The notes beneath the pieces were generated by a model. That model was not told where the DNA came from and searched no databases. It saw only the letters and a list, made by a program, of their open reading frames with translations. Position numbers and translations under genes: made by a program. From NCBI GenBank assembly GCA_910575255.1, contig CAJTEM010000001.1, forward strand, positions 1-64,000: a stretch of DNA of 64,000 nt, written 5' to 3'. This DNA comes from Lachnospiraceae bacterium (GTDB lineage: Bacteria > Bacillota > Clostridia > Lachnospirales > Lachnospiraceae). Positions 1 to 64,000 of the stretch are shown piece by piece. Each line of letters begins with the position of its first letter. The stretch's first letter is position 1.

Positions 1-1
1 A

Positions 2-298
2 GATATCAGAGAATACAAATATTACAGTAAAAGGAGAGAAATATGTTATTATATAACTTTTCAATATATGGTAGATGGAATTATTTATGAATCGGAAGCG
101 CCATGCTGTTATTCTGAAAAAAATTATGCTTTATGGAGTGAGGTGAAAATTTGTTATGATAAAAAGCACCCTGAAAAATTTATGGTTAAAGGTGAGGAGA
201 AGAGTTTGAAAAGAGAGGTTATGATATGGGCAATGATAGCTGGGGGATGTTGGCTTTTTATAATATTTGGTTTGATATATGAAGTGTTTTTCAGATGA
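2..298 (+). CDS. Partial DUF3592-like membrane protein (C-terminal part)
   Basis: The frame is open from the window edge, so the 5' end is missing. The visible 98 residues contain the DUF3592-like pattern 'YYITFQYMVDGIIYESE ... VKICYDKKHPEKF', followed by one hydrophobic segment near the C-terminus ('MIWAMIAGGCWLFIIFGLIY'). The DUF3592 call rests on this pattern from memory. Function is unknown. As a small membrane protein at the edge of a polymorphic toxin locus it could be an accessory or immunity factor; this is inference. Confidence 0.55.
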   Translation, partial: DIREYKYYSKRREICYYITFQYMVDGIIYESEAPCCYSEKNYALWSEVKICYDKKHPEKFMVKGEEKSLKREVMIWAMIAGGCWLFIIFGLIYEVFFR

Positions 299-407
299 AA
301 TGATTTAGAGATAGTAATAGAGTATTATAGTATGAAGAAATATCAGATGACATAGAGCTGGAAAGCGGAAACCAACAGGAGAAAAGAAGGAGAAAGGTTA
401 ATAAATT

Positions 408-1010
408 ATGGAATATTTTAGAATCCGTCAAGATCACAGGTATCTCCACCCGCCAGTTATTACAAATACAATAGATATGGTTCCGGGCAGGAGGGCAGTT
501 TCTCTGGAAAACTCAAAAAGAATCCCGGATGTAAATATTTTATTTGCGGATGCACCGTATTCGCTGGATTTTTTGGATGTTCTGGACAGTCAGCTGTTTT
601 TGGTGAGTCCGGAGGTAAAGAAGGTATTTCTGATATATGAGCCGGAGATGGCTTTTAAGGAGGTCTGCATTTTAAATAATAAGGCAGAAGAATACCGGCT
701 GTATGCGCTGCCGTTGTTTTTGGAGATGGATTGTTTGGCAGAAGGAAGCATAGTCAGCCCTGACAGAAGCCATGTAAAGAGGTTGTGCCTCCGGAAAGAT
801 CCGGAAGCTCCAAGCATTTTTAAGGCTGCCGGGCTGATGACCGATGTAGTGATGATCCGTCTGGATGTAGCGGAGAGCCTCCTGCGTAGAGGAATCCAAA
901 GATTCCTGCTGGAACCTGTGGAGTGGGAGGAGGAAGGGAAGACCCAAAGGGAGCCATGGATGGACCGGGGATTGGATAACAGAAAGGGGAGGCTATGGAA
1001 GGGAGAATGA
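408..1010 (+). CDS. Hypothetical protein, possible Imm11/DUF1629-like immunity protein
   Basis: A 200-aa soluble protein without signal peptide. It is a distant paralogue of the genes at 14330 and 16394: all share an N-terminal 'YF-I', a central 'FLLVSP-VK' or 'LFLVSPEVKK' segment, and a C-terminal 'ES-L-RRGI' helix. This layout recalls Imm11 (DUF1629) immunity proteins, but that is a resemblance, not an identification. The start is an ATG preceded by a purine-rich GAGAAAGG. It overlaps the next gene by 16 bases, so the two are translationally linked. Confidence 0.5.
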   Translation: MEYFRIRQDHRYLHPPVITNTIDMVPGRRAVSLENSKRIPDVNILFADAPYSLDFLDVLDSQLFLVSPEVKKVFLIYEPEMAFKEVCILNNKAEEYRLYALPLFLEMDCLAEGSIVSPDRSHVKRLCLRKDPEAPSIFKAAGLMTDVVMIRLDVAESLLRRGIQRFLLEPVEWEEEGKTQREPWMDRGLDNRKGRLWKGE

Positions 1011-1657
1011 CAGGGAAGCAGCGGCTGGACAGGCTTTCCCGGTACTGCCAGCAGGCGGAGCAGTGCTTTGGGGAATGCAGAAGCTGTCTGGAAGAAAACC
1101 GCCAGGAGATTCTCGGGAAGATAAAGGAGGAGCTGGTTGATAGCATGGAAGCTTTGCAGGCACAGTTTGAGGAACAAAGGGAAGCAGGGGAGGCCGGAGA
1201 GCTGCGTTATGGGTTCCTTTCGTTCCTCCGGACAGGGGTACGGGGACTGGGATCCTGGTTCAGGCTGGATCTTTATGATGACAGGGAAAGGATCTCAGAG
1301 ACGGAATGCGGGAAGGAATTGGAGCTTTCTGCGGCCCTGGATCCCTGGCGCCAGGGAATCGGTTCGGTGTGGAAGGAACTGGGAAGGCAGTCACAGGTAA
1401 GGGATTACGAACTGGAGCCTCTGGTCTTCCAGCTGGCGGAAGGATACCAGAAGCAGGTGCAGGGACTCCTCGGGGAGGCCATGCTGTCGCTTTTAGAGGA
1501 GTCCGGGGAGAAATGGTTCGGGGAAGGGCCGGCGGAGATCTGGCAGGGGGAGTTCATGGATCAGGCTGCTTTTCTGTGCGGCTGGGAGCAGGGCGGACTG
1601 GTGACAGAGGAGGAGAAGGATGGCAGAGAAAAAGAAAGACTGGCAGAACGGGATTGA
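995..1657 (+). CDS. Hypothetical cytoplasmic protein of the injection-system cluster
   Basis: A 220-aa, acidic, mostly helical protein with no recognised domain and no membrane segment. It overlaps the preceding gene at its start and the following gene by 38 bases at its end, so the three form one translational unit. The DNA of its last ~80 bases recurs in degenerate form at 7575-7684, directly upstream of the paralogue of the next gene. The pair 'this gene plus the 434-aa gene' was therefore duplicated as a unit and one upstream copy was mostly lost. Function unknown; association with the VgrG/PAAR cluster is positional only. Confidence 0.6.
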   Translation: MEGRMTGKQRLDRLSRYCQQAEQCFGECRSCLEENRQEILGKIKEELVDSMEALQAQFEEQREAGEAGELRYGFLSFLRTGVRGLGSWFRLDLYDDRERISETECGKELELSAALDPWRQGIGSVWKELGRQSQVRDYELEPLVFQLAEGYQKQVQGLLGEAMLSLLEESGEKWFGEGPAEIWQGEFMDQAAFLCGWEQGGLVTEEEKDGREKERLAERD

Positions 1658-2924
1658 GGAATATCCCTTTGATTTTGGACGTTACATAGAGGAACGGCTG
1701 CGGGAGATCCCTGACCTGGATGAGAGGCGCTTTGCCAGGAAGGTATTGCTGGATGGGCTGGGCCGTGGGATCCGCTGTATGGAAGAAAAATATAAGCAGC
1801 TTGAGCAAAGGGTATACGAGGAGCTTCAGCCTGAGGGAAACCGGTATGAAACAGTAATCACCATTGTGGAAAAACAGCATTATGATCCCCGGAACCAAAC
1901 CCTGTTCCCGGTCATACCCGGGGATCTGGGGGAGCCAGGGGCAGGAGAACCGGGGCTGGTGGGGACTGTGTTCCTGGAGCTGGGATGGGAGGCTGGACGG
2001 CCGTTCCGGGAAGGGAAGAAATATGGCGGGGTAGTCCGCCGGGAAGGGAAGGAGCGCCCCGCGCTCTTCCGGCTTCAGCAGGCAAAGCGGTACCGGAAAG
2101 CAGTGGAGGAGCTTTACCAGGCGTTCCAGGATAACCAGATACCTTGGGTTACTGTCAATACGGCATATCTGGATCAGTTTTTTGACGTATTCCTGGTGGA
2201 GTCGGAAGAGGAAGGGCAAAGAAGCAGGGGGAGGATGCCTGCCTGGGAGGATTGTGGGATCTGGTTCGGGGAGGACAGGCAGTTTGTTCGATACGGCTGG
2301 GTCCCGTTGTGGAATATAGAAGCAATCCCTTTTCGCAGCACCCGGTTCATGACACCCTGTCTGGACGGGATCTCCTACGAGCATGAGTTTGCTTTGGATG
2401 AGAGGAAGGAGAGTGACGGCTATCTGGTCAGTGGGAATGAGGACATCCTGGAGATCCGCCATGAGAAGGGACGGATAGTTGTCCGTTCGGAAAAGGAGAT
2501 TTTTGAGGGGTGGCAGGTTCTCCGCCTGGCGCAGGGAGAGATGGCGGACTCTCCGGGTTATCGGGAGCCTTTGCTGGGCAACCACAGGCGGGATTCCTTT
2601 ATCCGCCGGCTGGCGGATAATAGCCGGGAGTCACTGATGACCTGGGCGGATCTGTCCCGGCGGATCCTGGAGCTGGATATCAGGGATTATCTGGAGGTGG
2701 ATGGATACGAGATCCGGGAGCCTTCCCGGGAAGAACCCCGGGAGGAGGGGATGAACTGGTTCCTTCCGGAGGGGCTGTTTCCCATGGAGGGACGGAAGGT
2801 GCTGCTGCTGAAATTTCGTGCCAGAAGGCCAGGTTATTATCTGAATGAGAGCATGGTGCGGTTCGTGGTATCGCAGCTGCAGCTGGAAATAGGGGAATAC
2901 CGATGTGAGGGGGTGATGGTATGA
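1620..2924 (+). CDS. Large conserved cluster protein, candidate baseplate/structural component (copy 1)
   Basis: 434 aa, soluble, no signal peptide. Closely paralogous to the 7631-8929 gene along its whole length: the N-termini share 'EEYPFDF-RYIEERLREI' and 'LDERRFA-KVLLDGLG', and the C-termini share 'RPG-YLN-SMVR'. No family is recognised with certainty. The duplication, the absence of export signals and the adjacency of copy 2 to VgrG genes suggest a structural role such as a baseplate component. Downstream of this copy the 236-aa partner found after copy 2 is missing; only a short ATGAAAACA stub precedes an unrelated membrane gene. Confidence 0.6.
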   Translation: MAEKKKDWQNGIEEYPFDFGRYIEERLREIPDLDERRFARKVLLDGLGRGIRCMEEKYKQLEQRVYEELQPEGNRYETVITIVEKQHYDPRNQTLFPVIPGDLGEPGAGEPGLVGTVFLELGWEAGRPFREGKKYGGVVRREGKERPALFRLQQAKRYRKAVEELYQAFQDNQIPWVTVNTAYLDQFFDVFLVESEEEGQRSRGRMPAWEDCGIWFGEDRQFVRYGWVPLWNIEAIPFRSTRFMTPCLDGISYEHEFALDERKESDGYLVSGNEDILEIRHEKGRIVVRSEKEIFEGWQVLRLAQGEMADSPGYREPLLGNHRRDSFIRRLADNSRESLMTWADLSRRILELDIRDYLEVDGYEIREPSREEPREEGMNWFLPEGLFPMEGRKVLLLKFRARRPGYYLNESMVRFVVSQLQLEIGEYRCEGVMV

Positions 2925-2979
2925 AAACAAAAATGATACAGGAGTTATGATGAAGATCAACCGGATAGGAGAGAATTTT

Positions 2980-3750
2980 ATGAAAATAAAGGGCAGTATA
3001 TGGATCGCTGTATTATTATTTTTAGAGACAGTTATATTTATTGAAACAAGGTATGTTTTTCCGGCCGCTGTTATTGCATGGGACGGGAAATTTGAAGTTA
3101 TTTTTTTGTTATTTTGGGTATTTCATATCTCGCTACTGTTCCTGATATTTACACGTTATTTTTTACAAATGCCAAAAATTAATTGGCAATATTTGGCAGA
3201 AATCATAATTATATTTTTAGCAGTGAGAATCGTATATGATGTCTTTTTAAGCGATTATACAAGACAAAGGACAGCTGCTGATTATTATAAAATGGCAAGA
3301 ATATGCTTTTATTCTGAAGTGGGTATGAATACATTCATAGTTCTGCTTTTTGGATGGTATGCCAGGCTCATGAAATATAAAATATATGTTAGAGTTTCTG
3401 ATTGGATCAAAATTTCATTGCTCTTTTTCGTCATTATATTTTGTGTGTCGGGAGCAGAATATATCATAAGATTAATGTCGGATTTTGAGGAATTTCAGGA
3501 AAAAGACACGATTTCCTATGGTAATGTCATGATGGTATTTCTATTTAATATCTTTTTTCAGAATATTATTGCATTCCTGATGGAAACCATTTTATTTTCA
3601 GTCATGATACCGGGAGAGCAAGCCGGGCGGCAAAGCGAAGAAGGAAGTTATGGAAGCAGGCAAAGCGCAAAGAGAACAATAGCATGGGTATTAGTTGTCA
3701 TAATAGTCTTGTTGTTTGTATCAGGAATTTCAATTTTGGATTTTTTATAA
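2980..3750 (+). CDS. Multi-pass membrane protein, paralogue of 4587-5360
   Basis: 256 aa with about six hydrophobic segments. The ATG at 2980 is chosen because AGGAGAG lies directly upstream and the N-terminus 'MKIKGSIWIA' matches the paralogue at 4587. Both proteins end in the identical tail 'LLFVSGISILDFL'. The gene is markedly richer in A+T than its neighbours, which suggests separate acquisition. With the paralogue it brackets the gene at 3815. Such duplicated membrane proteins in effector loci are often immunity factors against membrane-acting toxins; here that is inference only. Confidence 0.65.
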   Translation: MKIKGSIWIAVLLFLETVIFIETRYVFPAAVIAWDGKFEVIFLLFWVFHISLLFLIFTRYFLQMPKINWQYLAEIIIIFLAVRIVYDVFLSDYTRQRTAADYYKMARICFYSEVGMNTFIVLLFGWYARLMKYKIYVRVSDWIKISLLFFVIIFCVSGAEYIIRLMSDFEEFQEKDTISYGNVMMVFLFNIFFQNIIAFLMETILFSVMIPGEQAGRQSEEGSYGSRQSAKRTIAWVLVVIIVLLFVSGISILDFL

Positions 3751-3814
3751 AACCCGATTGCCGGGCTTAAAAAGGTAAGACAGAAGCAAAAAAGTTAAAC
3801 GAGGAGAAAGGAAG

Positions 3815-4516
3815 ATGGGAAAATATAAATATATAAAAAAATATATAGGAGACCCGCTGAAAAGTGAAGGATTCCGTTATGACGGGTTTGAATCCGGGGG
3901 GATCTGGACTTTTTGCCGCAGGAAGGGGGACGTTACACAGAGTGTCCGGATTTGTCAGGAAAGATTTTTGGGGAATATGGCAGAGGTAATCCTGAGTACA
4001 GATGCTTACGGGCAATTACCAAAAACAATCGCGTGGAGCAGCTATGATAATGAAGAGGAGTTTGAGGCGGCCGCAAAGAAATTTTACGAAAAAATAAAAA
4101 GTGAAGGATTGGAATTGCTGGAAAAAATGAGTGTTCCTGTTACGGAAATCCGTCCAACGGCAGAGGCGGAACGTTACCTGTTTGAAAATCATGAAGAATT
4201 ATGCCGGGAATACAAGGATAAGCTGCAGATTGGGGATAGAAAAGCAGAAGGGATGATGGAGAAAATCATTACTTTTATGAAAGAACATGAAAATGAGAAT
4301 TTTGAAACATTCAAAAGAGACCTGATAGGAATTGCAGCAGTTTATGGCGGGATCTATGAAGAAAAATGCCAGGCAAAGTGGGATTGTCATGAGGGAACCA
4401 GGACATGGATGGAGATCGGGAACAAGACTTGTTATCCGCTGGAAGAAATCATTTTCTGCTGGAGGGACAGGGAATATGATTTCCTTTGGGAGCGGTATCA
4501 GTATGTTATATTGTAG
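3815..4516 (+). CDS. Hypothetical protein (possible DUF4304-like)
   Basis: 233 aa, no signal peptide or membrane segment, start supported by GAGGAGAAAGGAAG upstream. The N-terminal half ('DPLKSEGFRYDGFESGGIWTF', then a charged 'RRKGDVTQSVRI') resembles the beta-rich layout of DUF4304-like proteins, but I cannot confirm this. It lies between two paralogous membrane protein genes in a toxin/immunity-like locus and may be a cytoplasmic immunity protein. Confidence 0.5.
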   Translation: MGKYKYIKKYIGDPLKSEGFRYDGFESGGIWTFCRRKGDVTQSVRICQERFLGNMAEVILSTDAYGQLPKTIAWSSYDNEEEFEAAAKKFYEKIKSEGLELLEKMSVPVTEIRPTAEAERYLFENHEELCREYKDKLQIGDRKAEGMMEKIITFMKEHENENFETFKRDLIGIAAVYGGIYEEKCQAKWDCHEGTRTWMEIGNKTCYPLEEIIFCWRDREYDFLWERYQYVIL

Positions 4517-4586
4517 TTGCATTAATTTTGAAGTAATCAGTGTTTGGTGTTTGCGTCAATGCAAGGTGGATGAAGGAGGGATTTTC

Positions 4587-5360
4587 ATGAAAATAAAGGG
4601 AAGTATATGGATAGCAGCATTACTGTTCATAGAGACAGTGATATTTATAAAAGCGCAATATGTTTTTCCGCCATCGATCATTGCGTGGCATGAAGAGTTT
4701 ATGGTAAGATTCTTAGTTTATTGGGTGGTGCATATTTTGTTACTGTTTTTCATTTTCAACCGGTACTTTTTGAATTGCAGAGAGGTTAAGTATCCGCGTC
4801 TGGCAGCTGTAATCCTGATATTTCTACTTATAAGGATCGTCTTTGATATCTGGATGTGTACATATATTGGCCATAAAACAGTGATTTTTTACTTTCCATT
4901 GGCAAGGGTATGTTTATACTCGGAAGTAGGGATGAGTCTGTTGATATGCCTGCTCTTTTGGGGATATGCAAAGTCTGCAGGATATGAAGTGCGTTTCAGG
5001 CTTGCAGACTGGATAAAAGTGATGCTTTCCCTGACTGGTGTGATTTTCTGCATTCTGGGTGCGGAATATTTGATACAGTCTTTTTGGGATTATGAGCTTT
5101 CCCTGGAAAAGGATACGGTTTCCTACGGCAATGTAGAAAGCGTATATTTATTTAATCTGTTTTTTCAAAATATCATTGCATTTCTGATGAATTCCACCTT
5201 GTTTTCGGTTGTTATATCAAGAGAACAGGCTGCCTGGCAAAGGACAGAAGAGGAAAGTTATGGAACCAGGAAGAGCGCAAAGAGAACAACAGCATTGGTA
5301 TTAGCTGTCGTAATTATCTTGTTGTTTGTATCAGGAATTTCAATTTTGGATTTTTTATAA
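4587..5360 (+). CDS. Multi-pass membrane protein, paralogue of 2980-3750
   Basis: 257 aa. The ATG at 4587 follows AAGGAGGG at good spacing and gives the same 'MKIKGSIWIA' N-terminus as the 2980 gene; the longer upstream frame has no ribosome binding site. About six transmembrane segments, with a conserved 'EKDT-SYGNV' loop and an identical C-terminal tail. The high DNA identity at both ends points to a recent duplication around the intervening 3815 gene. Confidence 0.65.
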   Translation: MKIKGSIWIAALLFIETVIFIKAQYVFPPSIIAWHEEFMVRFLVYWVVHILLLFFIFNRYFLNCREVKYPRLAAVILIFLLIRIVFDIWMCTYIGHKTVIFYFPLARVCLYSEVGMSLLICLLFWGYAKSAGYEVRFRLADWIKVMLSLTGVIFCILGAEYLIQSFWDYELSLEKDTVSYGNVESVYLFNLFFQNIIAFLMNSTLFSVVISREQAAWQRTEEESYGTRKSAKRTTALVLAVVIILLFVSGISILDFL

Positions 5361-5485
5361 AGGTTTTGAAAAGGCTGTAAAGGAATTTTTCGAAGAAACA
5401 GTAAGCAAGCAGGTCTTCTGCGCAGGGGAATCCGGAGGTTGGCGCCGGGATCTGTGGTGTGGGAGGAAGAGGGAGGAAAGACAAA

Positions 5486-7528
5486 GTGAGAAAACAGAAC
5501 AGTACCTTTCAGACAGCATTTCTCTCGGAGGCAGGATCCGAGCTGGAGAACCAGGATTATTTTGCGTATGTGGAATTGGACGGGTATGCCTGCTACGTGG
5601 TTGCGGACGGGCTGGATGATTCCCGGGATGCAAAGAGCGCCCGTCTTGCCACTCAGGCGGTCATCCTGGAATTCCAGGAGCGCCCGTCTCTGGGGAAGAG
5701 AGCCATCCGCTCTTATCTGCAGGCCGCGAACCGGGCCCTGTGCCAGGCGGACAGCAGGGAGCGCCTGAAAGCCTCAGTCCTGGTGGCGGTGACGGATTAT
5801 GAGAAGGTGCGGTACGGCTATGCGGGAAATGCCCGGCTGCGCTTGTACCGGGACGGGAAGGTGAGGGAGCAGAGCCGGGACATGTCCCTGGGAAGCGATG
5901 AGCAGAGGGAGAAGAGGCTGCCGGACGATGCCCTTGCCAGGCATGAGGAGAGGAACAACCTCTATGCCTATGCCGGGAAGGGGAGGGGCTTTTTGCCCTG
6001 GATATCCGGGAAATTGCGGCTGGAAAACGGCGATATCCTGGTGATGTATACCCGGGGCATCTGGGAAAACCTGGACAGTGGGGAAATGGATGACGTCTTT
6101 TCCGAGGCCGGGGACAGTCCTGGGGAAAGCCTGGACAACATCGAGGATCTGCTTCTCTCCCGTCAGCCGGAGAGACTGGAGAACTATACCCTGGCTGCTG
6201 TTTTTATCAACAAGGTATTTCAGGATCCGGAGCGGAAACAGAAGAGGAAGAAGAGGATCCGGATCGCTGTCATAGCAGCGGCGGTAATCCTGCTTGCCGG
6301 CCTGGGAATATGGCTTTTCCAGCGCTGGAGGCAGGGCAAGACAGAGGAACTGCAGCGGCACTACGGGGATATGATCGAGTATCTCCAGGATAATAATTTT
6401 GTCCGGGCGGAGGAGGAGTGTAAGGAGGCCGGGAAGCTGGCGGAAAAGCTCAGGAAAAAGAAGGCGCTGCTGGAGCTGTCGGATTACCAGAAGCTGCTGG
6501 AGGCGGTCCAGGAGGCGGAGGACGCATTCGGAAAGGGAGACTACGAGGAAGCCCAGACCGCTTATGTGACGGCAAGAGAGCGTTCCCGCTATGCGGATCG
6601 GATAGCGGACGCTTATATAGAGAAAAGGCTTTCCCTGATCACGGATTACCGGTCGGTGTTCGACTATCTCCAGCTGGGGGATGCGCTGGCGGCACAGGGG
6701 GATTACAGCCGGGCGGAGGAGAAGTACCTGGAGGCAAGAAGGCTGGCAACCGTTGCCTGCTTTGAGGAGGGGCGGCAGGACGCCCTGGACTGCCTGGATT
6801 CCCTGTATGAGCTGCGCAGCCAGGCGGAGGAGGCGGATACCCGGGAGGCAAAGGAGAAGGCCGTAAATGAGACCGGGGCGGCACAGCTGGCTTCGGAGGG
6901 AGACAAGGCCTTTGCGGAAGGAGACTATGAAGGGGCGAAGGCTTATTATGCTATGGCTCTGGAAAAGTACCAGGAGCTGGGGGATGAGGCCCACGGTGAG
7001 CTGATTCAGACGAAGATAGAAGCCAGCGGGAGGAAATCAGAAGAGAATCAGGAGAAGGAGAGGCAGGCGGATGCCTGTCTGGAAGCCGGGAGAGAACGGG
7101 AGGAGGCCGGAGAGGCGCTGGAGGCCAAGAAACAGTACCTGATGGCCAAGAACCTGTACCGGGAACTGAAGAAGGAAGAGAAGGTCATGGAGGTGAGCGG
7201 CCGGATTGAGCTGCTGGAAGCGGGAACTGAAGAAGAGAAGGAAAACGCCGGTGCAGCCGGCGGAGCGTCGGAAAAGAACCGGGGAGAGAGAGGACAGGAA
7301 GAGACAGAGGCAGGGGAGGAAGCAGGGCCAGGGAGAGAAGCAGAGCCAGGGGGAGCAGCAGGGCCAGGGAGAGAAGCAGAGCCAGGGAAAGGAGCAAGGG
7401 AAGGGGAAGAATTGACAGGATCACGGGGAAATGCGGCCGGCCTGCCGGAAGGCTCCGGGAAAGGGCCGGTGAGCGGGCCGGGGGGAAGCAGGGCCGTAGC
7501 CGGGATCGGGCCGGGCAGAGAGCCGTAA
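5486..7528 (+). CDS. Membrane PP2C-like phosphatase with C-terminal TPR/coiled-coil region
   Basis: 680 aa from a GTG start preceded by GGGAGGAAAG. Residues ~1-250 have the PP2C fold order: 'ENQD', 'VADGLDDS', 'YGYAGNARLRLYRDG', 'LENYTLAAVF'. A transmembrane helix ('IAVIAAAVILLAGLGIWLF') near 265-285 is followed by TPR-like repeats ('AFGKGDYEEAQTAY', 'LAAQGDYSRAEEKYLEA', 'AFAEGDYEGAKAYYAMA'). The tail is low-complexity Gly/Pro/Glu. Type VI systems are known to use PP2C/kinase pairs (PppA/PpkA) for control. Two metal-ligand positions look altered ('YTRG' where SDG is usual, 'ENYT' where DN is usual), so catalytic activity is uncertain. No partner kinase is in the window. Confidence 0.75.
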   Translation: MRKQNSTFQTAFLSEAGSELENQDYFAYVELDGYACYVVADGLDDSRDAKSARLATQAVILEFQERPSLGKRAIRSYLQAANRALCQADSRERLKASVLVAVTDYEKVRYGYAGNARLRLYRDGKVREQSRDMSLGSDEQREKRLPDDALARHEERNNLYAYAGKGRGFLPWISGKLRLENGDILVMYTRGIWENLDSGEMDDVFSEAGDSPGESLDNIEDLLLSRQPERLENYTLAAVFINKVFQDPERKQKRKKRIRIAVIAAAVILLAGLGIWLFQRWRQGKTEELQRHYGDMIEYLQDNNFVRAEEECKEAGKLAEKLRKKKALLELSDYQKLLEAVQEAEDAFGKGDYEEAQTAYVTARERSRYADRIADAYIEKRLSLITDYRSVFDYLQLGDALAAQGDYSRAEEKYLEARRLATVACFEEGRQDALDCLDSLYELRSQAEEADTREAKEKAVNETGAAQLASEGDKAFAEGDYEGAKAYYAMALEKYQELGDEAHGELIQTKIEASGRKSEENQEKERQADACLEAGREREEAGEALEAKKQYLMAKNLYRELKKEEKVMEVSGRIELLEAGTEEEKENAGAAGGASEKNRGERGQEETEAGEEAGPGREAEPGGAAGPGREAEPGKGAREGEELTGSRGNAAGLPEGSGKGPVSGPGGSRAVAGIGPGREP

Positions 7529-7574
7529 AAAGGATCCGGGGAGAAGCGGTTCAGGGAAGTGTCGGGGGAGAGCC

Positions 7575-7684
7575 GGCAGGTTTTCCGCGCGGCTGGGAAC
7601 AGGATGGACTGGCGACAAAGGAGGAGGAGAATGGCAGAGAAGAGGAAGGGCCGGATGGAAAGAACCGAAGAATATCCTTTTGAT
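7575..7684 (+). pseudogene. Remnant of the 3' end of a second copy of the 995-1657 gene
   Basis: Read in frame, this stretch gives 'GWEQDGLATKEEENGRE', which parallels 'GWEQGGLVTEEEKDGRE' at the end of the 995-1657 protein. It sits in the same position relative to the next gene, which starts inside it. No start or upstream part of the copy remains; the sequence before it is the PP2C gene. Confidence 0.6.
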
Positions 7685-8929
7685 TTTGAGCGTTACATAG
7701 AGGAACGGCTGCGGGAGATTGAGGATCTGGATGAGAGAAGATTTGCTAAAAAGGTATTGCTGGATGGGCTGGGAAAGATGGTTCGGTGTATGGAAGAAAG
7801 GTATGAGCGGCTGGAAGGGAGACTTGCGAGGGAAGTTGTCTTAGAAGAGAGCCAATATGGGATTGCCATGACCGTCATCCGGCGGGAGCATTATGACCCG
7901 ACCAATCAGACCCTGTATCCGGTGGATGAAAGGGATCTGGATCCGGAGCGGCTGGCGCGGGAGTTATCAGACGAGAACCATAGTTATCTGTTCACCGTTT
8001 TTTTAGAAGCGGATGATGAGACGCAAAGGATATTCGAAGCCGGCAAAAGCCCTGGCAGCGGCTGGCAAAGTCAGGAGAGAAGACTGCATATCAGCAGAGC
8101 CAGGCGGTATCGGGAGGCGGTGGAAGGTTTATATCAGGTATTCCAGGATAACAGCATCCCATGGGAGACGGTGAATACGGCTTATCTGGATAAATTCTAT
8201 GATGTTTACGTGGAGGCGCCAGGAACAGAAGCAGAGGAGAAATCAGGAAAAGAGCCGGAGAAAATCTGGTTTGGGGAATTTGAGGAAAGGATCCGTTATG
8301 GATTCCTTCCGCTTTGGAACCTGGAACAGTTTTTCTTTGATGGGACGGATTTTATGCTGCCATGTATGGACGGTATTTATTATGAACATGAATTTTTGCT
8401 GAATGAGAAAGAAGAAGGGGATGGATACCTGATCCAGTCCAACGAGGATATTTTGGAAATCCGCCATGAGGAGGGGAAGATCATCCTGAAATCAGAAAAA
8501 GAGACCTTTGAGGATTGGAAGGTACTGCATATCATCGGGAAGGAGCCTTTGCAGTCCCTGGATTATGACTATCCTTTGCTGACGAACCGCAGAAAGGATT
8601 CCTTCCTGCGGCGGCGATATGGGGATAGCCGCAATGGCCTGCTGACCCGGGCGGAGCTGTTTCGCCGGATTATGGAGCTGGATATCCAGGAATTTATTGA
8701 AGTGCAGGGATATGAGATCAGTAAGGAGGGTGAGGCTTACCCGGCCGGGGAGGGGATGGACTGGTTTGAGGAGGAGGGACTGTTCCCTCTGGACAGCAGG
8801 AAGATACTGGTGCTGAAGTTTCGGGAGATCCGGCCGGGCCATTACCTGAACAGCAGTATGGTAAGGTATGCAATATCCCGGATTCAGCGGGAGGTCGGTG
8901 AGTACCGATGTGTGGGGGTGTTGGTATGA
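7631..8929 (+). CDS. Large conserved cluster protein, candidate baseplate/structural component (copy 2)
   Basis: 432 aa from the ATG at 7631, which follows AAAGGAGGAGGAG and matches the 'MAEK' start of copy 1 at 1620. Full-length paralogue of the 434-aa protein. It overlaps the next gene by the tetranucleotide ATGA, so coupling to the 236-aa protein and then to VgrG genes is tight. That linkage supports a structural role in the injection machine. No recognised domain. Confidence 0.6.
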   Translation: MAEKRKGRMERTEEYPFDFERYIEERLREIEDLDERRFAKKVLLDGLGKMVRCMEERYERLEGRLAREVVLEESQYGIAMTVIRREHYDPTNQTLYPVDERDLDPERLARELSDENHSYLFTVFLEADDETQRIFEAGKSPGSGWQSQERRLHISRARRYREAVEGLYQVFQDNSIPWETVNTAYLDKFYDVYVEAPGTEAEEKSGKEPEKIWFGEFEERIRYGFLPLWNLEQFFFDGTDFMLPCMDGIYYEHEFLLNEKEEGDGYLIQSNEDILEIRHEEGKIILKSEKETFEDWKVLHIIGKEPLQSLDYDYPLLTNRRKDSFLRRRYGDSRNGLLTRAELFRRIMELDIQEFIEVQGYEISKEGEAYPAGEGMDWFEEEGLFPLDSRKILVLKFREIRPGHYLNSSMVRYAISRIQREVGEYRCVGVLV

Positions 8930-9618
8930 ATTATGCGTGGGAGGCTGCACTGGCAGCAGACCGGTCAGGAATGAAAAGGGAGGATGTCCGTTATGTCCCG
9001 GCACAAAAAGTAAGTCCTTATGTGGAGGTGCTCCAGGAGGATATCAATATCCGGGATATCGGAAATGGGACGGTTGAGGTGAACCCACTCTTCCGTTTCG
9101 CAAGAGAATTCTCGGATCTGTTTGATGTCAACCTGGAAGGGCTGGAAAAGACAAGGGAGATCTTCTTTGATATTTCCCTGCAATATCTGGTACATTGGGA
9201 TCTGAGGGAGGGGATGTCGAAGCAGGAGTATGAATTGCGCTTTCTTCTGCGGGATCTGTTGGATGGGGTATGCGGAAAGCAGGTATCCGGGGCAATCACG
9301 AGGATCCCGGGAGAAAAGCTTCGCTTTCTCCTGCGGCTGATCCGAAAGCGCTACCGGTGCGGCGGCTCCCTGGGCTTGTTCCGGGAAGGGATGCGGTGCC
9401 TGTACCCGGACAGCCTGGTATATGCCAGCAGGGAAGAGGCGCATCAGCTGATGATCTATGTGGGGAAGAAAGAGACAGAGGAGGAGCAGGAGAGAATGGA
9501 GCTTTTGCTGGGAATGTTTCTGCCGCTGTGCTATGAGGTGAAGCTGTTCTGGGAACACCATTTTGGAATTTTGGATGTGGAAGAGACGATGGTGCTGGGG
9601 GAGATGGTGTTGTTTTGA
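8926..9618 (+). CDS. Hypothetical cluster protein preceding VgrG, candidate baseplate component
   Basis: 230 aa, soluble. The ATG at 8926 overlaps the stop of the upstream gene (ATGA), which decides the start. The N-terminus includes 'VRYVPAQKVSPYVEV'; the rest is charged and helical with a conserved-looking 'IPGEKLRFLLRLIRKRY'. Position between the 432-aa protein and the first VgrG, and strict coupling upstream, suggest it belongs to the same complex. No family recognised. Confidence 0.55.
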   Translation: MNYAWEAALAADRSGMKREDVRYVPAQKVSPYVEVLQEDINIRDIGNGTVEVNPLFRFAREFSDLFDVNLEGLEKTREIFFDISLQYLVHWDLREGMSKQEYELRFLLRDLLDGVCGKQVSGAITRIPGEKLRFLLRLIRKRYRCGGSLGLFREGMRCLYPDSLVYASREEAHQLMIYVGKKETEEEQERMELLLGMFLPLCYEVKLFWEHHFGILDVEETMVLGEMVLF

Positions 9619-9654
9619 TAAAAGAGATATATATGACAAAGGAGGGATCAGGCG

Positions 9655-11043
9655 ATGAAGGAGGAAAGGTTGATTGTCCGGCCATTTGAAGAACTAAGAA
9701 TTTTGGAGTATGCTTCCGTCCAACAGACGAATGAGCATGCGCAGGCAAGGGTGAAAGGTTGGATTCCGTTTGGAAAAAAGGAAGATTATATAAGAGCGGG
9801 GGAAAAATTGATATGGGTTCAGGTGTTTGCCGTATCGGGGAACCAAGAAAGAATCCTGTTTTATGGCGTATTGGAAAAGGTACATCTGGATGTGCAAAAC
9901 CAGACCTGTATGGCAGAGCTTTGTCTGTGTTCCGGGACACGTCTGATGGATGTGGATGAGCATACCAGAAGCTTCCAGGAGGAAAAGCTGCCCTACAGCG
10001 AACTGCTGGATGTCTGCAACCGGGGATATGAAAATGCTGCAAGGATTATGGCAGAGGGAAAAGGGAAGGTTATCGGACGGTTCCTGATGCAGTACCGGGA
10101 GACCGACTGGGAATTCATAAAGCGTCTGGCAGCCATGAACCATACGACGGTATTTGCGGACTGTCTGACAAAAGGTGAAAAATATCATTTCGGTATTCCG
10201 GACAGGAAGGCAGAAACCGGGGCGGATACAGGGGAATACCGGATCCGCCAGGAAATGTCGGAATACTGGTTCAAAAAGGAAAACAACGTGTTCATCCGTC
10301 CGGAGGATACCATTTCCTATATATGGGAGGATAGGGAACCCCATAAGCTGGGAGAGAAGCAACAGATAGAGGGAAAAGAATATCATATCTGGAAGATTGA
10401 GAGCAGTCTGAGGGGGAATGAACTATACCATACCTGCTATATGAAAACGCGGCCTGGTTTTCAGGTGCCGGCCTATGATAATCCCGGGCTTGCAGGGGTT
10501 TCTCTTATGGGAAAGGTGATAAAGGTAAAAGATGAGGAGGTAAAAATACAACTCTGTTGTGACGAGAATCAGGAAGGAACCGGGGCACGCTGGTTTTCTT
10601 TTTCCAGCATATATTCTTCAGGGGATGGCTCCGGGTGGTATTGTATGCCGGAGCCAGGAGATTTGGTCAGGCTGTATTTTCCGACTGCCAAGGAGGAAGA
10701 GGCTTATGTGATCAGCTCCTTCCATGAAGATGGCGCAGCCCTCAGGACAAAGCCGGCTCATAAGTTCTGGAGGAATAAGGAGGGGAAGGAGATCCGCCTG
10801 TCTCCGGAACGTATTTTGATAACCAATAATGATGGGACTTCCATAGAATTGTCGGATGAAGAGGGAATTGAAATCATCAGCGAGAATTCCGTGACAATCC
10901 GTGCAGGAAACAGCTTATCCATTTCCAGCTCAGATTCTTCTATTGAATTGGATGCTTCCAGACGGATTCGGATGAAGCAGGGCGATACGGAGATGACGCT
11001 GGGAGGCGATATTTTTATGCAGGGGGGCAGAATCCGGTTATAA
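9655..11043 (+). CDS. VgrG/Pvc8-type spike protein 1
   Basis: 462 aa. Residues ~1-270 follow the phage gpD/gp27 pattern: an OB-like start, 'FYGVLEKVHLDVQNQT', then 'MQYRETDWEFIKRLAA' (the 'QY-E-DW-FI-RL' signature of VgrG proteins). Residues ~290-380 are a gp5-like OB fold ('GKVIKVKDEEVKIQL', 'SGWYCMPEPGDLVRLYFP'), and the C-terminus is a beta-helix-like needle rich in short polar strands ('SVTIRAGNSLSISSSDSSIE'). It would trimerise as the spike tip. Start ATG follows AAGGAGG. First of four intact paralogues in the window. Confidence 0.85.
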   Translation: MKEERLIVRPFEELRILEYASVQQTNEHAQARVKGWIPFGKKEDYIRAGEKLIWVQVFAVSGNQERILFYGVLEKVHLDVQNQTCMAELCLCSGTRLMDVDEHTRSFQEEKLPYSELLDVCNRGYENAARIMAEGKGKVIGRFLMQYRETDWEFIKRLAAMNHTTVFADCLTKGEKYHFGIPDRKAETGADTGEYRIRQEMSEYWFKKENNVFIRPEDTISYIWEDREPHKLGEKQQIEGKEYHIWKIESSLRGNELYHTCYMKTRPGFQVPAYDNPGLAGVSLMGKVIKVKDEEVKIQLCCDENQEGTGARWFSFSSIYSSGDGSGWYCMPEPGDLVRLYFPTAKEEEAYVISSFHEDGAALRTKPAHKFWRNKEGKEIRLSPERILITNNDGTSIELSDEEGIEIISENSVTIRAGNSLSISSSDSSIELDASRRIRMKQGDTEMTLGGDIFMQGGRIRL

Positions 11044-11089
11044 AAATATGTATTCTGGGAGTACATAAAATCAGAAAAGGAGAAAGAGG

Positions 11090-12361
11090 ATGATCTTAGA
11101 ATTGGCAGATGAGGTAAGGATGGAGAGTGATATTCCGATCCGGCAGGTGGAATGGTTCCGCTTCTTCTGGAAACCTTGCAGCCATGCTGTTTTCAGGGCG
11201 GAAGGGGTTTGGGACAAGGCAGGGGGCCATGGAACAGAGCAATATGATGAAAGCAGCCTGAAAGTGTGGCAGGTTAAAAACAATGAGAGCCGGATCCTTT
11301 TCCATGGATATATCAGATCTATGGAGCTTCGGTATCATGGGCAAAGCAGCCGGGTGATGCTTGAGGCGGTATCGGCGTCCGAACGGCTGGATCGGAGAAT
11401 CGGGAACAGATCATTTCAAAATACGGGAAGAACCTACGGTGAGATTGTGAGAGAAGTGATGGAAAGAACAGGCGGCAGTGTCATTTCCAACCCAAAACAG
11501 GATAAGAAGATAGAATCGCCGGTATTTTGCTGTGGGGAAACCGGATGGCAGTTCACCAACCGAATGGCAAAGAGGATCGGGAGTTTAGTTATCCCGGATA
11601 TTGAGACAGGCAGGCCGAATCTGTGGTTTGGGATGAGGGAAGGAAAGGAAATCCCCTGCTTCCTGAAAACAGATTATCATGTGGAGGTATCTGCCTTGGG
11701 AAAAGGCAGGAGGATACGCCTTGGCGCCGAGGACAGAAATTTCTATCAAACCGGCGATTATATGACCTGGATGGGAAGGAAAATGACTATTGTGGAGGTG
11801 GAAGGCCGCCTGGAGCATGGAGAACTGACCTTTTCTTATGTTCTGGAGGATCAGGCCGGTTTCAGGCCGGATTCTCATGAGGAGGGACATCCGGCTGGCC
11901 GGGGGTTCTGGGGAAATGTCCGGAAAGTGAAAGGGGAGATGGTGAAGCTTGCCCTGGATATGGATGGCGGGGAAGAAACCGGCGATTCCTATTATCCATG
12001 GTATCCGGAAACCGGGAATGTACTTTATGCCACGCCAGAAGAAGGAGCCAGGGCTTTCTTGTGCTTTTTTGAGGAAGGGGAGCGGGAAGGGGCAGTGATT
12101 TATACCAGGAATCCAAAGCAGAAGGAGGAACGGGACTATAAGGAGAGAGAATTACATATCAAAGGGGGGAATAAGGTCTGCCTGGGAAAGCGGGATGTGA
12201 AGTTTTGCCGGGGAAGGAAGCACAGGCTGTCACTGGGCGATGGCAGTCTCACTTTTGATACATCAAAGAGGCTTCGTATTATGGCAAACGGGAAGATACG
12301 GATGAAGGCCAGGCAGATTATCATCGATACGCCGGACGAAGTGAATATCTGCCAGGGGTGA
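11090..12361 (+). CDS. VgrG/Pvc8-type spike protein 2
   Basis: 423 aa, paralogue of spike 1 with the same order: N-terminal gpD-like part ('ILFHGYIRSMELRYHGQSS', 'TYGEIVREVM', 'ETGWQFTNRMAKRIGSLVIPD'), an OB-like middle ('GNVRKVKGEMVKLALDMDG') and a short beta-rich end ('SLTFDTSKRLRIMANGKIRM'). The start follows AAAGGAGAAAGAGG. It lies directly upstream of the DUF4280-papain effector gene, with 25 bases between stop and the likely start, so this spike is the likely carrier of that effector. Confidence 0.8.
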   Translation: MILELADEVRMESDIPIRQVEWFRFFWKPCSHAVFRAEGVWDKAGGHGTEQYDESSLKVWQVKNNESRILFHGYIRSMELRYHGQSSRVMLEAVSASERLDRRIGNRSFQNTGRTYGEIVREVMERTGGSVISNPKQDKKIESPVFCCGETGWQFTNRMAKRIGSLVIPDIETGRPNLWFGMREGKEIPCFLKTDYHVEVSALGKGRRIRLGAEDRNFYQTGDYMTWMGRKMTIVEVEGRLEHGELTFSYVLEDQAGFRPDSHEEGHPAGRGFWGNVRKVKGEMVKLALDMDGGEETGDSYYPWYPETGNVLYATPEEGARAFLCFFEEGEREGAVIYTRNPKQKEERDYKERELHIKGGNKVCLGKRDVKFCRGRKHRLSLGDGSLTFDTSKRLRIMANGKIRMKARQIIIDTPDEVNICQG

Positions 12362-12386
12362 GGGATGTGTGAAGGAGGATAGGATT

Positions 12387-13406
12387 GTGAAGATTATGTT
12401 TCAATCGGAATCTATGTTTCAGGGTTTTCGGGACGAGGATAAAGTCAGCCAGGAGAAGAAAGAAAAAGCGGAAGAGATGATGCTTAAACACAGGCTTTTT
12501 TTCGGGCATTTCCAGAAAGAGGATCAGTATGTAACAAGCGGTTCTGTCCTCTGGTGTGACGGGGGAAGCCACATGATGGCTTTTGATGTTGGCATGAGCC
12601 ATGGGGTAGAGAGGGGAGAAAAAGAGTCTTTGGGGGTATGCGAGGATTGTGAGGTGAATTATAATATTTATTCTTTTGGCGGCTGCAAGTATCCGACACC
12701 GGAGGGATGCCCGGGGAGGAGGCTGGTAGTTGTGGATGGGACGTCCAGCCGGGTGCGCGAAATGGATCGATGTACTCCTTTGCTGGATAAAAGCTGGCAG
12801 AAAACGAAAAAGGCTAATCTGAGAATATGGGACTTCAGGAAAAAGAGATTTTGTGATGCGCTGACAACGGGAGATTATCTGACATGCTTCTATGGAGGGA
12901 GAATCTCCGTGCTGGAAGTTCCGCATGTTGTATATCCGGAGGATTACAGAAGAGAAAATTCAGAGAATATTAATTGTTATGGGTATGCGTTTGGGATAGA
13001 TAGGCTTTTGGCACCAGGAACCATGGCTTTTTTTGGAGGTAATATCCTTCAAAATGAAACGGCTTCATTGAAAGAGTTAACAGAGTATGTATCGAATGAT
13101 ATGGAAAATTTGTCTATATCAATTAGGATAATTAACGATCCTTCTGAATGTGGGGAAGATGAATATGTTGTTGCAATGAAGAGTTCAACAAAGTTAATAA
13201 ATGGAACGACAGATTATCATTTTGCCGTGCAGTTATCGGACGGTACTTGGGAGGACAAACAAGGGGCGTGTGCATCCAGATGGAATTGTTTAGATGGAAC
13301 AGATGATACTTGGGACATGTATGAAGGAGATGGTTATTACAATACGGAGTCTGTTTATTTTGCAGTAAATAAGAAAGATGTAGAAAAGGCAAGAGAAATC
13401 TATTAA
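12387..13406 (+). CDS. DUF4280 PAAR-like protein fused to a papain/NlpC-like candidate effector domain
   Basis: 339 aa from the GTG at 12387 (AAGGAGG eight bases upstream). Residues ~45-175 form a DUF4280-type PAAR-like tip: 'VTSGSVLWCDGGSH', several Cys ('CEDCEVNYNIYSFGGCKYP'), 'DALTTGDYLTCFYGG'. After a linker, the C-terminal ~150 residues show a candidate catalytic pair: Cys197 in 'NCYGYAFG' and His278 in 'TDYHFAVQLSDGTWEDKQG', the layout of papain/NlpC-like hydrolases. A cell-wall amidase or protease effector delivered by spike 2 is the simplest reading, and four tandem membrane-anchored genes downstream fit as immunity. Target not known. Confidence 0.75.
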   Translation: MKIMFQSESMFQGFRDEDKVSQEKKEKAEEMMLKHRLFFGHFQKEDQYVTSGSVLWCDGGSHMMAFDVGMSHGVERGEKESLGVCEDCEVNYNIYSFGGCKYPTPEGCPGRRLVVVDGTSSRVREMDRCTPLLDKSWQKTKKANLRIWDFRKKRFCDALTTGDYLTCFYGGRISVLEVPHVVYPEDYRRENSENINCYGYAFGIDRLLAPGTMAFFGGNILQNETASLKELTEYVSNDMENLSISIRIINDPSECGEDEYVVAMKSSTKLINGTTDYHFAVQLSDGTWEDKQGACASRWNCLDGTDDTWDMYEGDGYYNTESVYFAVNKKDVEKAREIY

Positions 13407-13458
13407 ATGGAGAGTCTGGATTTATAATCCAAGTTATTATTTCGGGGAGAAAGATTTT

Positions 13459-14253
13459 ATGAAAAGATATAAATGGATAATTTTAGGCGGAGCGGCCGTG
13501 ATTTTTGCAGTCCTTTTTATAGGATTTAATAAAGGATTCTCTCTTTTCCAATCGAAACCGGAAGACCTTTTGCATGAATCAGAGACAGAAGATTTGACTT
13601 ATGGCCAGGAAGAGAGTGAAACGACGGAGGAGTACAGTGAGGCGGCCTCCAAAGAAGAAAGACCGAAGAGGGTGAATCATTTATATGATAATGAGACCCC
13701 ATATGAAGAATTGATAACAACAAAATATTCAGCGGAAGAGATGGAATATCTGGAGGAATATATCAGCGATTACAAGGATGAAGAAATCGAGAGGGTGTAC
13801 TTTGCCATAGACCGCAAATATCGGTTTGAGTGTGTCAGGGAGGGAGAAAGAGTTTCTTATGTTATGTTTCAGGGCGAGGACGGGAGTTTATTATGCGTGT
13901 TTTTTGACAGTGAAAGCCATGATGTTTATCAAGTGGAACGATTTTTTGAGTTTTATTCGGTAAAGGATTTTGAGGACAATGCGCAGCCTGGAGTAACTAC
14001 GTTAGGTGAGATAGAGGCTGTCTTTGGGACTCTTACTAAATTTGAGAGAGTAGAAGCTGTTTGTAATCGTGTAGTACAGGAAGGAACACTACTCATAATA
14101 TCCGTTTTTGATCGGGAAGCCAAGAAATTCATAATGTATGAAATGACGCTTTTTCGGGATGGGGAAAGCATTTCGGAAGAGGAACCAAGATATATCAGAG
14201 AACTTCCGGAAATGCTGCCTATGGATAAGCATATTAATAAAGATAATGAGTAA
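13459..14253 (+). CDS. Membrane-anchored candidate immunity protein, copy A
   Basis: 264 aa. One N-terminal helix ('WIILGGAAVIFAVLFIGF') anchors an extracytoplasmic domain; the linker is acidic. The folded part carries 'YRFECVREGERVSYVMFQG', 'LLCVFFDSESHDVYQVE', 'SVKDFEDN' and ends 'ELPEMLPMDKH', motifs shared by copies B (15505), C (16856) and D (17711). Position just after the papain-like effector and the external location fit an immunity role against a cell-wall-acting toxin; this is inference. After its stop lies an 11-codon stub (14269-14304, 'MKKYFIVLSAT'), repeated after copy B, probably the start of a lost exported protein. Confidence 0.65.
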   Translation: MKRYKWIILGGAAVIFAVLFIGFNKGFSLFQSKPEDLLHESETEDLTYGQEESETTEEYSEAASKEERPKRVNHLYDNETPYEELITTKYSAEEMEYLEEYISDYKDEEIERVYFAIDRKYRFECVREGERVSYVMFQGEDGSLLCVFFDSESHDVYQVERFFEFYSVKDFEDNAQPGVTTLGEIEAVFGTLTKFERVEAVCNRVVQEGTLLIISVFDREAKKFIMYEMTLFRDGESISEEEPRYIRELPEMLPMDKHINKDNE

Positions 14254-14329
14254 TAGGAGAAGGACTTTATGAAAAAGTATTTCATAGTTTTGTCAGCAAC
14301 CTGAGGGAGGTTTGGAAAAGGAGAAGGAA

Positions 14330-14866
14330 ATGAAATATTTTGAAATAGTGGATTCACCAGAATTAAAATATGCGCCGCAATTAAAGAATTGGTATGGAAA
14401 ATTCGACGTAAGAAATATCCGTATTGACAGGTTCCCTGAATTGCCGGAGAACCAGTTGTTTTTTATTGAGCCATCGGATCATACGGTTTATACGGATATC
14501 ATACGTTTTCCTTTTCTGTTGGTATCCCCGATGGTGAAAGCAGTGATCCGGATGTATCGGGAGTGTTGTTTTTTCCGGAATATTGTATTGCTGGATTCCG
14601 TGAGAAAAGAATCAAGACAATATTTTCTGCCGGTGCTGGATGAAACCAACGAGATAGAGGTAGAACAAATTAACTACAAAAACGGAATCCATGTATCGGA
14701 AAAAGCTCACAGGGATCAGGAAATCCTGGCATTGGACAGGCATTTGTTCTGGGTCAGGGATTATCAAAAACGGCATACCATCCTGTCAATGGATATGGCG
14801 GAGAGCCTGATCCGGCGAGGGATAACAGGGCTGGGACTTTGTGAAGTAAGGTTATATCAAAAATAA
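14330..14866 (+). CDS. Hypothetical protein, possible Imm11/DUF1629-like (intact copy)
   Basis: 178 aa from an ATG after AAAAGGAGAAGG. Paralogue of the 408 gene ('PFLLVSPMVKAVIRMY', 'ESLIRRGITGLGL'). Nearly identical in DNA to the truncated copy at 16394, so this locus was duplicated together with the membrane-anchored gene before it. Function unknown; an immunity role is suggested by position. Confidence 0.55.
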   Translation: MKYFEIVDSPELKYAPQLKNWYGKFDVRNIRIDRFPELPENQLFFIEPSDHTVYTDIIRFPFLLVSPMVKAVIRMYRECCFFRNIVLLDSVRKESRQYFLPVLDETNEIEVEQINYKNGIHVSEKAHRDQEILALDRHLFWVRDYQKRHTILSMDMAESLIRRGITGLGLCEVRLYQK

Positions 14867-14879
14867 GGAGGGGATACAG

Positions 14880-15452
14880 ATGGGATATTTGGATGAAGAA
14901 ATATTGGAAACGAGGAGACAGTTCAGGCGACAAGAGCATACAACTTTAGAGACGGGGATGTATGCAGGCGAGGAATTAATTACTTTTACCTGCAGTAAGA
15001 TATTCGATTCCCATGTCTGTATTCCATTGCCAGACCAGTTTGTAATGATGCCAGAAGGCATGAAAAATATAAAATATCCCTCCAGGGAGGCTCCGGATTT
15101 TGTGATGACAAGCCTTGACAGTACAGTAAATATTTGCCTGAATCTATTGCCGGTCTCATTAAAAGAAGGGGAACTGGAGGCGCTGGCCAGCCAGTATAAA
15201 AATGCGTTGCAGAGTATATATCCTTCAATGACCATAAAAAAACATAGGCTCATGGCAGAGGGGAAAGGCCTGGAAACAGAGTGTTTTGAATATAGGGGTA
15301 GCCATCTCGACGGGCAGAGCTATAACCGTGTTTATCTGATCCGGCTCAGGAAGATGGTATTGCATGGGGTGTTCAATTGCGAATGGAAAAACAGGGAGGA
15401 CTGGTCAGAAATTATGGACAAGATATTTTTAAAAGTAAGGGAAGAGGCATAG
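14880..15452 (+). CDS. DUF1795/EagR-like candidate effector chaperone 1
   Basis: 190 aa, soluble. Residues ~40-180 resemble the Mog1/PsbP-like fold of DUF1795 proteins: 'VCIPLPDQFVMMP', 'KYPSREAPDFVMTSLDSTVNICLNL', then an alternating strand/helix end with 'MVLHGVFNC'. It is a paralogue of the 27062 gene ('VMIPDTFDFMPA', 'KYKYPSEFRPQVILCDSTEQ'). In Gram-negative type VI systems EagR proteins hold the membrane segments of PAAR/Rhs effectors; a comparable loading role here is inference. Start ATG follows AAGGAGGGG. Confidence 0.55.
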   Translation: MGYLDEEILETRRQFRRQEHTTLETGMYAGEELITFTCSKIFDSHVCIPLPDQFVMMPEGMKNIKYPSREAPDFVMTSLDSTVNICLNLLPVSLKEGELEALASQYKNALQSIYPSMTIKKHRLMAEGKGLETECFEYRGSHLDGQSYNRVYLIRLRKMVLHGVFNCEWKNREDWSEIMDKIFLKVREEA

Positions 15453-15504
15453 CGGCAGCTTGGGCTGGCGGTTGCCATGAGTAAGGGATGTGGGGAAAGA
15501 ATTT

Positions 15505-16317
15505 ATGAAAAGATATAAATGGATAATTTTAGGCGGAGCGGCCGTGATTTTAGCAGTCCTTTTTATAGGATTTAATAAAGGATTCTCTCTTTTCCAATCG
15601 AAACCGGAAGACCTTTTGTATGAATCAGAAATAGAAGATTTGACTTATGGCCAGGAAGAGAGTGAAACGACGGAGGAGTACAATGAGGCGGCCTCCAAAG
15701 AAGAAAGACCGAAGAGGGTGAATCATTTATATGATAATGAGACCCCATATGAAGAACTGATAACAACAAAGTATTCAGCGGAAGAGATGGAATACCTGGA
15801 GAAATATATTAATAGTCGCAAGGATGACTTAGAAATCGATTTGATTTATCACCGTATAGACAGCGAATATCGGTTTGAGTGTGTCAGGGAGGGAGAAAGA
15901 GTTTCCTATGTTATGTTCCAGGGAGAGGACGGGAGCTTATTATGCGCGTTTTTTGACAAGGAAAGCCATGATGTTTATCAAGTGGAACGATTTCATGAGT
16001 TTTATTCGGTAAAGGATTTTGAGGACAATGCGAAGCTTGGAGTAACTACTTTAGATGAGATGGAAGCCCGATTTAGCTCGCTTGGGAAACACCATAGATA
16101 TGATGTTTATCGTAATAGAGTAGTCAAGGAAGGGACTCTTTATATGATCTTTCAACCCATTCCAAGAGAACCTTTTATTTTATTTGATATGACTCTTTTT
16201 CGAGATGGAGAGGGAATTCCAGAAAAATATAAAGAAGGAGCAGATAGGATAGCCGGAATCAAAGAATTGCCGGAAATGCTGCCTATGGATAAGCATATTA
16301 ATAAAGATAATGAGTAA
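15505..16317 (+). CDS. Membrane-anchored candidate immunity protein, copy B
   Basis: 270 aa, near-identical to copy A in its first ~100 residues and diverged in the second half ('SLGKHHRYDVYRNRVVKEGT', 'REPFILFDMTLFRDGEGIPEK'). Same N-terminal anchor and 'ELPEMLPMDKH' ending. Conserved anchors with a diverged middle suggest selection for different partners, as in polyimmunity loci. The same short 'MKKYFIVLSAT' stub follows at about 16333-16368. Confidence 0.65.
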   Translation: MKRYKWIILGGAAVILAVLFIGFNKGFSLFQSKPEDLLYESEIEDLTYGQEESETTEEYNEAASKEERPKRVNHLYDNETPYEELITTKYSAEEMEYLEKYINSRKDDLEIDLIYHRIDSEYRFECVREGERVSYVMFQGEDGSLLCAFFDKESHDVYQVERFHEFYSVKDFEDNAKLGVTTLDEMEARFSSLGKHHRYDVYRNRVVKEGTLYMIFQPIPREPFILFDMTLFRDGEGIPEKYKEGADRIAGIKELPEMLPMDKHINKDNE

Positions 16318-16393
16318 TAGGAGAAGGACTTTATGAAAAAGTATTTCATAGTTTTGTCAGCAACCTGAGGGAGGTTTGGAAAAGGAGAAGAAA

Positions 16394-16840
16394 ATGAAAT
16401 ATTTTGAAATAGTGGATTCACCAGAATTAAAATATGCGCCGCAATTAAAGAATTGGTATGGAAAATTCGACGTAAGGAATATCCGTATTGACAGGTTCCC
16501 TGAATTGCCGAAGAACCAGTTGTTTTTTATTGAGCCATCGGATCATACGGTTTATACGGATATCATACGATTTCCTTTTCTGTTGGTATCCCCGATGGTG
16601 AAAGCAGTGATCCGGATGTATCGGGAGTGTTGTTTTTTCCGGAATATTGTATTGCTGGATTCCATGAGAAAAGAATCAAGACAATATTTTCTGCCGGTGC
16701 TGGATGAAACCAATGAGATAGAGGTAGAACAAATTAACTACAAAAACGGCATACCATCCTGTCAATGGATATGGCGGAGAGCCTGATCCGGAGAGGGATA
16801 ACAGGGCTGGGACTTTGTGAAGTAAGGTTATATCAAAAAT
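16394..16840 (+). pseudogene. Truncated duplicate of the 14330 gene
   Basis: Identical to the 14330 gene with few changes up to 'EQINYKNG', then about 110 bases are missing and the frame shifts, stopping at 16786. The deletion lies between two copies of CAAAAACGG that are still both present in the intact gene, so it is a microhomology deletion. The lost frame is still visible after the junction ('MAESLIRRGITGLGLCEV') up to 16840, where copy C begins. Confidence 0.8.
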
Positions 16841-16855
16841 GTGGGGAAAGAATTT

Positions 16856-17692
16856 ATGAAAAGATATAAATGGATAATTTTAGGCGGAGCGACCGTGATT
16901 TTTGCAGTCCTTTTTATAGGATTTAATAAAGGATTCTCTCTTTTCCAATCGAAACCGGAAGACCTTTTGCATGAATCAGAGATAGAAGATTTGACTTATG
17001 GCCAGGAAGAGAGTGAAACGACGGAGAAGTACAGTGAGGCGGCCTCCGAAGAAGAAAGGCCGAAGAGGGTGAATCATCTATATGATAATGAGACCCCATA
17101 TGAAGAACTGATAACAACAAAGTATTCAGCAGAAGAGATGGAATATCTGGAGAAATATATAAGCGGTTACGATGATAAAATCGAGTGGTTGTATTTTGGC
17201 ATAGATCACGAATACCGGTTTGAGTGTGTCAGGGAGGGAGAATGGGTTTCCTATGTTATGTTCCAGGGGAAGGATGGGAGCTTATTATGCGTGTTTTTTG
17301 ACAGGGAAAGCCATGATGTTTATCAAGTGGAACGATTTTATGAGTTTTATTCGGTAAAGGATTTTGAGGACCATGTGCAGCCAGGAATAACTTCTTTAGA
17401 TGAAATAGAAGCTGTCTTTGGAACCCTCGCTAACTTTGGGGGAGAAGCTGTTTGCAACCGTGTAGTAAAGGAAGGAACACTACTCATAATATCTGATTAC
17501 AATGGGGAAACCAGGAAATTCATCGTATATGAAATGGCGCTTTTTCGGGATGGGGAAAGCAGGAAATCCATCATGCAAGAAATGGCGGTTTTTCGGGATA
17601 TGGAAAGCATTCCGGAAGAAGAACCAAGATTTATCAAACGACTGCCGGAAATGCTGCCTATGGATAAGCATATTAATAAAGAGAATAAGTAA
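16856..17692 (+). CDS. Membrane-anchored candidate immunity protein, copy C
   Basis: 278 aa, same anchor and core as copies A and B. It differs by an in-frame 48-base tandem duplication (17513-17560 and 17561-17608), giving two consecutive 16-residue units ('RKFIVYEMALFRDGES' and 'RKSIMQEMAVFRDMES') where copy A has one. It follows directly on the deleted gene at 16394. Confidence 0.65.
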   Translation: MKRYKWIILGGATVIFAVLFIGFNKGFSLFQSKPEDLLHESEIEDLTYGQEESETTEKYSEAASEEERPKRVNHLYDNETPYEELITTKYSAEEMEYLEKYISGYDDKIEWLYFGIDHEYRFECVREGEWVSYVMFQGKDGSLLCVFFDRESHDVYQVERFYEFYSVKDFEDHVQPGITSLDEIEAVFGTLANFGGEAVCNRVVKEGTLLIISDYNGETRKFIVYEMALFRDGESRKSIMQEMAVFRDMESIPEEEPRFIKRLPEMLPMDKHINKENK

Positions 17693-17710
17693 CAGCCAGA
17701 GGAGTACAAT

Positions 17711-18310
17711 ATGATGAAAGATGCAGCAAGAGATTTGAAAAAGTTGATCGGATATAAGAACAATATTCCTTATGAGGAACTTATTACGGTGAGATATCCA
17801 GAAGAAGAACTGGAGTATCTGAAAAATGCGTTGAGTTCCTGCGAGAAGATGGATTTGGCCTTTTATTATCTGAGGGACAGTTATCCATTTGAGTGTGTCA
17901 GAGAAACCGAACGGGTTGCCTATGTATTGTTTCAGGGAACTGACGGAAGTCTGTTATGTGCTTTTTTTGATAAAGAAAAGTATTTTATATATCAGGTAGA
18001 ACAATTTCATGACTTCTATTCAATAAAGGATTTTGAAGGAATAAAGCCGGGAGTCACGACGAAGAAGGAACTGGAAGCAATTTATGGGGAACTTGCTACC
18101 CACTGTCCCCGGGTGTCATCGGTTCATCTGTTTAATCGGATAGTCCGGGAGGGGACTCTTTTGATCTACTTTCAGATGCAGGGGTTTTGTTGGGCAGAAA
18201 ATCCGCCAGTAGGTAAAATGGTATTTTTTGTGGATGGAGAAAAGGCGCCGGAGAGTTTTGAGAGTGTTCCGGCGATGCTGCCTATGGATAAGCATACTGC
18301 GCAGAATTAA
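17711..18310 (+). CDS. Soluble member D of the candidate immunity family
   Basis: 199 aa, homologous to the folded domains of copies A-C ('IPYEELITVRYPEEELEYL', 'FECVRETERVAYVLFQG', 'AMLPMDKH') but without the N-terminal membrane anchor. Either it acts in the cytoplasm or it is the diverged ancestor. Start is ATGATG after CAGAGGAG. Most diverged of the four. Confidence 0.6.
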   Translation: MMKDAARDLKKLIGYKNNIPYEELITVRYPEEELEYLKNALSSCEKMDLAFYYLRDSYPFECVRETERVAYVLFQGTDGSLLCAFFDKEKYFIYQVEQFHDFYSIKDFEGIKPGVTTKKELEAIYGELATHCPRVSSVHLFNRIVREGTLLIYFQMQGFCWAENPPVGKMVFFVDGEKAPESFESVPAMLPMDKHTAQN

Positions 18311-18330
18311 ATAGTTTGGAGGAAAAAGAT

Positions 18331-18747
18331 ATGGGAAGAAAGGAAAGTTCATTTCATATTGGCGGAGAGTTTAATGGATATGGAAGCGCAAGGTACTTAA
18401 AAGGAATTTATCCATCCATGAACCCGCCGGTTTCTCAGGAAAATGTACATCTTTCACCGGATTTTCGTCAATATTTATTGAAGCTGTTGGGAACTATGCC
18501 GCTGGTGATTTCGCCATCTGCGATGAACCCCATATTAAAAGCAATATCGGGAACCTTGGCCTGTGTGAATGAGGTGATTATTACGCAGGATAAAAAAAGC
18601 GGAAAATACTGCTTTCAGTTTCAGCCTGGAAATATTCAGGAATTGACAGATGGTTCCTACCCGTTTCATTATCAAGGAGTGAAACCTGGAAAAACGGTGG
18701 TCGTTTCGTTGGGAGAATATGATTATTCTGGCTTTATTTTGAAGTAG
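18331..18747 (+). CDS. Hypothetical protein, paralogue of 24205-24501
   Basis: 138 aa from the ATG at 18331 (GGAGG upstream). N-terminal 'GGEFNGYG' and central 'LSPDFRQYLLKLLGTMPLV' align with 'SDNLNFNGKT' and 'FNADFQSRIYQSILASQPQLV' of the 24205 gene. No signal or membrane segment. Function unknown. Confidence 0.5.
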   Translation: MGRKESSFHIGGEFNGYGSARYLKGIYPSMNPPVSQENVHLSPDFRQYLLKLLGTMPLVISPSAMNPILKAISGTLACVNEVIITQDKKSGKYCFQFQPGNIQELTDGSYPFHYQGVKPGKTVVVSLGEYDYSGFILK

Positions 18748-18761
18748 CAGGGAGAGGAAAG

Positions 18762-19310
18762 ATGATACACATAAATGGTATTTTTTTTCTGCTGATACCG
18801 CCAGCGCTTATAGGATTAGTCATTTTGTTTGTCATATTTATTTTAAAAGTAAAGTGGGGATGGCTCTGGCTGGTTACCGGCTATTTTATTCTGGCGGGAA
18901 GCTATTATGCCTGTTATCAGATAATGAATCAGGAGTTTTATCAATTCCAGACAGAACTTTACAATTGTTACCCTGAGATAGAAGAAGTGGATTTTTCACA
19001 TCGAGACGGGAGGCAGCATTATCGGATTTACATATTGATGGGCAAAGAAATAGATACAGACCAAATGGAAGGCATGTTTCTTGATATTATGAAAAGGATA
19101 AATGAAGAACCGTTTTCCGAATATCTGAGAGATCGGGATAATACGGATTGGTTGTCTATCGATGTGTGTTTTTCCGGAATCCCGGAAGGAACATTTTCAT
19201 CAGGAAGTTATCAGAGACAGGAATGGTTTAGTAAGGAGCAGCAAAGAGCGCAAGTGTGGGAAAACCGGGCATTGAACAAAAGATATCAATATCATGATTA
19301 TGCACCGTAG
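18762..19310 (+). CDS. Hypothetical membrane protein
   Basis: 182 aa. Two hydrophobic helices in residues ~5-55 ('IFFLLIPPALIGLVILFVIF', 'WLWLVTGYFILAGSYYA') are followed by a soluble domain of ~120 residues. A membrane-anchored factor in a toxin/immunity array. The stop is followed at once by a C8 then A-rich homopolymer run. Confidence 0.5.
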   Translation: MIHINGIFFLLIPPALIGLVILFVIFILKVKWGWLWLVTGYFILAGSYYACYQIMNQEFYQFQTELYNCYPEIEEVDFSHRDGRQHYRIYILMGKEIDTDQMEGMFLDIMKRINEEPFSEYLRDRDNTDWLSIDVCFSGIPEGTFSSGSYQRQEWFSKEQQRAQVWENRALNKRYQYHDYAP

Positions 19311-19311
19311 C

Positions 19312-19345
19312 CCCCCCCAAAAAAAAAATTAATAAACGGGTATGT
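19312..19345 (+). repeat. Homopolymer run: C8 followed by A9-10
   Basis: After the TAG of the 18762 gene the sequence runs through eight C and then nine or ten A. Such tracts are prone to slippage in replication and in sequencing, so the exact length here should be treated with caution. Confidence 0.8.
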
Positions 19346-19425
19346 CAGAACAACGGAGTTCCATAGAATGAGCAATGCAACAGGAAAAGCTGCAGAGGCA
19401 TTTCGGGCAGCAGAAAGGAAGGCTA

Positions 19426-20010
19426 ATGAATCGAGAGAAGGAACTGGAAGATTACCTGAAGGATTATCGGGAAAAGAGAAGGGAGAAGAAACAAAAGGAG
19501 CTTCCGGCTTATGTCAGGAAGCTTGCGGAATCCTTTTTTGAAAAGCTTGGGATTGTGGCCGAGGAGCAGAAATACCGGCAAAGAGAAGAAAATGTGGAAC
19601 CAGTAAAGTTTGTTTTTTTATGTCGTCTGCTGAGCAGCTATTATACACAAAGCTATGATGCTGTTATGGGGCTTAGTGATTCCCGACTGTATCTGGATGA
19701 GGGAAGAAGTGAGATATTCTGGAAGCCGGTTCCGGTCTATGAGGGGATAGAGGAAGATATGGAAGAAGCAAAGAGGCTTCTTAGCCGCAAATTTATCCGT
19801 CTGGAGGCTTCTGAACTGTTTTATATCAGGAAAAAGCTATTAGGGGATGACTGGGAATTGCTTCAGGGTTGCTTTCGGGTTCTTTCCAGGCAGGCATTCC
19901 AGCAAATGGAGGACAGATGTCTGAAGATGGATGAGGAAATTCTGTTTGTATGCGGAGATTACATGGACAGGCTGAAAATTGTATGGGATAAGGAGCAGGA
20001 TATTTTTTAA
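19426..20010 (+). CDS. Hypothetical charged protein upstream of the Hsp70-like gene
   Basis: 194 aa from the ATG at 19426, chosen for the AAAGGAAGG before it; a longer frame to 19375 lacks a ribosome binding site. The N-terminus is highly charged and coiled-coil-like ('YREKRREKKQKELPAYV'). The C-terminal two thirds are homologous to the fragment at 22766-23134 ('SRLYLDEGRSEIFWKP', 'KFIRLEASELFYIRKKLL'). It is the gene directly upstream of the Hsp70-like ATPase, and its fragmentary homologue is directly downstream, so the family seems linked to that ATPase. Confidence 0.5.
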   Translation: MNREKELEDYLKDYREKRREKKQKELPAYVRKLAESFFEKLGIVAEEQKYRQREENVEPVKFVFLCRLLSSYYTQSYDAVMGLSDSRLYLDEGRSEIFWKPVPVYEGIEEDMEEAKRLLSRKFIRLEASELFYIRKKLLGDDWELLQGCFRVLSRQAFQQMEDRCLKMDEEILFVCGDYMDRLKIVWDKEQDIF

Positions 20011-20092
20011 GGCGGCGTAGGAGCAAAATCGAGAGGAACAGGAAGAACAAACGGCGAAGAGGTATCGTAAAAAACAACGAGGAGGAAACAGC

Positions 20093-22711
20093 ATGGACAA
20101 GTATGGATACGTGTTAAAGCAGAAGGAAGAGAAAGCCCCGGACAAACGTTACCGGAAAGCAGAACTGGAATTAATGACCACCTTTCAGCTGCGGGAAATA
20201 TGCCGGAGGGAAAAAATCATCCAGGGAGTTTTGAACCCAATGGATAAGGAGGAGCTGATCCGTACCATCCTGAGATACCGGGGGGCGGATGAATATTTCC
20301 TGATTGAAGAACCGGATGAGGAGGGAATGCAGGCACTGGAACGGATATTAAGGGAGACAAGGTTAGAGGAGCGGCAGGATATCCGGATTTCGTGCGGCTC
20401 TAAGATCACTGCCTACGAGGGGCTGGCAATCGGTTTTTATGACGGGCTTACCCTGCCCTATGAGAAAAGCCTGGCGGGAACCAATGCCCTGGTAGTAGGC
20501 GGTGACAGGACGCTATGCGCTGTTTTAAACGTGGTGGCTATGGGAAACCGGACAGACTGTCTGTATCTGACAAAAGCAGCCGCCCTGGCCTGCCGTGAGT
20601 CCGGTGTGAAGAATTACAGCCTGTACTGCATGGGACGCCGGGAATCTGAGCTGCTTTACCGGATTTACATGGGAAGGTACGATTTTATACCGGAGTATAT
20701 GGAGATTTACCGCATCCCGCTTTTGGACTTTGAGGTGAAAAAGCCGATTCCGTTGTCCATGCCCATGGCCATGGATTTTGGCACCTCCAACACAACAGCC
20801 GGCGTCTATCTGGACAACCTGTACTTTGAAAAGGCCGGCCTGCATGACGGGGAACGGGGGCTGCGTGTAAATAATATCAACTATGCCCTGTTCTACGACA
20901 CGTGCGGAGACTGGGAGGAAACGAGGATGTTTCCCAGTGTGGCAGGCGTCCAGGCGATAGAATCCAATGAGCCGAAATTTCTTTTTGGATATGATGCTAT
21001 CCGCCTGGCGGATTCCAGCTACATAGATGAGGGCTTCTGCGTATTCTATGACATCAAGCGCTGGATCGGGGATTATGAAAAGCAGGAAGAAATCACGGAC
21101 CGGCAGGGGAGGCGCGGGTTTGTTTCGCGGAAGGAAATATTGAAAGCCTACTTCGAGTATGTGATCAAAGCAGTCCGTGACCGGTTTAAATGCAGGATCG
21201 AGGGAGTCCATATCTCATGCCCGGTAAAACAGAAGGCGAAATTCCAGAAGCTTTTTTCAGAAATCCTTCCGGAATATGCCATAGAGAAACGGGATATGGT
21301 CGACGAAGGGGTATCGGTGCTGTATAACACCATATCCGGAATGATCCGGAAGGGGAATTATGAGGACGGCCAGGAGTATAAGGCGCTGATTATCGACTGC
21401 GGGGGCGGAACCACGGATCTTTGTTCCTGTTCATTCCGGATCTGGGACAGGAGGGTGGCCTACCAGATTGAAATGGATACTTCCTATGAGAACGGGGATA
21501 CGGATTTCGGCGGCAATAATCTGACTTACCGGATCCTGCAGCTGATCAAGATTGCTATTGTAAACCAATGGTATCCGGGGCATTTGAAAGAAGAGAAAGA
21601 GATTCTTTCCGGATATGATATGGATGTATTCCGGTATGTGGATCAGTATGGTTCGGAGGAAGTATATAAGGAGCTGGAAGAAGAGTACAGAAAAGCGGAA
21701 CGTTTTCTTCCCACCCGTTTCCGGGAATTCGAGAACCGGAGCAGGTCGGACTATTATCAGGTGAAGAACAACTTTTATTTTCTGTTCCGCCTGGCGGAAA
21801 TGGTAAAAAAGGAATTTTATAACCATGTGGGAACCCTGAGGGTTGGCATGTCCTCCCAAAAAGTAAGCGACAGCGCGACTACCTGGATACCCGTGGATAA
21901 ATGGAAATTATCCGGTTATGGGGAGAATGGACTTGGGATCGTCAAGGAATTTCCCACCGTGTATCTGAGCATCTATGAGCTGGAACTGCTTTTAAAGGCC
22001 GATATTTACGGGATTATCAGACGGTTCCTGGGACATATGTACGAGGAGGAGCTGCTGGAGGAGTATTCCATCATCAAATTAACCGGCCAGTCCTGCAAGA
22101 TCGCTATTTTCCGGGATGCCATAAAGGAGTTTGTGCCGGGAAGGACTATCCAGTTCAAACGCCGCAGCGGCGACCTGACCCGGGATTTTGAGTTGAAGAT
22201 GGCCTGCGTGGATGGGGCGCTGAAATATCTCAAGGACAAGAAGTATGGGTTTGCCGATATTGTAATCCATACCAAGGATCCGGCTCTGCCTTACCGGATT
22301 ACCGCTTTTACCCATAGCGGGGAAGAGGTGGCGCTCATCCACAGCCTGAGACGGAACAGCCGCAGCGGCATGATCTCCAGGAACCGGGAAGACCTTACGT
22401 TGAAGCTGTATTTAAAGGACATGGAGGGAAGGGAGCGGTATCAGTACACCTGCTACAGCTCTCTGGCGGATTTTGAGGAAAAAACGTATGAAGAGATCCA
22501 GGAGCAGTATGGAGGCCATATCCTCCAGGCGGATACGGATGATATCATAGAGCAGGAAGTGAAGTTCTTTGTGTGGGCAAGGCCGGCGGACTGGGCGTTC
22601 TCTGTAGTGCCGGTGTACCGGAGAGACGGGAAGCTGTATCTGGGGAGAGAGGAAGAGTTCTGTTTTGAAAATGACGGATGGGTGCAGAATTTTTTTGATG
22701 GGATGAAGTAG
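20093..22711 (+). CDS. Large Hsp70/actin-fold ATPase with N-terminal SAP-like segment
   Basis: 872 aa. Residues ~25-65 ('TTFQLREICRREKI ... MDKEELIRTILRYRG') resemble a SAP/HeH-type helix-extension-helix. The actin/Hsp70 ATPase core then shows phosphate-1 'MDFGTSNTTAGVY' (~227), phosphate-2 'IIDCGGGTTDLC' (~437) and an adenosine-type 'LTGQS' (~663). The C-terminal ~150 residues are beta-rich and end 'VVPVYRRDGKLYLG'. It is no canonical DnaK: substrate domain and length differ. In this setting it may remodel or load injection-system parts or effectors, a job done by AAA+ ATPases in other systems; this is inference. Confidence 0.65.
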   Translation: MDKYGYVLKQKEEKAPDKRYRKAELELMTTFQLREICRREKIIQGVLNPMDKEELIRTILRYRGADEYFLIEEPDEEGMQALERILRETRLEERQDIRISCGSKITAYEGLAIGFYDGLTLPYEKSLAGTNALVVGGDRTLCAVLNVVAMGNRTDCLYLTKAAALACRESGVKNYSLYCMGRRESELLYRIYMGRYDFIPEYMEIYRIPLLDFEVKKPIPLSMPMAMDFGTSNTTAGVYLDNLYFEKAGLHDGERGLRVNNINYALFYDTCGDWEETRMFPSVAGVQAIESNEPKFLFGYDAIRLADSSYIDEGFCVFYDIKRWIGDYEKQEEITDRQGRRGFVSRKEILKAYFEYVIKAVRDRFKCRIEGVHISCPVKQKAKFQKLFSEILPEYAIEKRDMVDEGVSVLYNTISGMIRKGNYEDGQEYKALIIDCGGGTTDLCSCSFRIWDRRVAYQIEMDTSYENGDTDFGGNNLTYRILQLIKIAIVNQWYPGHLKEEKEILSGYDMDVFRYVDQYGSEEVYKELEEEYRKAERFLPTRFREFENRSRSDYYQVKNNFYFLFRLAEMVKKEFYNHVGTLRVGMSSQKVSDSATTWIPVDKWKLSGYGENGLGIVKEFPTVYLSIYELELLLKADIYGIIRRFLGHMYEEELLEEYSIIKLTGQSCKIAIFRDAIKEFVPGRTIQFKRRSGDLTRDFELKMACVDGALKYLKDKKYGFADIVIHTKDPALPYRITAFTHSGEEVALIHSLRRNSRSGMISRNREDLTLKLYLKDMEGRERYQYTCYSSLADFEEKTYEEIQEQYGGHILQADTDDIIEQEVKFFVWARPADWAFSVVPVYRRDGKLYLGREEEFCFENDGWVQNFFDGMK

Positions 22712-22765
22712 GAGAAGGAAAAAGGCCGTATTTCATCATCGGAAAAGCAGGGGGAACCATTATCT

Positions 22766-23134
22766 TTGGTTATCAGTTATCTGCGCAGCAGTATAGTAAC
22801 ACGCAGCTATGCGTATGAATTCAGTCTTTGCAATGAGTTGCTATATGTCGATAGAAACAGGATAAGTGCATACTGGTATCCTGAATTTCTGTATCCGTAT
22901 ACACGGGATCAGGAAGAATTTTTACAAAGGGAATTACAAAAAAAGTTTATAAGAGTTAAGAAATATGAAACAGAGATCTTAAGACGAGAGCTGTTCTCCT
23001 CTTATTGGGATATTGCAAAAGGATATTTTGAGGAGTTGACTGCTGATATAAAGAAAAAGGAAAATTTGCAGATCTATTATGGTGAACATATGGGGGAACT
23101 GGAAGCTCTATCATCAACACCAGGCCAGGCATGA
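22766..23134 (+). pseudogene. 5'-truncated homologue of the 19426 gene
   Basis: The open frame (122 codons, only a TTG at its start and no ribosome binding site) aligns with the C-terminal two thirds of the 19426 protein: 'RNRISAYWYPEFLYP', 'KKFIRVKKYETEILRRELF', 'YYGEHMGEL'. The first third is absent. Most likely a remnant left by duplication, although translation from a distal start cannot be excluded. Confidence 0.5.
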
Positions 23135-23185
23135 AAAAGGTGGGATGACAAAGAGTGAAAGGATACATGAAGGAGGGAGAGAGTT

Positions 23186-24151
23186 ATGGGCAGGAAAAAA
23201 TATATATTAGCGGGATGTTTGGCGATAATTGTGGCAGGCTGGTTTTTGGTCAAAAAAGCAGATATTTTTCAGTTGAAAGAGGTAGTATTGCCGGCAATTT
23301 CCAGGGATATGGCCAAGGGGATGGTAAAAGAGAAGGAATGTTACATTGTCAGGATTACAGATTCTGACGAGGATGAATTTGATTTTTCCAGATGGTATTA
23401 TAGGGACGGGAAAGAAAAAAAATCAATATTTCTGATGGGAAATTGTCCGACTGATGAATTGTCGTATATATTTATGGAGCCAGAGCGCAACAGTTTTCTG
23501 GTTAAGGGATATGTCCATGAAGAATTGACGGACTATCTTAAAGAGCACAAGAAACTGGTATTTATCGTAGAAGAATGGTACTTGATAGAGCCAATAAAAC
23601 GTGATTACGGACAGGAGGATTACCGGCAGGAACAGCGTTTGTTTTATCCAAGAAGTTATTTGGATACATATGACGTGGAACAGGGCGATTACTATCCGAC
23701 AAATGCTTACGATTTAACCTGGGAAAGAACATGGGATTATTATTTAGAAAAAGACGGATTCTATAAAATTCGTTCCAGGTGGAACGGGAGTGAACTGGAA
23801 TGGTTTTTGATATATGATGAAATGGATTCGGTAAAAGATGACAGCGGCAAGATACGTTATTTTGAGGATGGCCATGCGGAAGAAAAAATATATATTGAAG
23901 GAAATTCCCCGGAGTATCTTCTGGATGAGGATGTTTTGACTAACGAATATGATGACCAAGATTGCATTGATTTTTTTATGGTTAAAGGTGATTTAAAAGA
24001 CAGTGAAGATGGCATTAGACGGTTGGAACTCTATAAATGGTGGATAAACATACCTTTTTTCTATAAAAATGATTCGGGATATTGGACTAATAAGAGAAAC
24101 GGATTTAGTCGGTCTGATATAGAAGTCGGGATATATAAGAGTTACCGATGA
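23186..24151 (+). CDS. Membrane-anchored exported protein
   Basis: 321 aa from the ATG at 23186 (GGAGGGAGAG upstream). N-terminal anchor 'YILAGCLAIIVAGWFLV', then a large soluble extracytoplasmic part rich in Tyr, Trp and acidic residues. No family recognised. The topology equals that of the candidate immunity proteins at 13.5-17.7 kb, but there is no clear sequence relation. Confidence 0.55.
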   Translation: MGRKKYILAGCLAIIVAGWFLVKKADIFQLKEVVLPAISRDMAKGMVKEKECYIVRITDSDEDEFDFSRWYYRDGKEKKSIFLMGNCPTDELSYIFMEPERNSFLVKGYVHEELTDYLKEHKKLVFIVEEWYLIEPIKRDYGQEDYRQEQRLFYPRSYLDTYDVEQGDYYPTNAYDLTWERTWDYYLEKDGFYKIRSRWNGSELEWFLIYDEMDSVKDDSGKIRYFEDGHAEEKIYIEGNSPEYLLDEDVLTNEYDDQDCIDFFMVKGDLKDSEDGIRRLELYKWWINIPFFYKNDSGYWTNKRNGFSRSDIEVGIYKSYR

Positions 24152-24204
24152 GATGCAGATAAGAAATGTGTGTTATGTACTATGAGTCAGGAAGGAAGTT
24201 GTCT

Positions 24205-24501
24205 ATGGGAAAAACGTATTTTAGCCTGTCGGATAATCTTAATTTTAATGGGAAGACAATAAAAATCAAGGCAAATAGCACGGAGCCTCCGATAAAAGAA
24301 GAGAAAAAAGGAAGGGCATATTTTAACGCTGATTTTCAGAGCCGGATATACCAGTCGATATTGGCATCCCAACCGCAACTGGTTCAGGTAAAAAGCGATA
24401 GTATAATCCGGATGGAAACAGATCTCAGGTTCCTCAATAGTTCTGCGCAAGTTGGCAGGATAGAGATTGAGATGGGAGAAAATGGCGGATATCGCTGTTA
24501 A
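24205..24501 (+). CDS. Hypothetical protein, paralogue of 18331-18747 (shortened)
   Basis: 98 aa from the ATG at 24205 (GGAAGGAAG upstream). Aligned to the 18331 protein, it ends about 40 residues early. Immediately afterwards another frame is open to 24674, so the 3' end may have been replaced by foreign sequence. Confidence 0.45.
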   Translation: MGKTYFSLSDNLNFNGKTIKIKANSTEPPIKEEKKGRAYFNADFQSRIYQSILASQPQLVQVKSDSIIRMETDLRFLNSSAQVGRIEIEMGENGGYRC

Positions 24502-24674
24502 GTATAGCGCTTGGCATTAAAACATATACAATCAAATTGCAAGTTACAAATGGCAATGCGTTACTTGCAGTACAAGAGTATAATGGAAATCTAACGAATC
24601 AAGTTACGTACATGAATGATGTTAATAAGCTTGCATATCAAGGAGGCTTTAAAAATGCAGACTTTTATCCGTAA
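24502..24674 (+). pseudogene. Orphan C-terminal coding fragment
   Basis: The frame after the 24205 gene reads through without stop as 'LGIKTYTIKLQVTNG ... LAYQGGFKNADFYP' and ends at TAA 24672-24674, overlapping the start of the lipoprotein gene. It has protein-like composition but no start or ribosome binding site, and looks like the last ~55 codons of a lost gene, possibly a toxin C-terminus. Identity unknown. Confidence 0.35.
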
Positions 24675-25737
24675 AAATATTTTTGCCGTCTTATTCTGTC
24701 TAAGCCTGTGTGCCTGCAGTGGCGACGGATCTTCTCCCAAGATAGTTTCCATGGAAGAGGAAATACAAGATGAGCAGGTATATTTTTTGAATAATCAAGC
24801 TACTGTATTTGGGGAATATTTATTGGTCAATTCGATGCATACAAAGCTTGTTTTTTATAACAGGGATGATGCTGGCAGCTATGATTCCTGGATGTTCCCG
24901 GAGGAGCTTTTGCCTGAAGTATCGTGGGCATACCGCCATTTTAAGTATAAAGATCAATTGGTCTGTGTTTCACAAATAGAGAAGGGAAACAGCTTAGGTA
25001 GTGAAATGATTATCTATGGTTCAGACTTTGTGGTAAAGAGTCGAAAGGTATTTGCAAGTTTTTCCCCTCAATACATATGCGGTGCATTACTTTATGGATA
25101 TAGTAATTCTACTGAGTATTTAAAAATTATAGCAATTGATTTAGAGACATTAGAGGCAAAGGAAATTTGTAAGCTGGAATCGGAAAAAAGACCTGGTTTT
25201 ATCATAAGAAACAACAAAGAGATGATTGTCCGTGAAGACCTCAGGAAAGGCAAAACGGCGTTTTCCAAATGGGAAAATGGAAAGCTGGTTCCCCTTTTTG
25301 AAGCAAAAACCAGCGTATTCGTGGATTATGACGACAGAGGGGTTTTTTATCTGGAAGAGGATACGGATTCTTACTGGAACCTTATGTTATGGGATGGGGA
25401 GGATATCCAGAAGATTAAAAAAATAGGAATTGATGATATGGACAATTGGATATTTTTTAATGGGTTCCCTGGAAATATCATTATTGAGGAGGAATTTTTT
25501 ATCTCTATCCATACATTTACAGAAGAACCGTATCTATCCGTACAGGATTTTGATTCTAAAAACGAGAGACGTATCCCCTTGAGGAAGTGGAATTTCACAG
25601 AAGCAGATATGGCAAGATTCGGGGAAACCTTCTCGGGTGTCTACTATGAAAACGGCCAAATCGTTTATTATTTTTTTTCGAATAAAGCAGGCCTCCTGCA
25701 GACACAAACCATAGATATAAAAGGAACAAGGAAATAA
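24655..25737 (+). CDS. Lipoprotein of unknown function
   Basis: 360 aa from the ATG at 24655, with CAAGGAGG upstream. Signal peptide 'NIFAVLFCLSLCAC' with a lipobox-like 'LCAC' around residues 17-20, so it is probably anchored to the outer face of the membrane. The mature part is beta-rich, with repeated W- and Y-containing strands like a propeller ('GEYLLVNS', 'LKIIAIDLETLEAK', 'GVFYLEEDTDSYWNLMLW'). Possible extracellular immunity or accessory protein. Confidence 0.6.
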   Translation: MQTFIRKNIFAVLFCLSLCACSGDGSSPKIVSMEEEIQDEQVYFLNNQATVFGEYLLVNSMHTKLVFYNRDDAGSYDSWMFPEELLPEVSWAYRHFKYKDQLVCVSQIEKGNSLGSEMIIYGSDFVVKSRKVFASFSPQYICGALLYGYSNSTEYLKIIAIDLETLEAKEICKLESEKRPGFIIRNNKEMIVREDLRKGKTAFSKWENGKLVPLFEAKTSVFVDYDDRGVFYLEEDTDSYWNLMLWDGEDIQKIKKIGIDDMDNWIFFNGFPGNIIIEEEFFISIHTFTEEPYLSVQDFDSKNERRIPLRKWNFTEADMARFGETFSGVYYENGQIVYYFFSNKAGLLQTQTIDIKGTRK

Positions 25738-25758
25738 TCGGATTGGAGGAAAGGAAAG

Positions 25759-26535
25759 ATGCAGAATTTATATCCATTATTTGAACAGAACCGGATACTG
25801 AAGAAGGAGTTTTTGTGGTCGTTACGGGATTATTCTTTCTCGCATATCCAGTTGGAATACCAGGAGTACGGCCAGGGGATCATCCAGGGATGTCAGATCC
25901 AGGTGCAGGGGAGCGAACTGGCGGTAGGGCCGGGCATGATCAAATATGGCGGGTTTATCTGCCTGATGACGGAAGAACAGCGGATTGAATATGAGCCAAA
26001 GGATCAGATGCAATATTTGAAGCTGAAAATCGAGACTGACCGGAGATCGCCGGATTATATTGCTTATCAGATCCAATTGTTCCTGGATCGAAAGGGGAGA
26101 CAAGCGGATAACGAATTTGAACTTTGCCGTTTCCATTTACGGAAGGGAGCGCAGCTCAGAGACCATTATAAAGATTTTTCCGATATGGAAACAGAGTATG
26201 ACACGATTTGTGTCCTCCATGCAGACTGGGGAGGATTGGGAGGAAGCGCGGTGGCGCCGGCGGTTACCAGATATTTTGCGGAGCTTGTTTTAGAAAACGG
26301 AAACAGCCCTTCTGATGACTGTTCTTTTTCCTATTTATGTTTGAGCCTGGCGGGGGCAGTCCCGGTCAAAATATTAACCGATTATTGCAGCCGCAGAGTC
26401 GGGAAGCAGCCGGAAGACAGGGCGGACATGGTGGATCTATATAGAAGTTTGTGTGCCATACTTGGCAATATCCGGAAAGGAAAAGAAGCAAGGGACGGGG
26501 ATAAAAAGGAAAGGCGCCGGATCCTTGTAGATTGA
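25759..26535 (+). CDS. Candidate baseplate or tail-connector protein
   Basis: 258 aa, soluble. The N-terminal half is beta-rich with a tail-protein-like segment ('GIIQGCQIQVQGSELAVGPGM'), followed by helices. It begins a second run of genes (membrane protein, DUF1795-like, VgrG, DUF4280). A TssK- or tail-fibre-like connector role is possible from the beta-rich start but not established. Start follows GGAGGAAAGG. Confidence 0.4.
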   Translation: MQNLYPLFEQNRILKKEFLWSLRDYSFSHIQLEYQEYGQGIIQGCQIQVQGSELAVGPGMIKYGGFICLMTEEQRIEYEPKDQMQYLKLKIETDRRSPDYIAYQIQLFLDRKGRQADNEFELCRFHLRKGAQLRDHYKDFSDMETEYDTICVLHADWGGLGGSAVAPAVTRYFAELVLENGNSPSDDCSFSYLCLSLAGAVPVKILTDYCSRRVGKQPEDRADMVDLYRSLCAILGNIRKGKEARDGDKKERRRILVD

Positions 26536-26566
26536 CTATTTTCAGGTTATGGAAGAGGAGGAAATT

Positions 26567-27013
26567 ATGGAACCAATACAATGGAATCAATATAAAAGAG
26601 GAGAGAAGATTTTCTGGATTTATGCTGCCTTGGATATCCTGTATTTTGGGTTGAACGGTTTCGGGAAGGGCGGGATTGAGATTCTATGTACCGTCATATG
26701 GCAGATTATCCTTTTAAACTTTATCTATTATGGTTATTCCTGGGTGTTGTATTGCATGATGGCAGCAGGGGGGATACTTTTTGCCAAAGGGTGTTTCGAG
26801 TTACTTCTGTTGGTTTTTGAAGGAGACTGGATGATTTATGCATATAGTCCGTCCCGGCTTGTCATCACAGGCTTGAAGTCAGTGATTGCAGTGATACAGT
26901 TTCTTCTGGTCATAAAGAAGGACCTGAGATATTTTTCCCATATAAGGGGGTTGGCACGGAAGGAAGAACTGAGTGAGGAGGCAGCGGAAAAAATAGAGAA
27001 GGGGGATTACTGA
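26567..27013 (+). CDS. Small multi-pass membrane protein
   Basis: 148 aa from the ATG at 26567 (GAGGAGGA upstream). Four hydrophobic segments, charged C-terminal tail ('RKEELSEEAAEKIEKGDY'). No family recognised. Lies between the candidate connector and the EagR-like gene. Confidence 0.55.
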   Translation: MEPIQWNQYKRGEKIFWIYAALDILYFGLNGFGKGGIEILCTVIWQIILLNFIYYGYSWVLYCMMAAGGILFAKGCFELLLLVFEGDWMIYAYSPSRLVITGLKSVIAVIQFLLVIKKDLRYFSHIRGLARKEELSEEAAEKIEKGDY

Positions 27014-27061
27014 CAAACGGCGAAGGATGAAAGAGTTTTTAACGAAAGGAGAGGAGGTTGT

Positions 27062-27658
27062 ATGGCAGAGGGTATGTTATATCTGGACGAGCAAATTGCC
27101 GCATTGAGACGGAAGGAACGAAAGAATGCTTTTCGTTCTATTGAGAAGGGGATTTATACCGGAAATACCCTGCGTCATTTTAAAGAGTTAAGGATTTTTG
27201 AAGAGAGGCTGTCTGTGATGATACCAGATACCTTTGACTTTATGCCAGCAGAAACAGCAAAATATAAATATCCATCCGAATTCCGTCCGCAGGTTATCCT
27301 GTGTGACAGCACAGAGCAGGTGAATATGACATTCAGCAGATTGGAGGAGAAATCTCTATCATGGGAAGATCTTTCCCATACGATGCTGGATATGCAGACG
27401 GGATTGAAAAATGTCCATCCTTCCACATTGTTTTTTCATAATGAGATCACGAGGATGGAAGAAAACCCGGTGCCGTGGATGGATTTTAAGAGCTATGGAA
27501 TGGATGGGACCTTATATAACTTTGCGTTTCTGTGGCTGGTTGAGGGAGGGATGCTATTGGGGATGTTTAATTGTCCCTATCGGGACAGGCAGGAATGGAA
27601 GTATCTTTTTGAAAAAGTGGCAGAAACAGTCAAAGAGCCATTAACAGGGTGGAGGTGA
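27062..27658 (+). CDS. DUF1795/EagR-like candidate effector chaperone 2
   Basis: 198 aa, paralogue of the 14880 gene over its full length. Features: 'LSVMIPDTFDFMPA', 'YPSEFRPQVILCDSTEQVNM', 'WMDFKSYGMDGTLYNF', 'LLGMFNCPYRDRQEW'. It ends just before the VgrG start at 27664, so it is coupled to spike 3 and the 566-aa-plus DUF4280 protein. A fragment of a third copy of this gene is recognisable at ~35345-35405. Confidence 0.6.
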   Translation: MAEGMLYLDEQIAALRRKERKNAFRSIEKGIYTGNTLRHFKELRIFEERLSVMIPDTFDFMPAETAKYKYPSEFRPQVILCDSTEQVNMTFSRLEEKSLSWEDLSHTMLDMQTGLKNVHPSTLFFHNEITRMEENPVPWMDFKSYGMDGTLYNFAFLWLVEGGMLLGMFNCPYRDRQEWKYLFEKVAETVKEPLTGWR

Positions 27659-27663
27659 ACCAG

Positions 27664-29019
27664 ATGAAAATTATGAAAATCAGCGTAGAACCAGAGATAT
27701 TTTTATCTTTGTCAGGGTGTTCCGTAGAGAAAGCGCCAAACCGGCATTTTACGGCATCGTTATCCGGATATGTCTCGGAAGAAGAGGAAAAGAAGATATT
27801 ACGCCATGGAATTGAAGAGATCAGTATTCTCGGGATTCTGGAAGACGCTTCCCAGGTTGTGCTTTTCAAAGGAATGATTGCGGATGCCAATGTGCAATAC
27901 CGGGGGCAGACCAGATTCCTGACAATCCATGCGGTTTCTTACACCGTACTTTTGGATCAGAAAAGAAGGAAGAGGGTATTTCAGGGACAGAATCAGACAT
28001 ATCGGCAAATTGTGGATGAGGTACTGAAGCACGCGGTACATACCGGGATGATTTATATGGGAGAAAGGCAGAAGAAAACAGACGGGCTCGTGGTTCAATA
28101 TCAGGAGAGCGACTGGGAATTCCTGCGGAGGCTTGCCGCAAAACAGGGGATGCCTCTGGTGGCGGATTGCCAGAACAATTATCCCTGCTTCTATTTTGGC
28201 ATACCGGAACGGACCAGGTATCATGAACTGAGCTTCCGGAATATCCGGATGCGCCAAACAGGGACAGCAGGCGATACGCCGCACGCGGAATGCCTGGTAC
28301 ATTCCCGGGATTATCTGGAAATATGCGATCTGGTTGCCTTAAACGAGAGAAAATGGAGAGTCATGGGAGTATTCCTGGAACAGCAGCAGGGGGAGATCAT
28401 CATCCGCTATCAGCTAGAAGAGGAACGGTATGTTCCTGTGGATTTGCCGGGGCATAATCCGGCGATAAAAGGACTCTCCCTGACGGCAACGGTAAAGGCT
28501 GTGGAAGATGCCAGGGTAAGGCTCAAAATACACTGTGAGCAGGATCTGGATTGGGGAGATGGCCTGTGGTATGATTATGCGACCGTTTATACAGAGCCGG
28601 ACGGCACAGGGTGGTACTGTATGCCAGAGGTTGGGGAGCAGGTGCGGCTGTATTTCCCGGATTGGTATGAAAAGCACGCCTACGTGGTCAGCCATGTGCA
28701 CAGGGAGGGAAACGGGACCAGGCTGGACCCGGACAGAAAATCGTTCCGGACCAGATATGGGAAGGAGCTGTATTTCACGCCCGAAGAGATCGTGATAACG
28801 AATAACAATGGACTTTCGGTCAGTCTTCATGATAAGGAAGGAATATCCATACAAAGCAGCCAGGGGATCTTCATCCGGTCTGATTCTATGGTGGATATCC
28901 AGAGCGGTGAGGAAATCCGAATTCAGGGAAATGAGGGAGTAAGCATTCAGCAGAACCAGAATATATTGATGATACGGGATGGGATTTATGAAAAGGGAAG
29001 GAATATTGAGCATCTTTGA
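27664..29019 (+). CDS. VgrG/Pvc8-type spike protein 3
   Basis: 451 aa from the ATG at 27664 (GGAGGTGA upstream). Family features: N-terminal 'LSGCSVEKAPNRHFTASLSGY', 'VQYQESDWEFLRRLAAKQG', OB fold 'ATVKAVEDARVRLKIHCEQ' and 'GWYCMPEVGEQVRLYFPDW', then a beta-helix-like needle ('SIQSSQGIFIRSDSMVDIQ'). Directly followed by the DUF4280 protein at 29046. Confidence 0.85.
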   Translation: MKIMKISVEPEIFLSLSGCSVEKAPNRHFTASLSGYVSEEEEKKILRHGIEEISILGILEDASQVVLFKGMIADANVQYRGQTRFLTIHAVSYTVLLDQKRRKRVFQGQNQTYRQIVDEVLKHAVHTGMIYMGERQKKTDGLVVQYQESDWEFLRRLAAKQGMPLVADCQNNYPCFYFGIPERTRYHELSFRNIRMRQTGTAGDTPHAECLVHSRDYLEICDLVALNERKWRVMGVFLEQQQGEIIIRYQLEEERYVPVDLPGHNPAIKGLSLTATVKAVEDARVRLKIHCEQDLDWGDGLWYDYATVYTEPDGTGWYCMPEVGEQVRLYFPDWYEKHAYVVSHVHREGNGTRLDPDRKSFRTRYGKELYFTPEEIVITNNNGLSVSLHDKEGISIQSSQGIFIRSDSMVDIQSGEEIRIQGNEGVSIQQNQNILMIRDGIYEKGRNIEHL

Positions 29020-29045
29020 AATATTCGGAAAGGAGTAGACTGGAA

Positions 29046-30815
29046 ATGTTACATGAAGGGCATCGAACCGCATTCACTCAGGCGGAGAAGGATAAGGTGG
29101 TTGTAGACGGGGCGAAAATCGTCTGTTCCTATGCAAAGGATTCCCGGACAGGGAAAAATCCGTATGTGTATCTGCGGATCCCCTGCGAACATGGACTCCG
29201 GGAGGAGGGGCGTCTGTGCGCACACGAAAAAACCTGTGTGCCGATAGAGAATATCCCTGCGTTCCCGAACTGCAGCTCGCCATTTTATGGGAATATGTTG
29301 AATTACCTGAATGCCTGGGACAGCCCGGATCCGCGTCACCAGTATGCGGTCCGGACGTATGAGCAGGGGGAATCCTTCCGTCCCTGTCTGCAGCCACTGC
29401 TGGACCGGTGGATGAACGTAAGTGAAAAAGCAGTATCGGAAACCTATTTTCAGATTGTATTGGATTTTGACTTTAAAAACCTGTGGGAGGAGCTGGACTA
29501 TTTCTGTTCCGATACCCAAACCAGGGCGGACATGATTTATCTGGACAGGACCGCTTTTTTAGATGTATATACGACAGAGGAAGAGGAAATCCGGAAAACC
29601 AGGCAGGCGGAGGAGAATTATCTTTATGTAACAAGGCGGCTGAAGAAAATAAAAAAGGAACCCAAAGAGATAAAAGAGCTTCTTGCAGATGAATGCTTTT
29701 TCCTTCCGGATCCAGATTTTCATTATGTGGCGCAACATACCGGGAAGCTTCTGGAGGCGTTGAAAGAATTGAGAGGGAAGGTGCTGGATGTATACTCCCG
29801 GACCTTGGTTGACCGTGAACATTTTCTGGAGCTGGAGGCGGATCTGAACCAGGCGGTTGATACGGTGGAAAAAGTATACCGTTCCGCATGTGAGTTCCAG
29901 CCGGAATCCAGGCACTGGGTCACCATGGATTCCTTTCTGGTATGCCGGGGAGGAGGGGTCTTATCTTTTCTCAGCAGCGGGCAGGAGTATTATGAATATT
30001 GTGTCCATTGGATCAATGAAATAGAGGATTTGATCCATGCGATGATTGCAGACTGCCAGGAACGGCTGGCAAGAAACCAGAGAAAATATGTAGAGCTAAC
30101 CCGTGACAATCTGGAAGTGGAAGGGTATTCCTATCAAAAAACTATGGAATACCTGGAGAATTACGAGGAGGTAATCTTTGAGGGGGATACAGAGAAGGAG
30201 CTTCTGGCGCCTGTTTATATCGAGCTGGTATCCCATGCTTACAAAGACGAACTCCACCGGAATGTGACAAACCTGATTGGGATCCTGGTCAGCTTTCTCG
30301 GGGCGCCGGAACTGTCGGTTTTCTTAGGTATGATTAATCTGATGAAGGCCGTGAAGGACGGGGATCTGCTTGCCGGTTATATGGAAGCGATTGGGTTGGA
30401 CGAAAATCTGGAGAGACGCCTGGAGCCGGTTTTGGGGGAGGCGGGGTACAAGGCGAATGCGAACCTCTCCATGGCATTAACCGTAATCAGCTTTTTCATG
30501 AAGTCCAAGGAGGAGTGGATTGAAGAAATTAAGATCACGGTATTCTGTAATAACACAGAGCATATCGGATGGAAGGAATTTGCGGGGGACTATGATATGG
30601 TACATACGGCATATGCAAGATATGACGAGATGGGAAAGCTGGTAATGCCTTGTACGTGCAATGTTGAGAAGAGGAGGGAGTATGTGGCGGATGGGGGAGA
30701 TTGGAATATAACGCCGGCGGCGAAGGTGGTGATGTGGAATCATGTGTTAGATTCTGAAGAACAAGAGTTAGAAACTATTTACAAAATAAAGGATGCTTTT
30801 GATCCTAAACACTAG
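29046..30815 (+). CDS. DUF4280 PAAR-like protein with large helical C-terminal domain
   Basis: 589 aa from the ATG at 29046 (AAAGGAGTAG upstream). Residues ~15-90 carry the PAAR-like DUF4280 features: 'KVVVDGAKIVCSYAKD', Cys-containing 'RIPCEHG', and 'ENIPAFPNCSSPFYG'. The remaining ~480 residues are mostly helical, with a hydrophobic stretch near 'NVTNLIGILVSFLGAPELSVFLG'. No known toxin domain is recognised. A tip protein carrying an effector, possibly membrane-active, is the working idea; the TPR lipoprotein at 30848 would then be the best immunity candidate. Confidence 0.7.
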   Translation: MLHEGHRTAFTQAEKDKVVVDGAKIVCSYAKDSRTGKNPYVYLRIPCEHGLREEGRLCAHEKTCVPIENIPAFPNCSSPFYGNMLNYLNAWDSPDPRHQYAVRTYEQGESFRPCLQPLLDRWMNVSEKAVSETYFQIVLDFDFKNLWEELDYFCSDTQTRADMIYLDRTAFLDVYTTEEEEIRKTRQAEENYLYVTRRLKKIKKEPKEIKELLADECFFLPDPDFHYVAQHTGKLLEALKELRGKVLDVYSRTLVDREHFLELEADLNQAVDTVEKVYRSACEFQPESRHWVTMDSFLVCRGGGVLSFLSSGQEYYEYCVHWINEIEDLIHAMIADCQERLARNQRKYVELTRDNLEVEGYSYQKTMEYLENYEEVIFEGDTEKELLAPVYIELVSHAYKDELHRNVTNLIGILVSFLGAPELSVFLGMINLMKAVKDGDLLAGYMEAIGLDENLERRLEPVLGEAGYKANANLSMALTVISFFMKSKEEWIEEIKITVFCNNTEHIGWKEFAGDYDMVHTAYARYDEMGKLVMPCTCNVEKRREYVADGGDWNITPAAKVVMWNHVLDSEEQELETIYKIKDAFDPKH

Positions 30816-30847
30816 AAAAATAATAGAACGGAGAAATAAAAAATATT

Positions 30848-31921
30848 ATGAGAAAAACATTATTATTAATAGGATTATTTACGCTACTATTATGTGCATG
30901 TCAGAAAGAAAGAACAATCATATTGTCTGGAGATATTGACGCAGAATCAACAATCACTTTGGCGGACAGTGCATATGAAAGAAAAGATTATGAAACGGCA
31001 CTATATTATTATCTTCAGTTAGAAGAGTATTATAATTTACGTGGTAGTGGAACTAAGGATCAGGCAATTCTATACAACACAATAGGACGTTGTTATCATT
31101 CATTTAATGATATAGAGATGGAGAAAAAGTACTTTGAAAAATCAGCTGAAGTTTGCGAAAAACTGGGATATGATGAGTTGAATTTTGACAATTACTGGTA
31201 TTTGGCATCCCTGTATAATGATATGAATCCGGAAAATAGTGATAGGGCATTGGAGTTCGGAAAAAAGTCAGAACAGGCGGCAGAACGGTTTTTTGGAAAA
31301 AATTCTTCGGAAGCGGGAGAAACCTATGCCCGTCAGGGGGAGATTTATTTGGAACGAAAGGAGTATGAGAAAGCAGAAGAATATTTTCAAAAATCATTGG
31401 AAATTATGAAGAAAATATATGGAGAGGAGAGTGATGAACTAGCCCAAGTATTTATCTATCAGGGAAAGCTTTACAAAGATATGGAAAAGTACGAAGATTC
31501 TATTTCTTATTTCAAGAAAGCAGAAATGATTTTTAAAAATCGTCAAAATGCTTTTAAACTGGGACAGGTATACTATAACATAGCAGATGTATATCTTGAG
31601 GAGGAAGAATACGAAAAATCGGTAGAATATTGTGATATGTGTATAAATTTATATAAGGAACAGAATATAAATAATACAGATTTAGCAGCATGTCATTATG
31701 AAAAGGCAGCAGCGGCATTTCGTTTGGGAAATAATCAATTATTTGAAGAAGAGCTTATAAAAGCACATAAAGTTTGCGAGCAACAGTCGGAAAAATCAAA
31801 GTTAGCAAAGGATATGATTGATTTAATAAAAAAACAGTTTAGCATGTATTATGACGAATATTATGCGAAGAATGACAATAATGGATTCGAGGCCTGGTAT
31901 CAGGAACTCATTACAGATTAA
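30848..31921 (+). CDS. TPR-repeat lipoprotein
   Basis: 357 aa. Signal peptide 'TLLLIGLFTLLLCACQKE' with lipobox 'LCAC', then tetratricopeptide repeats ('AYERKDYETALYYYLQLEEYY', 'KEYEKAEEYFQKSLEI', 'EEYEKSVEYCDMCINLY'). Surface-anchored by prediction. Markedly A+T-rich compared with the VgrG genes around it, suggesting separate acquisition. Position after the DUF4280 gene suggests immunity or docking. Confidence 0.65.
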   Translation: MRKTLLLIGLFTLLLCACQKERTIILSGDIDAESTITLADSAYERKDYETALYYYLQLEEYYNLRGSGTKDQAILYNTIGRCYHSFNDIEMEKKYFEKSAEVCEKLGYDELNFDNYWYLASLYNDMNPENSDRALEFGKKSEQAAERFFGKNSSEAGETYARQGEIYLERKEYEKAEEYFQKSLEIMKKIYGEESDELAQVFIYQGKLYKDMEKYEDSISYFKKAEMIFKNRQNAFKLGQVYYNIADVYLEEEEYEKSVEYCDMCINLYKEQNINNTDLAACHYEKAAAAFRLGNNQLFEEELIKAHKVCEQQSEKSKLAKDMIDLIKKQFSMYYDEYYAKNDNNGFEAWYQELITD

Positions 31922-31931
31922 GGAGAGACAT

Positions 31932-33527
31932 ATGGAAGGCAAATTGGCAATTTCAGGATTTTGTGATTTTGAAACCATCCACTATCTGGAGATTGAGGAA
32001 CATGTCAATCAGCATGGCAGGTTAGTGGCCAGGGGGATTCTGACAGAAGCCTCCTATTATCGCTGTCAGAGGGAAAACGGAATGGGGCAAAAGATTCAGG
32101 TTTGTGACGAAACGGGTGCAGGCCTGTTCTTTGGAAGGCTGACAGAAATAACATATGGCATGGACACACCAATACGGGAGGTTGAGATACAGGGGATAAC
32201 GGAGAGCGCGGCGATGGACCGCATGCCGCAATCCAGGGCATTTCAGGACATGGGTATGACATATGGGGAGATGCTGAAGTACTGGGATTATGAGCAGTGC
32301 AGAGTATACATAGAGGATCATCGTCATCGGAATGGGAAACTGGAAAAGCCTTTTATCCAGTATGAAAAAACAGACTGGAAAGGACTCCGGCAGCTGGCGG
32401 AAAGGCTGGGAACCGTGATCTGGGTGGATCCGGAGTTATATCCGAATGTCATTGTGCTGGGAGCTTTTGATCAGGAAAGGAAAAAAGCATACCCTTTAGA
32501 GGAAGGACAGGAAATAGAAAAGACCATTGTCTTTGCCAGGCAGGATCAGGAAGGAAGATATCAGATTCCTGACTGCGGAAGCTATGAAGTCTGGAAATTT
32601 GTCTGTGAGAAGAAGCTGAAACTGGGCGGCTGGGTGTCTGGCTGGGGATATCAGATGCAGATTTTTCAGAAAAGACTTGTTTTTCAGAAGGGGGATTGGG
32701 AGATCACCTATATGTGCAGCAAACCCTGTCATTTCAGCCTGGAAGGGCAGGAAAGCAGCGGATTAAACGGGACGGCACTGGAGGGAACCGTGGATTTTGT
32801 GGAACAGGAGTCCGTTCGGGTTAAGCTGGATATGGATGTCACGGAGGGAAAAAGAAGGTATGCATTCCCTTACCTTCCGGTATCGGGAAATATCTTTTAT
32901 TCCATGCCGGAACCTGGGACAAGGGTATGTGTATATTTCCCAGATCATGAGGAGGGAAATGGTTATGTGATACACGGGAAGAGGGCGGAGCTTTCCCGTT
33001 TCCCCAGGCCGGAGGAGAAAGAATTCCATACCGCGGCGGATAAAAAGCTGTGTATGGCGCCAGGGCGGATCCGGTTGGCAGGAGGAGGAAAAGAGGGAAG
33101 GAATGAACTCATTTTTGCTGACGGAAAGGGAGTTTGGCTTGGTTCTCACAACCGGATTCGGCTTTGTGCGAAAGAAGGGATCCGGATTAAGGCGGAGGGA
33201 GACTGTAAGACAAGTTCCGGAGAGCATATCCGGCTGGAGCAGTGCAGGACAGAGAATTTTATCGATATGGGCGGAGATGACCTGATCTACTGTGCAAGAA
33301 AGTATGTGCATGCGGCCCCTGTGCGGGAAGGAAGGAAACCGGAAGCTACAAATCGCGAAAGAACCGGGGAGTCCTGCCTCCAGGCGTTGGATTATGTGGT
33401 GGGAGGAATCCGGACAGGAACAGGAAATCTGCCGGAGCGTATGCTTGCCGGGGGAATTCCGGTATCTATAGCCGGAGAAGGAGAGAGGAATATCTATGCG
33501 CCATTGGGCAGGAACCTGAGAGGATAG
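31932..33527 (+). CDS. VgrG/Pvc8-type spike protein 4 (long form)
   Basis: 531 aa from the ATG at 31932 (AAGGAGAG upstream). Family features: 'FFGRLTEITYGMDTPIREVE', 'FIQYEKTDWKGLRQLAERLG', OB-like 'GTVDFVEQESVRVKLDMDV' and 'IFYSMPEPGTRVCVYFPDH'. The C-terminus is about 70 residues longer than in the other spikes and includes 'EHIRLEQCRTENFIDMG' and a Gly/Pro-rich tail, which may carry or bind cargo. No DUF4280 gene follows; a TPR lipoprotein does. Confidence 0.8.
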   Translation: MEGKLAISGFCDFETIHYLEIEEHVNQHGRLVARGILTEASYYRCQRENGMGQKIQVCDETGAGLFFGRLTEITYGMDTPIREVEIQGITESAAMDRMPQSRAFQDMGMTYGEMLKYWDYEQCRVYIEDHRHRNGKLEKPFIQYEKTDWKGLRQLAERLGTVIWVDPELYPNVIVLGAFDQERKKAYPLEEGQEIEKTIVFARQDQEGRYQIPDCGSYEVWKFVCEKKLKLGGWVSGWGYQMQIFQKRLVFQKGDWEITYMCSKPCHFSLEGQESSGLNGTALEGTVDFVEQESVRVKLDMDVTEGKRRYAFPYLPVSGNIFYSMPEPGTRVCVYFPDHEEGNGYVIHGKRAELSRFPRPEEKEFHTAADKKLCMAPGRIRLAGGGKEGRNELIFADGKGVWLGSHNRIRLCAKEGIRIKAEGDCKTSSGEHIRLEQCRTENFIDMGGDDLIYCARKYVHAAPVREGRKPEATNRERTGESCLQALDYVVGGIRTGTGNLPERMLAGGIPVSIAGEGERNIYAPLGRNLRG

Positions 33528-33540
33528 GAGGGAGACGACA

Positions 33541-34824
33541 ATGAAGATCAGATGGAGAACAGGTATCTTATTTTTCTTGAATATTTTATTTCTCTCGGCA
33601 TGCGTCCAGGCAACAGAGGATACTGTAAGGAACCGGGATCTTTATCTGGCAGCCGGGAATAGAATCTATATGTTGCCTGAGAATGAGGAGCTTGATTATA
33701 AGACCATCCATACCGAGATCGGGAAAGGAAATGCAGGGAAAGTAAAGGAGGAATATGAGGCGCAGGCAAGCCTGCAAAAGGATCCGGAAACACAATTTGC
33801 AATGCAAAATGTACTGGGTATTACCGAGGCATATTCCGGAGAGTATGAGTTGGCATATGAAAGATTCCGGAAGCTGATTGATCGGACAGAGAAGAGTGAC
33901 GGGAGCGAAAAGGAAGAGTTGTTATTGGTTTTTTATAATAATATCGGGGTAGTATCCACGTATTTGCAGGACAGGGAAACCGAGGAGGACTGGCTGAAAA
34001 AAGCAGAGGAATTATGCAAGGATTCTTATACCCGTGGGGTGATCCGGCTGAACAGGGAAAATCATATGATCGGTACTTTTCCCAAAAAACAATGGGGCGT
34101 CATGATGAAAGAAATGAAGAAAATCATGAAAAATGTGGAAAAACCGGATAAAGAACCTGATTTTGTGTTCTACATAGCCGTGCTGAATATGGCCGACGGA
34201 TTTACCGTTACCGACCAGGAAAAACGGGCGATTCGGTTATTGGACAAATATATGGATACGATTCCGGATACACCAGAATATTATCTGATTAAGGCAGCTT
34301 TTCTGGAAAGAAGGGGGTATGGCTACTACCGGTTAGGTGAGCTTGTCCAGGCGATTGACGATGGGGAAAAGGCAGTTTCCCTGGCACAAAATACGGTAGA
34401 CGAGAATTCACAGGAGCTGGCTATGTTGTATAAAAGGCTGGTGCAAAGCTATCAGGGCCCAGGCAATAGCTATGAGATCGTATTAAAATATTTACAGAAA
34501 ATGGTTCCTGGTTATCGATATAAGTCAGAGAAAGAAAAGGGAAATCTGTATTATGAAATGGGAGTGGGGCATGAAATGCTTGGAGAGGAGGATAATGCGA
34601 AAACTTGTTTTTTGAAATCTTATACCTACTATTCGCTTTATGAGTCGGGGATTCCGTTTGACAGGGAGACTTATACCCAATACGGAAGCTCTTATTTCCC
34701 AAGGCAATGGTTATATGGAATCTATAATGCGGAAGGTGATGCTTCCATGGACTTTGGCCAATGGCTCTCGAAGGAATTGCAGGAGGTAGATATCAAAGAG
34801 GATGATCCCGGCGAGAGTCAATGA
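33541..34824 (+). CDS. TPR-like lipoprotein
   Basis: 427 aa. Signal peptide with lipobox 'LSAC' at residues ~18-21, then helical repeats ('ITEAYSGEYELAYERFRKL', 'YYRLGELVQAIDDGEKAVSL', 'EMGVGHEMLGEEDNAKTCF'). Related in layout to the 34932 gene. Start ATG follows GGAGGGAG. Candidate surface immunity or accessory factor for spike 4. Confidence 0.65.
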   Translation: MKIRWRTGILFFLNILFLSACVQATEDTVRNRDLYLAAGNRIYMLPENEELDYKTIHTEIGKGNAGKVKEEYEAQASLQKDPETQFAMQNVLGITEAYSGEYELAYERFRKLIDRTEKSDGSEKEELLLVFYNNIGVVSTYLQDRETEEDWLKKAEELCKDSYTRGVIRLNRENHMIGTFPKKQWGVMMKEMKKIMKNVEKPDKEPDFVFYIAVLNMADGFTVTDQEKRAIRLLDKYMDTIPDTPEYYLIKAAFLERRGYGYYRLGELVQAIDDGEKAVSLAQNTVDENSQELAMLYKRLVQSYQGPGNSYEIVLKYLQKMVPGYRYKSEKEKGNLYYEMGVGHEMLGEEDNAKTCFLKSYTYYSLYESGIPFDRETYTQYGSSYFPRQWLYGIYNAEGDASMDFGQWLSKELQEVDIKEDDPGESQ

Positions 34825-34931
34825 TATTACATAAAAAGCAGAGAGAAATGCGTATAAAAACATGGAACTGGTAAAGCGGGGATTTGTTTGGCGTACAAAC
34901 CGGTGAGATTGACGTGGAAAAAAGGTGTTTC

Positions 34932-35417
34932 ATGATGACAGGAATCAGGAGTATTATCCTATTAGCAATGGGGATTATAGCTTGTCAAAAGAGAGATGAC
35001 GGTACAGAAGAAATAGCAACATACATTACGGATGGATATGTGATATATGCGCTGGCAGAGATTGAGAATACTCCCTTGAGTAACGAGGAGGTTATAACGG
35101 AGATTCTGGAAGGCAGATCCGAACAGTTAAGGGAACAGCTGGCATTATTCAGAGAAGAAGAATGGCCGGAACCGGTTTCCGTATGGCTCAAAAATGCGGA
35201 AGGCATTACAGAAGTATTTTGGGGAGATTATGACGAGGCATGCCGGATATTTGAGGAAACGGTTGACATGCTCAAGGTTATGATTTCCAACTCAAATCCA
35301 CTGGGGAATTTTTTAAAGGATGGAAGGATAAGAACCGATTTTACGGACATCGTCTGGACAGACTTTAAAAGCTATACAATGTCAGAGGCCGCCTATAATT
35401 TTCTGTCACTAGATTGA
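34932..35417 (+). pseudogene. Mosaic remnant: lipoprotein N-terminus joined to an EagR-like fragment
   Basis: The open frame gives 161 residues. The first ~125 resemble the start of a TPR lipoprotein ('LLAMGIIACQKRDD', 'AEGITEVFWGDYDEACRIFEE'). The end, 'VWTDFKSYTMSEAAYNF', matches 'PWMDFKSYGMDGTLYNF' of the 27062 chaperone-like protein. Two unrelated genes have been joined by deletion, and a VgrG fragment follows. The frame might still be translated, but it is best read as decay. Confidence 0.6.
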
Positions 35418-35420
35418 AAT

Positions 35421-36242
35421 AGAGCCATACCAAATCCAGGTATTGTTGGAATGTGATATCCATAAAACAGTCAACCAGCATTTTACCGCCAGGATAAGCG
35501 GATACACGAAGGACTCCACGGAGGAAGTGATCAGGAAGGGATATGTATCAGATCAGGTAAGTGTATATGCAGTGGAGGAGGGAGAAAGACTATCGATATT
35601 CCGGGGAACCGTGGGAGAACTGAAAATATCCATGGAAGGCCAGATGAGAAAACTGACCATTCTGGCACAGTCCAATACATGCCGTCTGGATGACAAGAAA
35701 TACATTCGCTTTTTTCAGAATCCGGAGCAATCATACAAGGATATTGTGGAATTTATCAGAAAGAGGAATGAAAGAACCGCCGTTATCTATTTTACGGGCC
35801 GGAAAAAACGGACCAGAGGGATTTATGCATGCCGGTAATCATTCAGGGAAACGAGCTTCTGGTCTATGACATGTCTGCGCATTTAGAGGGCGGTGAAATG
35901 GTATGCCAATACAGACTGAGAAGAAAGGGCGATTTTGAGGTCGGAAAAGGGGAAAATGAAAATATGATCGGCGCCTCTGTGTTTGGAACCGTAACAGAGG
36001 TAAAAGGGGATCTGGTAAAAGTGAGCCTGGAATGTGATGACGACCAGTCCGGCGGAACCGGCATATGGTTTCCCTTTGCAACGGTTTATTCTTCTCCGGA
36101 AGGCAGCTGCTGGTACTTTATGCCGGAGGAGGGAAGCAGGGTACGGTTATGCCTGCCGGGCACGGATGAAGGGGAACGGATTGATGTGAAATCAGAGGAA
36201 GGGATATTGCGTGAGAAATTAAACAATGTTATACTGAGGTAG
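35421..36242 (+). pseudogene. Decayed VgrG/Pvc8-type gene (fifth copy)
   Basis: Two overlapping frames hold parts of one VgrG. The first reads 'LLECDIHKTVNQHFTARISGY' and 'YIRFFQNPEQSYKDIVEFI', close to spike 3. The second reads 'VFGTVTEVKGDLVKVSLECDD' and 'CWYFMPEEGSRVRLCLPG', the OB fold. The middle of the gpD-like part and most of the needle are missing, and the frame changes near 35835. With the EagR-like fragment just before it, this is a remnant of a third chaperone-VgrG module. Confidence 0.8.
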
Positions 36243-36292
36243 AAATATTTTAAGGAATATTGTTTCCTCTTGCCGCGAAGGAGTATAATGCC

Positions 36293-37114
36293 ATGTTTGA
36301 ACAAATTCTTGAAAATGTCCGGCGGAAATGCCCGCGGATCCACAACATCACCAACTATGTCACGGCCAATGACTGCGCTAACATGCTGCTGGCCTGTGGA
36401 GGCTCTCCTGTCATGGCGGATGAATGGGAAGAAGCTGTGGAGATCACTGCGATCTGCGACGGATTGAACATCAATACCGGAACGCTGAGCCAGCGCACCA
36501 TTCCGACCATGTTCGCTACCGGGAAGCGGGCGAACCAGCTGGGGCACCCCGTAGTATTGGATCCGGTGGGAGTCGGAGCCTCCACATTGCGGACGGACAC
36601 CGTCTTCAGGCTGCTGAAGGAGGTGAGGTTCACAGCGATCCGGGGCAACATCTCGGAAATCAAGACCCTGGCTTGTGGCAGCGGCGCCACCAAAGGGGTA
36701 GACGCTGACGCGGCGGACAGGGTGACGGAAGAGAATCTGGAGCGGGCGTTAACCTTTATCAGGGACTTTGCACAGAGGAGCGGGGCAGTGATCGCTGCCA
36801 CTGGCGCTATCGACATTGTGACAGACGGGGAGCAGGCCTTCATCATCCGTAACGGTCGCCCGGAAATGTCCGCCATCACCGGTACCGGCTGTCAGCTTTC
36901 CGCCCTGACGGCGGCCTTTGTCACCGCCAACCCGGACTGTCCGCTGAAGGCCGCCGCCGCTGCTGTGTGCGCGATGGGGCTGTGCGGAGAGATCGCTTAT
37001 CAGAGGATGACGGAGCTGGATGGCAATTCCTCCTATCGGAATTATATGATTGACGCCATGTATCGCCTGAAACCGGCGGAGCTGGAGAAAGGAGCCAGGT
37101 ATGAAGTGCAATAA
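36293..37114 (+). CDS. thiM: Hydroxyethylthiazole kinase
   Basis: 273 aa from the ATG at 36293 (GAAGGAG upstream; an earlier in-frame TTG has no site). Phosphorylates 4-methyl-5-(2-hydroxyethyl)thiazole for thiamine salvage. Family motifs: 'IHNITNYVTANDCANMLLA' with 'GGSPVMADE', 'PVVLDPVGVGAS', 'AIRGNISEIKTL' and the anion-hole 'ITGTGCQLSALTAAF'. Overlaps thiE by 14 bases. Base composition is G+C-rich compared with the VgrG locus, consistent with core genome. I see no TPP riboswitch upstream. Confidence 0.95.
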   Translation: MFEQILENVRRKCPRIHNITNYVTANDCANMLLACGGSPVMADEWEEAVEITAICDGLNINTGTLSQRTIPTMFATGKRANQLGHPVVLDPVGVGASTLRTDTVFRLLKEVRFTAIRGNISEIKTLACGSGATKGVDADAADRVTEENLERALTFIRDFAQRSGAVIAATGAIDIVTDGEQAFIIRNGRPEMSAITGTGCQLSALTAAFVTANPDCPLKAAAAAVCAMGLCGEIAYQRMTELDGNSSYRNYMIDAMYRLKPAELEKGARYEVQ

Positions 37115-37742
37115 AAAACATATGCTGCTCTATGCGGTCACCGACCGGGCCTGGGTGGGGAAGCAGAGCCTATATCAGCAGGTGGAGGCGGCCTTGAAGG
37201 GCGGCGTGACCTGTGTGCAGCTGCGGGAGAAAGAACTGGATGAGGCTAGGTTTCTCCAGGAGGCCAGGGATATTTGTGCTCTTTGCCACCAATACAAGGT
37301 TCCTTTTATTGTAAATGATAACGTGGATATTGCCATCGCCTGCGGTGCGGACGGTGTCCATGTAGGGCAGGAGGACATGGAGGCAGGAAAGGTCCGCCGC
37401 CGGGTGGGGGATGCCATGATCCTGGGCGTGTCCGCCCATACGGTGGAGGAGGCTCGCCAGGCGGTCCGGGACGGCGCAGACTATCTGGGGGTGGGGGCGG
37501 TGTTTCCCACCAATACCAAGACGGATGCAGGGAGGATGTCCAATGAAACCCTCCGCGCCATCTGCGGCGCGGTGAATGTGCCCATCGTGGCTATCGGCGG
37601 CATTAATCAGAATAATATAGGCAAGCTGGCGGGCAGCGGTGTAGGAGGCGTGGCTCTGGTATCGGCCATTTTCTCGGCAAAGGACATTGAAGGAACCTGC
37701 CGGGAACTGCGGGCGCTTTCGGAAAAGATGGTGAACCAATGA
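37101..37742 (+). CDS. thiE: Thiamine-phosphate synthase
   Basis: 213 aa. Couples HMP-PP with thiazole phosphate to give thiamine phosphate. Typical features: 'LYAVTDR', 'GGVTCVQLREKELDE', 'VPFIVNDNVDIAIACGADGVHVGQ' and 'VPIVAIGGINQNNI'. Start overlaps thiM and follows AAAGGAGCC, so translation is coupled. Middle gene of the salvage operon. Confidence 0.95.
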   Translation: MKCNKKHMLLYAVTDRAWVGKQSLYQQVEAALKGGVTCVQLREKELDEARFLQEARDICALCHQYKVPFIVNDNVDIAIACGADGVHVGQEDMEAGKVRRRVGDAMILGVSAHTVEEARQAVRDGADYLGVGAVFPTNTKTDAGRMSNETLRAICGAVNVPIVAIGGINQNNIGKLAGSGVGGVALVSAIFSAKDIEGTCRELRALSEKMVNQ

Positions 37743-37785
37743 GAATGCACAGTGGCCTATGACGGACACGAAAGGAGATATGGCA

Positions 37786-38610
37786 ATGAAAACAGCATTA
37801 TCAATCGCCGGGACTGATCCAAGCGGAGGGGCCGGGATACAGGCAGATCTGAAAACCATGACCATGAACGGTGTGTTTGCGATGAGCGTTATTACGGCGC
37901 TGGTGGCGCAGAATACTACCGGCGTGCGGGAAATCGTAGAACTGACGCCGGAATTTCTCGGGCAGCAGATTGACGCGGTATTCGAGGACATCCCTCCCGA
38001 TGCAGTGAAAATCGGCATGGTGGCATCCAGCAGTCTGATAGAGAAAATGGCGGAACGCCTGCGTTTTTATCAGGCGGAGAATATTGTGGTGGATCCGGTG
38101 ATGGTAGCCACCAGCGGCGACCGGCTGATCAATCAGGAGGCAGTAGACACGCTGAAGAACCGCCTGCTTCCTCTGGCGGCCCTGGCTACGCCCAATATCC
38201 CGGAGGCAGAGATCCTGGCCAGTATGGCCATCCACACTCCGGAAGATATCGAAACTGCGGCCAAACAGATCAGCGATACCTGCGGCTGTGCCGTTTTGCT
38301 CAAGGGCGGGCACAACATCAACGACGCCAATGATTTTCTCTATGCGGACGGTACGGGGACGTGGTTCTGCAAAACACGCATTGACAATCCCAACACACAC
38401 GGCACTGGCTGTACCCTGTCCAGCGCCATCGCCTCCAACCTGGCCAAAGGCTTTGACCTCCCCACTTCCATCCAACGGTCGAAGGATTACCTCTCCGGCG
38501 CACTGGGTGCCATGCTGAATCTGGGGAAGGGACGGGGTCCTTTGCAGCACAGCTTCAATCTGACCGGAGAATTTGCCAGGGAGGCAGCTTCCGGAAGCGA
38601 CCGGGAATAG
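37786..38610 (+). CDS. thiD: Hydroxymethylpyrimidine/phosphomethylpyrimidine kinase
   Basis: 274 aa from the ATG at 37786 (AAAGGAG with 8-base spacing; the ATG at 37780 is too close). Two-step phosphorylation of HMP. Motifs: 'SIAGTDPSGGAGIQADLKTM', 'VVDPVMVATSGDRL', 'LLKGGH', 'NTHGTGCTLSSAIASNLAKG'. Together thiM, thiE and thiD salvage thiamine precursors; thiC/thiG are not in the window. A hairpin terminator follows at 38653. Confidence 0.95.
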   Translation: MKTALSIAGTDPSGGAGIQADLKTMTMNGVFAMSVITALVAQNTTGVREIVELTPEFLGQQIDAVFEDIPPDAVKIGMVASSSLIEKMAERLRFYQAENIVVDPVMVATSGDRLINQEAVDTLKNRLLPLAALATPNIPEAEILASMAIHTPEDIETAAKQISDTCGCAVLLKGGHNINDANDFLYADGTGTWFCKTRIDNPNTHGTGCTLSSAIASNLAKGFDLPTSIQRSKDYLSGALGAMLNLGKGRGPLQHSFNLTGEFAREAASGSDRE

Positions 38611-38652
38611 TCAAAGAAGCAGGAGGAAAAGAGCGGAAGGAAAAGAAAAGAA

Positions 38653-38674
38653 CAGGGAAATGAAGTCCCTTTTT
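38653..38674 (+). terminator. Rho-independent terminator of the thi operon
   Basis: Stem AGGGA/TCCCT with loop AATGAAG, followed by five T. It lies 43 bases after thiD. Confidence 0.7.
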
Positions 38675-38835
38675 AGTATAAGCCGATTTAAATAGCTTTC
38701 CATTTCGCTGGTCTGCTTTCCCGATAGCACAAAGAAAAATGCTCAGCGTAGCACCACTACGCCTCTGCTTTTTCCTTTGTACTTTCGAAAAAGCATCCTC
38801 AACGAAATGAAAGGTACTTAAATCGGCTTATACTA
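38674..38835. repeat. 162-bp palindromic element (MITE-like)
   Basis: The element begins TAGTATAAGCCGATTTAA and ends with its reverse complement TTAAATCGGCTTATACTA. Pairing continues imperfectly inward (CTTTC/GAAAG, ATTTCG/CGAAAT, AGCAC and TTTTTC runs) to a centre GCGTAG-CACCA-CTACGC at 38746-38762. A single strand would fold into one long hairpin. No coding potential. It starts exactly where the thi terminator ends, so it may reinforce termination or be a non-autonomous mobile palindrome. Confidence 0.75.
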
Positions 38836-38988
38836 GCGATAAAGGAGAACAGGATAGACGGAGAGGAAGAGCGATAAGCGGACAGCCGACAGGTGGCAGT
38901 TCGCTTATTTTATCAAAGGGCATGAGGATGATCGATATACAAAGCCTGAGCTATATAAGAAAAACACTTCAAAGAGGAGGAAGTTAGG

Positions 38989-39903
38989 ATGGATATGATG
39001 CAAGAAATGGGACGGTATCTGGAGTTTTGCCAATATCGCAAAGAATTGAACCCCAACACATTGAAGGCATACAGGATAGACCTGAAACAATATTTATCCT
39101 ATATTCAGAATGATATATTGTTAAAATCCAAAATAGAAGAATACATAACCGAGTTACATAAAAAATATAAACAGAAGACAGTGAAAAGAAAAATTGCCAG
39201 TATTAAAGCATTTTATAAATATCTGGAAGAGGAAGAACTGTTGGAAGGAAGCAATCCGTTTGACCGGATCCGGGTGAAGTTTAAGGAAGCCGAAAGCCTT
39301 CCGCGGATTATTCCCAGAACGGACATTGAAAAGCTTTTGAATTATATGTATACAATTATTGAACATTCTGGAAAATTATCAGCGGTTTATCGGGATCTGT
39401 CCATTGTGGAAATGTTTTTTGCAACCGGCGCCAGGGTATACGAGATTTCAAATTTGAAGAGACAGGACATTGATTTAGACAATGGAATCATAAAAATATT
39501 TGGCAAAGGCAGTAAGGAACGGTATGTACAGATCGGCAATCAGGAGATCTTACAACTGATGAAAGAATATTATAAAAGAAACCGGGAAGAAATTGATGAA
39601 AGCGGGTTTTTCTTTGTAAATCGGCGGGGAAAACGTTTTTCCGAGCAGTCGATTCGCCGGATGATCCGAAAATACTCTAAGCAGGCAGGCATTTCCCTGC
39701 CGGTCACCCCTCATATGTTCCGCCATTCGGTTGCCACATATTTGTTGGAGGAAGGCGTTGACATAATGTATATACAGAAAATATTGGGACACAGTTCAAT
39801 CAAAACAACACAGATTTATTTGCATATAGCGTCTAAAAAACAGCTGGAGATTTTAAAAGAGAGGCATCCGAGAAATCAGATGCGGATTCGGAGAGCTGCG
39901 TAG
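38989..39903 (+). CDS. XerC/XerD-type tyrosine recombinase
   Basis: 304 aa. N-terminal SAM-like core-binding domain ('YLEFCQYRKELNPNTLKAY', 'KRKIASIKAFYKYLEEEEL'), then the catalytic domain: Arg in 'ATGARVYEI', Lys in 'FGKGSKERYVQIG', 'HMFRHSVATYLLEEG' (H-x-x-R), 'LGHSSIKTTQIYLH' with the nucleophilic Tyr. Start ATG follows AGAGGAGGAAG. It stands alone between a palindromic element and the phage left end; it may serve an integron- or XerH-like local role or be a stand-alone resolvase. Confidence 0.85.
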   Translation: MDMMQEMGRYLEFCQYRKELNPNTLKAYRIDLKQYLSYIQNDILLKSKIEEYITELHKKYKQKTVKRKIASIKAFYKYLEEEELLEGSNPFDRIRVKFKEAESLPRIIPRTDIEKLLNYMYTIIEHSGKLSAVYRDLSIVEMFFATGARVYEISNLKRQDIDLDNGIIKIFGKGSKERYVQIGNQEILQLMKEYYKRNREEIDESGFFFVNRRGKRFSEQSIRRMIRKYSKQAGISLPVTPHMFRHSVATYLLEEGVDIMYIQKILGHSSIKTTQIYLHIASKKQLEILKERHPRNQMRIRRAA

Positions 39904-40523
39904 ATAATCAGAATTTAGTGAGGCAGGAGGCCGGCTTCGGGGGAAGGTGGCCTGGTTGCGGTGGGGAAAGGGTGAGAAATGGTGGTTTTTTATGGGGAGG
40001 AGGAGACGAGAGGGGCTCTTTGGAAAAAGGGGATCATTGGTTTGCAGTTTTGGATGCGGAATGCATAGAAACTTTCCAGAGTTTATATCTGCCGATCTTG
40101 GGCATGTACCCATGTGAAAAGTGGTAAAAAATGGATGAGAAATGGCAAAAGGCGAAGAAAAGGCTTTATAAGTTGGGGGGAATGAGGTATAATGTATGGA
40201 AATAAGAGGGGATTTGTGATGGATAATACATAGTTATCTATTAGTTTATATGGCAGGACGATAAGAATTTATTTATGAGAATATTAGTACATACAGAGTT
40301 AGTATATTATTAGGAGAAAGCTATGGATTCAAATGATATTAACGATGTAAAAAATATGGCTAAATATAATTATAGAAACTGCCTAAGTCGGCCAATGAAC
40401 AAAAATCCTGTATTTTCAAGGGTTTTAGAAGTGGTTGGGAGTGGTAAAAAGCGGTAAAATGTACGTAACTCGTATATTATTCATGCACCACTCCTACATC
40501 CATATTCCTACACCAATTACATT
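39904..40523. other. Non-coding junction: probable left boundary of the integrated phage element
   Basis: No convincing large gene. It holds direct repeats AGTGGTAAAAA at 40120-40130 and 40440-40450, the second continuing as GCGGTAAAATG. It also holds two direct TGTAGGA heptamers (minus-strand reading) at 40491-40511. These look like integrase arm-type sites. The attachment core cannot be fixed without the right end of the element. Confidence 0.45.
40323..40457 (+). CDS. Small ORF in the attachment region (44 aa)
   Basis: ATG at 40323 follows TAGGAGAAAG and opens 44 codons ('MDSNDINDVKNMAKYNYR ... EVVGSGKKR'). It has a good ribosome binding site but no recognised family. It could be a host gene cut by integration, with its true 3' end at the far attachment site. 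Confidence 0.35.
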   Translation: MDSNDINDVKNMAKYNYRNCLSRPMNKNPVFSRVLEVVGSGKKR

Positions 40524-41762
40524 CTATTTTAATTTTTCTATTTCTTCTTTGAGCCATTCAAACTCTCTTTTCGTGTACACCTTTTCGGTGATGTCCGAGA
40601 TTTTATGACCTACCATATATTTGATTGCATATTCGTCAATACCTGCTTTTTTGGCAGCGGTGACAAAGTGTGTACGTCCGTCATGTGGACGGTGTTCCGG
40701 ATTAAGATTCAGCTCAGTCCGGATTCGAGTGAAACCTTTCTGGTATCGGTTATAGGTGAACATTATATTTTTGCGGTTACTGTCTGGATCGGTGCAGTTG
40801 AACAGATACTTACTTCTAAGAGCTTCAGCCTCTTTATACTTCCGAAGAACTAAAGGGCGGATTCTTGAATGGATAGGAACAACTCTGTCAGTACCCGCTT
40901 CAGTTTTCATACCGCCTTTGAAAGTCCAGTTTTCAAGATCAATGTTTTCCAGTTCCAGTAAACCTAATTCCTGCGGTCTCCATCCAGAATAGCACTGGAT
41001 AAGGATGGCGTCAACATACCGTTTGTCATCTACGTGCTGCCAAAGCAATGCTATCTCTTCATCCGTAAAGGCGATATGACCTTTCTTGACACTTGTGACT
41101 TCTTTGATGACTTCATCCGACAGGTTGAAAGTTCGGGAATAATTCCGATCTACAAGTTCATATTCCAAAGCATAGTCCAGCATTTGGTTGAATAGGGATT
41201 TGATTTTGTTTTTCATGGCAGCGCTGGGATGTTGCTCTTTTCCTTTTACAATCGCTGTCCCCTCTTCCATACAACCTTTCACATGTCTGGCACGGATATC
41301 CATTACTCTCATGTCGTATACAGATGTACAATACGCCCAGGCAGCGTCTACTGCTCTTGCACTTGCATCCGACTTCAAGGTTTTAAAATAGCCCTCTGTC
41401 CATTTCTCGTATAATTCCTTTGCCGTGATGGCAGGACCAAGATCATAAGGATTCTTGTTATATTCCACCAGGGCCGCATAGGCATCGTTATAAGTTGGAA
41501 AATACGATTCCGGTTTCAAAGGTTTGCAAATGGGTCTGCCTGTTTTGGTCTTTCCGACCGTTACCATTGCCCGGAACGGATTACGAAGATTCCGTCCTTT
41601 AATCTCACTGATCTGCCCGAATCCGTTTGGTAGCCGTCTGCGCTTATTTGATTTTCGGGGTACCCGCGGCTTTGCATCCGGCTGAATTGGATAGCCACAA
41701 TGCGGGCAAATCAAAGCCTTATCGCTTATCTGCAATTCGCACTCAGGACATTTAATTAGCAT
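40524..41762 (-). CDS. int: Phage tyrosine integrase with N-terminal zinc ribbon
   Basis: 412 aa from the ATG at 41762 (minus strand AAAGGAGAGATAAG upstream; a longer frame to 41801 has no site). Residues 4-24 are a zinc ribbon ('CPECELQ', 'CPHCGYP'), then AP2/SAM-like DNA-binding parts, then the catalytic domain: Arg in 'YSGWRPQELG', Lys in 'GGMKTEAGTDR', His-x-x-Arg in 'RPHDGRTHFV', 'MVGHK', Tyr in 'KVYTKREFEW'. Transcribed away from the rest of the element. It catalyses integration and, with an excisionase, excision. Confidence 0.9.
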   Translation of the reverse strand: MLIKCPECELQISDKALICPHCGYPIQPDAKPRVPRKSNKRRRLPNGFGQISEIKGRNLRNPFRAMVTVGKTKTGRPICKPLKPESYFPTYNDAYAALVEYNKNPYDLGPAITAKELYEKWTEGYFKTLKSDASARAVDAAWAYCTSVYDMRVMDIRARHVKGCMEEGTAIVKGKEQHPSAAMKNKIKSLFNQMLDYALEYELVDRNYSRTFNLSDEVIKEVTSVKKGHIAFTDEEIALLWQHVDDKRYVDAILIQCYSGWRPQELGLLELENIDLENWTFKGGMKTEAGTDRVVPIHSRIRPLVLRKYKEAEALRSKYLFNCTDPDSNRKNIMFTYNRYQKGFTRIRTELNLNPEHRPHDGRTHFVTAAKKAGIDEYAIKYMVGHKISDITEKVYTKREFEWLKEEIEKLK

Positions 41763-41796
41763 CTTATCTCTCCTTTCTGTTGCAACATCCATAGCA

Positions 41797-41832
41797 ATCA
41801 TATATCATAGTGTAGGAATTGTCAACTCCTAC
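41797..41832 (-). promoter_or_regulatory. Integrase promoter with operator-like palindrome over the -35
   Basis: On the minus strand TTGACA (41825-41820), a 17-base spacer and TATGAT (41802-41797) form a near-consensus sigma70-type promoter for the integrase. The -35 lies inside the inverted repeat GTAGGA-N9-TCCTAC (41812-41832), a likely repressor or integrase binding site. Confidence 0.7.
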
Positions 41833-41849
41833 ATTCAAACTTTCTTGCA

Positions 41850-41864
41850 GGTTATATTTTAACC
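41850..41864. promoter_or_regulatory. Perfect inverted repeat GGTTA-TATTT-TAACC
   Basis: A 15-bp palindrome between the divergent integrase and the first phage gene. It contains the leftmost copy of the TTATATTT octamer. Candidate operator. Confidence 0.4.
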
Positions 41865-41899
41865 TAGATTAAGAATCGAGGTGATGATATACGGTTAGC

Positions 41900-42205
41900 A
41901 TGAATGAAACGGTCTGCCCAAAGTGTGGCGGACGACTGAAACTTTACGATAAGGTAAAACGGATTGTACGGACAAAGGGACGTGTTACGAACCGGACTTT
42001 GATCCGGAGATTGCGATGTCCGAATTGCGGTGGGCTACATAGAGAATTACCGGAGGATATTTTTCCATACAAGCAGTATGAAGCAGAAATTATTCGAGGA
42101 GTCCTGGAGGGATTCATTACTCCGGAAACGATGGGATACGAAGATTACCCGTGCGAGATGACCATGATTCGTTGGAAAGCGCAGAAATCGCAACTGCTCT
42201 TATGA
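41900..42205 (+). CDS. Zinc-ribbon protein, DUF6431-like
   Basis: 101 aa with two CxxC pairs ('CPKCGGRLK', 'LRCPNCGGLHRELP') and the following 'YKQYEAEIIRGVLEGF'. This is the layout of small DUF6431-type proteins next to Clostridia integrases. First gene of the rightward phage transcript; the start is an ATG after GAGGTGATG. Probable DNA-binding or regulatory role. Confidence 0.6.
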   Translation: MNETVCPKCGGRLKLYDKVKRIVRTKGRVTNRTLIRRLRCPNCGGLHRELPEDIFPYKQYEAEIIRGVLEGFITPETMGYEDYPCEMTMIRWKAQKSQLLL

Positions 42206-42210
42206 AAGGA
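42185..42210 (+). promoter_or_regulatory. Phage recurrent element, copy 1 (CAA-N6-TTATG)
   Basis: Reads AAATCG-CAA-CTGCTC-TTATG-AAAGG. It overlaps the end of the upstream gene and the ribosome binding site of the 42222 gene. Confidence 0.5.
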
Positions 42211-42221
42211 GAGTGATATTT

Positions 42222-42437
42222 ATGATTATTACGGAGACTCAAAAGAAAGAGATCGAACAACTTATTCCTGAACATATGGAAGCTTTGGTAGCTTTTGGTG
42301 CGGACATGTACAGACAGGGCATAATTACTGGGGCGGTACTACTTGGGGCAGGAGTGTGTTGTGGTTTCATTGTTGAGGGAGCAAGAACAATCTATAAATA
42401 TCGAAAATCTAAAAAGAACCACGAAGAGGAGTCCTAA
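42222..42437 (+). CDS. Small phage membrane protein
   Basis: 71 aa from the ATG at 42222 (GGAG 10 bases upstream; a GTG at 42213 is too close). One hydrophobic helix ('GIITGAVLLGAGVCCGFIV'). The C-terminus '-EEES' is encoded by the left arm of terminator 42425-42450. Confidence 0.6.
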   Translation: MIITETQKKEIEQLIPEHMEALVAFGADMYRQGIITGAVLLGAGVCCGFIVEGARTIYKYRKSKKNHEEES

Positions 42438-42450
42438 CAAGGGCTCTTTC
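42425..42450 (+). terminator. Terminator with stop codon in the loop, copy 1
   Basis: GAGTCC-TAACAA-GGGCTC with flanking A/T pairs and a T-rich tail. The TAA of the 42222 gene is the first part of the loop. Confidence 0.75.
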
Positions 42451-42532
42451 TTCTTGCTCTATTTCCACCGAGGTTGTTTTTACTAACAGCCGTCCTTAAC
42501 CTAGAATAGCCGTAGAAAGGAGGTAGACGCAG

Positions 42533-42778
42533 ATGGAAGAATTTGCGAGCGGTTCTGTTCCTGTCTCCGTGGCGGCTAAAGTATATGGAAAAGATGCTTC
42601 CTGGGTCCGAGCTGGCATCATATCCGGGTGGCTGCCAATCGGGAAAGCTACAAGGAATGGAAAGCTGATTACGGACATCGAGGAGATGAATAGCAAGTAT
42701 GGACGTATCAACTTTTATATCTCTCCCAAATTGCTGTTCGAGGAAACAGGTTATGTGTGGAAAGGAGAACGAAAATGA
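42533..42778 (+). CDS. Excisionase-like DNA-binding protein
   Basis: 81 aa with an N-terminal helix-turn-helix of winged/MerR-excisionase type ('VPVSVAAKVYGKDASWVRAG' then 'GWLPIGKATRNG'). Size and place near the integrase fit an Xis or small regulator. Start follows GAAAGGAGG. Overlaps the next gene by ATGA. Confidence 0.55.
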   Translation: MEEFASGSVPVSVAAKVYGKDASWVRAGIISGWLPIGKATRNGKLITDIEEMNSKYGRINFYISPKLLFEETGYVWKGERK

Positions 42779-43188
42779 GTACAACAATACGGCCAGAGTT
42801 GTCGGAGAAAAATCCGTACTGGATTGAGAAGCATCGGTACTATGAACTGAAGCACTTTTGTCTTCAGTATCCGATTTGGAAGAAAGCAAGAGCGGCACTA
42901 AGCAGTTTGAGCCAGCGACCGATTGATGCGGTTAAGCTTACCAGCAACATTGGTGATCCAACTGCTAAGTGTGTGGAGGCGAGAGAATTCTATTCCGAAC
43001 GGATGGGGTTGATTGAAAAAGCAGCTGCAGAAACGGATGCGGAGCTAGGTGATTATATTTTGAAAGCCGTTACTCAGGGAATCTCTTATGATCATCTAAG
43101 AGCGAGAGTAAATGTGCCTTGCTGCAAGGATGTCTACTACGAATTGTACAGACGTTTCTTCTGGATATTGAATCGGATAAGAAAGTGA
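42775..43188 (+). CDS. Phage hypothetical protein, possible HTH regulator
   Basis: 137 aa from the ATG at 42775, coupled to the previous gene by ATGA overlap. The N-terminus has a conserved-looking 'YWIEKHRYYELKHFCLQYP'. The C-terminal 'GISYDHLRARVNVPCCKDVYY' resembles the HTH end of phage late regulators (sigma-70 region 4-like). Function not certain. Confidence 0.5.
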   Translation: MSTTIRPELSEKNPYWIEKHRYYELKHFCLQYPIWKKARAALSSLSQRPIDAVKLTSNIGDPTAKCVEAREFYSERMGLIEKAAAETDAELGDYILKAVTQGISYDHLRARVNVPCCKDVYYELYRRFFWILNRIRK

Positions 43189-43198
43189 GGACTGAGGT

Positions 43199-43408
43199 GT
43201 GAAGATTGTAGAGAAAGCCATTAAGCAGACCTATCGCTTTAGTTGTCCGGTATGCGGTAGCCGGTTGGAGGGTGAGAGTCAGGAGTTCGTTGACATCGGC
43301 GGAAAGGTCAACAAGTTCTTTTGCCCGGTTTGCAGAGAGGATCGTTATATTCCATGGTCCAGCCTTAGGAAGAATATTACATACGAGAAAGCGAAAGGTA
43401 CGCAGTAA
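43199..43408 (+). CDS. Small zinc-ribbon protein
   Basis: 69 aa from a GTG start. Two CxxC motifs ('CPVCGSRLEGES', 'FCPVCREDRY') 23 residues apart define a zinc ribbon. Possible nucleic-acid binding protein. Confidence 0.55.
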   Translation: MKIVEKAIKQTYRFSCPVCGSRLEGESQEFVDIGGKVNKFFCPVCREDRYIPWSSLRKNITYEKAKGTQ

Positions 43409-43430
43409 ATACAAGCTCCTTTATGAAAGG
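43407..43430 (+). promoter_or_regulatory. Phage recurrent element, copy 2
   Basis: AAATA-CAA-GCTCCT-TTATG-AAAGG, directly before the 43443 gene. Same 6-base spacer. Confidence 0.5.
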
Positions 43431-43442
43431 AGGCATGGTTAT

Positions 43443-43622
43443 ATGTCAAAGATAAAGTCTATGATCATTTATATTTTGTCAGTAGCACTCGCATTTGAAA
43501 GCGGATTGATCGCCATCTTTGTATGTGCTATGGCAGTATTGGCTGATGAAAAGACAGAGTCAAGGAAACGCAGCAGTCGTGTCAGCTATTCAAATTATTA
43601 CAACGAAAGGAGAGGAGCCTAA
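43443..43622 (+). CDS. Small phage membrane protein
   Basis: 59 aa from the ATG at 43443 (AAAGGAGG upstream). N-terminal helix 'MIIYILSVALAFESGLIAIF', C-terminal 'RVSYSNYYNERRG'. The Ser-Tyr/Tyr-Tyr pattern of the tail recurs as 'KVSYRSYYDKRD' in the 51683 gene. Confidence 0.55.
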   Translation: MSKIKSMIIYILSVALAFESGLIAIFVCAMAVLADEKTESRKRSSRVSYSNYYNERRGA

Positions 43623-43640
43623 CAAGGGCTCTTTTCTTTT
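43610..43640 (+). terminator. Terminator with stop codon in the loop, copy 2
   Basis: GAGGAGCC-TAACAA-GGGCTCTTTTC with T tail; TAA is the stop of the 43443 gene. Confidence 0.7.
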
Positions 43641-43740
43641 ATATTTTCAGAACGAAGGTAACGGAAAAACATGCTATTTTGGTATTTGGAAAATTCCCCG
43701 GGTAAGAAATTTGGGAGAATTTTTCAGAAAGGAGAAAGAA

Positions 43741-43959
43741 GTGCTGATAGTGGTTGGAATAATTGTTGGATTTTTGCTTGGTGTTGCTGCGACTCTGCAT
43801 ATTTTGAGAAAAGACACCATCGGAAATTTGATGATTGTGGATGATCCGGAGGACGGTTCCTATATGTTTCTTGAAATTTCAAGATTGGACATCGAAAGAC
43901 TGAGGGTACAACCGATGGTAAAACTCAATGTTGTCAATAAAGGAAAAACGCATAAATAA
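43741..43959 (+). CDS. Small phage protein with N-terminal membrane anchor
   Basis: 72 aa from a GTG after AAAGGAGAAAG. N-terminal helix 'VVGIIVGFLLGVAATLHIL', then 'TIGNLMIVDDPEDGSYMFLE', a pattern common in small phage proteins of Clostridia. Function unknown. Confidence 0.6.
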   Translation: MLIVVGIIVGFLLGVAATLHILRKDTIGNLMIVDDPEDGSYMFLEISRLDIERLRVQPMVKLNVVNKGKTHK

Positions 43960-43977
43960 CACCCTCTGTTATGGAAC
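43951..43977 (+). promoter_or_regulatory. Phage recurrent element, copy 3 (weak)
   Basis: CATAAATAACACCCTCTG-TTATG-GAA. The TTATGGAA end is kept, but the CAA block is degenerate. Upstream of the 44011 gene. Confidence 0.35.
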
Positions 43978-44010
43978 ATAAAAATTCATCATTGAAAGGA
44001 GAAGAAAACG

Positions 44011-44445
44011 ATGGATGAACAAATTAGACAGGCGTTGGCAGATGAGATTTTAAGTCAACTTAACGGTTTGAGTAATCTTCAACCGGGAAGCAAAGAGCAG
44101 CAGACGGCAGTGGAAAATGTCACCAAACTCTATAGATTGGGATTGGAGGATGTAAAGGCCGACACTGATTACGATGAAAAGCTATATCGCAGGGATGTGG
44201 ATGCACAGCACGAACAGGATGAGCTGGATCGACAGACCCGCGAGGAACAGTTCAAGAAAGATCAGCTGGCGGAACAGATTAAAGACCGATATTTCAAACT
44301 TGGAGTAGAGGTGGCAGGAATCGTATTACCGCTGATTTTCTATGCAACCTGGATGAAGAGAGGATTCAAATTTGAAGAGACGGGAACTTATACATCAACG
44401 ACGTTCAGAGGGTTGTTCAATCGATTCAGACCGACAAAAAAATGA
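44011..44445 (+). CDS. Phage hypothetical protein with membrane helix
   Basis: 144 aa. Charged coiled-coil-like first 95 residues ('DEKLYRRDVDAQHEQDELD'), then one hydrophobic helix ('GVEVAGIVLPLIFYATW') and a basic tail. Start follows AAAGGAGAAG. Function unknown. Confidence 0.55.
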   Translation: MDEQIRQALADEILSQLNGLSNLQPGSKEQQTAVENVTKLYRLGLEDVKADTDYDEKLYRRDVDAQHEQDELDRQTREEQFKKDQLAEQIKDRYFKLGVEVAGIVLPLIFYATWMKRGFKFEETGTYTSTTFRGLFNRFRPTKK

Positions 44446-44459
44446 ATTTTAAAGCAAAT

Positions 44460-44506
44460 GAGCGGAGGGTTCGTGTAAAACACATGGACTCTTCGTTTTT
44501 CTCCGC
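44460..44506 (+). terminator. Terminator hairpin (variant)
   Basis: AGGGTTCGTGT-AAA-ACACATGGACTCT followed by TCGTTTTT, enclosed by GCGGAG/CTCCGC. Variant of the family, not overlapping a stop codon. Confidence 0.55.
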
Positions 44507-44508
44507 AT

Positions 44509-44534
44509 AGATAACAACTACTCTTATGAAAGGA
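44509..44534 (+). promoter_or_regulatory. Phage recurrent element, copy 4
   Basis: AGATAA-CAA-CTACTC-TTATG-AAAGGA, directly after a terminator and before the 44545 gene. Confidence 0.5.
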
Positions 44535-44544
44535 GCGTGATTTT

Positions 44545-44835
44545 ATGATAGACGAAAAGAAAACAAAAGCATATCATGACAGAGTTTTAACTGGTATTAG
44601 TCAGAATCATAGAAAGGTTGATTACTATACTCGACAAGCGGAACGGTGTAAAAGAATATATATTCTTACAAAAAATAGAGGTGGTATATATAGGCTTATA
44701 CATAGATGGGCAAAGAAGAAAAATCAACATTTCTGTAAAGAAGGAACTAAATTAGCTTTAAAAACTCTGAAAGTTTGTGTTGATGAGTTTGACTATCTGG
44801 ATAATTACTTAAAGAATTTTAAAGAGGAGTCCTAA
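44545..44835 (+). CDS. Small basic phage protein
   Basis: 96 aa, basic, no membrane segment; C-terminal half 'KTLKVCVDEFDYLDNYLKNF'. Ends '-EES' inside a terminator. Function unknown. Confidence 0.5.
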   Translation: MIDEKKTKAYHDRVLTGISQNHRKVDYYTRQAERCKRIYILTKNRGGIYRLIHRWAKKKNQHFCKEGTKLALKTLKVCVDEFDYLDNYLKNFKEES

Positions 44836-44853
44836 CAAGGGCTCTTTCTCTTT
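44824..44853 (+). terminator. Terminator with stop codon in the loop, copy 3
   Basis: GAGTCC-TAACAA-GGGCTC, T-rich tail; TAA is the stop of the 44545 gene. Confidence 0.75.
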
Positions 44854-44871
44854 GCCGCTTAGGAGCATGTT

Positions 44872-45231
44872 ATGAGATATCACTATGAAAAGCCGACTAT
44901 TTATCTGTCTATGTATGGAGAACGTTATATTTGTGAGCACCCGGTTTACAACAGCTGCACCTTATTCAAAATTGGCGAAAAAGGATTGGCTGTCATTCAG
45001 CAACGATTTAATGCAGAAACCAAAAGTACTTGGTGGGGAGAAGTAGATTCGTGGATAACGGATGACTTATATTTACATCCAGGATTCAAGGAATACTTTG
45101 AAAATCGTGCCGGAGACTGTACGAATGGTCTTTATCCTACTGTTACGGTCAGGCAAATTATGTGGGCGTTAAAAATGAAGCCAATTCCGAGAGAACGTTG
45201 GGAAACGGTATTCGACCGGCGTGAGATTTAG
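44872..45231 (+). CDS. Phage hypothetical protein
   Basis: 119 aa, soluble, aromatic-rich ('KPTIYLSMYGERYICEHPVY', 'STWWGEVDSWITDDLYLHPG'). The start lies 19 bases after the previous terminator hairpin with GGAGCATG upstream. No family recognised. Confidence 0.5.
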   Translation: MRYHYEKPTIYLSMYGERYICEHPVYNSCTLFKIGEKGLAVIQQRFNAETKSTWWGEVDSWITDDLYLHPGFKEYFENRAGDCTNGLYPTVTVRQIMWALKMKPIPRERWETVFDRREI

Positions 45232-45259
45232 CGAATTTTGCAACTCCTTTTATGGAAAG
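45231..45259 (+). promoter_or_regulatory. Phage recurrent element, copy 5
   Basis: GCGAATTTTG-CAA-CTCCTT-TTATG-GAAAG; one of the best copies. About 27 bases upstream of the 45286 gene. Confidence 0.55.
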
Positions 45260-45285
45260 CTACGTATTTACGAAAGGAGAAAAGA

Positions 45286-45441
45286 ATGAGCAAAACGGAG
45301 AGACATTTAAGCAACAAAATACGCATATTTGAGGATATGTTATTACGGAGTAAAAATGGGTACGAAATTGAAACGCTCAGAAATGAACTGGCAAAAATGC
45401 GTATGTCATTACAGAAATTACAGTATGCGAGAGAGTCCTAA
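45286..45441 (+). CDS. Small phage coiled-coil protein
   Basis: 51 aa from the ATG at 45286 (GAAAGGAGAAAAG upstream). Entirely helical ('NKIRIFEDMLLRSKNGYEIE', 'LRNELAKMRMSLQKLQ'). Ends '-RES' inside terminator copy 4. Confidence 0.5.
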   Translation: MSKTERHLSNKIRIFEDMLLRSKNGYEIETLRNELAKMRMSLQKLQYARES

Positions 45442-45460
45442 CAAGGGCTCTTTCTCTTTA
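45431..45460 (+). terminator. Terminator with stop codon in the loop, copy 4
   Basis: GAGAGTCC-TAACAA-GGGCTCTTTCTC; TAA is the stop of the 45286 gene. Confidence 0.75.
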
Positions 45461-45489
45461 CGCTTGAAATACAACTGCCTTTATGAAAA
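45461..45489 (+). promoter_or_regulatory. Phage recurrent element, copy 6
   Basis: CGCTTGAAATA-CAA-CTGCCT-TTATG-AAAA, immediately following terminator copy 4. Confidence 0.55.
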
Positions 45490-45517
45490 CCAACGATTTG
45501 GAAAGGAGAAAAGGAGT

Positions 45518-45733
45518 ATGGACGAAATGAAAATCAACTCAAAATTCTTGAAGAACTTGATTGCTAAGTTCGTAAAAAGAGAGGTAAAGAAAAAGGCAGG
45601 ATACGAAGTAGATATCCAGCTGAATGAATTTACGGCAACGGTTACGGATGGAACGGCTCATGTTCACTTGAATGTAGATGCAGAATTGGGTAAAGACGAA
45701 CTTACAAAGCTTCTGGCAACGATTGGCTTGTAA
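45518..45733 (+). CDS. Small phage protein
   Basis: 71 aa from the ATG at 45518 (AAAGGAGAAAAGGAG upstream). Helical basic start ('FLKNLIAKFVKREVKKKAGY') then beta-rich 'VDIQLNEFTATVTDGTAHV'. No family recognised. Confidence 0.5.
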   Translation: MDEMKINSKFLKNLIAKFVKREVKKKAGYEVDIQLNEFTATVTDGTAHVHLNVDAELGKDELTKLLATIGL

Positions 45734-45737
45734 AGAG

Positions 45738-45775
45738 TTGAGGGATCGTGGAGACACGGTCTCTTTGCTTTTACA
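45738..45775 (+). terminator. Terminator hairpin (variant)
   Basis: GAGGGATCGTG-GAGA-CACGGTCTCTTT followed by GCTTTT. Confidence 0.6.
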
Positions 45776-45778
45776 TAC

Positions 45779-45809
45779 GCAAAAATCGCAAAGGCTTTTA
45801 TGGAAAAAA
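45779..45809 (+). promoter_or_regulatory. Phage recurrent element, copy 7
   Basis: GCAAAAATCG-CAA-AGGCTT-TTATG-GAAAAA, after the variant terminator and before the 45833 gene. Confidence 0.5.
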
Positions 45810-45832
45810 ACTAATTTCGGGAGGGTGCAATT

Positions 45833-46021
45833 ATGATGAGAGCATTAAAAGATTACAACGAAATGGTATGGAGACCGTCATGGAAATGGATGAAGAAGTA
45901 TTGGAAAGGATATTCCGTGCTGCTGGTGATTTCGATGATTGTTCCATACCTTTGGTTCTATTGGAGTGACATCACAGAGTACATCAAGAACAAGTTTACA
46001 AAGAATGAAGGAGAGTCCTAA
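45833..46021 (+). CDS. Small phage membrane protein
   Basis: 62 aa, ATGATG start after GGGAGGG. Trp-rich amphipathic start ('MVWRPSWKWMKKYWKGY'), one helix ('SVLLVISMIVPYLWFYW'), ends '-GES' inside a terminator. Holin-like size, but no supporting context. Confidence 0.5.
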   Translation: MMRALKDYNEMVWRPSWKWMKKYWKGYSVLLVISMIVPYLWFYWSDITEYIKNKFTKNEGES

Positions 46022-46040
46022 CAAAGGCTCTTTCTTCTTG
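46009..46040 (+). terminator. Terminator with stop codon in the loop, copy 5
   Basis: GAGAGTCC-TAACAA-AGGCTCTTTC; TAA is the stop of the 45833 gene. The downstream TTCTTGCGC also matches copy 6. Confidence 0.7.
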
Positions 46041-46072
46041 CGCGAATTTTGCAAGTTCTATTATGGAGAAAG
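46041..46072 (+). promoter_or_regulatory. Phage recurrent element, copy 8, abutting a tRNA-like gene
   Basis: CGCGAATTTTG-CAA-GTTCTA-TTATG-GAGAAAG. The G after TTAT is where the tRNA-like sequence begins. Confidence 0.55.
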
Positions 46073-46138
46073 AAACTAGCTTAAAGTAGAGCACCCGTTT
46101 ATCTCGGGAGATTCCAGTTCGAATCTGGGGCTTTCTCT
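46065..46138 (+). tRNA. Degenerate tRNA-like sequence, possible UAU (Ile) anticodon
   Basis: T arm is canonical: TCCAG-TTCGAAT-CTGGG. A 7-bp acceptor GAGAAAG/CTTTCTC closes the structure at ~73 nt. The anticodon arm CCCG-TTTATCT-CGGG would expose U-A-U. Defects: D arm without GG, extra bases around the D stem, a bulged G between T and acceptor stems, only four pairs in the anticodon stem, pyrimidine at position 37, no encoded CCA. Either a phage tRNA in decay, a tRNA mimic, or false pairing. Confidence 0.4.
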
Positions 46139-46146
46139 TATATTTT

Positions 46147-46174
46147 TTAGCCCAAACAAGGGCTTTTACGTTTT
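46147..46174 (+). terminator. Terminator after the tRNA-like gene
   Basis: AGCCC-AAACAA-GGGCT followed by TTTACGTTTT; same loop sequence as the stop-codon terminators. Confidence 0.6.
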
Positions 46175-46193
46175 ATCGAAAGGAGAAAACAAA

Positions 46194-46757
46194 ATGGAAA
46201 GTATCAAAGTATTAAGGAGACAAGAAACAGAAACAAAGGAAATCAAGGTCGGGGATCAGATTTTAGTATCTCTGGTAGAACTTGGTGATTTTACCGCAAC
46301 AGCTCACAAAATTGCGGACAAGGGTATCCTATTTATTTTTGATGAATATGTGACAAGCAGGCCGATGAACAGCAAGAACACCAATGAAGGCGGTTATGAG
46401 GAATCTGATTTAAAGGATTGGTTTGATTCTGTACTTTTGGAAGCATTTCCGGACGAGCTTAGAAGCCGAATTGCTAATTTATCTATTCCGTCAATCGGTG
46501 AGTTATTTGGTCACGATGATAAATGGGTTAATGCATATTTTGAACTGGATGAAGATAAGCAACTTGCACTTATGAAAAAACAAAGGAACCGCATAGCGTA
46601 CTTCAATAATGAATGGGTATGGGGGTGGTTAAGAAACAGGGCAAAGAAAAACATTTCTTCAACTGATTTTGCTTATGTGGGCTGCGGTAAGTCCCCGAAT
46701 GCTCACGGCGCACGGGGCTCTCTTGGAGTTAGGCCAGAGTTCTGGATGATTGAATAA
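46194..46757 (+). CDS. DUF6273-like protein 1
   Basis: 187 aa. Order typical of DUF6273: N-terminal 'VGDQILVS ... FTATAHKIADKGILFIFDEY', 'MNSKNTNEGGYEESDLKDWF', C-terminal 'WVWGWLRNRAK' and 'ARGSLGVRPEFWM', a fold of the lectin/formylglycine-enzyme type. Paralogue at 49066. Start follows GAAAGGAGAAAAC. Role in the phage unknown; such domains can bind ligands. Confidence 0.65.
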   Translation: MESIKVLRRQETETKEIKVGDQILVSLVELGDFTATAHKIADKGILFIFDEYVTSRPMNSKNTNEGGYEESDLKDWFDSVLLEAFPDELRSRIANLSIPSIGELFGHDDKWVNAYFELDEDKQLALMKKQRNRIAYFNNEWVWGWLRNRAKKNISSTDFAYVGCGKSPNAHGARGSLGVRPEFWMIE

Positions 46758-46758
46758 A

Positions 46759-46788
46759 GCTTGAAATAAAAAATCCCTATTTGAAAGG
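46759..46788 (+). promoter_or_regulatory. Phage recurrent element, degenerate copy
   Basis: GCTTGAAATAAAAAATCCC followed by TATTTGAAAGG. It matches copy 6 at the start and end but has lost CAA and TTATG. Before the 46798 gene. Confidence 0.3.
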
Positions 46789-46797
46789 AGAAAAAAT

Positions 46798-47730
46798 ATG
46801 AAAGGAAGCAAAAACATCAGAGGAAGTACAGAATGGGAAAAGAAGTTTATTGATAGCTTCAATCGGCTTTGTAATCGGCACCACTCATGGCAGGTGTGGC
46901 AAGACTTTGTCAATATGTCTGCCAGTGCAATTGCCAATGCAGTGGATCGGAGGCCAGATGTCTGGAAACTAAGGGAAGATTCTTATATGGCAACTGTCAA
47001 AAGATATTCCAAAGAGGAGTTGAATCTCATCACGGAACTGTTAAGCATCACAACATTGGCATTAGAAGAGAACCCGGCACAGGACTTTCTGGGGAAGATG
47101 TACATGCAGTTCAATCTTGAAAACAAATGGCACGGGCAATTCTTTACGCCTTGGCATGTTGCAGAGCTTATGGCAAAGATGCTGGTCAGCGATGAGACAA
47201 AAGAGAAGATTGCATCTCAGGATTACATTTCCGTCAATGATCCTTGCTGTGGTGCCGGCTGTATGCTTATAGCTTTCGCAAATGTCTGTAAAAACGATTT
47301 AGATATCAACTACCAGCAATCGGTGCTTTTTGTGGCGCAGGATATTGACTCGGTAGTTGCCAAGATGTGTTATATCCAAATCAGTCTTTTGGGATGCCCA
47401 GGCTTTGTGATAGTTGGCAATTCCCTTTTGGAGCCAGTTTGCGGAAGTACAATCGAGCCAATCTATATGAGGCCAGAAGACATTTGGTATACACCATTAT
47501 ATTTTACTGATGTGTGGACGCTTCGGAGAATCCGGTCTTGGAATAATAAGCTTCGGAAAGAAGAACCGGAACCGAAACCTATTCAGATACCTAAGATTGA
47601 GAAATCTCCAAGAACGGCCCCAGTAGTACATAACTCACCGCAAAAGCCGATTGCAAAGAAACCTGTAAAGAAGAAAAAACCGTTTTCGCTGAAAGACTTT
47701 TTTACAGTGAAAGGAAAGGGTAAGAAATGA
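46798..47730 (+). CDS. N6-adenine methyltransferase-like protein lacking the NPPY motif
   Basis: 310 aa. 'GQFFTPWHVAELMAKML' and SAM motif 'VNDPCCGAGCMLIAFA' match HsdM/type I-like methylases, followed by 'VLFVAQDIDSVVAKMCYIQ'. Where NPPY/NPPF is expected there is 'VGNSLLEPVCGS', so methyl transfer to adenine is doubtful. The C-terminal ~60 residues are Pro/Lys-rich linker plus 'KKPFSLKDFFTVKG'. Overlaps the next gene by ATGA. May be a SAM-binding decoy or anti-restriction factor (inference). Confidence 0.65.
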   Translation: MKGSKNIRGSTEWEKKFIDSFNRLCNRHHSWQVWQDFVNMSASAIANAVDRRPDVWKLREDSYMATVKRYSKEELNLITELLSITTLALEENPAQDFLGKMYMQFNLENKWHGQFFTPWHVAELMAKMLVSDETKEKIASQDYISVNDPCCGAGCMLIAFANVCKNDLDINYQQSVLFVAQDIDSVVAKMCYIQISLLGCPGFVIVGNSLLEPVCGSTIEPIYMRPEDIWYTPLYFTDVWTLRRIRSWNNKLRKEEPEPKPIQIPKIEKSPRTAPVVHNSPQKPIAKKPVKKKKPFSLKDFFTVKGKGKK

Positions 47731-48497
47731 ATTTAAGGCAAAAATTTTATAGGATATGCGGCAAGTCGAGGCTGTATCTGAGACGCTCATCGCCAACTAT
47801 CTTATGTTGTGTAGCAGCAGTCGGTGTTGTAGGGACAGCTGTGGCCGCCGTCAAGGCGACTCCCAAAGCTATGAAGTTGTTGGAAGATGCTGCGGACGAA
47901 AAGGGAACAGATTTAAGCAGGACGGAGATTGTCCTCACTGTCGCTCATTTGTATATCCCGGCGGCTGTTATTGGAGCTGGCACCATCTTCTGTATTTTCG
48001 GAGCAAACGCTCTTAACAAACAGCATCAGGCAAGATTGATGAGCGCTTACGCTTTGCTTAGAAACTATCACAAGGAATATCGTGATAAGTTGATCGAACT
48101 GCATGGCGAAGAAGCAGATGCCGAAATCCGAAATGCCATGATACGAGAACATTGCAATTTCCATCCGCTTGATTCAGATGTTCCAGACGATAAAGTTATA
48201 TTTTACGATGAAATATCCGGGGAATCCGTTACGCGGTATGAGCGGGAAGTGATAGATGCTGAGTATCATTTCAATCGCAATTTTACAATGAGGGGGTATG
48301 CGTTCCTTAACGAGTTCTACGAATTCCTGGGATTGCCTATGACCGAATACGGAGAAATTGCCGGGTGGTCCATGTCTTCTGGAATTATGTGGGTGGATTT
48401 TGAACATCGGCTGATTGATAATGACGATGGAGGAACAGCCTGTTATTCCATTGACATGGTATTTTCACCGGAGGTCCTGGAAGAATGGGAATGCTAA
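47727..48497 (+). CDS. DUF6353-like membrane protein 1
   Basis: 256 aa. Two hydrophobic segments ('ILCCVAAVGVVGTAVAAVKA' followed by the 'TPKA' signature; 'YIPAAVIGAGTIFCIFGANA') then a soluble domain ending 'DFEHRLIDND'. Paralogous to 49669 and 52318. Start coupled by ATGA to the methylase-like gene. Function unknown; phage-associated in Clostridia. Confidence 0.65.
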   Translation: MNLRQKFYRICGKSRLYLRRSSPTILCCVAAVGVVGTAVAAVKATPKAMKLLEDAADEKGTDLSRTEIVLTVAHLYIPAAVIGAGTIFCIFGANALNKQHQARLMSAYALLRNYHKEYRDKLIELHGEEADAEIRNAMIREHCNFHPLDSDVPDDKVIFYDEISGESVTRYEREVIDAEYHFNRNFTMRGYAFLNEFYEFLGLPMTEYGEIAGWSMSSGIMWVDFEHRLIDNDDGGTACYSIDMVFSPEVLEEWEC

Positions 48498-48504
48498 CAA
48501 CTCC

Positions 48505-48535
48505 GCAAAATTTGCAATCACTATTATGAAAGGAG
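48505..48535 (+). promoter_or_regulatory. Phage recurrent element, copy 9
   Basis: GCAAAATTTG-CAA-TCACTA-TTATG-AAAGGA, ahead of the 48546 gene. Confidence 0.55.
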
Positions 48536-48545
48536 GAGATGCTTT

Positions 48546-48710
48546 ATGACTGGAGCGGTAATTAAAGGAATCGGATTGGCGGCGACTGTAATTGGGATGG
48601 GAACATCACTCATCACCGATTGGGTTAACGAAAAGAAGATGGATGAAAAGATCGAAGAGAAAGTGAATGAGGCATTGTCCAGAAGAGACAAGAATGAAGA
48701 GGAGTCCTAA
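48546..48710 (+). CDS. Very small phage membrane protein
   Basis: 54 aa, start after AAAGGAGGAG. Helix 'IKGIGLAATVIGMGTSLIT', then a charged helix, ending '-EEES' inside terminator copy 6. Same end as the 42222 protein. Confidence 0.55.
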   Translation: MTGAVIKGIGLAATVIGMGTSLITDWVNEKKMDEKIEEKVNEALSRRDKNEEES

Positions 48711-48730
48711 CAAGGGCTCTTTCTTCTTGC
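48698..48730 (+). terminator. Terminator with stop codon in the loop, copy 6
   Basis: GAGGAGTCC-TAACAA-GGGCTCTTTC; TAA is the stop of the 48546 gene. Confidence 0.75.
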
Positions 48731-48747
48731 GCAGAGGAGGCAGCGCA

Positions 48748-49044
48748 ATGAGCAACGATTATATTTTATCCGTAATTCGGGAATATGCGGATGAATACCT
48801 GAAAGAACCGGGTTGGCGTATGTCAAAAGACTGGTTCAGGCAGGTTTCGTATAGCCGGTGGGCGGTGGGTGAAATATTGAAAAGCATTGAGGAATCCCGA
48901 TTCACGCCGCCCATCATGGTTGTTGAGGATTTCATCCGTAAAATGGATGACTTCTCATGCCGGAACAAAAAGACAAGCATTATATTTTCAGTCGCACATG
49001 ACATGGCCGAGAACATTTTGGACGTTCTGATTGCCATGAAATGA
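48748..49044 (+). CDS. Small phage hypothetical protein
   Basis: 98 aa from the ATG at 48748 (AGAGGAGG upstream). Helical; 'DYILSVIREYADEYLKE', 'PIMVVEDFIRKMDDFSC'. No family recognised. Confidence 0.5.
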   Translation: MSNDYILSVIREYADEYLKEPGWRMSKDWFRQVSYSRWAVGEILKSIEESRFTPPIMVVEDFIRKMDDFSCRNKKTSIIFSVAHDMAENILDVLIAMK

Positions 49045-49065
49045 CATATCGAAAGGAGAAAAAAG

Positions 49066-49620
49066 ATGAAAGTATTAAGACAACAGGAAGTATCTATTCA
49101 GACAACAGGTGAATTCAAGGTCGGGGATCAGATTCAGATTGGAAAATATACCGCTACCTGCCAGAAAGTCACCAGGAAAGGGGCGCTCTTCCTTTTGGAT
49201 CAGTATCTGGATGAGGCCTATAAGATGAATCGTGAGAATACGAACGAGGGCGGCTATGAGGGGAGCGACCTGCGCAAGGAGCTTCAGAAGAATAGCGTTC
49301 TGGAAATCTTCGATTCTGTCCGGGAAATGATGGTTCCGTTCAAAAACGGTGATCTGCTCCGTATTCCGTATGCAGAGGAATTCTTCGGAGATGTCGATTC
49401 CTATGAACCGAGCGGAAAGAAACAGTGGCCGCTTATGGAAGACCGCAAGAATCGAATCGCCATCCGGGAAGGAGAAGCTTATGAGTGGGGCTGGCTGCAG
49501 AACAAGCTGAAGTCTTCGGGGACGAATTTCGCTTCTGTGGATGGCAATGGCTATACGGCCTACAACAACGCGTCGGCCTCTCTTGGGGTTCGTCCGGTTC
49601 TCCGCTTGCGGTTAGGCTAA
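49066..49620 (+). CDS. DUF6273-like protein 2
   Basis: 184 aa, paralogue of 46194: 'FKVGDQIQIGKYTATCQKV', 'MNRENTNEGGYEGSDLRKEL', 'EWGWLQNKLKSSGTNFASVD', 'ASASLGVRPVLRL'. The variable stretch between the Trp motif and 'SLGVRP' differs most between the two copies. Start follows GAAAGGAGAAAAAAG. Confidence 0.65.
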   Translation: MKVLRQQEVSIQTTGEFKVGDQIQIGKYTATCQKVTRKGALFLLDQYLDEAYKMNRENTNEGGYEGSDLRKELQKNSVLEIFDSVREMMVPFKNGDLLRIPYAEEFFGDVDSYEPSGKKQWPLMEDRKNRIAIREGEAYEWGWLQNKLKSSGTNFASVDGNGYTAYNNASASLGVRPVLRLRLG

Positions 49621-49621
49621 T

Positions 49622-49650
49622 CTCCGCCCCTTGTGGGCGGTTTATATTTT
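49622..49650 (+). terminator. Terminator whose tail is a TTATATTT octamer
   Basis: CCGCCC-CTTGT-GGGCGG then TTTATATTTT. The DUF6273-like gene stops just before it. Confidence 0.75.
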
Positions 49651-49668
49651 GAAAGGAGAAGCGATGAA

Positions 49669-50493
49669 ATGAAGAAACCTGATTTCTCCCGGATTGCCAA
49701 AAGTGTAAAGGTGGGGTTGCATAAACATAGCCCTGAAATCCTTACAGGAATTGGCATCGCCGGGATGATTACCACCACCGTATTGGCAGTGCGGGCAACG
49801 CCCAAAGCGCTGATTCTTATCGAGGAGGAGAAGCGCCGGCAGAACAAAGAGCTGTATGAAGATGCTGAAAGGAAAAGATTAGACAGTCATCCGAGAGTCG
49901 ACCGGCTAAAGCCGATGGAGCTTGTTCGGACTACTTGGGTCTGTTATATTCCTGCTACCATCACTGGCGCACTTTCTATTGCCTGCTTGATTGGTGCCAG
50001 CTCCGTGAACATTCGGCGTAATGCAGCGCTTGCCGCAGCCTATTCCCTGTCGGAGTCCGCTTTAAAAGAGTACCAGGAGAAGGTAATTGAGACCATCGGG
50101 GAGAAGAAAGAGCAGGAAATCCGGGATGCGGTAGCAAAGGACAAGATTCAGCGTGATCCGGTCGTGAATAAAGAGGTCATCATCACAGGACGCGGGGAGA
50201 CTCTCTGCTATGATACGATTACATCCCGATATTTTAAGTGTGATATTGAAAAGCTCCGGAGGGTGGAAAACGAGCTGAATAAAAAGCTTATCAGCGAGAT
50301 GTATATTTCGCTGAACGAGTTCTATTACGAGATCGGATTGCGTTCTACCGATATTGGTGACGACCTCGGATGGAATCTGGCAGACGGTTTTATCAACCTG
50401 GAGTTCAGTTCACAGCTTGCAGAGGACGAAACGCCTTGTCTTGTGATTGGATACCGGGTAGCGCCAAGGTATGATTTTCGCACCTTGATGTAA
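49669..50493 (+). CDS. DUF6353-like membrane protein 2
   Basis: 274 aa from the ATG at 49669 (GAAAGGAG ten bases upstream). 'HSPEILTGIGIAGMITTTVL' and 'RATPKAL' are the family signature; second membrane pair 'CYIPATITGALSIACLIGAS'; soluble end 'GDDLGWNLADGFINLEF'. Paralogue of 47727 and 52318. Confidence 0.7.
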   Translation: MKKPDFSRIAKSVKVGLHKHSPEILTGIGIAGMITTTVLAVRATPKALILIEEEKRRQNKELYEDAERKRLDSHPRVDRLKPMELVRTTWVCYIPATITGALSIACLIGASSVNIRRNAALAAAYSLSESALKEYQEKVIETIGEKKEQEIRDAVAKDKIQRDPVVNKEVIITGRGETLCYDTITSRYFKCDIEKLRRVENELNKKLISEMYISLNEFYYEIGLRSTDIGDDLGWNLADGFINLEFSSQLAEDETPCLVIGYRVAPRYDFRTLM

Positions 50494-50495
50494 CT

Positions 50496-50526
50496 GCGCA
50501 AAAATTACAATGCCTTTAATGGAAGA
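50496..50526 (+). promoter_or_regulatory. Phage recurrent element, copy 10
   Basis: GCGCAAAAATTA-CAA-TGCCTT-TAATG-GAAGA, ahead of the 50562 gene. Rightmost copy found. Confidence 0.5.
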
Positions 50527-50561
50527 ATCCACACTATTTCATAAACGAAAGGAGAACAATT

Positions 50562-50831
50562 ATGGAACCTAACGAAGTAATGGAAAACGAGGAAGTTATC
50601 GAGACGGCTACGGAGGAGATCGTGAGAGCGAGTTCCGGATGCGGCTTTAAGATGGCGGCTGGTTTTGGTTTGGGCATTCTTGCAGGTATGGCTATCTGCA
50701 AGCTGGCTAAGCCGGTAATCGCCAAGATCAAAGCGCGGAAAGCAAAGCCCATGATCGATTCGGCGGCGGACGATTTTGATGACGACCACTTTGACGACGA
50801 AGAGGAGTCCGAAGAAGAATCCGAGCAATGA
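50562..50831 (+). CDS. Small phage protein with glycine-rich helix and acidic tail
   Basis: 89 aa. Acidic start, a Gly/Ala helix ('MAAGFGLGILAGMAICKLA'), a basic segment, then an Asp/Glu tail ('DDFDDDHFDDEEESEEESEQ'). Likely membrane-associated. Start follows GAAAGGAGAAC. Confidence 0.5.
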   Translation: MEPNEVMENEEVIETATEEIVRASSGCGFKMAAGFGLGILAGMAICKLAKPVIAKIKARKAKPMIDSAADDFDDDHFDDEEESEEESEQ

Positions 50832-50849
50832 TATTCGGTGGATCAGACG

Positions 50850-50888
50850 AGGGGAGAGTACCTGTAACAGGGTGCTTTCCCTTTTTTC
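50850..50888 (+). terminator. Terminator hairpin
   Basis: GGGAGAGTACCTG-TAA-CAGGGTGCTTTCCC followed by TTTTTT. Confidence 0.75.
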
Positions 50889-50910
50889 GTTTCCCGGAAG
50901 GAGGATTGCA

Positions 50911-51102
50911 ATGAACAGGTATTTGTATGACGGACCGGTCATGGAGTTTGACCGTTGTGTCCAGAACAACTGGAAAGGAGAGACAATGGCCGCATCTGAG
51001 ACAAAAGCCCGGAGTAATCTTTCCTACCAGTGGAAGAAAAGGAACAACCGCATTGCCAGCGTAAAGATTACGTTGCCTGGCAAACTGCGGGAGATAAGCT
51101 GA
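50911..51102 (+). CDS. Small conserved phage protein
   Basis: 63 aa from the ATG at 50911 (GGAAGGAGG upstream). 'YLYDGPVMEFDRCVQNNWKG' and 'SNLSYQWKKRNNRIA' look like a conserved small phage family, basic at the C-terminus. Function unknown. Confidence 0.55.
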   Translation: MNRYLYDGPVMEFDRCVQNNWKGETMAASETKARSNLSYQWKKRNNRIASVKITLPGKLREIS

Positions 51103-51114
51103 AAGGAGAAAACT

Positions 51115-51663
51115 ATGAGAAACGAAGAAAATTTAGTGGGTTCGGTATTGTTTATTCTAGGGGTGGCGGCACTTGGATATGCCATGCATGTAACCAGTAA
51201 AATGAATAAACTCTGTGCAAAACTGGACTTATCTGTGGATGAATTATCAGAATCCATTGACATATCTATGCCGGATGCAATCGTTAAGGAAGCTGTTGAT
51301 CGGGCGGCTGATAGAGCGGCATATAAGGCTGTACAGTCTGCCACCGTAACAGCTGTGAACCAGGTTCGTCATGATATACAAAAAGAAGTCAAGACGGCTG
51401 TGGATAACGCTTATGCTGATTTGCGTGGAAAAGTTGAGAGAGAAATCTCAGACCAAATCGGTAATATTGACATAAGTTCAATTAAGCGGGATGTAATTAA
51501 AAAGGCTGGAGAAAAAGCCGCCGAAAAGTTCGAGAGTGATTTGGAAGATATTTTAGAGAAGTACAATAGTGATCTCAATAATGTCTCCAAAATCTACAAT
51601 TCCATTGCTAAGTCAATCTCCAGTCGTGATGACAGCAAAGAGATGACGTTCAGGATTGCATAA
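51115..51663 (+). CDS. Membrane-anchored coiled-coil phage protein
   Basis: 182 aa. N-terminal helix 'GSVLFILGVAALGYAMHV', then a long coiled coil rich in Ala/Asp/Lys ('EAVDRAADRAAYKAVQSAT', 'EKAAEKFESDLEDILEKYN'). Tail-fibre-less; possibly a membrane-located scaffold. Start follows GAAAGGAG. Confidence 0.55.
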   Translation: MRNEENLVGSVLFILGVAALGYAMHVTSKMNKLCAKLDLSVDELSESIDISMPDAIVKEAVDRAADRAAYKAVQSATVTAVNQVRHDIQKEVKTAVDNAYADLRGKVEREISDQIGNIDISSIKRDVIKKAGEKAAEKFESDLEDILEKYNSDLNNVSKIYNSIAKSISSRDDSKEMTFRIA

Positions 51664-51682
51664 GAAAGGAGAATTATATTTT

Positions 51683-52291
51683 ATGGAAGAATACAAGCCA
51701 AACTCCCATAAATCTAAGGAAGAACAGCAGACGGCGCCCCCCGAAAAGAAAGTGGAAAAAGTGGTCAGCGGGTCTGTAAAATCCAGAAAGAAGAGTGAGA
51801 TTCAGAAATTTGCGGATGTGTTTATCCAGGAGGATGCGCAGAAAGTAAAGTCTTATATTCTGATGGATGTATTGGTACCGGCGGTAAAGAAAGCCATATC
51901 AGATATTGTGACGAACGGGATTGACATGATCCTGTACGGAGAGACTGGGCGAACAAAAAAGAACGGAACAGCTTCCAAGGTATCTTACAGGAGCTACTAC
52001 GACAAGAGGGATGACCGCAGGGATTATGGTTCTTCCAGAACGCGAACAGGGTATGACTATGATGATGTTATCCTGGACAATCGCGGGGAAGCAGAAGAAG
52101 TCCTGTCTCGAATGGATGAACTGATTGCTACATATGGCCTTGTCAGTGTGGCAGACTTCTATGACCTGGTAGGAATCACGGGAAGCTATACAGACAATAA
52201 GTACGGCTGGACGGATATTCGGAATGCATCGGTGGTAAGGGTTCGTGACGGATACACAATCAAACTGCCGAGAGCGTTACCGTTAAACTAA
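51683..52291 (+). CDS. Phage hypothetical protein with 'SYxxYYDxR' segment
   Basis: 202 aa from the ATG at 51683 (AAGGAGAA upstream). Charged start, a helical core ('KVKSYILMDVLVPAVKKAIS'), a Tyr/Arg-rich segment ('KVSYRSYYDKRDDRRDYG') and an ordered C-terminus ('ATYGLVSVADFYDLVG', 'YGWTDI'). The Tyr segment recurs in the 43443 protein. Function unknown. Confidence 0.55.
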   Translation: MEEYKPNSHKSKEEQQTAPPEKKVEKVVSGSVKSRKKSEIQKFADVFIQEDAQKVKSYILMDVLVPAVKKAISDIVTNGIDMILYGETGRTKKNGTASKVSYRSYYDKRDDRRDYGSSRTRTGYDYDDVILDNRGEAEEVLSRMDELIATYGLVSVADFYDLVGITGSYTDNKYGWTDIRNASVVRVRDGYTIKLPRALPLN

Positions 52292-52317
52292 AAAAAATAT
52301 GAAAAGGAGCAATAATC

Positions 52318-53238
52318 ATGAAAGCAAATGAAATTATGAGTAAAGCCAGTGGGGCTTTGAATAAGATCGGGTTCGGCTTGAAGAAGCGCAGCCCTGAGAT
52401 TCTGGTGGCGGTTGGTGTTGTGGGCACTGTTGTAAGTGCTGTAATGGCCTGCAAAGCGACCACGAAAATCAACACAATCCTGGATGAGACCAAGGAGCAG
52501 TTGGACAAGATCCATGAGTATGCGGGGAATCCCGATGTGGCGGAGAAGTACAATGCGGAAGACGCTAAGAAAGATACAGCTATCGTTTATGGCCAGGCAG
52601 GTGTAAAGCTGGCCAAGCTATATGCTCCGGCGGTGGGGCTTGGGATTTTGTCCATCAGCAGCATTCTGGCATCCAACAATATCCTCAGAAAACGCAATAT
52701 GGCAATCTCAGCAGCTTTGGCGGCAGCTACCCAGGACTTTAAAGATTACCGCAACCGTGTTATAGAGCGGTTCGGAAAAGAAGTGGATCATCAGCTCCGA
52801 TATAACATTAAGGCCGAGGAAATCGAGGAGACTGTTACGGATGAGAAAGGCAAGGAGAAAAAGGTCAAGAAGAATGTTGAAGTCGCCGATCCGAATGCCA
52901 GCGGTTATGCGAAGTATTTCACAAGGAGCAATCCTTACTGGGAGGAAGACTCTTCCTATGTCGAGATGTTCCTGCGTTCCCAGCAGAATTTCGCCAACGA
53001 TAAACTGAAAGCGAATGGACATCTCACTCTGAACGATGTCTATGACATGCTCGGATTCCACGACAGTAAGGCCGGCATGGTGGTTGGTTGGATTTACGAT
53101 CTGGACCATCCGAACGGGGATAACTATGTGGAGTTCGATGTAAAGAAAGTGAATCTCCCGAACGAGCAGGGCGGGTACGAAGAGGCTTATGCCATCGACT
53201 TCAACGTGGACGGCAATATTTATAATGAGATGATTTGA
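52318..53238 (+). CDS. DUF6353-like membrane protein 3
   Basis: 306 aa. 'RSPEILVAVGVVGTVVSAVM' and 'ACKATTKI' at the start, second helix 'LYAPAVGLGILSISSILASN', then a soluble domain with a charged insertion ('TVTDEKGKEKKVKKNVEV') and 'FHDSKAGMVVGWIYDLD'. Longest of the three paralogues. Start follows AAAAGGAGC. Confidence 0.65.
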   Translation: MKANEIMSKASGALNKIGFGLKKRSPEILVAVGVVGTVVSAVMACKATTKINTILDETKEQLDKIHEYAGNPDVAEKYNAEDAKKDTAIVYGQAGVKLAKLYAPAVGLGILSISSILASNNILRKRNMAISAALAAATQDFKDYRNRVIERFGKEVDHQLRYNIKAEEIEETVTDEKGKEKKVKKNVEVADPNASGYAKYFTRSNPYWEEDSSYVEMFLRSQQNFANDKLKANGHLTLNDVYDMLGFHDSKAGMVVGWIYDLDHPNGDNYVEFDVKKVNLPNEQGGYEEAYAIDFNVDGNIYNEMI

Positions 53239-53294
53239 AGGGAAGGGTATGCCTCTATGCTATCCGGGAACTTTAATCGCGATTTGGCTGACTA

Positions 53295-53333
53295 TCCTTA
53301 TCTGTTTTAGGGATGGCCAGCCTTTATATTTTA
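53295..53333 (+). terminator. Terminator whose tail is a TTATATTT octamer
   Basis: TATCC/GGGATG and GGCTG/CAGCC arms around CTTATCTGTTTTA, then TTTATATTTT. Between the DUF6353-like gene and the cell-wall hydrolase. Confidence 0.5.
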
Positions 53334-53349
53334 GAAAGGAGTGGCTGAC

Positions 53350-53919
53350 ATGTACAGAAGAATACGAATGCTTTTGCTTCTTTTGATATTTTGTGTTGTT
53401 GGGAATTGTGCATCTGTTTGCGGAGAAATTGTCTCCGTTGCAGAGCCGGTCAGTACAGAATCCATACTGATTTCCGAACAAATCGAAGTGTCAATAAACG
53501 AAGAGGAGCATTCTGGCATTCCTGCCGCGGTTGAAGTAAAAGAACTTTTGGATAACAGCGAAGAGGCAGGACTTTCGGAAGAAGATATCGATTTGATTGC
53601 TCTGGTGACAATGGCTGAGGCAGAGGGGGAATCGGAGTACGGAAAGCGGTTGGTGATCGATACGGTTTTGAACCGCATAGATTCCGAGCATTATCCCGAT
53701 ACGGTCTTTGAAGTTGTTTATCAGCCCAGTCAGTTTTCATCCATGTGGAACGGACGTGTAGACCGATGCTGCGTCACGGATGAAATATGTCAGCTTGTCA
53801 GGGAAGAACTTCTGGAACGGCAAAACTATGAAGTTATATTTTTTACGGCGGGCGGATACGGCAAATATGGAACTCCTATGTTCCAGGAAGGAAACCATTA
53901 CTTTAGCAGTTATGAATGA
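53350..53919 (+). CDS. SleB-type cell wall hydrolase
   Basis: 189 aa from the ATG at 53350 (AAAGGAG at 9-base spacing; GTG 53341 is too close). Signal-peptide-like start 'LLLLLIFCVVGNCASVCG', then the Hydrolase_2/SleB domain: 'LIALVTMAEAEGESEYGKR' with the conserved Glu, 'VLNRIDSEHYPDTVFEVVY', 'QFSSMWNGRVD'. A peptidoglycan lytic enzyme, exported, so a lysis or wall-remodelling role is likely. Confidence 0.8.
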   Translation: MYRRIRMLLLLLIFCVVGNCASVCGEIVSVAEPVSTESILISEQIEVSINEEEHSGIPAAVEVKELLDNSEEAGLSEEDIDLIALVTMAEAEGESEYGKRLVIDTVLNRIDSEHYPDTVFEVVYQPSQFSSMWNGRVDRCCVTDEICQLVREELLERQNYEVIFFTAGGYGKYGTPMFQEGNHYFSSYE

Positions 53920-53931
53920 AAGGAGAATCTT

Positions 53932-54048
53932 ATGAATAGCGGATTAGTTGTCATGTCTTATACTTTATCGGCGTTGTCCGGGATCTGTTTTATAACGGGG
54001 CTGGCAGTCCTGTTTGGGGGAAGGAGCGGAAAGTATGGAAAATTTTGA
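53932..54048 (+). CDS. Very small membrane protein
   Basis: 38 aa after AAAGGAGAATCTT. One helix ('TLSALSGICFITGLAVLFGG'). Overlaps the next small gene by 14 bases. Pair of tiny membrane proteins after a lytic enzyme: a holin/antiholin arrangement is possible but not shown. Confidence 0.45.
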   Translation: MNSGLVVMSYTLSALSGICFITGLAVLFGGRSGKYGKF

Positions 54049-54196
54049 GGCCATTATCGCTATGTTGGACTTCACCCTGGATTCCAAACGTAAGCGGCAC
54101 ATTGTCGGTGGCATTCTGCTGAGCGTGTCGTTTCTGTTTGGAGGCTTGGCGCTTACCACCATGACGTTAAAGACGGAGGAAAAACGGGATGAGTAG
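54035..54196 (+). CDS. Very small membrane protein
   Basis: 53 aa from the ATG at 54035 (AAGGAG eight bases upstream). Helix 'HIVGGILLSVSFLFGGLALT'. Overlaps the next gene by 8 bases. Confidence 0.45.
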   Translation: MENFEAIIAMLDFTLDSKRKRHIVGGILLSVSFLFGGLALTTMTLKTEEKRDE

Positions 54197-54797
54197 AGGA
54201 TTATATTTAGCAGCGTTTGCCACTGGGGCGATAGCGGGCTCTGTGGTGACGTGGTGTTTTGTAAAAAAGAAGTACGAGAGGATTGCCCAGGAAGAGATCG
54301 ACTCCGTGAAAGAGGTCTTTGCCAAGAAGGAACTCAATCCCCAGGTAAAGGAGATGACCAAAACCGGAGAAGAAGTCGTAAAAGGGCTGAATGACGGGAT
54401 TAGACAGGCAGCCGAACAGGCAAAAGAAAAGCCCGATCTTGTACAGTATGCCGCTATGGTCCAAAAATACGGAGGAACTGTTGGCGAGGAAAAGGAGGTT
54501 CCCATGAAAGAAAAATTCCCTTATGTCATACCGCCGGAGGAATTTGGTGAGTTCGATGATTATGAGAGGATCAGCCTTACCTATTACGCGAACGGTGTCC
54601 TGGCGGATGATAATAATGAAGTTGTAGATGATGTGGAGGATATTGTCGGCGATGCTCTCGATCACTTTGGCGAGTACGAAGATGATTCCGTATTTGTCAG
54701 ATGTGATGAGCGGAAATGTGACTATGAGATTCTTATGGATCAGCGGACATTTTCAGAAGTGGCCGAGAACAATCCCCATCAGGTGGAGGTACGATGA
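54189..54797 (+). CDS. Membrane-anchored phage hypothetical protein
   Basis: 202 aa. N-terminal helix 'GLYLAAFATGAIAGSVVTWC', coiled-coil-like middle, C-terminal soluble domain ('FGEFDDYERISLTYYANGVL', 'RCDERKCDYEILMDQRTFSE'). Overlaps the next gene by 4 bases. No family recognised. Confidence 0.55.
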   Translation: MSRGLYLAAFATGAIAGSVVTWCFVKKKYERIAQEEIDSVKEVFAKKELNPQVKEMTKTGEEVVKGLNDGIRQAAEQAKEKPDLVQYAAMVQKYGGTVGEEKEVPMKEKFPYVIPPEEFGEFDDYERISLTYYANGVLADDNNEVVDDVEDIVGDALDHFGEYEDDSVFVRCDERKCDYEILMDQRTFSEVAENNPHQVEVR

Positions 54798-55339
54798 GAA
54801 ACGAGCTGATTAACGAATACTTTGAATGGATGTACCAGCTCGTATGCAAAGATGCCAAAGGACTGTCCTATCGGAAGCTGCTCTGTAAACTTTTTGATAC
54901 TCCGTTTAACTACACGATTGCTATGGACGGCAACCGAGCGGAAGATGGAGTGGATTTGAGGTATCGGTTTGGCTATGAATGTGGTTTTGATAATTCTGCA
55001 GTAGCAGACTGTCTGGATGACAAAGACTGCAGTGTACTGGAGATGATGGTCGCCCTTGCCATTCGATGTGAAGAGCATATCATGGACAACCCGGATATCG
55101 GGGACAGAACCGGCAAATGGTTTCTGGACATGATTGTAAATCTTGGTTTGGAGAAGATGACGGATGACCGTTTTGACAAGCGGTATGTCGAGAGGATTCT
55201 GCATCGGTTCCTGAACCGGGAATACGGACGGAACGGCGATGGAGGCCTCTTCACAGTACATCATAGCCGGATTGACATGCGGTCTGTGGAAATATGGTAT
55301 CAGGCAATGTGGTACCTTGATGAGGTGCTTAAGAGCTGA
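54794..55339 (+). CDS. Phage hypothetical protein
   Basis: 181 aa, soluble. 'YFEWMYQLVCKDAKGLSYRK', 'CLDDKDCSVLEMMVALAIRC', 'WYQAMWYLDEVLKS'. Coupled to the previous gene by ATGA. No family recognised, but the composition is that of a well-folded enzyme-size domain. Confidence 0.5.
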   Translation: MRNELINEYFEWMYQLVCKDAKGLSYRKLLCKLFDTPFNYTIAMDGNRAEDGVDLRYRFGYECGFDNSAVADCLDDKDCSVLEMMVALAIRCEEHIMDNPDIGDRTGKWFLDMIVNLGLEKMTDDRFDKRYVERILHRFLNREYGRNGDGGLFTVHHSRIDMRSVEIWYQAMWYLDEVLKS

Positions 55340-55366
55340 ATTATATTTTGAGAGGAGAGATATACA

Positions 55367-55636
55367 ATGAGGATGGTATATTGCTACAATCTGCATGAGG
55401 TGGCTGCTGTTGCTAACCGTAATACAGAAACTATTGTACGGATGATACAGCGGGCAAACGGGGAAATCGGGAGGCTGAAAAGAAAGAACCGTTCCAATGC
55501 TATGGTCGGATTTATATTTGGCATTGCCGTGGAACTTTGCTTTCTGGCGCAGAATCAGAAAATCAATGAGCTGGAAGAAAAGCTCAGCAATATGAACGAG
55601 GAAATTAAGGAGCTTAGGGACAAGGAAGGAGATTAA
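55367..55636 (+). CDS. Small phage protein with central helix
   Basis: 89 aa. 'NLHEVAAVANRNTETIVRMI' HTH-like start, one hydrophobic helix ('AMVGFIFGIAVELCFLA') and a C-terminal coiled coil ('KINELEEKLSNMNEEIKEL'). Start after GAGAGGAGAG. Directly upstream of the replication gene. Confidence 0.5.
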   Translation: MRMVYCYNLHEVAAVANRNTETIVRMIQRANGEIGRLKRKNRSNAMVGFIFGIAVELCFLAQNQKINELEEKLSNMNEEIKELRDKEGD

Positions 55637-55642
55637 ATTGCG

Positions 55643-58600
55643 ATGATTGACTTTCTTATGATTTCGACACGCAGCACAAAGCGTGGAATAATAGAAATCT
55701 ATCCGAAGTTTATTGTCAGGACAAGCTCCGATTTAATGATCCGGGGCGGGGACTTCTATGCTATCTGGATTGAGGAACGTGGTTTATGGTCGACAGATGA
55801 GCAGGATGCGTTACAACTGATTGACCGTGAACTGGATAGATATGCGGAGAAAAACCGCCAAAGTTTTGACTCCAATATTAAAGTTCTCCATATGTGGGAC
55901 GCCGAATCAGGCATGATTGATCGGTGGCACAAATATTGCCAGAAGCAGATGCGGGACTCTTTCCATATGTTGGACGAGAAACTTATTTTTTCCAACACGC
56001 CTACCGACAAGAAAGACTACGCCAGCAAAAAGCTGAATTATCCGCTTGAAGCTGGCGATTTGTCTGCCTATGACAAGCTGATGTCGGTATTATATTCCGA
56101 GGAAGAGAGACACAAGATTGAATGGGCCATTGGGTCGGTCGTATCCGGGGAATCCAAAAAGCTTCAAAAGTTTATGGTTTTGTATGGAGCTGCCGGAACC
56201 GGAAAATCGACGGTTCTTAACATCATACAGCAGCTCTTTGAAGGATACTATTCGGTCTTTGATGCAAAAAGTCTTGGCTCTTCAAACAACTCTTTTGCTT
56301 TGGAAGCATTTAAGAGCAATCCGCTGGTCGCTATCCAGCATGATGGAGACCTGTCAAAGATTGAGGATAACACGAGGTTGAACAGTCTGGTCTCCCACGA
56401 ACTTATGACAGTGAACGAAAAGTTCAAATCGACCTATTCCAACCGCTTCAAATGTTTCCTTTTCATGGGAACAAATAAGCCGGTAAAGATTACGGATGCA
56501 AAATCTGGCCTGATACGAAGGCTGATCGACGTGTCGCCAACCGGCGAAAAATTAGACCCGAAGGACTACAAAGCGATTGTGAAGCAGATTGATTTTGAGC
56601 TAGGCGCAATCGCGTGCCATTGCCAGGAAGTGTATTTGGCAAGTCCCGGAGAGTATGACGATTATATTCCGATTACGATGCTGGGTGCATCGAACGACTT
56701 CTATAATTTTATCATCGACTCCTATCATGTATTCAAGAAAGAAGACGGCACAACTTTGAAAGCTGCCTGGGAAATGTATAAGACTTACTGTGACGAGGCA
56801 AAAGTCGGCTTTCCGTTTTCACAGAGGGTTTTCAAGGAAGAGCTTAAAAACTACTTTCATGAGTACAAGGAGCGCTTCAATTTTGATGATGGGACAAGGG
56901 TGCGCAGTTATTATGTTGGTTTCCGGACTGAAAAATTTGACGAAAGGAAGGAAAATAAAAAAGAACAGGAAATGAAAACGTTACTGCAGTTTGATTGCAC
57001 GGAATCTATATTTGACCGTGAGTGTTCCGGCTGCCCTGCGCAGTACGCTTCATCCCAGGAGACACCATCTAAAAAATGGGATGCGGTAAAAACACAGCTG
57101 GCCGCCTTGGATACGTCAAAACTGCATTATGTGAAAGTACCTGAAAATCACATAGTCATTGACTTTGACATTACGGACGAGACCGGGAACAAGAGTTTTG
57201 AAAGGAATGTTGAAGAGGCAAGTAAGTGGCCGCCTACCTATGCCGAACTGAGTAAAAGCGGTGCTGGAATTCATTTGCATTATATTTATGCTGGAGACCC
57301 AGCAAAGCTCAGTAGGATTTATGACGACCATATCGAAGTGAAAGTGTTCACTGGCAATAGCTCTCTTCGGAGAAAGCTATCGAAATGTAGCAGTCTGCCG
57401 ATTGCCACGATTAGCTCCGGGCTGCCACTGAAAGGAGAAAAAATGGTAAATTTTGACGCTATAAAGAGCGAGAAAGGACTTAGGACTCTGATTATGCGGA
57501 ATCTCAATAAGGAGATTCATCCGGGGACTAAGCCGAGTATCGATTTCATCTATAAAATTTTGGAGGACGCCTATGCAAGCGACTTGAAGTATGATGTCAC
57601 GGACATGCGTAATGGTGTTCTCGCTTTTGCCGCCAACAGCACAAACCAGGCGGATTACTGTATCAAGCTCGTGAACAAGATGCAGTTCAAGTCGGAGGAG
57701 GCTTCTTCTGGGATGAGAAATGAAGATGCAAAACTGGTTTTCTACGATGTGGAGGTATTTCCGAATCTCTTCCTTGTAAACTGGAAGATTGAGGGCGAGG
57801 GAAAACCGGTAGTCCGTATGATTAACCCTGCTCCTGCAGAGATTGAGGAACTGATGAAATTCCGTCTGGTGGGGTTCAACTGTCGGCGGTACGACAATCA
57901 TATTCTCTACGCAAGGCTTATGGGATATGACAATAAGCAGCTTTATAATTTGTCACAGAAAATTGTAGGGGCAAAGAAAGGAGCTAACCGGGACTGCTTC
58001 TTTGGAGAGGCATACAATGTATCTTATACAGATGTGTATGACTTTGCTTCTGCTGGAAATAAAAAGAGCCTTAAAAAACTGGAAATTGAGATGGGAAACA
58101 TCTCTGATAAAGAGCTGGAAAAGAAAGGCTTCTCAGATGCGGAAATTCGCATTATAAAAGCGGGAACGCATCATCAGGAATTAGGACTTCCTTGGGATGA
58201 GCCGGTTCCTGAAGAACTTTGGACTAAGGTCGCTGAGTATTGTGATAACGATGTTATTGCAACGGAAGCAGCCTTTGTTTATTTGAAAGCGGACTGGACG
58301 GCCAGACAGATTCTGGCTGACTTGGCGGGTATGACAGTCAATGATACGACGAATACCCTCACAACTAAGATTATATTTGGTAATGAGCGGAAGCCGCAAG
58401 ACCAGTTCCACTATCGGAATCTCGCAGAACCCGTGTATGACCTTGATACTGAAACCTATAATTTCCTAGCAGAAGCTTGTCCGGAGATGATGGAGCAAAC
58501 ACATGGTGAGGCTGGAAGTCTTTTGCCGTATTTTCCGGGCTACACTTTCGAGAACGGAAAATCTGTATATCGCGGAGAGGAAGTTGGAGAAGGTGGGTAT

Positions 58601-59863
58601 GTATATTCTGAACCTGGTATGCACGGAAACGATGCATTGCTGGATATTACTTCCATGCATCCGCACAGCGCAATCGCAGAGGTTCTGTTCGGTGTGAAGT
58701 TCACAACGGCGTTCCGTGATATCGTAGAGGGTCGTGTCAGCATCAAGCATGAGGCTTGGGATATTGTTAATAAGATGCTGGATGGTAAGCTTACGCCTTA
58801 TATTCAGAAAGTAATTAACGGCGAAATGACATGTAAACAGCTTGCTGATGCATTGAAGACGGCAATCAACTCTGTTTATGGCTTGACCTCTGCGTCCTTC
58901 GAGAATGCATTCCGTGATCCGAGAAACATTGATAACATCGTGGCGAAGCGTGGCGCTCTGTTCATGGTAGATTTGAAGAATGAGGTACAGAAACGTGGAT
59001 ATACGGTTGCGCATATTAAGACCGATTCCATTAAGATTCCGGATGCAACGCCTGAGATTATCCAGTTTGTTATGGATTTCGGTAAGAAGTACGGCTACAC
59101 ATTTGAACATGAAGCTACATACGACCGAATGTGTCTGGTAAACGATGCTGTTTATATTGCCAGATACAAAGACGGAAATGGTCTCGGAAAATGGACAGCA
59201 ACAGGGACTCAGTTTCAGGTTCCGTATGTCTTCAAAACCTTGTTTAGTAAGGAAGATATTCTTTTTGAGGATATGGCGGAAACGAAAGAAGTTAAGACGG
59301 CAATATATTTGGATATGAACGAAGGATTGCCGGATGTATCTGAATTTGAAAAACAGTTCTCAAAAGCGGAAAGTGATTATAAAAAAGGGCTGTTATCAGA
59401 TACAACTTTCGAGAAAATATGTGCGGAGCTTCAGCCAGAAATTGACAAGGGGCATAACTATCGTTTCATCGGAAAAGTTGGACGTTTCTGTCCCGTTAAA
59501 CCCGGTAGTGGGGGTGGTGTGCTTCTCAGAGAGCAGAACGGCAAGTATTATGCTGTAACAGGTTCGTCTGGATATCGCTGGCTTGAATCTGAAATGGTTC
59601 GTGAACTGAATAAGGAAAGTGACATTGACCGGTCTTATTACGACAAGCTTGTGGATGAAGCTGTCAAAACGATCTCAGCGTATGGGGATTTCGAGTGGTT
59701 TGTATCGGATGACCCCTATGTGAAAGAAGATTCTCATACATGGGTCGCTCCTTGCGGAGATGCCAAAATCGAAACGTGCTTTGATTGTCCGTATTTTGAC
59801 AATGATCCGATTCATCTGGAGTGCAAACGCGGATATGTGATTGAAGAGATTCCATTCAAATAA
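55643..59863 (+). CDS. Fused SF3 helicase - AEP-like primase - family B DNA polymerase
   Basis: 1406 aa in one frame. Part 1 (1-~443): SF3/D5-type helicase, Walker A 'GAAGTGKST' at 182-190, sensor-like '[13 protein letters not shown]'. Part 2 (~444-600): primase-like, 'VIDFDITD' (DFD 507-509) and 'SGAGIHLHY' (539-547), as in archaeo-eukaryotic primases. Part 3 (601-1406): PolB with exonuclease 'DVEVF' (D702, E704), '[11 protein letters not shown]', 'YCDNDV' (866-871), and polymerase motifs 'DITSMHPHS' (D1001), 'KTAINSVYG' (K1072), 'KTDS' (D1128; the first Asp of DTD is Lys). The C-terminus has a Cys cluster. A complete replisome core in one chain. An internal start may also produce the polymerase alone. 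Confidence 0.85.
57431..57445 (+). promoter_or_regulatory. Internal Shine-Dalgarno and in-frame ATG at the polymerase boundary
   Basis: AAAGGAGAAAAA-ATG lies inside the fusion gene; the ATG (57443) is codon 601, in frame, exactly where the polymerase half begins. The signal is as good as that of most genes in the element. It would yield an 806-aa PolB. Confidence 0.65.
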
Positions 59864-59885
59864 AAAAAGAAAAGGAGAAAGAAAA

Positions 59886-60356
59886 ATGTCAAGAAGAATA
59901 CCACCTATCAACATTGAGAACGCGAGGATTATTTTCAGGAATTTTTCCGGCAAGGAGACAAAGTACAACCGGAAAGGTGATCGGAACTTCTGTGTCATCA
60001 TCGAAGATCCCGACATGGCTCAGCAACTGGCAGCGGATGGATGGAATGTGCGTATCCTGCCGCCCCGTGATGAGGACGAGGAAGCAAGAAATTATATTCA
60101 GGTTGCCGTGAGCTATAAGGTCATTCCGCCGAAAGTTATCATGGTGACAAGACGGGCGCAGACCCCGCTGGACGAAGAGTCCGTCGATTCCCTGGATTAT
60201 GCAGAAATCCGGAATGTGGATCTGACAATCAATCCGTCCGAGTGGGAAGTCAATGGAAAGACCGGCATCAAGGCTTACCTGAAGACAATGTATGTCACTA
60301 TTGAGGAGGACGAGTGGGCAGCGAAGTATGCGGAGCTGGAGGGCCCGCAGGAATAG
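59886..60356 (+). CDS. Candidate phage single-stranded DNA-binding protein
   Basis: 156 aa from the ATG at 59886 (AAAGGAGAAAGAAA upstream). '[18 protein letters not shown]', '[20 protein letters not shown]', then beta strands and an acidic end 'AELEGPQE'. Acidic C-terminus, beta-rich core and position after the polymerase fit an SSB, as in T7 gp2.5-like proteins. The call rests on context and layout. Confidence 0.55.
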
Positions 60357-60361
60357 AATGA

Positions 60362-60404
60362 CTAGGGGCGGCGACTAATCACGGTTGCCGCTCTTCTGTT
60401 TCAG
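60362..60404 (+). terminator. Terminator hairpin
   Basis: GCGGCGAC-TAATCAC-GGTTGCCGC followed by TCTTCTGTTT. Confidence 0.65.
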
Positions 60405-60417
60405 AAAGGAGAATTTG

Positions 60418-60576
60418 ATGGTCAAAAACACCAAGTTCGTAAATTTTGAGAAGTATTGCAAAACCTGCGAGTATGAAAAGAAGAAAGATACCGATAGCCC
60501 ATGTAACGAATGTCTTGATACCTGTGCCAGAGAAGGAACTGATGAGCCGGAAATGTGGAGGAAAAAAGAGAGATGA
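60418..60576 (+). CDS. Small cysteine-rich phage protein
   Basis: 52 aa from the ATG at 60418 (AAAGGAG upstream). Four Cys ('YCKTCEYEKKK', 'CNECLDTC') form a likely zinc knuckle. Ends coupled by ATGA to RNase H. Confidence 0.6.
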   Translation: MVKNTKFVNFEKYCKTCEYEKKKDTDSPCNECLDTCAREGTDEPEMWRKKER

Positions 60577-61028
60577 AAAAAACCCCGGTTAAAATTCCGA
60601 AGAGATCTTATGCTTTCGTGGACGGTTCTTTCAATCCCACAACAAAAATTTATGGTTGCGGAGGATTCCTGATTGACCAGTTTGGAAAGAGGTATGTTAT
60701 ACAGGCAAGCGGCGACAATGAAGAATGGGCGGTTATGAGAAATGTAGCCGGCGAAATCCTTGGGGCGAAAAAAGTAATGGAATTGGCAAGGAAACTCCAG
60801 ATGAAGAAGTTGATTATATTCTACGACTACGAAGGAGTTGCCAACTGGCCTTTGGGAATATGGAAAGCGAAGAAACCTGTTACCAAGGACTATGTTCAGT
60901 TTGCCTGTTCCATTATCGCTTGCGGCGTAAAGTTATATTTTCGCCATGTAAAGGGGCATTCTGGTATTTCCGGTAACGAGGAGGCTGACCGGCTGGCAAA
61001 AGAGGCTGTCGGATTATTGAAGAAATGA
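60573..61028 (+). CDS. Ribonuclease H (type I)
   Basis: 151 aa from the ATG at 60573. Catalytic residues visible: Asp in 'AFVDGSFNP', Glu in 'NVAGEILGA', Asp in 'IIFYDYEGV', 'HVKGHSG', Asp in 'NEEADRLAKEA'. Removes RNA primers during phage replication. Start coupled to the preceding zinc-knuckle gene. Confidence 0.85.
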   Translation: MKKTPVKIPKRSYAFVDGSFNPTTKIYGCGGFLIDQFGKRYVIQASGDNEEWAVMRNVAGEILGAKKVMELARKLQMKKLIIFYDYEGVANWPLGIWKAKKPVTKDYVQFACSIIACGVKLYFRHVKGHSGISGNEEADRLAKEAVGLLKK

Positions 61029-61043
61029 TACAGGAGGAACTTT

Positions 61044-62282
61044 ATGGCTGGAATACAGTTGCGTGACTACCAGTTAGATGCGGTACGTCGGATGAAAAAC
61101 GGCTGCATCCTGTGTGGCGGAGTTGGTAGCGGTAAGTCTCGCACTGCTCTCGCCTACTATTATTTATGCGAAGATGGGGAGATTGGTACGGACGAGTATG
61201 TCCCGATGGGCGATCCACCAAAAGACCTTTATATTATTACCACCGCCCGGAAAAGGGACACCTGCGAGTGGGAGGGGGAACTTTCACCGTTCTTGCTATC
61301 GCCCAATCACGAAGTTAATCTCTACTCCAACAAAGTGGTTATTGACTCATGGAACAATATCCAGAAGTATGCCGAAGTGCAGAATGCTTTCTTTATATTT
61401 GACGAGCAGCGGGTTGTCGGAACCGGAGCCTGGGTTAAAGCTTTCTTGCGAATAGCAAAAGCAAACCGATGGATTCTGCTGTCGGCCACTCCTGGGGATA
61501 CATGGCAGGATTATATTCCGGTGTTCATCGCCAACGGTTTCTATAAGAATAAAAGCGAGTTCACAAGGGAGCATATTGTTTACAGTCATTTTACCAAGTT
61601 TCCCAAAGTTGACCGGTACCTAAATACCGGACGGCTGATACGGCTTCGGAATTCCATTCTGATCAATATGGACTTCAAACGGGAAACTGTCTCCCATCAT
61701 GAGGATGTGTTCGTACCTTATAGTATTGAGAGGTATAAGGATATTTGTCGTACACGGTGGAATCCCTGGGAGAATAAGCCGATTGAGAATGCTACGGAAT
61801 TATGCTATGCCTTACGGAAAGTAGTCAATTCAGATGAATCAAGGCAGGTTGCTTTGCTACGGATTTTAGAGAAGCATCCGAGGGCCATTATATTTTATAA
61901 CTTCGATTACGAGTTGGAAATCTTGAGAGAGATGTTTTTAGGCAGATGCAATTCTAAACTGGACGGATTTGAGATGGCAGAGTGGAATGGTCATACTCAT
62001 CAACCGATTCCGGAATCCGAGAGCTGGGTGTATCTTGTCCAGTACAATGCTGGAGCTGAGGGATGGAACTGTATCAAGACAGACACCATTATATTTTACT
62101 CGCAGAGCTATTCCTACAAGGTTATGGTGCAGTCCAGTGGGAGGATTGACAGGATGAACACTCCCTATACAGATTTATATTATTATCATCTGAAAAGCCG
62201 TTCGGGAATCGATTTGGCAATTAGTAAAGCGCTGAAAGACAAGAAAAAGTTTAATGAAACTGGTTGGGCAAAATGGAGGTAA
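61044..62282 (+). CDS. SNF2-family helicase/ATPase
   Basis: 412 aa. SF2 motifs: Q-like 'LRDYQLDAVRRMKNG', Walker A 'CGGVGSGKSRTA', Walker B 'FFIFDEQRV', 'LLSATPGDTWQDY', then domain 2 with 'AEGWNCIKTDTIIFYSQSYSY' and motif VI 'VQSSGRIDRMNTPYTDL'. Walker B is DEQR rather than DEAH. Acts with the polymerase module, probably remodelling replication forks or recombination intermediates. Start follows CAGGAGGAAC. Confidence 0.85.
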   Translation: MAGIQLRDYQLDAVRRMKNGCILCGGVGSGKSRTALAYYYLCEDGEIGTDEYVPMGDPPKDLYIITTARKRDTCEWEGELSPFLLSPNHEVNLYSNKVVIDSWNNIQKYAEVQNAFFIFDEQRVVGTGAWVKAFLRIAKANRWILLSATPGDTWQDYIPVFIANGFYKNKSEFTREHIVYSHFTKFPKVDRYLNTGRLIRLRNSILINMDFKRETVSHHEDVFVPYSIERYKDICRTRWNPWENKPIENATELCYALRKVVNSDESRQVALLRILEKHPRAIIFYNFDYELEILREMFLGRCNSKLDGFEMAEWNGHTHQPIPESESWVYLVQYNAGAEGWNCIKTDTIIFYSQSYSYKVMVQSSGRIDRMNTPYTDLYYYHLKSRSGIDLAISKALKDKKKFNETGWAKWR

Positions 62283-62288
62283 ATTTTG

Positions 62289-62495
62289 GTGGGAACTTTT
62301 GAAGTGGACGAGAAAATATATTTAGAGCCGTGTCCTTTTTGTGGTGGTGAAGCATACATAACTGGTTTATTTATTCCTGTGAACGGTGATGAAATAAACG
62401 CATATGCCGTTGGTTGTGAAAAATGTGGAATAAGTTTCATGGAAGACTGGATATATGACAACATTGTGAAGAAATGGAACACGAGAATTCAATGA
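62289..62495 (+). CDS. Lar-like zinc finger protein
   Basis: 68-69 aa, GTG at 62289 (GGAGGT eight bases upstream) or TTG at 62286. 'LEPCPFCGGEAYITG' and 'VGCEKCGISFMEDW' give the CxxC-x~25-CxxC layout of Lar-type restriction alleviation proteins. Restriction alleviation is the family role; here it is inferred. Confidence 0.6.
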   Translation: MGTFEVDEKIYLEPCPFCGGEAYITGLFIPVNGDEINAYAVGCEKCGISFMEDWIYDNIVKKWNTRIQ

Positions 62496-62686
62496 GGAGG
62501 GAGATTGATGCTGTGAAAAAGAAATTAGAAAGTTTTTTGGTGTGTGCCGATTTTTCCAATGATATTCCGGTACTTGTTGTCGGAACAAAGGTTAAAAACG
62601 GTATAAACGTCATCAATGCTTTTAAGGGTGAGGAAGCGGAGGAACTATATCATAAGTTGTCTGACAAGAAAGGAGAGAAAAATTGA
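62492..62686 (+). CDS. Small phage hypothetical protein
   Basis: 64 aa from the ATG at 62492, coupled to the previous stop; a GTG at 62513 after GAGGAGGGAG is an alternative start. 'DIPVLVVGTKVKNGINVINA' and an acidic helical end. No family recognised. Confidence 0.5.
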   Translation: MRREIDAVKKKLESFLVCADFSNDIPVLVVGTKVKNGINVINAFKGEEAEELYHKLSDKKGEKN

Positions 62687-62886
62687 TTGCGGAAAAAGAA
62701 CTGTTGGTTTTTAAATGTAATGCTCTTCTGAGACCGAGAGAAATGAATGATTTGTATCGGTCAATTCATCAGCAGAAGGATACTGGAATAATAATTGTTC
62801 CGCCATATGTTGAACCGATTTTAGTTCCGACTGGAACGGAAATAAAGATATCCGAATTTATTCCAGAGAAAGAAGCTGTGAGGTGA
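62683..62886 (+). CDS. Small phage hypothetical protein
   Basis: 67 aa from a TTG start (AAGGAGAG upstream, overlap with the preceding stop). 'GIIIVPPYVEPILVPTGTEI' is a beta-rich motif often seen in small phage proteins. Function unknown. Confidence 0.5.
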   Translation: MIAEKELLVFKCNALLRPREMNDLYRSIHQQKDTGIIIVPPYVEPILVPTGTEIKISEFIPEKEAVR

Positions 62887-62891
62887 TTAGC

Positions 62892-63836
62892 ATGAGCTAT
62901 CAGTACGACCAGTATCTGGCCAAACATAAAGAAAATGTGAGAAACGGCTTTGAGTGGCTCCAAACCAATCTTCCAGAGCTGGTAAAGGATATCCCAAACC
63001 TGGGATGGCAAACCGGTTTTGCCCATGACCAGTCAAAGTCTGAGCCGGACGAATACGAGGCATACGACGCTTACTTCTACGGCGGCAATCGGTCTTTCAA
63101 AGTGGTTCAGGAATACCGAAAAGCCTGGTTGATGCATCTCCATCGAAATCCGCATCACTGGCAGCATTGGGTGCTGATTAACGACGATCCAAAAGAGGGC
63201 GAGATTCTCATAGAGATGCCAATCAATTATATTTTTGAGATGGTTTGCGATTGGTGGGCATTCAGTTGGGCGAAAGGGAACCTGCAGGAAATCTTCAAGT
63301 GGTATGACGAGCATAAGAACTACATGAAGCTGCATCCAAATACCAGAAAAAAAGTGGAAGAAATTCTCGGTAAGATAAAGGAAAAGCTGGATAACAGTTC
63401 AGAACTCGCCCATCATGGAGTCGAGGGACAAAAATGGGGTGTACGGAATGGACCGCCATATCCAATCAAGAAAACGGTTGAAAAATCAGGAGAAGGTGCT
63501 ACCATTGAAGATACATACATTCATAAAAGTGTTGGGGCAAAGGCTCGGAACTATGATGTTTTAGACCCGGCGACTGGCGAATACTTTCATTTCTCGGAGG
63601 GAACCAGAATCAGAGAATCGAAAGTGTTTGCCGGGAAAGGCGGTGTAAAAGAACTGGAGCCGGAAGTTGCTCAGGGACTCTCCGAACAGATTGGCGGCGA
63701 TCCCGATGAATGGCAGCACTGCAAAGGAATTGGAACTATTGACTGTGATGGTGAAGATGTTGATGCGGAGGTGCATTGGTTCCAGGAGCCATCGGTGGGA
63801 AAACACAAATTCAAAGTGAAGAAATGGCTGGAATGA
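62892..63836 (+). CDS. DUF5662-like protein with C-terminal phage 'HHGVEGQKWGVR' segment
   Basis: 314 aa from the ATG at 62892. Residues ~1-150 match DUF5662: 'YQYDQYLAKHKENVRNGFEW', 'GFAHDQSKSEPDEYEAYDAY', 'HRNPHHWQHWVLINDD', with several His/Asp that could bind metal. At ~176-190 the peptide 'AHHGVEGQKWGVRNGPPYP' appears, known from many Gram-positive phage structural proteins. A C-terminal domain follows ('DPATGEYFHFSEGTRIRESK'). Suggests the start of the structural region. Confidence 0.7.
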   Translation: MSYQYDQYLAKHKENVRNGFEWLQTNLPELVKDIPNLGWQTGFAHDQSKSEPDEYEAYDAYFYGGNRSFKVVQEYRKAWLMHLHRNPHHWQHWVLINDDPKEGEILIEMPINYIFEMVCDWWAFSWAKGNLQEIFKWYDEHKNYMKLHPNTRKKVEEILGKIKEKLDNSSELAHHGVEGQKWGVRNGPPYPIKKTVEKSGEGATIEDTYIHKSVGAKARNYDVLDPATGEYFHFSEGTRIRESKVFAGKGGVKELEPEVAQGLSEQIGGDPDEWQHCKGIGTIDCDGEDVDAEVHWFQEPSVGKHKFKVKKWLE

Positions 63837-63846
63837 GGTGAAGAAT

Positions 63847-64000
63847 ATGAAAGTTAGGTGGAAAGGAAAAACAGATTTTCTGGTACTTACGCACGACAAA
63901 GTATACACTGTCCTCGCAGTAGAAAAGGGGTGGTATCGGATCGTGGATGACAGCGGGGAAGATTATCTGTATTCCCCGGAACAGTTTGAGGTCGTAGAAG
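63847..64000 (+). CDS. Partial small phage protein, SH3-like
   Basis: 51 codons visible, no stop before the window edge. 'TDFLVLTHDKVYTVLAVEKG' and 'WYRIVDDSGEDYLYSPEQF' resemble small beta-barrel phage proteins. Start after GAGGTGAAG. Right end unknown. Confidence 0.55.
   Translation, partial: MKVRWKGKTDFLVLTHDKVYTVLAVEKGWYRIVDDSGEDYLYSPEQFEVVE

Follow-up and report, generated by a model that had tools for sequence, protein, structure and literature searches.

The window analysed here is a 64,000-nucleotide stretch of a 273,241-base contig, and it contains a gene whose 1406-residue product combines helicase, primase-like and DNA polymerase motifs in one frame with the helicase first. This locus raises the question of whether such an odd order of domains belongs to a single genuine protein, and whether the order is new. 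A sequence-only reading had placed the three sets of motifs along the frame, all at residues where we also find them, and did not know their order as a described family. We find that the order is real and widely conserved, yet it has already been named.

Domain organization of the replicase

The frame runs unbroken from an ATG at 55643 to a stop at 59863, and residues 2-1365 match the 'DNA polymerase' family phrog_4210 nearly full-length (2055 bits). The gene and its parts are listed below.

55643..59863, + strand: HelPrimPolB replicase gene, 1406 aa (frame, phrog_4210, tblastn)
55643..56971, + strand: N-terminal region and predicted SF3 helicase, residues 1-443 (DUF5906, phrog_1156, invariant residues)
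56996..57439, + strand: predicted AEP/PrimPol primase domain, residues 452-599 (AlphaFold model, Foldseek/VIA matches, invariant residues)
57446..57709, + strand: helical bundle between primase and exonuclease, residues 602-689 (model secondary structure)
57743..58252, + strand: 3'-5' exonuclease domain, residues 701-870 (ExoI-III complete; limits from motifs)
58595..59722, + strand: family-B polymerase region, residues 985-1360 (phrog_1252, profile A2, motifs; outer limits approximate)

Invariance was counted in an alignment of 89 proteins, comprising the window protein, nine from annotated phage records and 79 from IMG/VR, some of the latter being near-duplicates or cut by contig ends; one frame-broken IMG/VR protein (L043) and a split gene of phage BitterVaud1 were excluded before counting. 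AlphaFold structure models were made for the primase region and for the protein encoded just upstream of the replicase.

The N-terminal part contains a predicted SF3 helicase, as the Pfam DUF5906 profile scores above its cut-off on residues 180-293 (52.2 bits versus 27.6) and the motifs are invariant. Its landmarks are a Walker A motif at 182-190, a Walker B-like D234, motif C N278 and SGLIRRL at 288-294, with K188, D234, N278, R292 and R293 present in 89/89 aligned proteins. Residues 114-441 match the primase C-terminal helicase family phrog_1156. NCBIfam TIGR01613 (phage/plasmid primase, P4 family, C-terminal) scored 49.5 bits (E 2.7e-13), below its cut-off of 108.7.

Residues 452-599 form an AEP/PrimPol domain as judged by modeled fold and motifs, and primer-making activity is predicted for it. 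The AlphaFold model drew Foldseek and VIA matches to the NrS-1 and pRN1 primase-polymerases, with 10-14% identity to solved AEPs among the best structural matches. Lack of a primase fold in this region had been named as the outcome that would overturn the reading, and the AEP fold is present in the model. Motif I comprises D507 and D509 (DFD, 507-509), motif II is SxSGxGxH with H544 (SGAGIHLHY, 539-547), and motif III is E565; D507, D509, S537, H544, H546, E565 and K567 are all invariant (89/89). These agree with the superfamily motifs hhhDhD/E, sxH and hD/E in the passages of PMC4538821 that define them. Sequence-only PDB searches with the replicase found no primase, so the AEP fold would have been missed by sequence alone. 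Likewise, Pfam Prim-Pol PF09250 reached 13.9 bits on the window protein, under its cut-off of 22.8, and the assignment therefore depends on fold and motifs instead of that profile. The structure search with the helical bundle at 602-689 gave scattered helical matches and nothing specific.

The order of these two parts is swapped relative to primase-first proteins. Each part has a counterpart in the primase-helicase family phrog_1829, at positions 471-767 for residues 143-441 and at positions 43-123 for residues 471-545 (the latter at E 4.8e-4; 66/73 members match at E up to 0.1). This bears out the earlier view that the helicase-first arrangement reverses that of usual primase-helicases. A search with only the primase part matched 268 phage records, 253 of them over at least 80% of that part, implying that it is hardly found outside the replicase context at that sensitivity.

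The exonuclease and polymerase parts together match the DNA polymerase family phrog_1252 over residues 683-1345. The Exo residues (ExoI D702/E704, ExoII N746/D751, ExoIII Y866/D870) and those of polymerase motifs A (D1001) and B (K1072/N1076/Y1079/G1080) are invariant in 89/89 proteins. Motif C reads KTDS (residues 1126-1129, 59018-59029), with each of its four residues conserved in 89/89; the two-Asp motif C usual for family-B DNA polymerases is thus absent, with Lys in place of the first Asp. DNA polymerase II (PDB 3k57), the family-B enzyme of E. coli, aligns over the polymerase motif region with profile A2, an alignment of the primase plus polymerase parts (E 3.3e-5). In the 89-protein alignment, residues 1186-1195 are a candidate KxY region. 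Together, the DUF5906 match, the modeled AEP fold, the phrog_1252 match with its motifs and invariance in 89/89 proteins agree with the identities proposed earlier for the three domains. What the analysis shows is the domain order, the catalytic residues with their invariance in the alignment and, in the model, the primase fold.

Beyond the phrog_4210 match the protein has a C-terminal tail of about residues 1366-1406, which is also present in close IMG/VR relatives. Cysteines cluster at residues 452, 461 and 464 and again at 1371, 1379, 1382 and 1394, where metal binding is possible; C464 alone of the first cluster is listed as nearly invariant.

Distribution among phages and host genomes

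The replicase is conserved across phages of Firmicutes and Actinobacteria. A tblastn search of 50,697 phage records returned 254 matches at E up to 1e-5, from phages of Arthrobacter (95), Gordonia (55), Streptomyces (54), Lactococcus (13), Curtobacterium (7), Rhodococcus (4), Microbacterium (4) and other hosts. At least 80% of the protein was covered in one place in 252 of the 254, a count that joins pieces and therefore includes the split BitterVaud1 gene. The domain order sought in phage genomes is widely conserved, and the phage setting of the protein was correctly recognized. An IMG/VR scan yielded 236 relatives, and the best 80 went into the locus analysis; a single long matching ORF was found in 79 of these 80 loci, some cut by contig ends, and the remaining locus (L043) is frame-broken. 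A plasmid search with the same threshold (E up to 1e-5) gave no match.

In the genome from which the window derives, the only match to the replicase is the gene itself. A full-length protein with 100% identity appears in a record for Lachnospiraceae bacterium isolate B63, perhaps the same genome, and another genome of the genus carries two copies, 88-89% identical to that of the window and each one open frame. Among 299 host-family genomes, 20 gave a match and seven a long match; the remaining 13 matched in the helicase region only (twelve) or over residues 1-52 only (G277).

A few loci depart from this pattern. In Bifidobacterium phage BitterVaud1 (L084 3001-7631), the replicase is broken immediately ahead of polymerase motif A, leaving two genes, of 959 and 368 aa, that flank a 213-aa ORF. 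Streptomyces phages SendItCS (L083 3977-4474) and Scarif (L086 1983-2426) have a full replicase plus a small ORF resembling part of the helicase domain. The G277 prophage (L227) has all three upstream families described below (DUF6353, phrog_4695 and phrog_4678), but of the replicase only residues 1-52, after which different genes follow.

Prophage setting and conserved neighbors

The genes around the replicase are as follows.

37759-38610: phosphomethylpyrimidine kinase gene, preceding the integrases
38989..39903, + strand: second integrase-family gene, chromosomal or phage, between the kinase gene and the prophage integrase
40524..41801, - strand: tyrosine integrase near the probable left prophage end (PF00589 7.2e-14)
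47727..48497, + strand: DUF6353 protein, paralogue 1 of 3 (PF19880 7e-62)
49633..50493, + strand: DUF6353 protein, paralogue 2, two TM-like segments (PF19880 3e-87, hydropathy)
52318..53238, + strand: DUF6353 protein, paralogue 3, two TM-like segments (PF19880 4e-75, hydropathy)
54189..54797, + strand: phrog_4695 protein, one N-terminal TM-like segment (phrog match, hydropathy)
54794..55339, + strand: soluble helical protein of phrog_4678, preceding the replicase (2.7e-64)
59889..60356, + strand: phage ssDNA-binding/annealing protein (PF24083, phrog_4787)
60555..61028, + strand: RNase H, an uncommon addition in the module (PF00075 3.6e-10)
61044..62282, + strand: DNA helicase, SF2-like (phrog_62 2.3e-64; Helicase_C 2.9e-06)
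contig 77538-79280: large terminase, downstream of the replicase
contig 80598-82451: prohead-protease-type protein

An amidase/glucosaminidase gene also lies downstream with the terminase and prohead-protease-type genes, and together with the integrase these indicate that the region is a tailed-phage prophage starting near 39-40 kb. A tRNA-Ile gene (anticodon TAT) is located at 46070-46137 within the probable prophage, and an N6 DNA methylase-type gene (46798-47730) adjoins the DUF6353 genes.

By simple hydropathy, two TM-like segments occur in 159 of 278 DUF6353 matches, one in 81, none in 37 and three in one; among 155 phrog_4695 matches, 115 have one such segment and 40 have none. The DUF6353 family name occurred in none of the papers searched. 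The AlphaFold model of the phrog_4678 protein is all-helical (pLDDT 95.1, pTM 0.92) and matched no PDB structure at E up to 0.001, and its three viral matches have no stated function.

Gene content around the replicase was compared across three sets of loci. In the IMG/VR set (best 80 of 236; flanks up to 3 kb; third DUF6353 paralogue as query), DUF6353 was present in 74/80 loci, phrog_4695 and phrog_4678 in 77/80 each, the ssDNA-binding protein in 75/80, the SF2-like helicase in 59/80 and RNase H in 0/80. Ten annotated phage loci with flanks of 2 to 8 kb gave 10/10 for DUF6353, 9/10 for phrog_4678, 7/10 for both phrog_4695 and the ssDNA-binding protein, 1/10 for the SF2-like helicase and 0/10 for RNase H. 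Long flanks, meaning 6.5 kb or more upstream and 4 kb or more downstream, were available in 51 of 78 genome loci. In these, the three upstream families were each found in 51/51, the ssDNA-binding protein and the helicase in 49/51 each, and RNase H in 4/51, with RNase H homologues in 6/78 genome loci overall. Between phrog_4678 and the replicase match that follows it lay a median of 233 bases and at most 839 (159 cases). Reverse searches recovered the replicase in 17/20 DUF6353 loci and 19/23 phrog_4678 loci; in the seven misses the contig ends 1 to about 1,520 bases past the query gene. Several contigs recur among the DUF6353, phrog_4678 and IMG/VR replicase sets.

In the phage collection, where co-occurrence was judged by comparing record tallies, DUF6353 (246 records), phrog_4678 (231) and the ssDNA-binding protein (250) have nearly the same host genera as the replicase (254), with no Lactococcus for phrog_4678. 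The phrog_4695 protein is weakly conserved, with 44 phage records by tblastn. Of the 299 host-family genomes, eight have DUF6353 above cut-off and the same eight have phrog_4678. One genome (G232) has both families and no replicase match, its phrog_4678 gene lying 277 bases from the contig end, and another (G041) has the replicase and neither upstream family on a 6.6-kb contig with 347 bases upstream.

Functional coupling inferred from this co-occurrence looked strong at first and was dropped after a control with the capsid protease, which is unrelated to replication. The protease was found in 244 phage records with a host tally nearly that of the replicase, and its counts for the seven host genera named above equal those of the replicase. 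TerL, with 1628 records, was too widespread to be usable as a lineage control. Co-occurrence is therefore no specific evidence of partnership, and one shared phage lineage suffices as its simplest explanation. What still speaks weakly for a partnership is the conserved position adjoining the replicase, and the conserved neighbors are concrete candidates for replicase partners.

A putative one-polypeptide replication machine

We consider it most likely (probability about 0.9) that this tailed-phage prophage replicase, HelPrimPolB by architecture, is a replication machine in one polypeptide. The SF3 domain would form a ring on DNA and unwind it; the AEP domain would prime the strand thus exposed, and the family-B polymerase at the C-terminus would extend the primers with 3'-5' proofreading, aided by the ssDNA-binding protein whose gene follows that of the replicase. 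We infer ring assembly, primer synthesis, primer hand-over and copying of the whole phage genome from the families involved. Literature searches found no biochemical study of such a fused enzyme. If one chain can indeed unwind, prime and copy DNA, it would offer a convenient minimal replisome for in vitro work.

Separate genes for the primase-helicase and the polymerase are the commoner arrangement, which raises the prospect that an assembly or sequencing error has joined them here, and the split BitterVaud1 gene and the frame-broken L043 would fit such an origin. Nonetheless, the near-complete coverage in 252/254 phage records, the one long frame in 79/80 IMG/VR loci and the two open copies in another genome of the genus rule out a merging artefact, and the frame was rightly taken as a single genuine gene. 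The middle domain diverges strongly from solved AEPs, and passages of PMC4538821 describe some AEPs as serving damage tolerance instead of replicative priming, so the domain could keep its fold as a DNA-binding or gap-filling element with primers supplied by the host or another protein. We consider this unlikely, as all three AEP motifs are present with D507, D509, H544 and E565 invariant.

The KTDS motif shared by all 89 proteins similarly leaves room for a specialized, low-activity or translesion polymerase that is not the main replicase, and archaeal B2 enzymes with a single Asp in motif C are described as translesion polymerases in the part of PMC7544198 that treats them. However, the same source describes primer-independent PolBs that are without the first Asp and polymerize efficiently. 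The fully conserved ExoI-III and the placement of the gene with those for an ssDNA-binding protein and a helicase also argue against such a specialized role, which we regard as very unlikely. The one-polypeptide replication machine could further be elaborated as a membrane-anchored, self-priming replisome in which DUF6353 and phrog_4695 proteins tether the replicase and phrog_4678 acts as a loader or origin adaptor. This elaboration draws on gene order and conservation, with co-occurrence itself giving no support, and it is a tentative and rather doubtful suggestion.

Comparison with known systems

The supposition that this order was undescribed does not hold. Kazlauskas et al. 2020 (PMC7544198) name HelPrimPolB after its helicase-primase-polymerase domain organization, and the passages on this family describe an SF3 helicase and PrimPol fused N-terminal to PolB, prevalent in metagenomic datasets and divergent within the EpsilonN-like clade, with differences in motif C and KxY. 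The same passages credit its first description to a 2016 paper by the same authors. A full-text literature search for the name and its variants returned the 2020 paper only. GenBank also already holds genes of the kind, all in phrog_4210: 'helicase/polymerase' in Faecalibacterium phage FP_oengus, with 58% identity over most of the replicase, and 'DNA primase/polymerase' in many actinophages, with about 42-51% identity over most of the replicase among the matches listed.

More distant systems share parts of the protein. DNA polymerase II (3k57) has DTDS at motif C in contrast to KTDS in the replicase. It is not known to carry a helicase or a primase. The AEP-SF3 primase-helicases (phrog_1829, phrog_1156; pRN1 ORF904 type) have the same two domain types and motifs, but by phrog positions their primase comes first, whereas the replicase has the helicase first and a polymerase added. 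The primase of pRN1 ORF904 likewise lies ahead of its helicase in the account of that protein in PMC4538821. HelPrimPolB and the replicase have in common three domains in the order of the name and a divergent motif C, and comparison with the written description in the text of PMC7544198 revealed no difference between them. The replicase is thus HelPrimPolB by architecture, a further member, in a Lachnospiraceae prophage, of a family already named.
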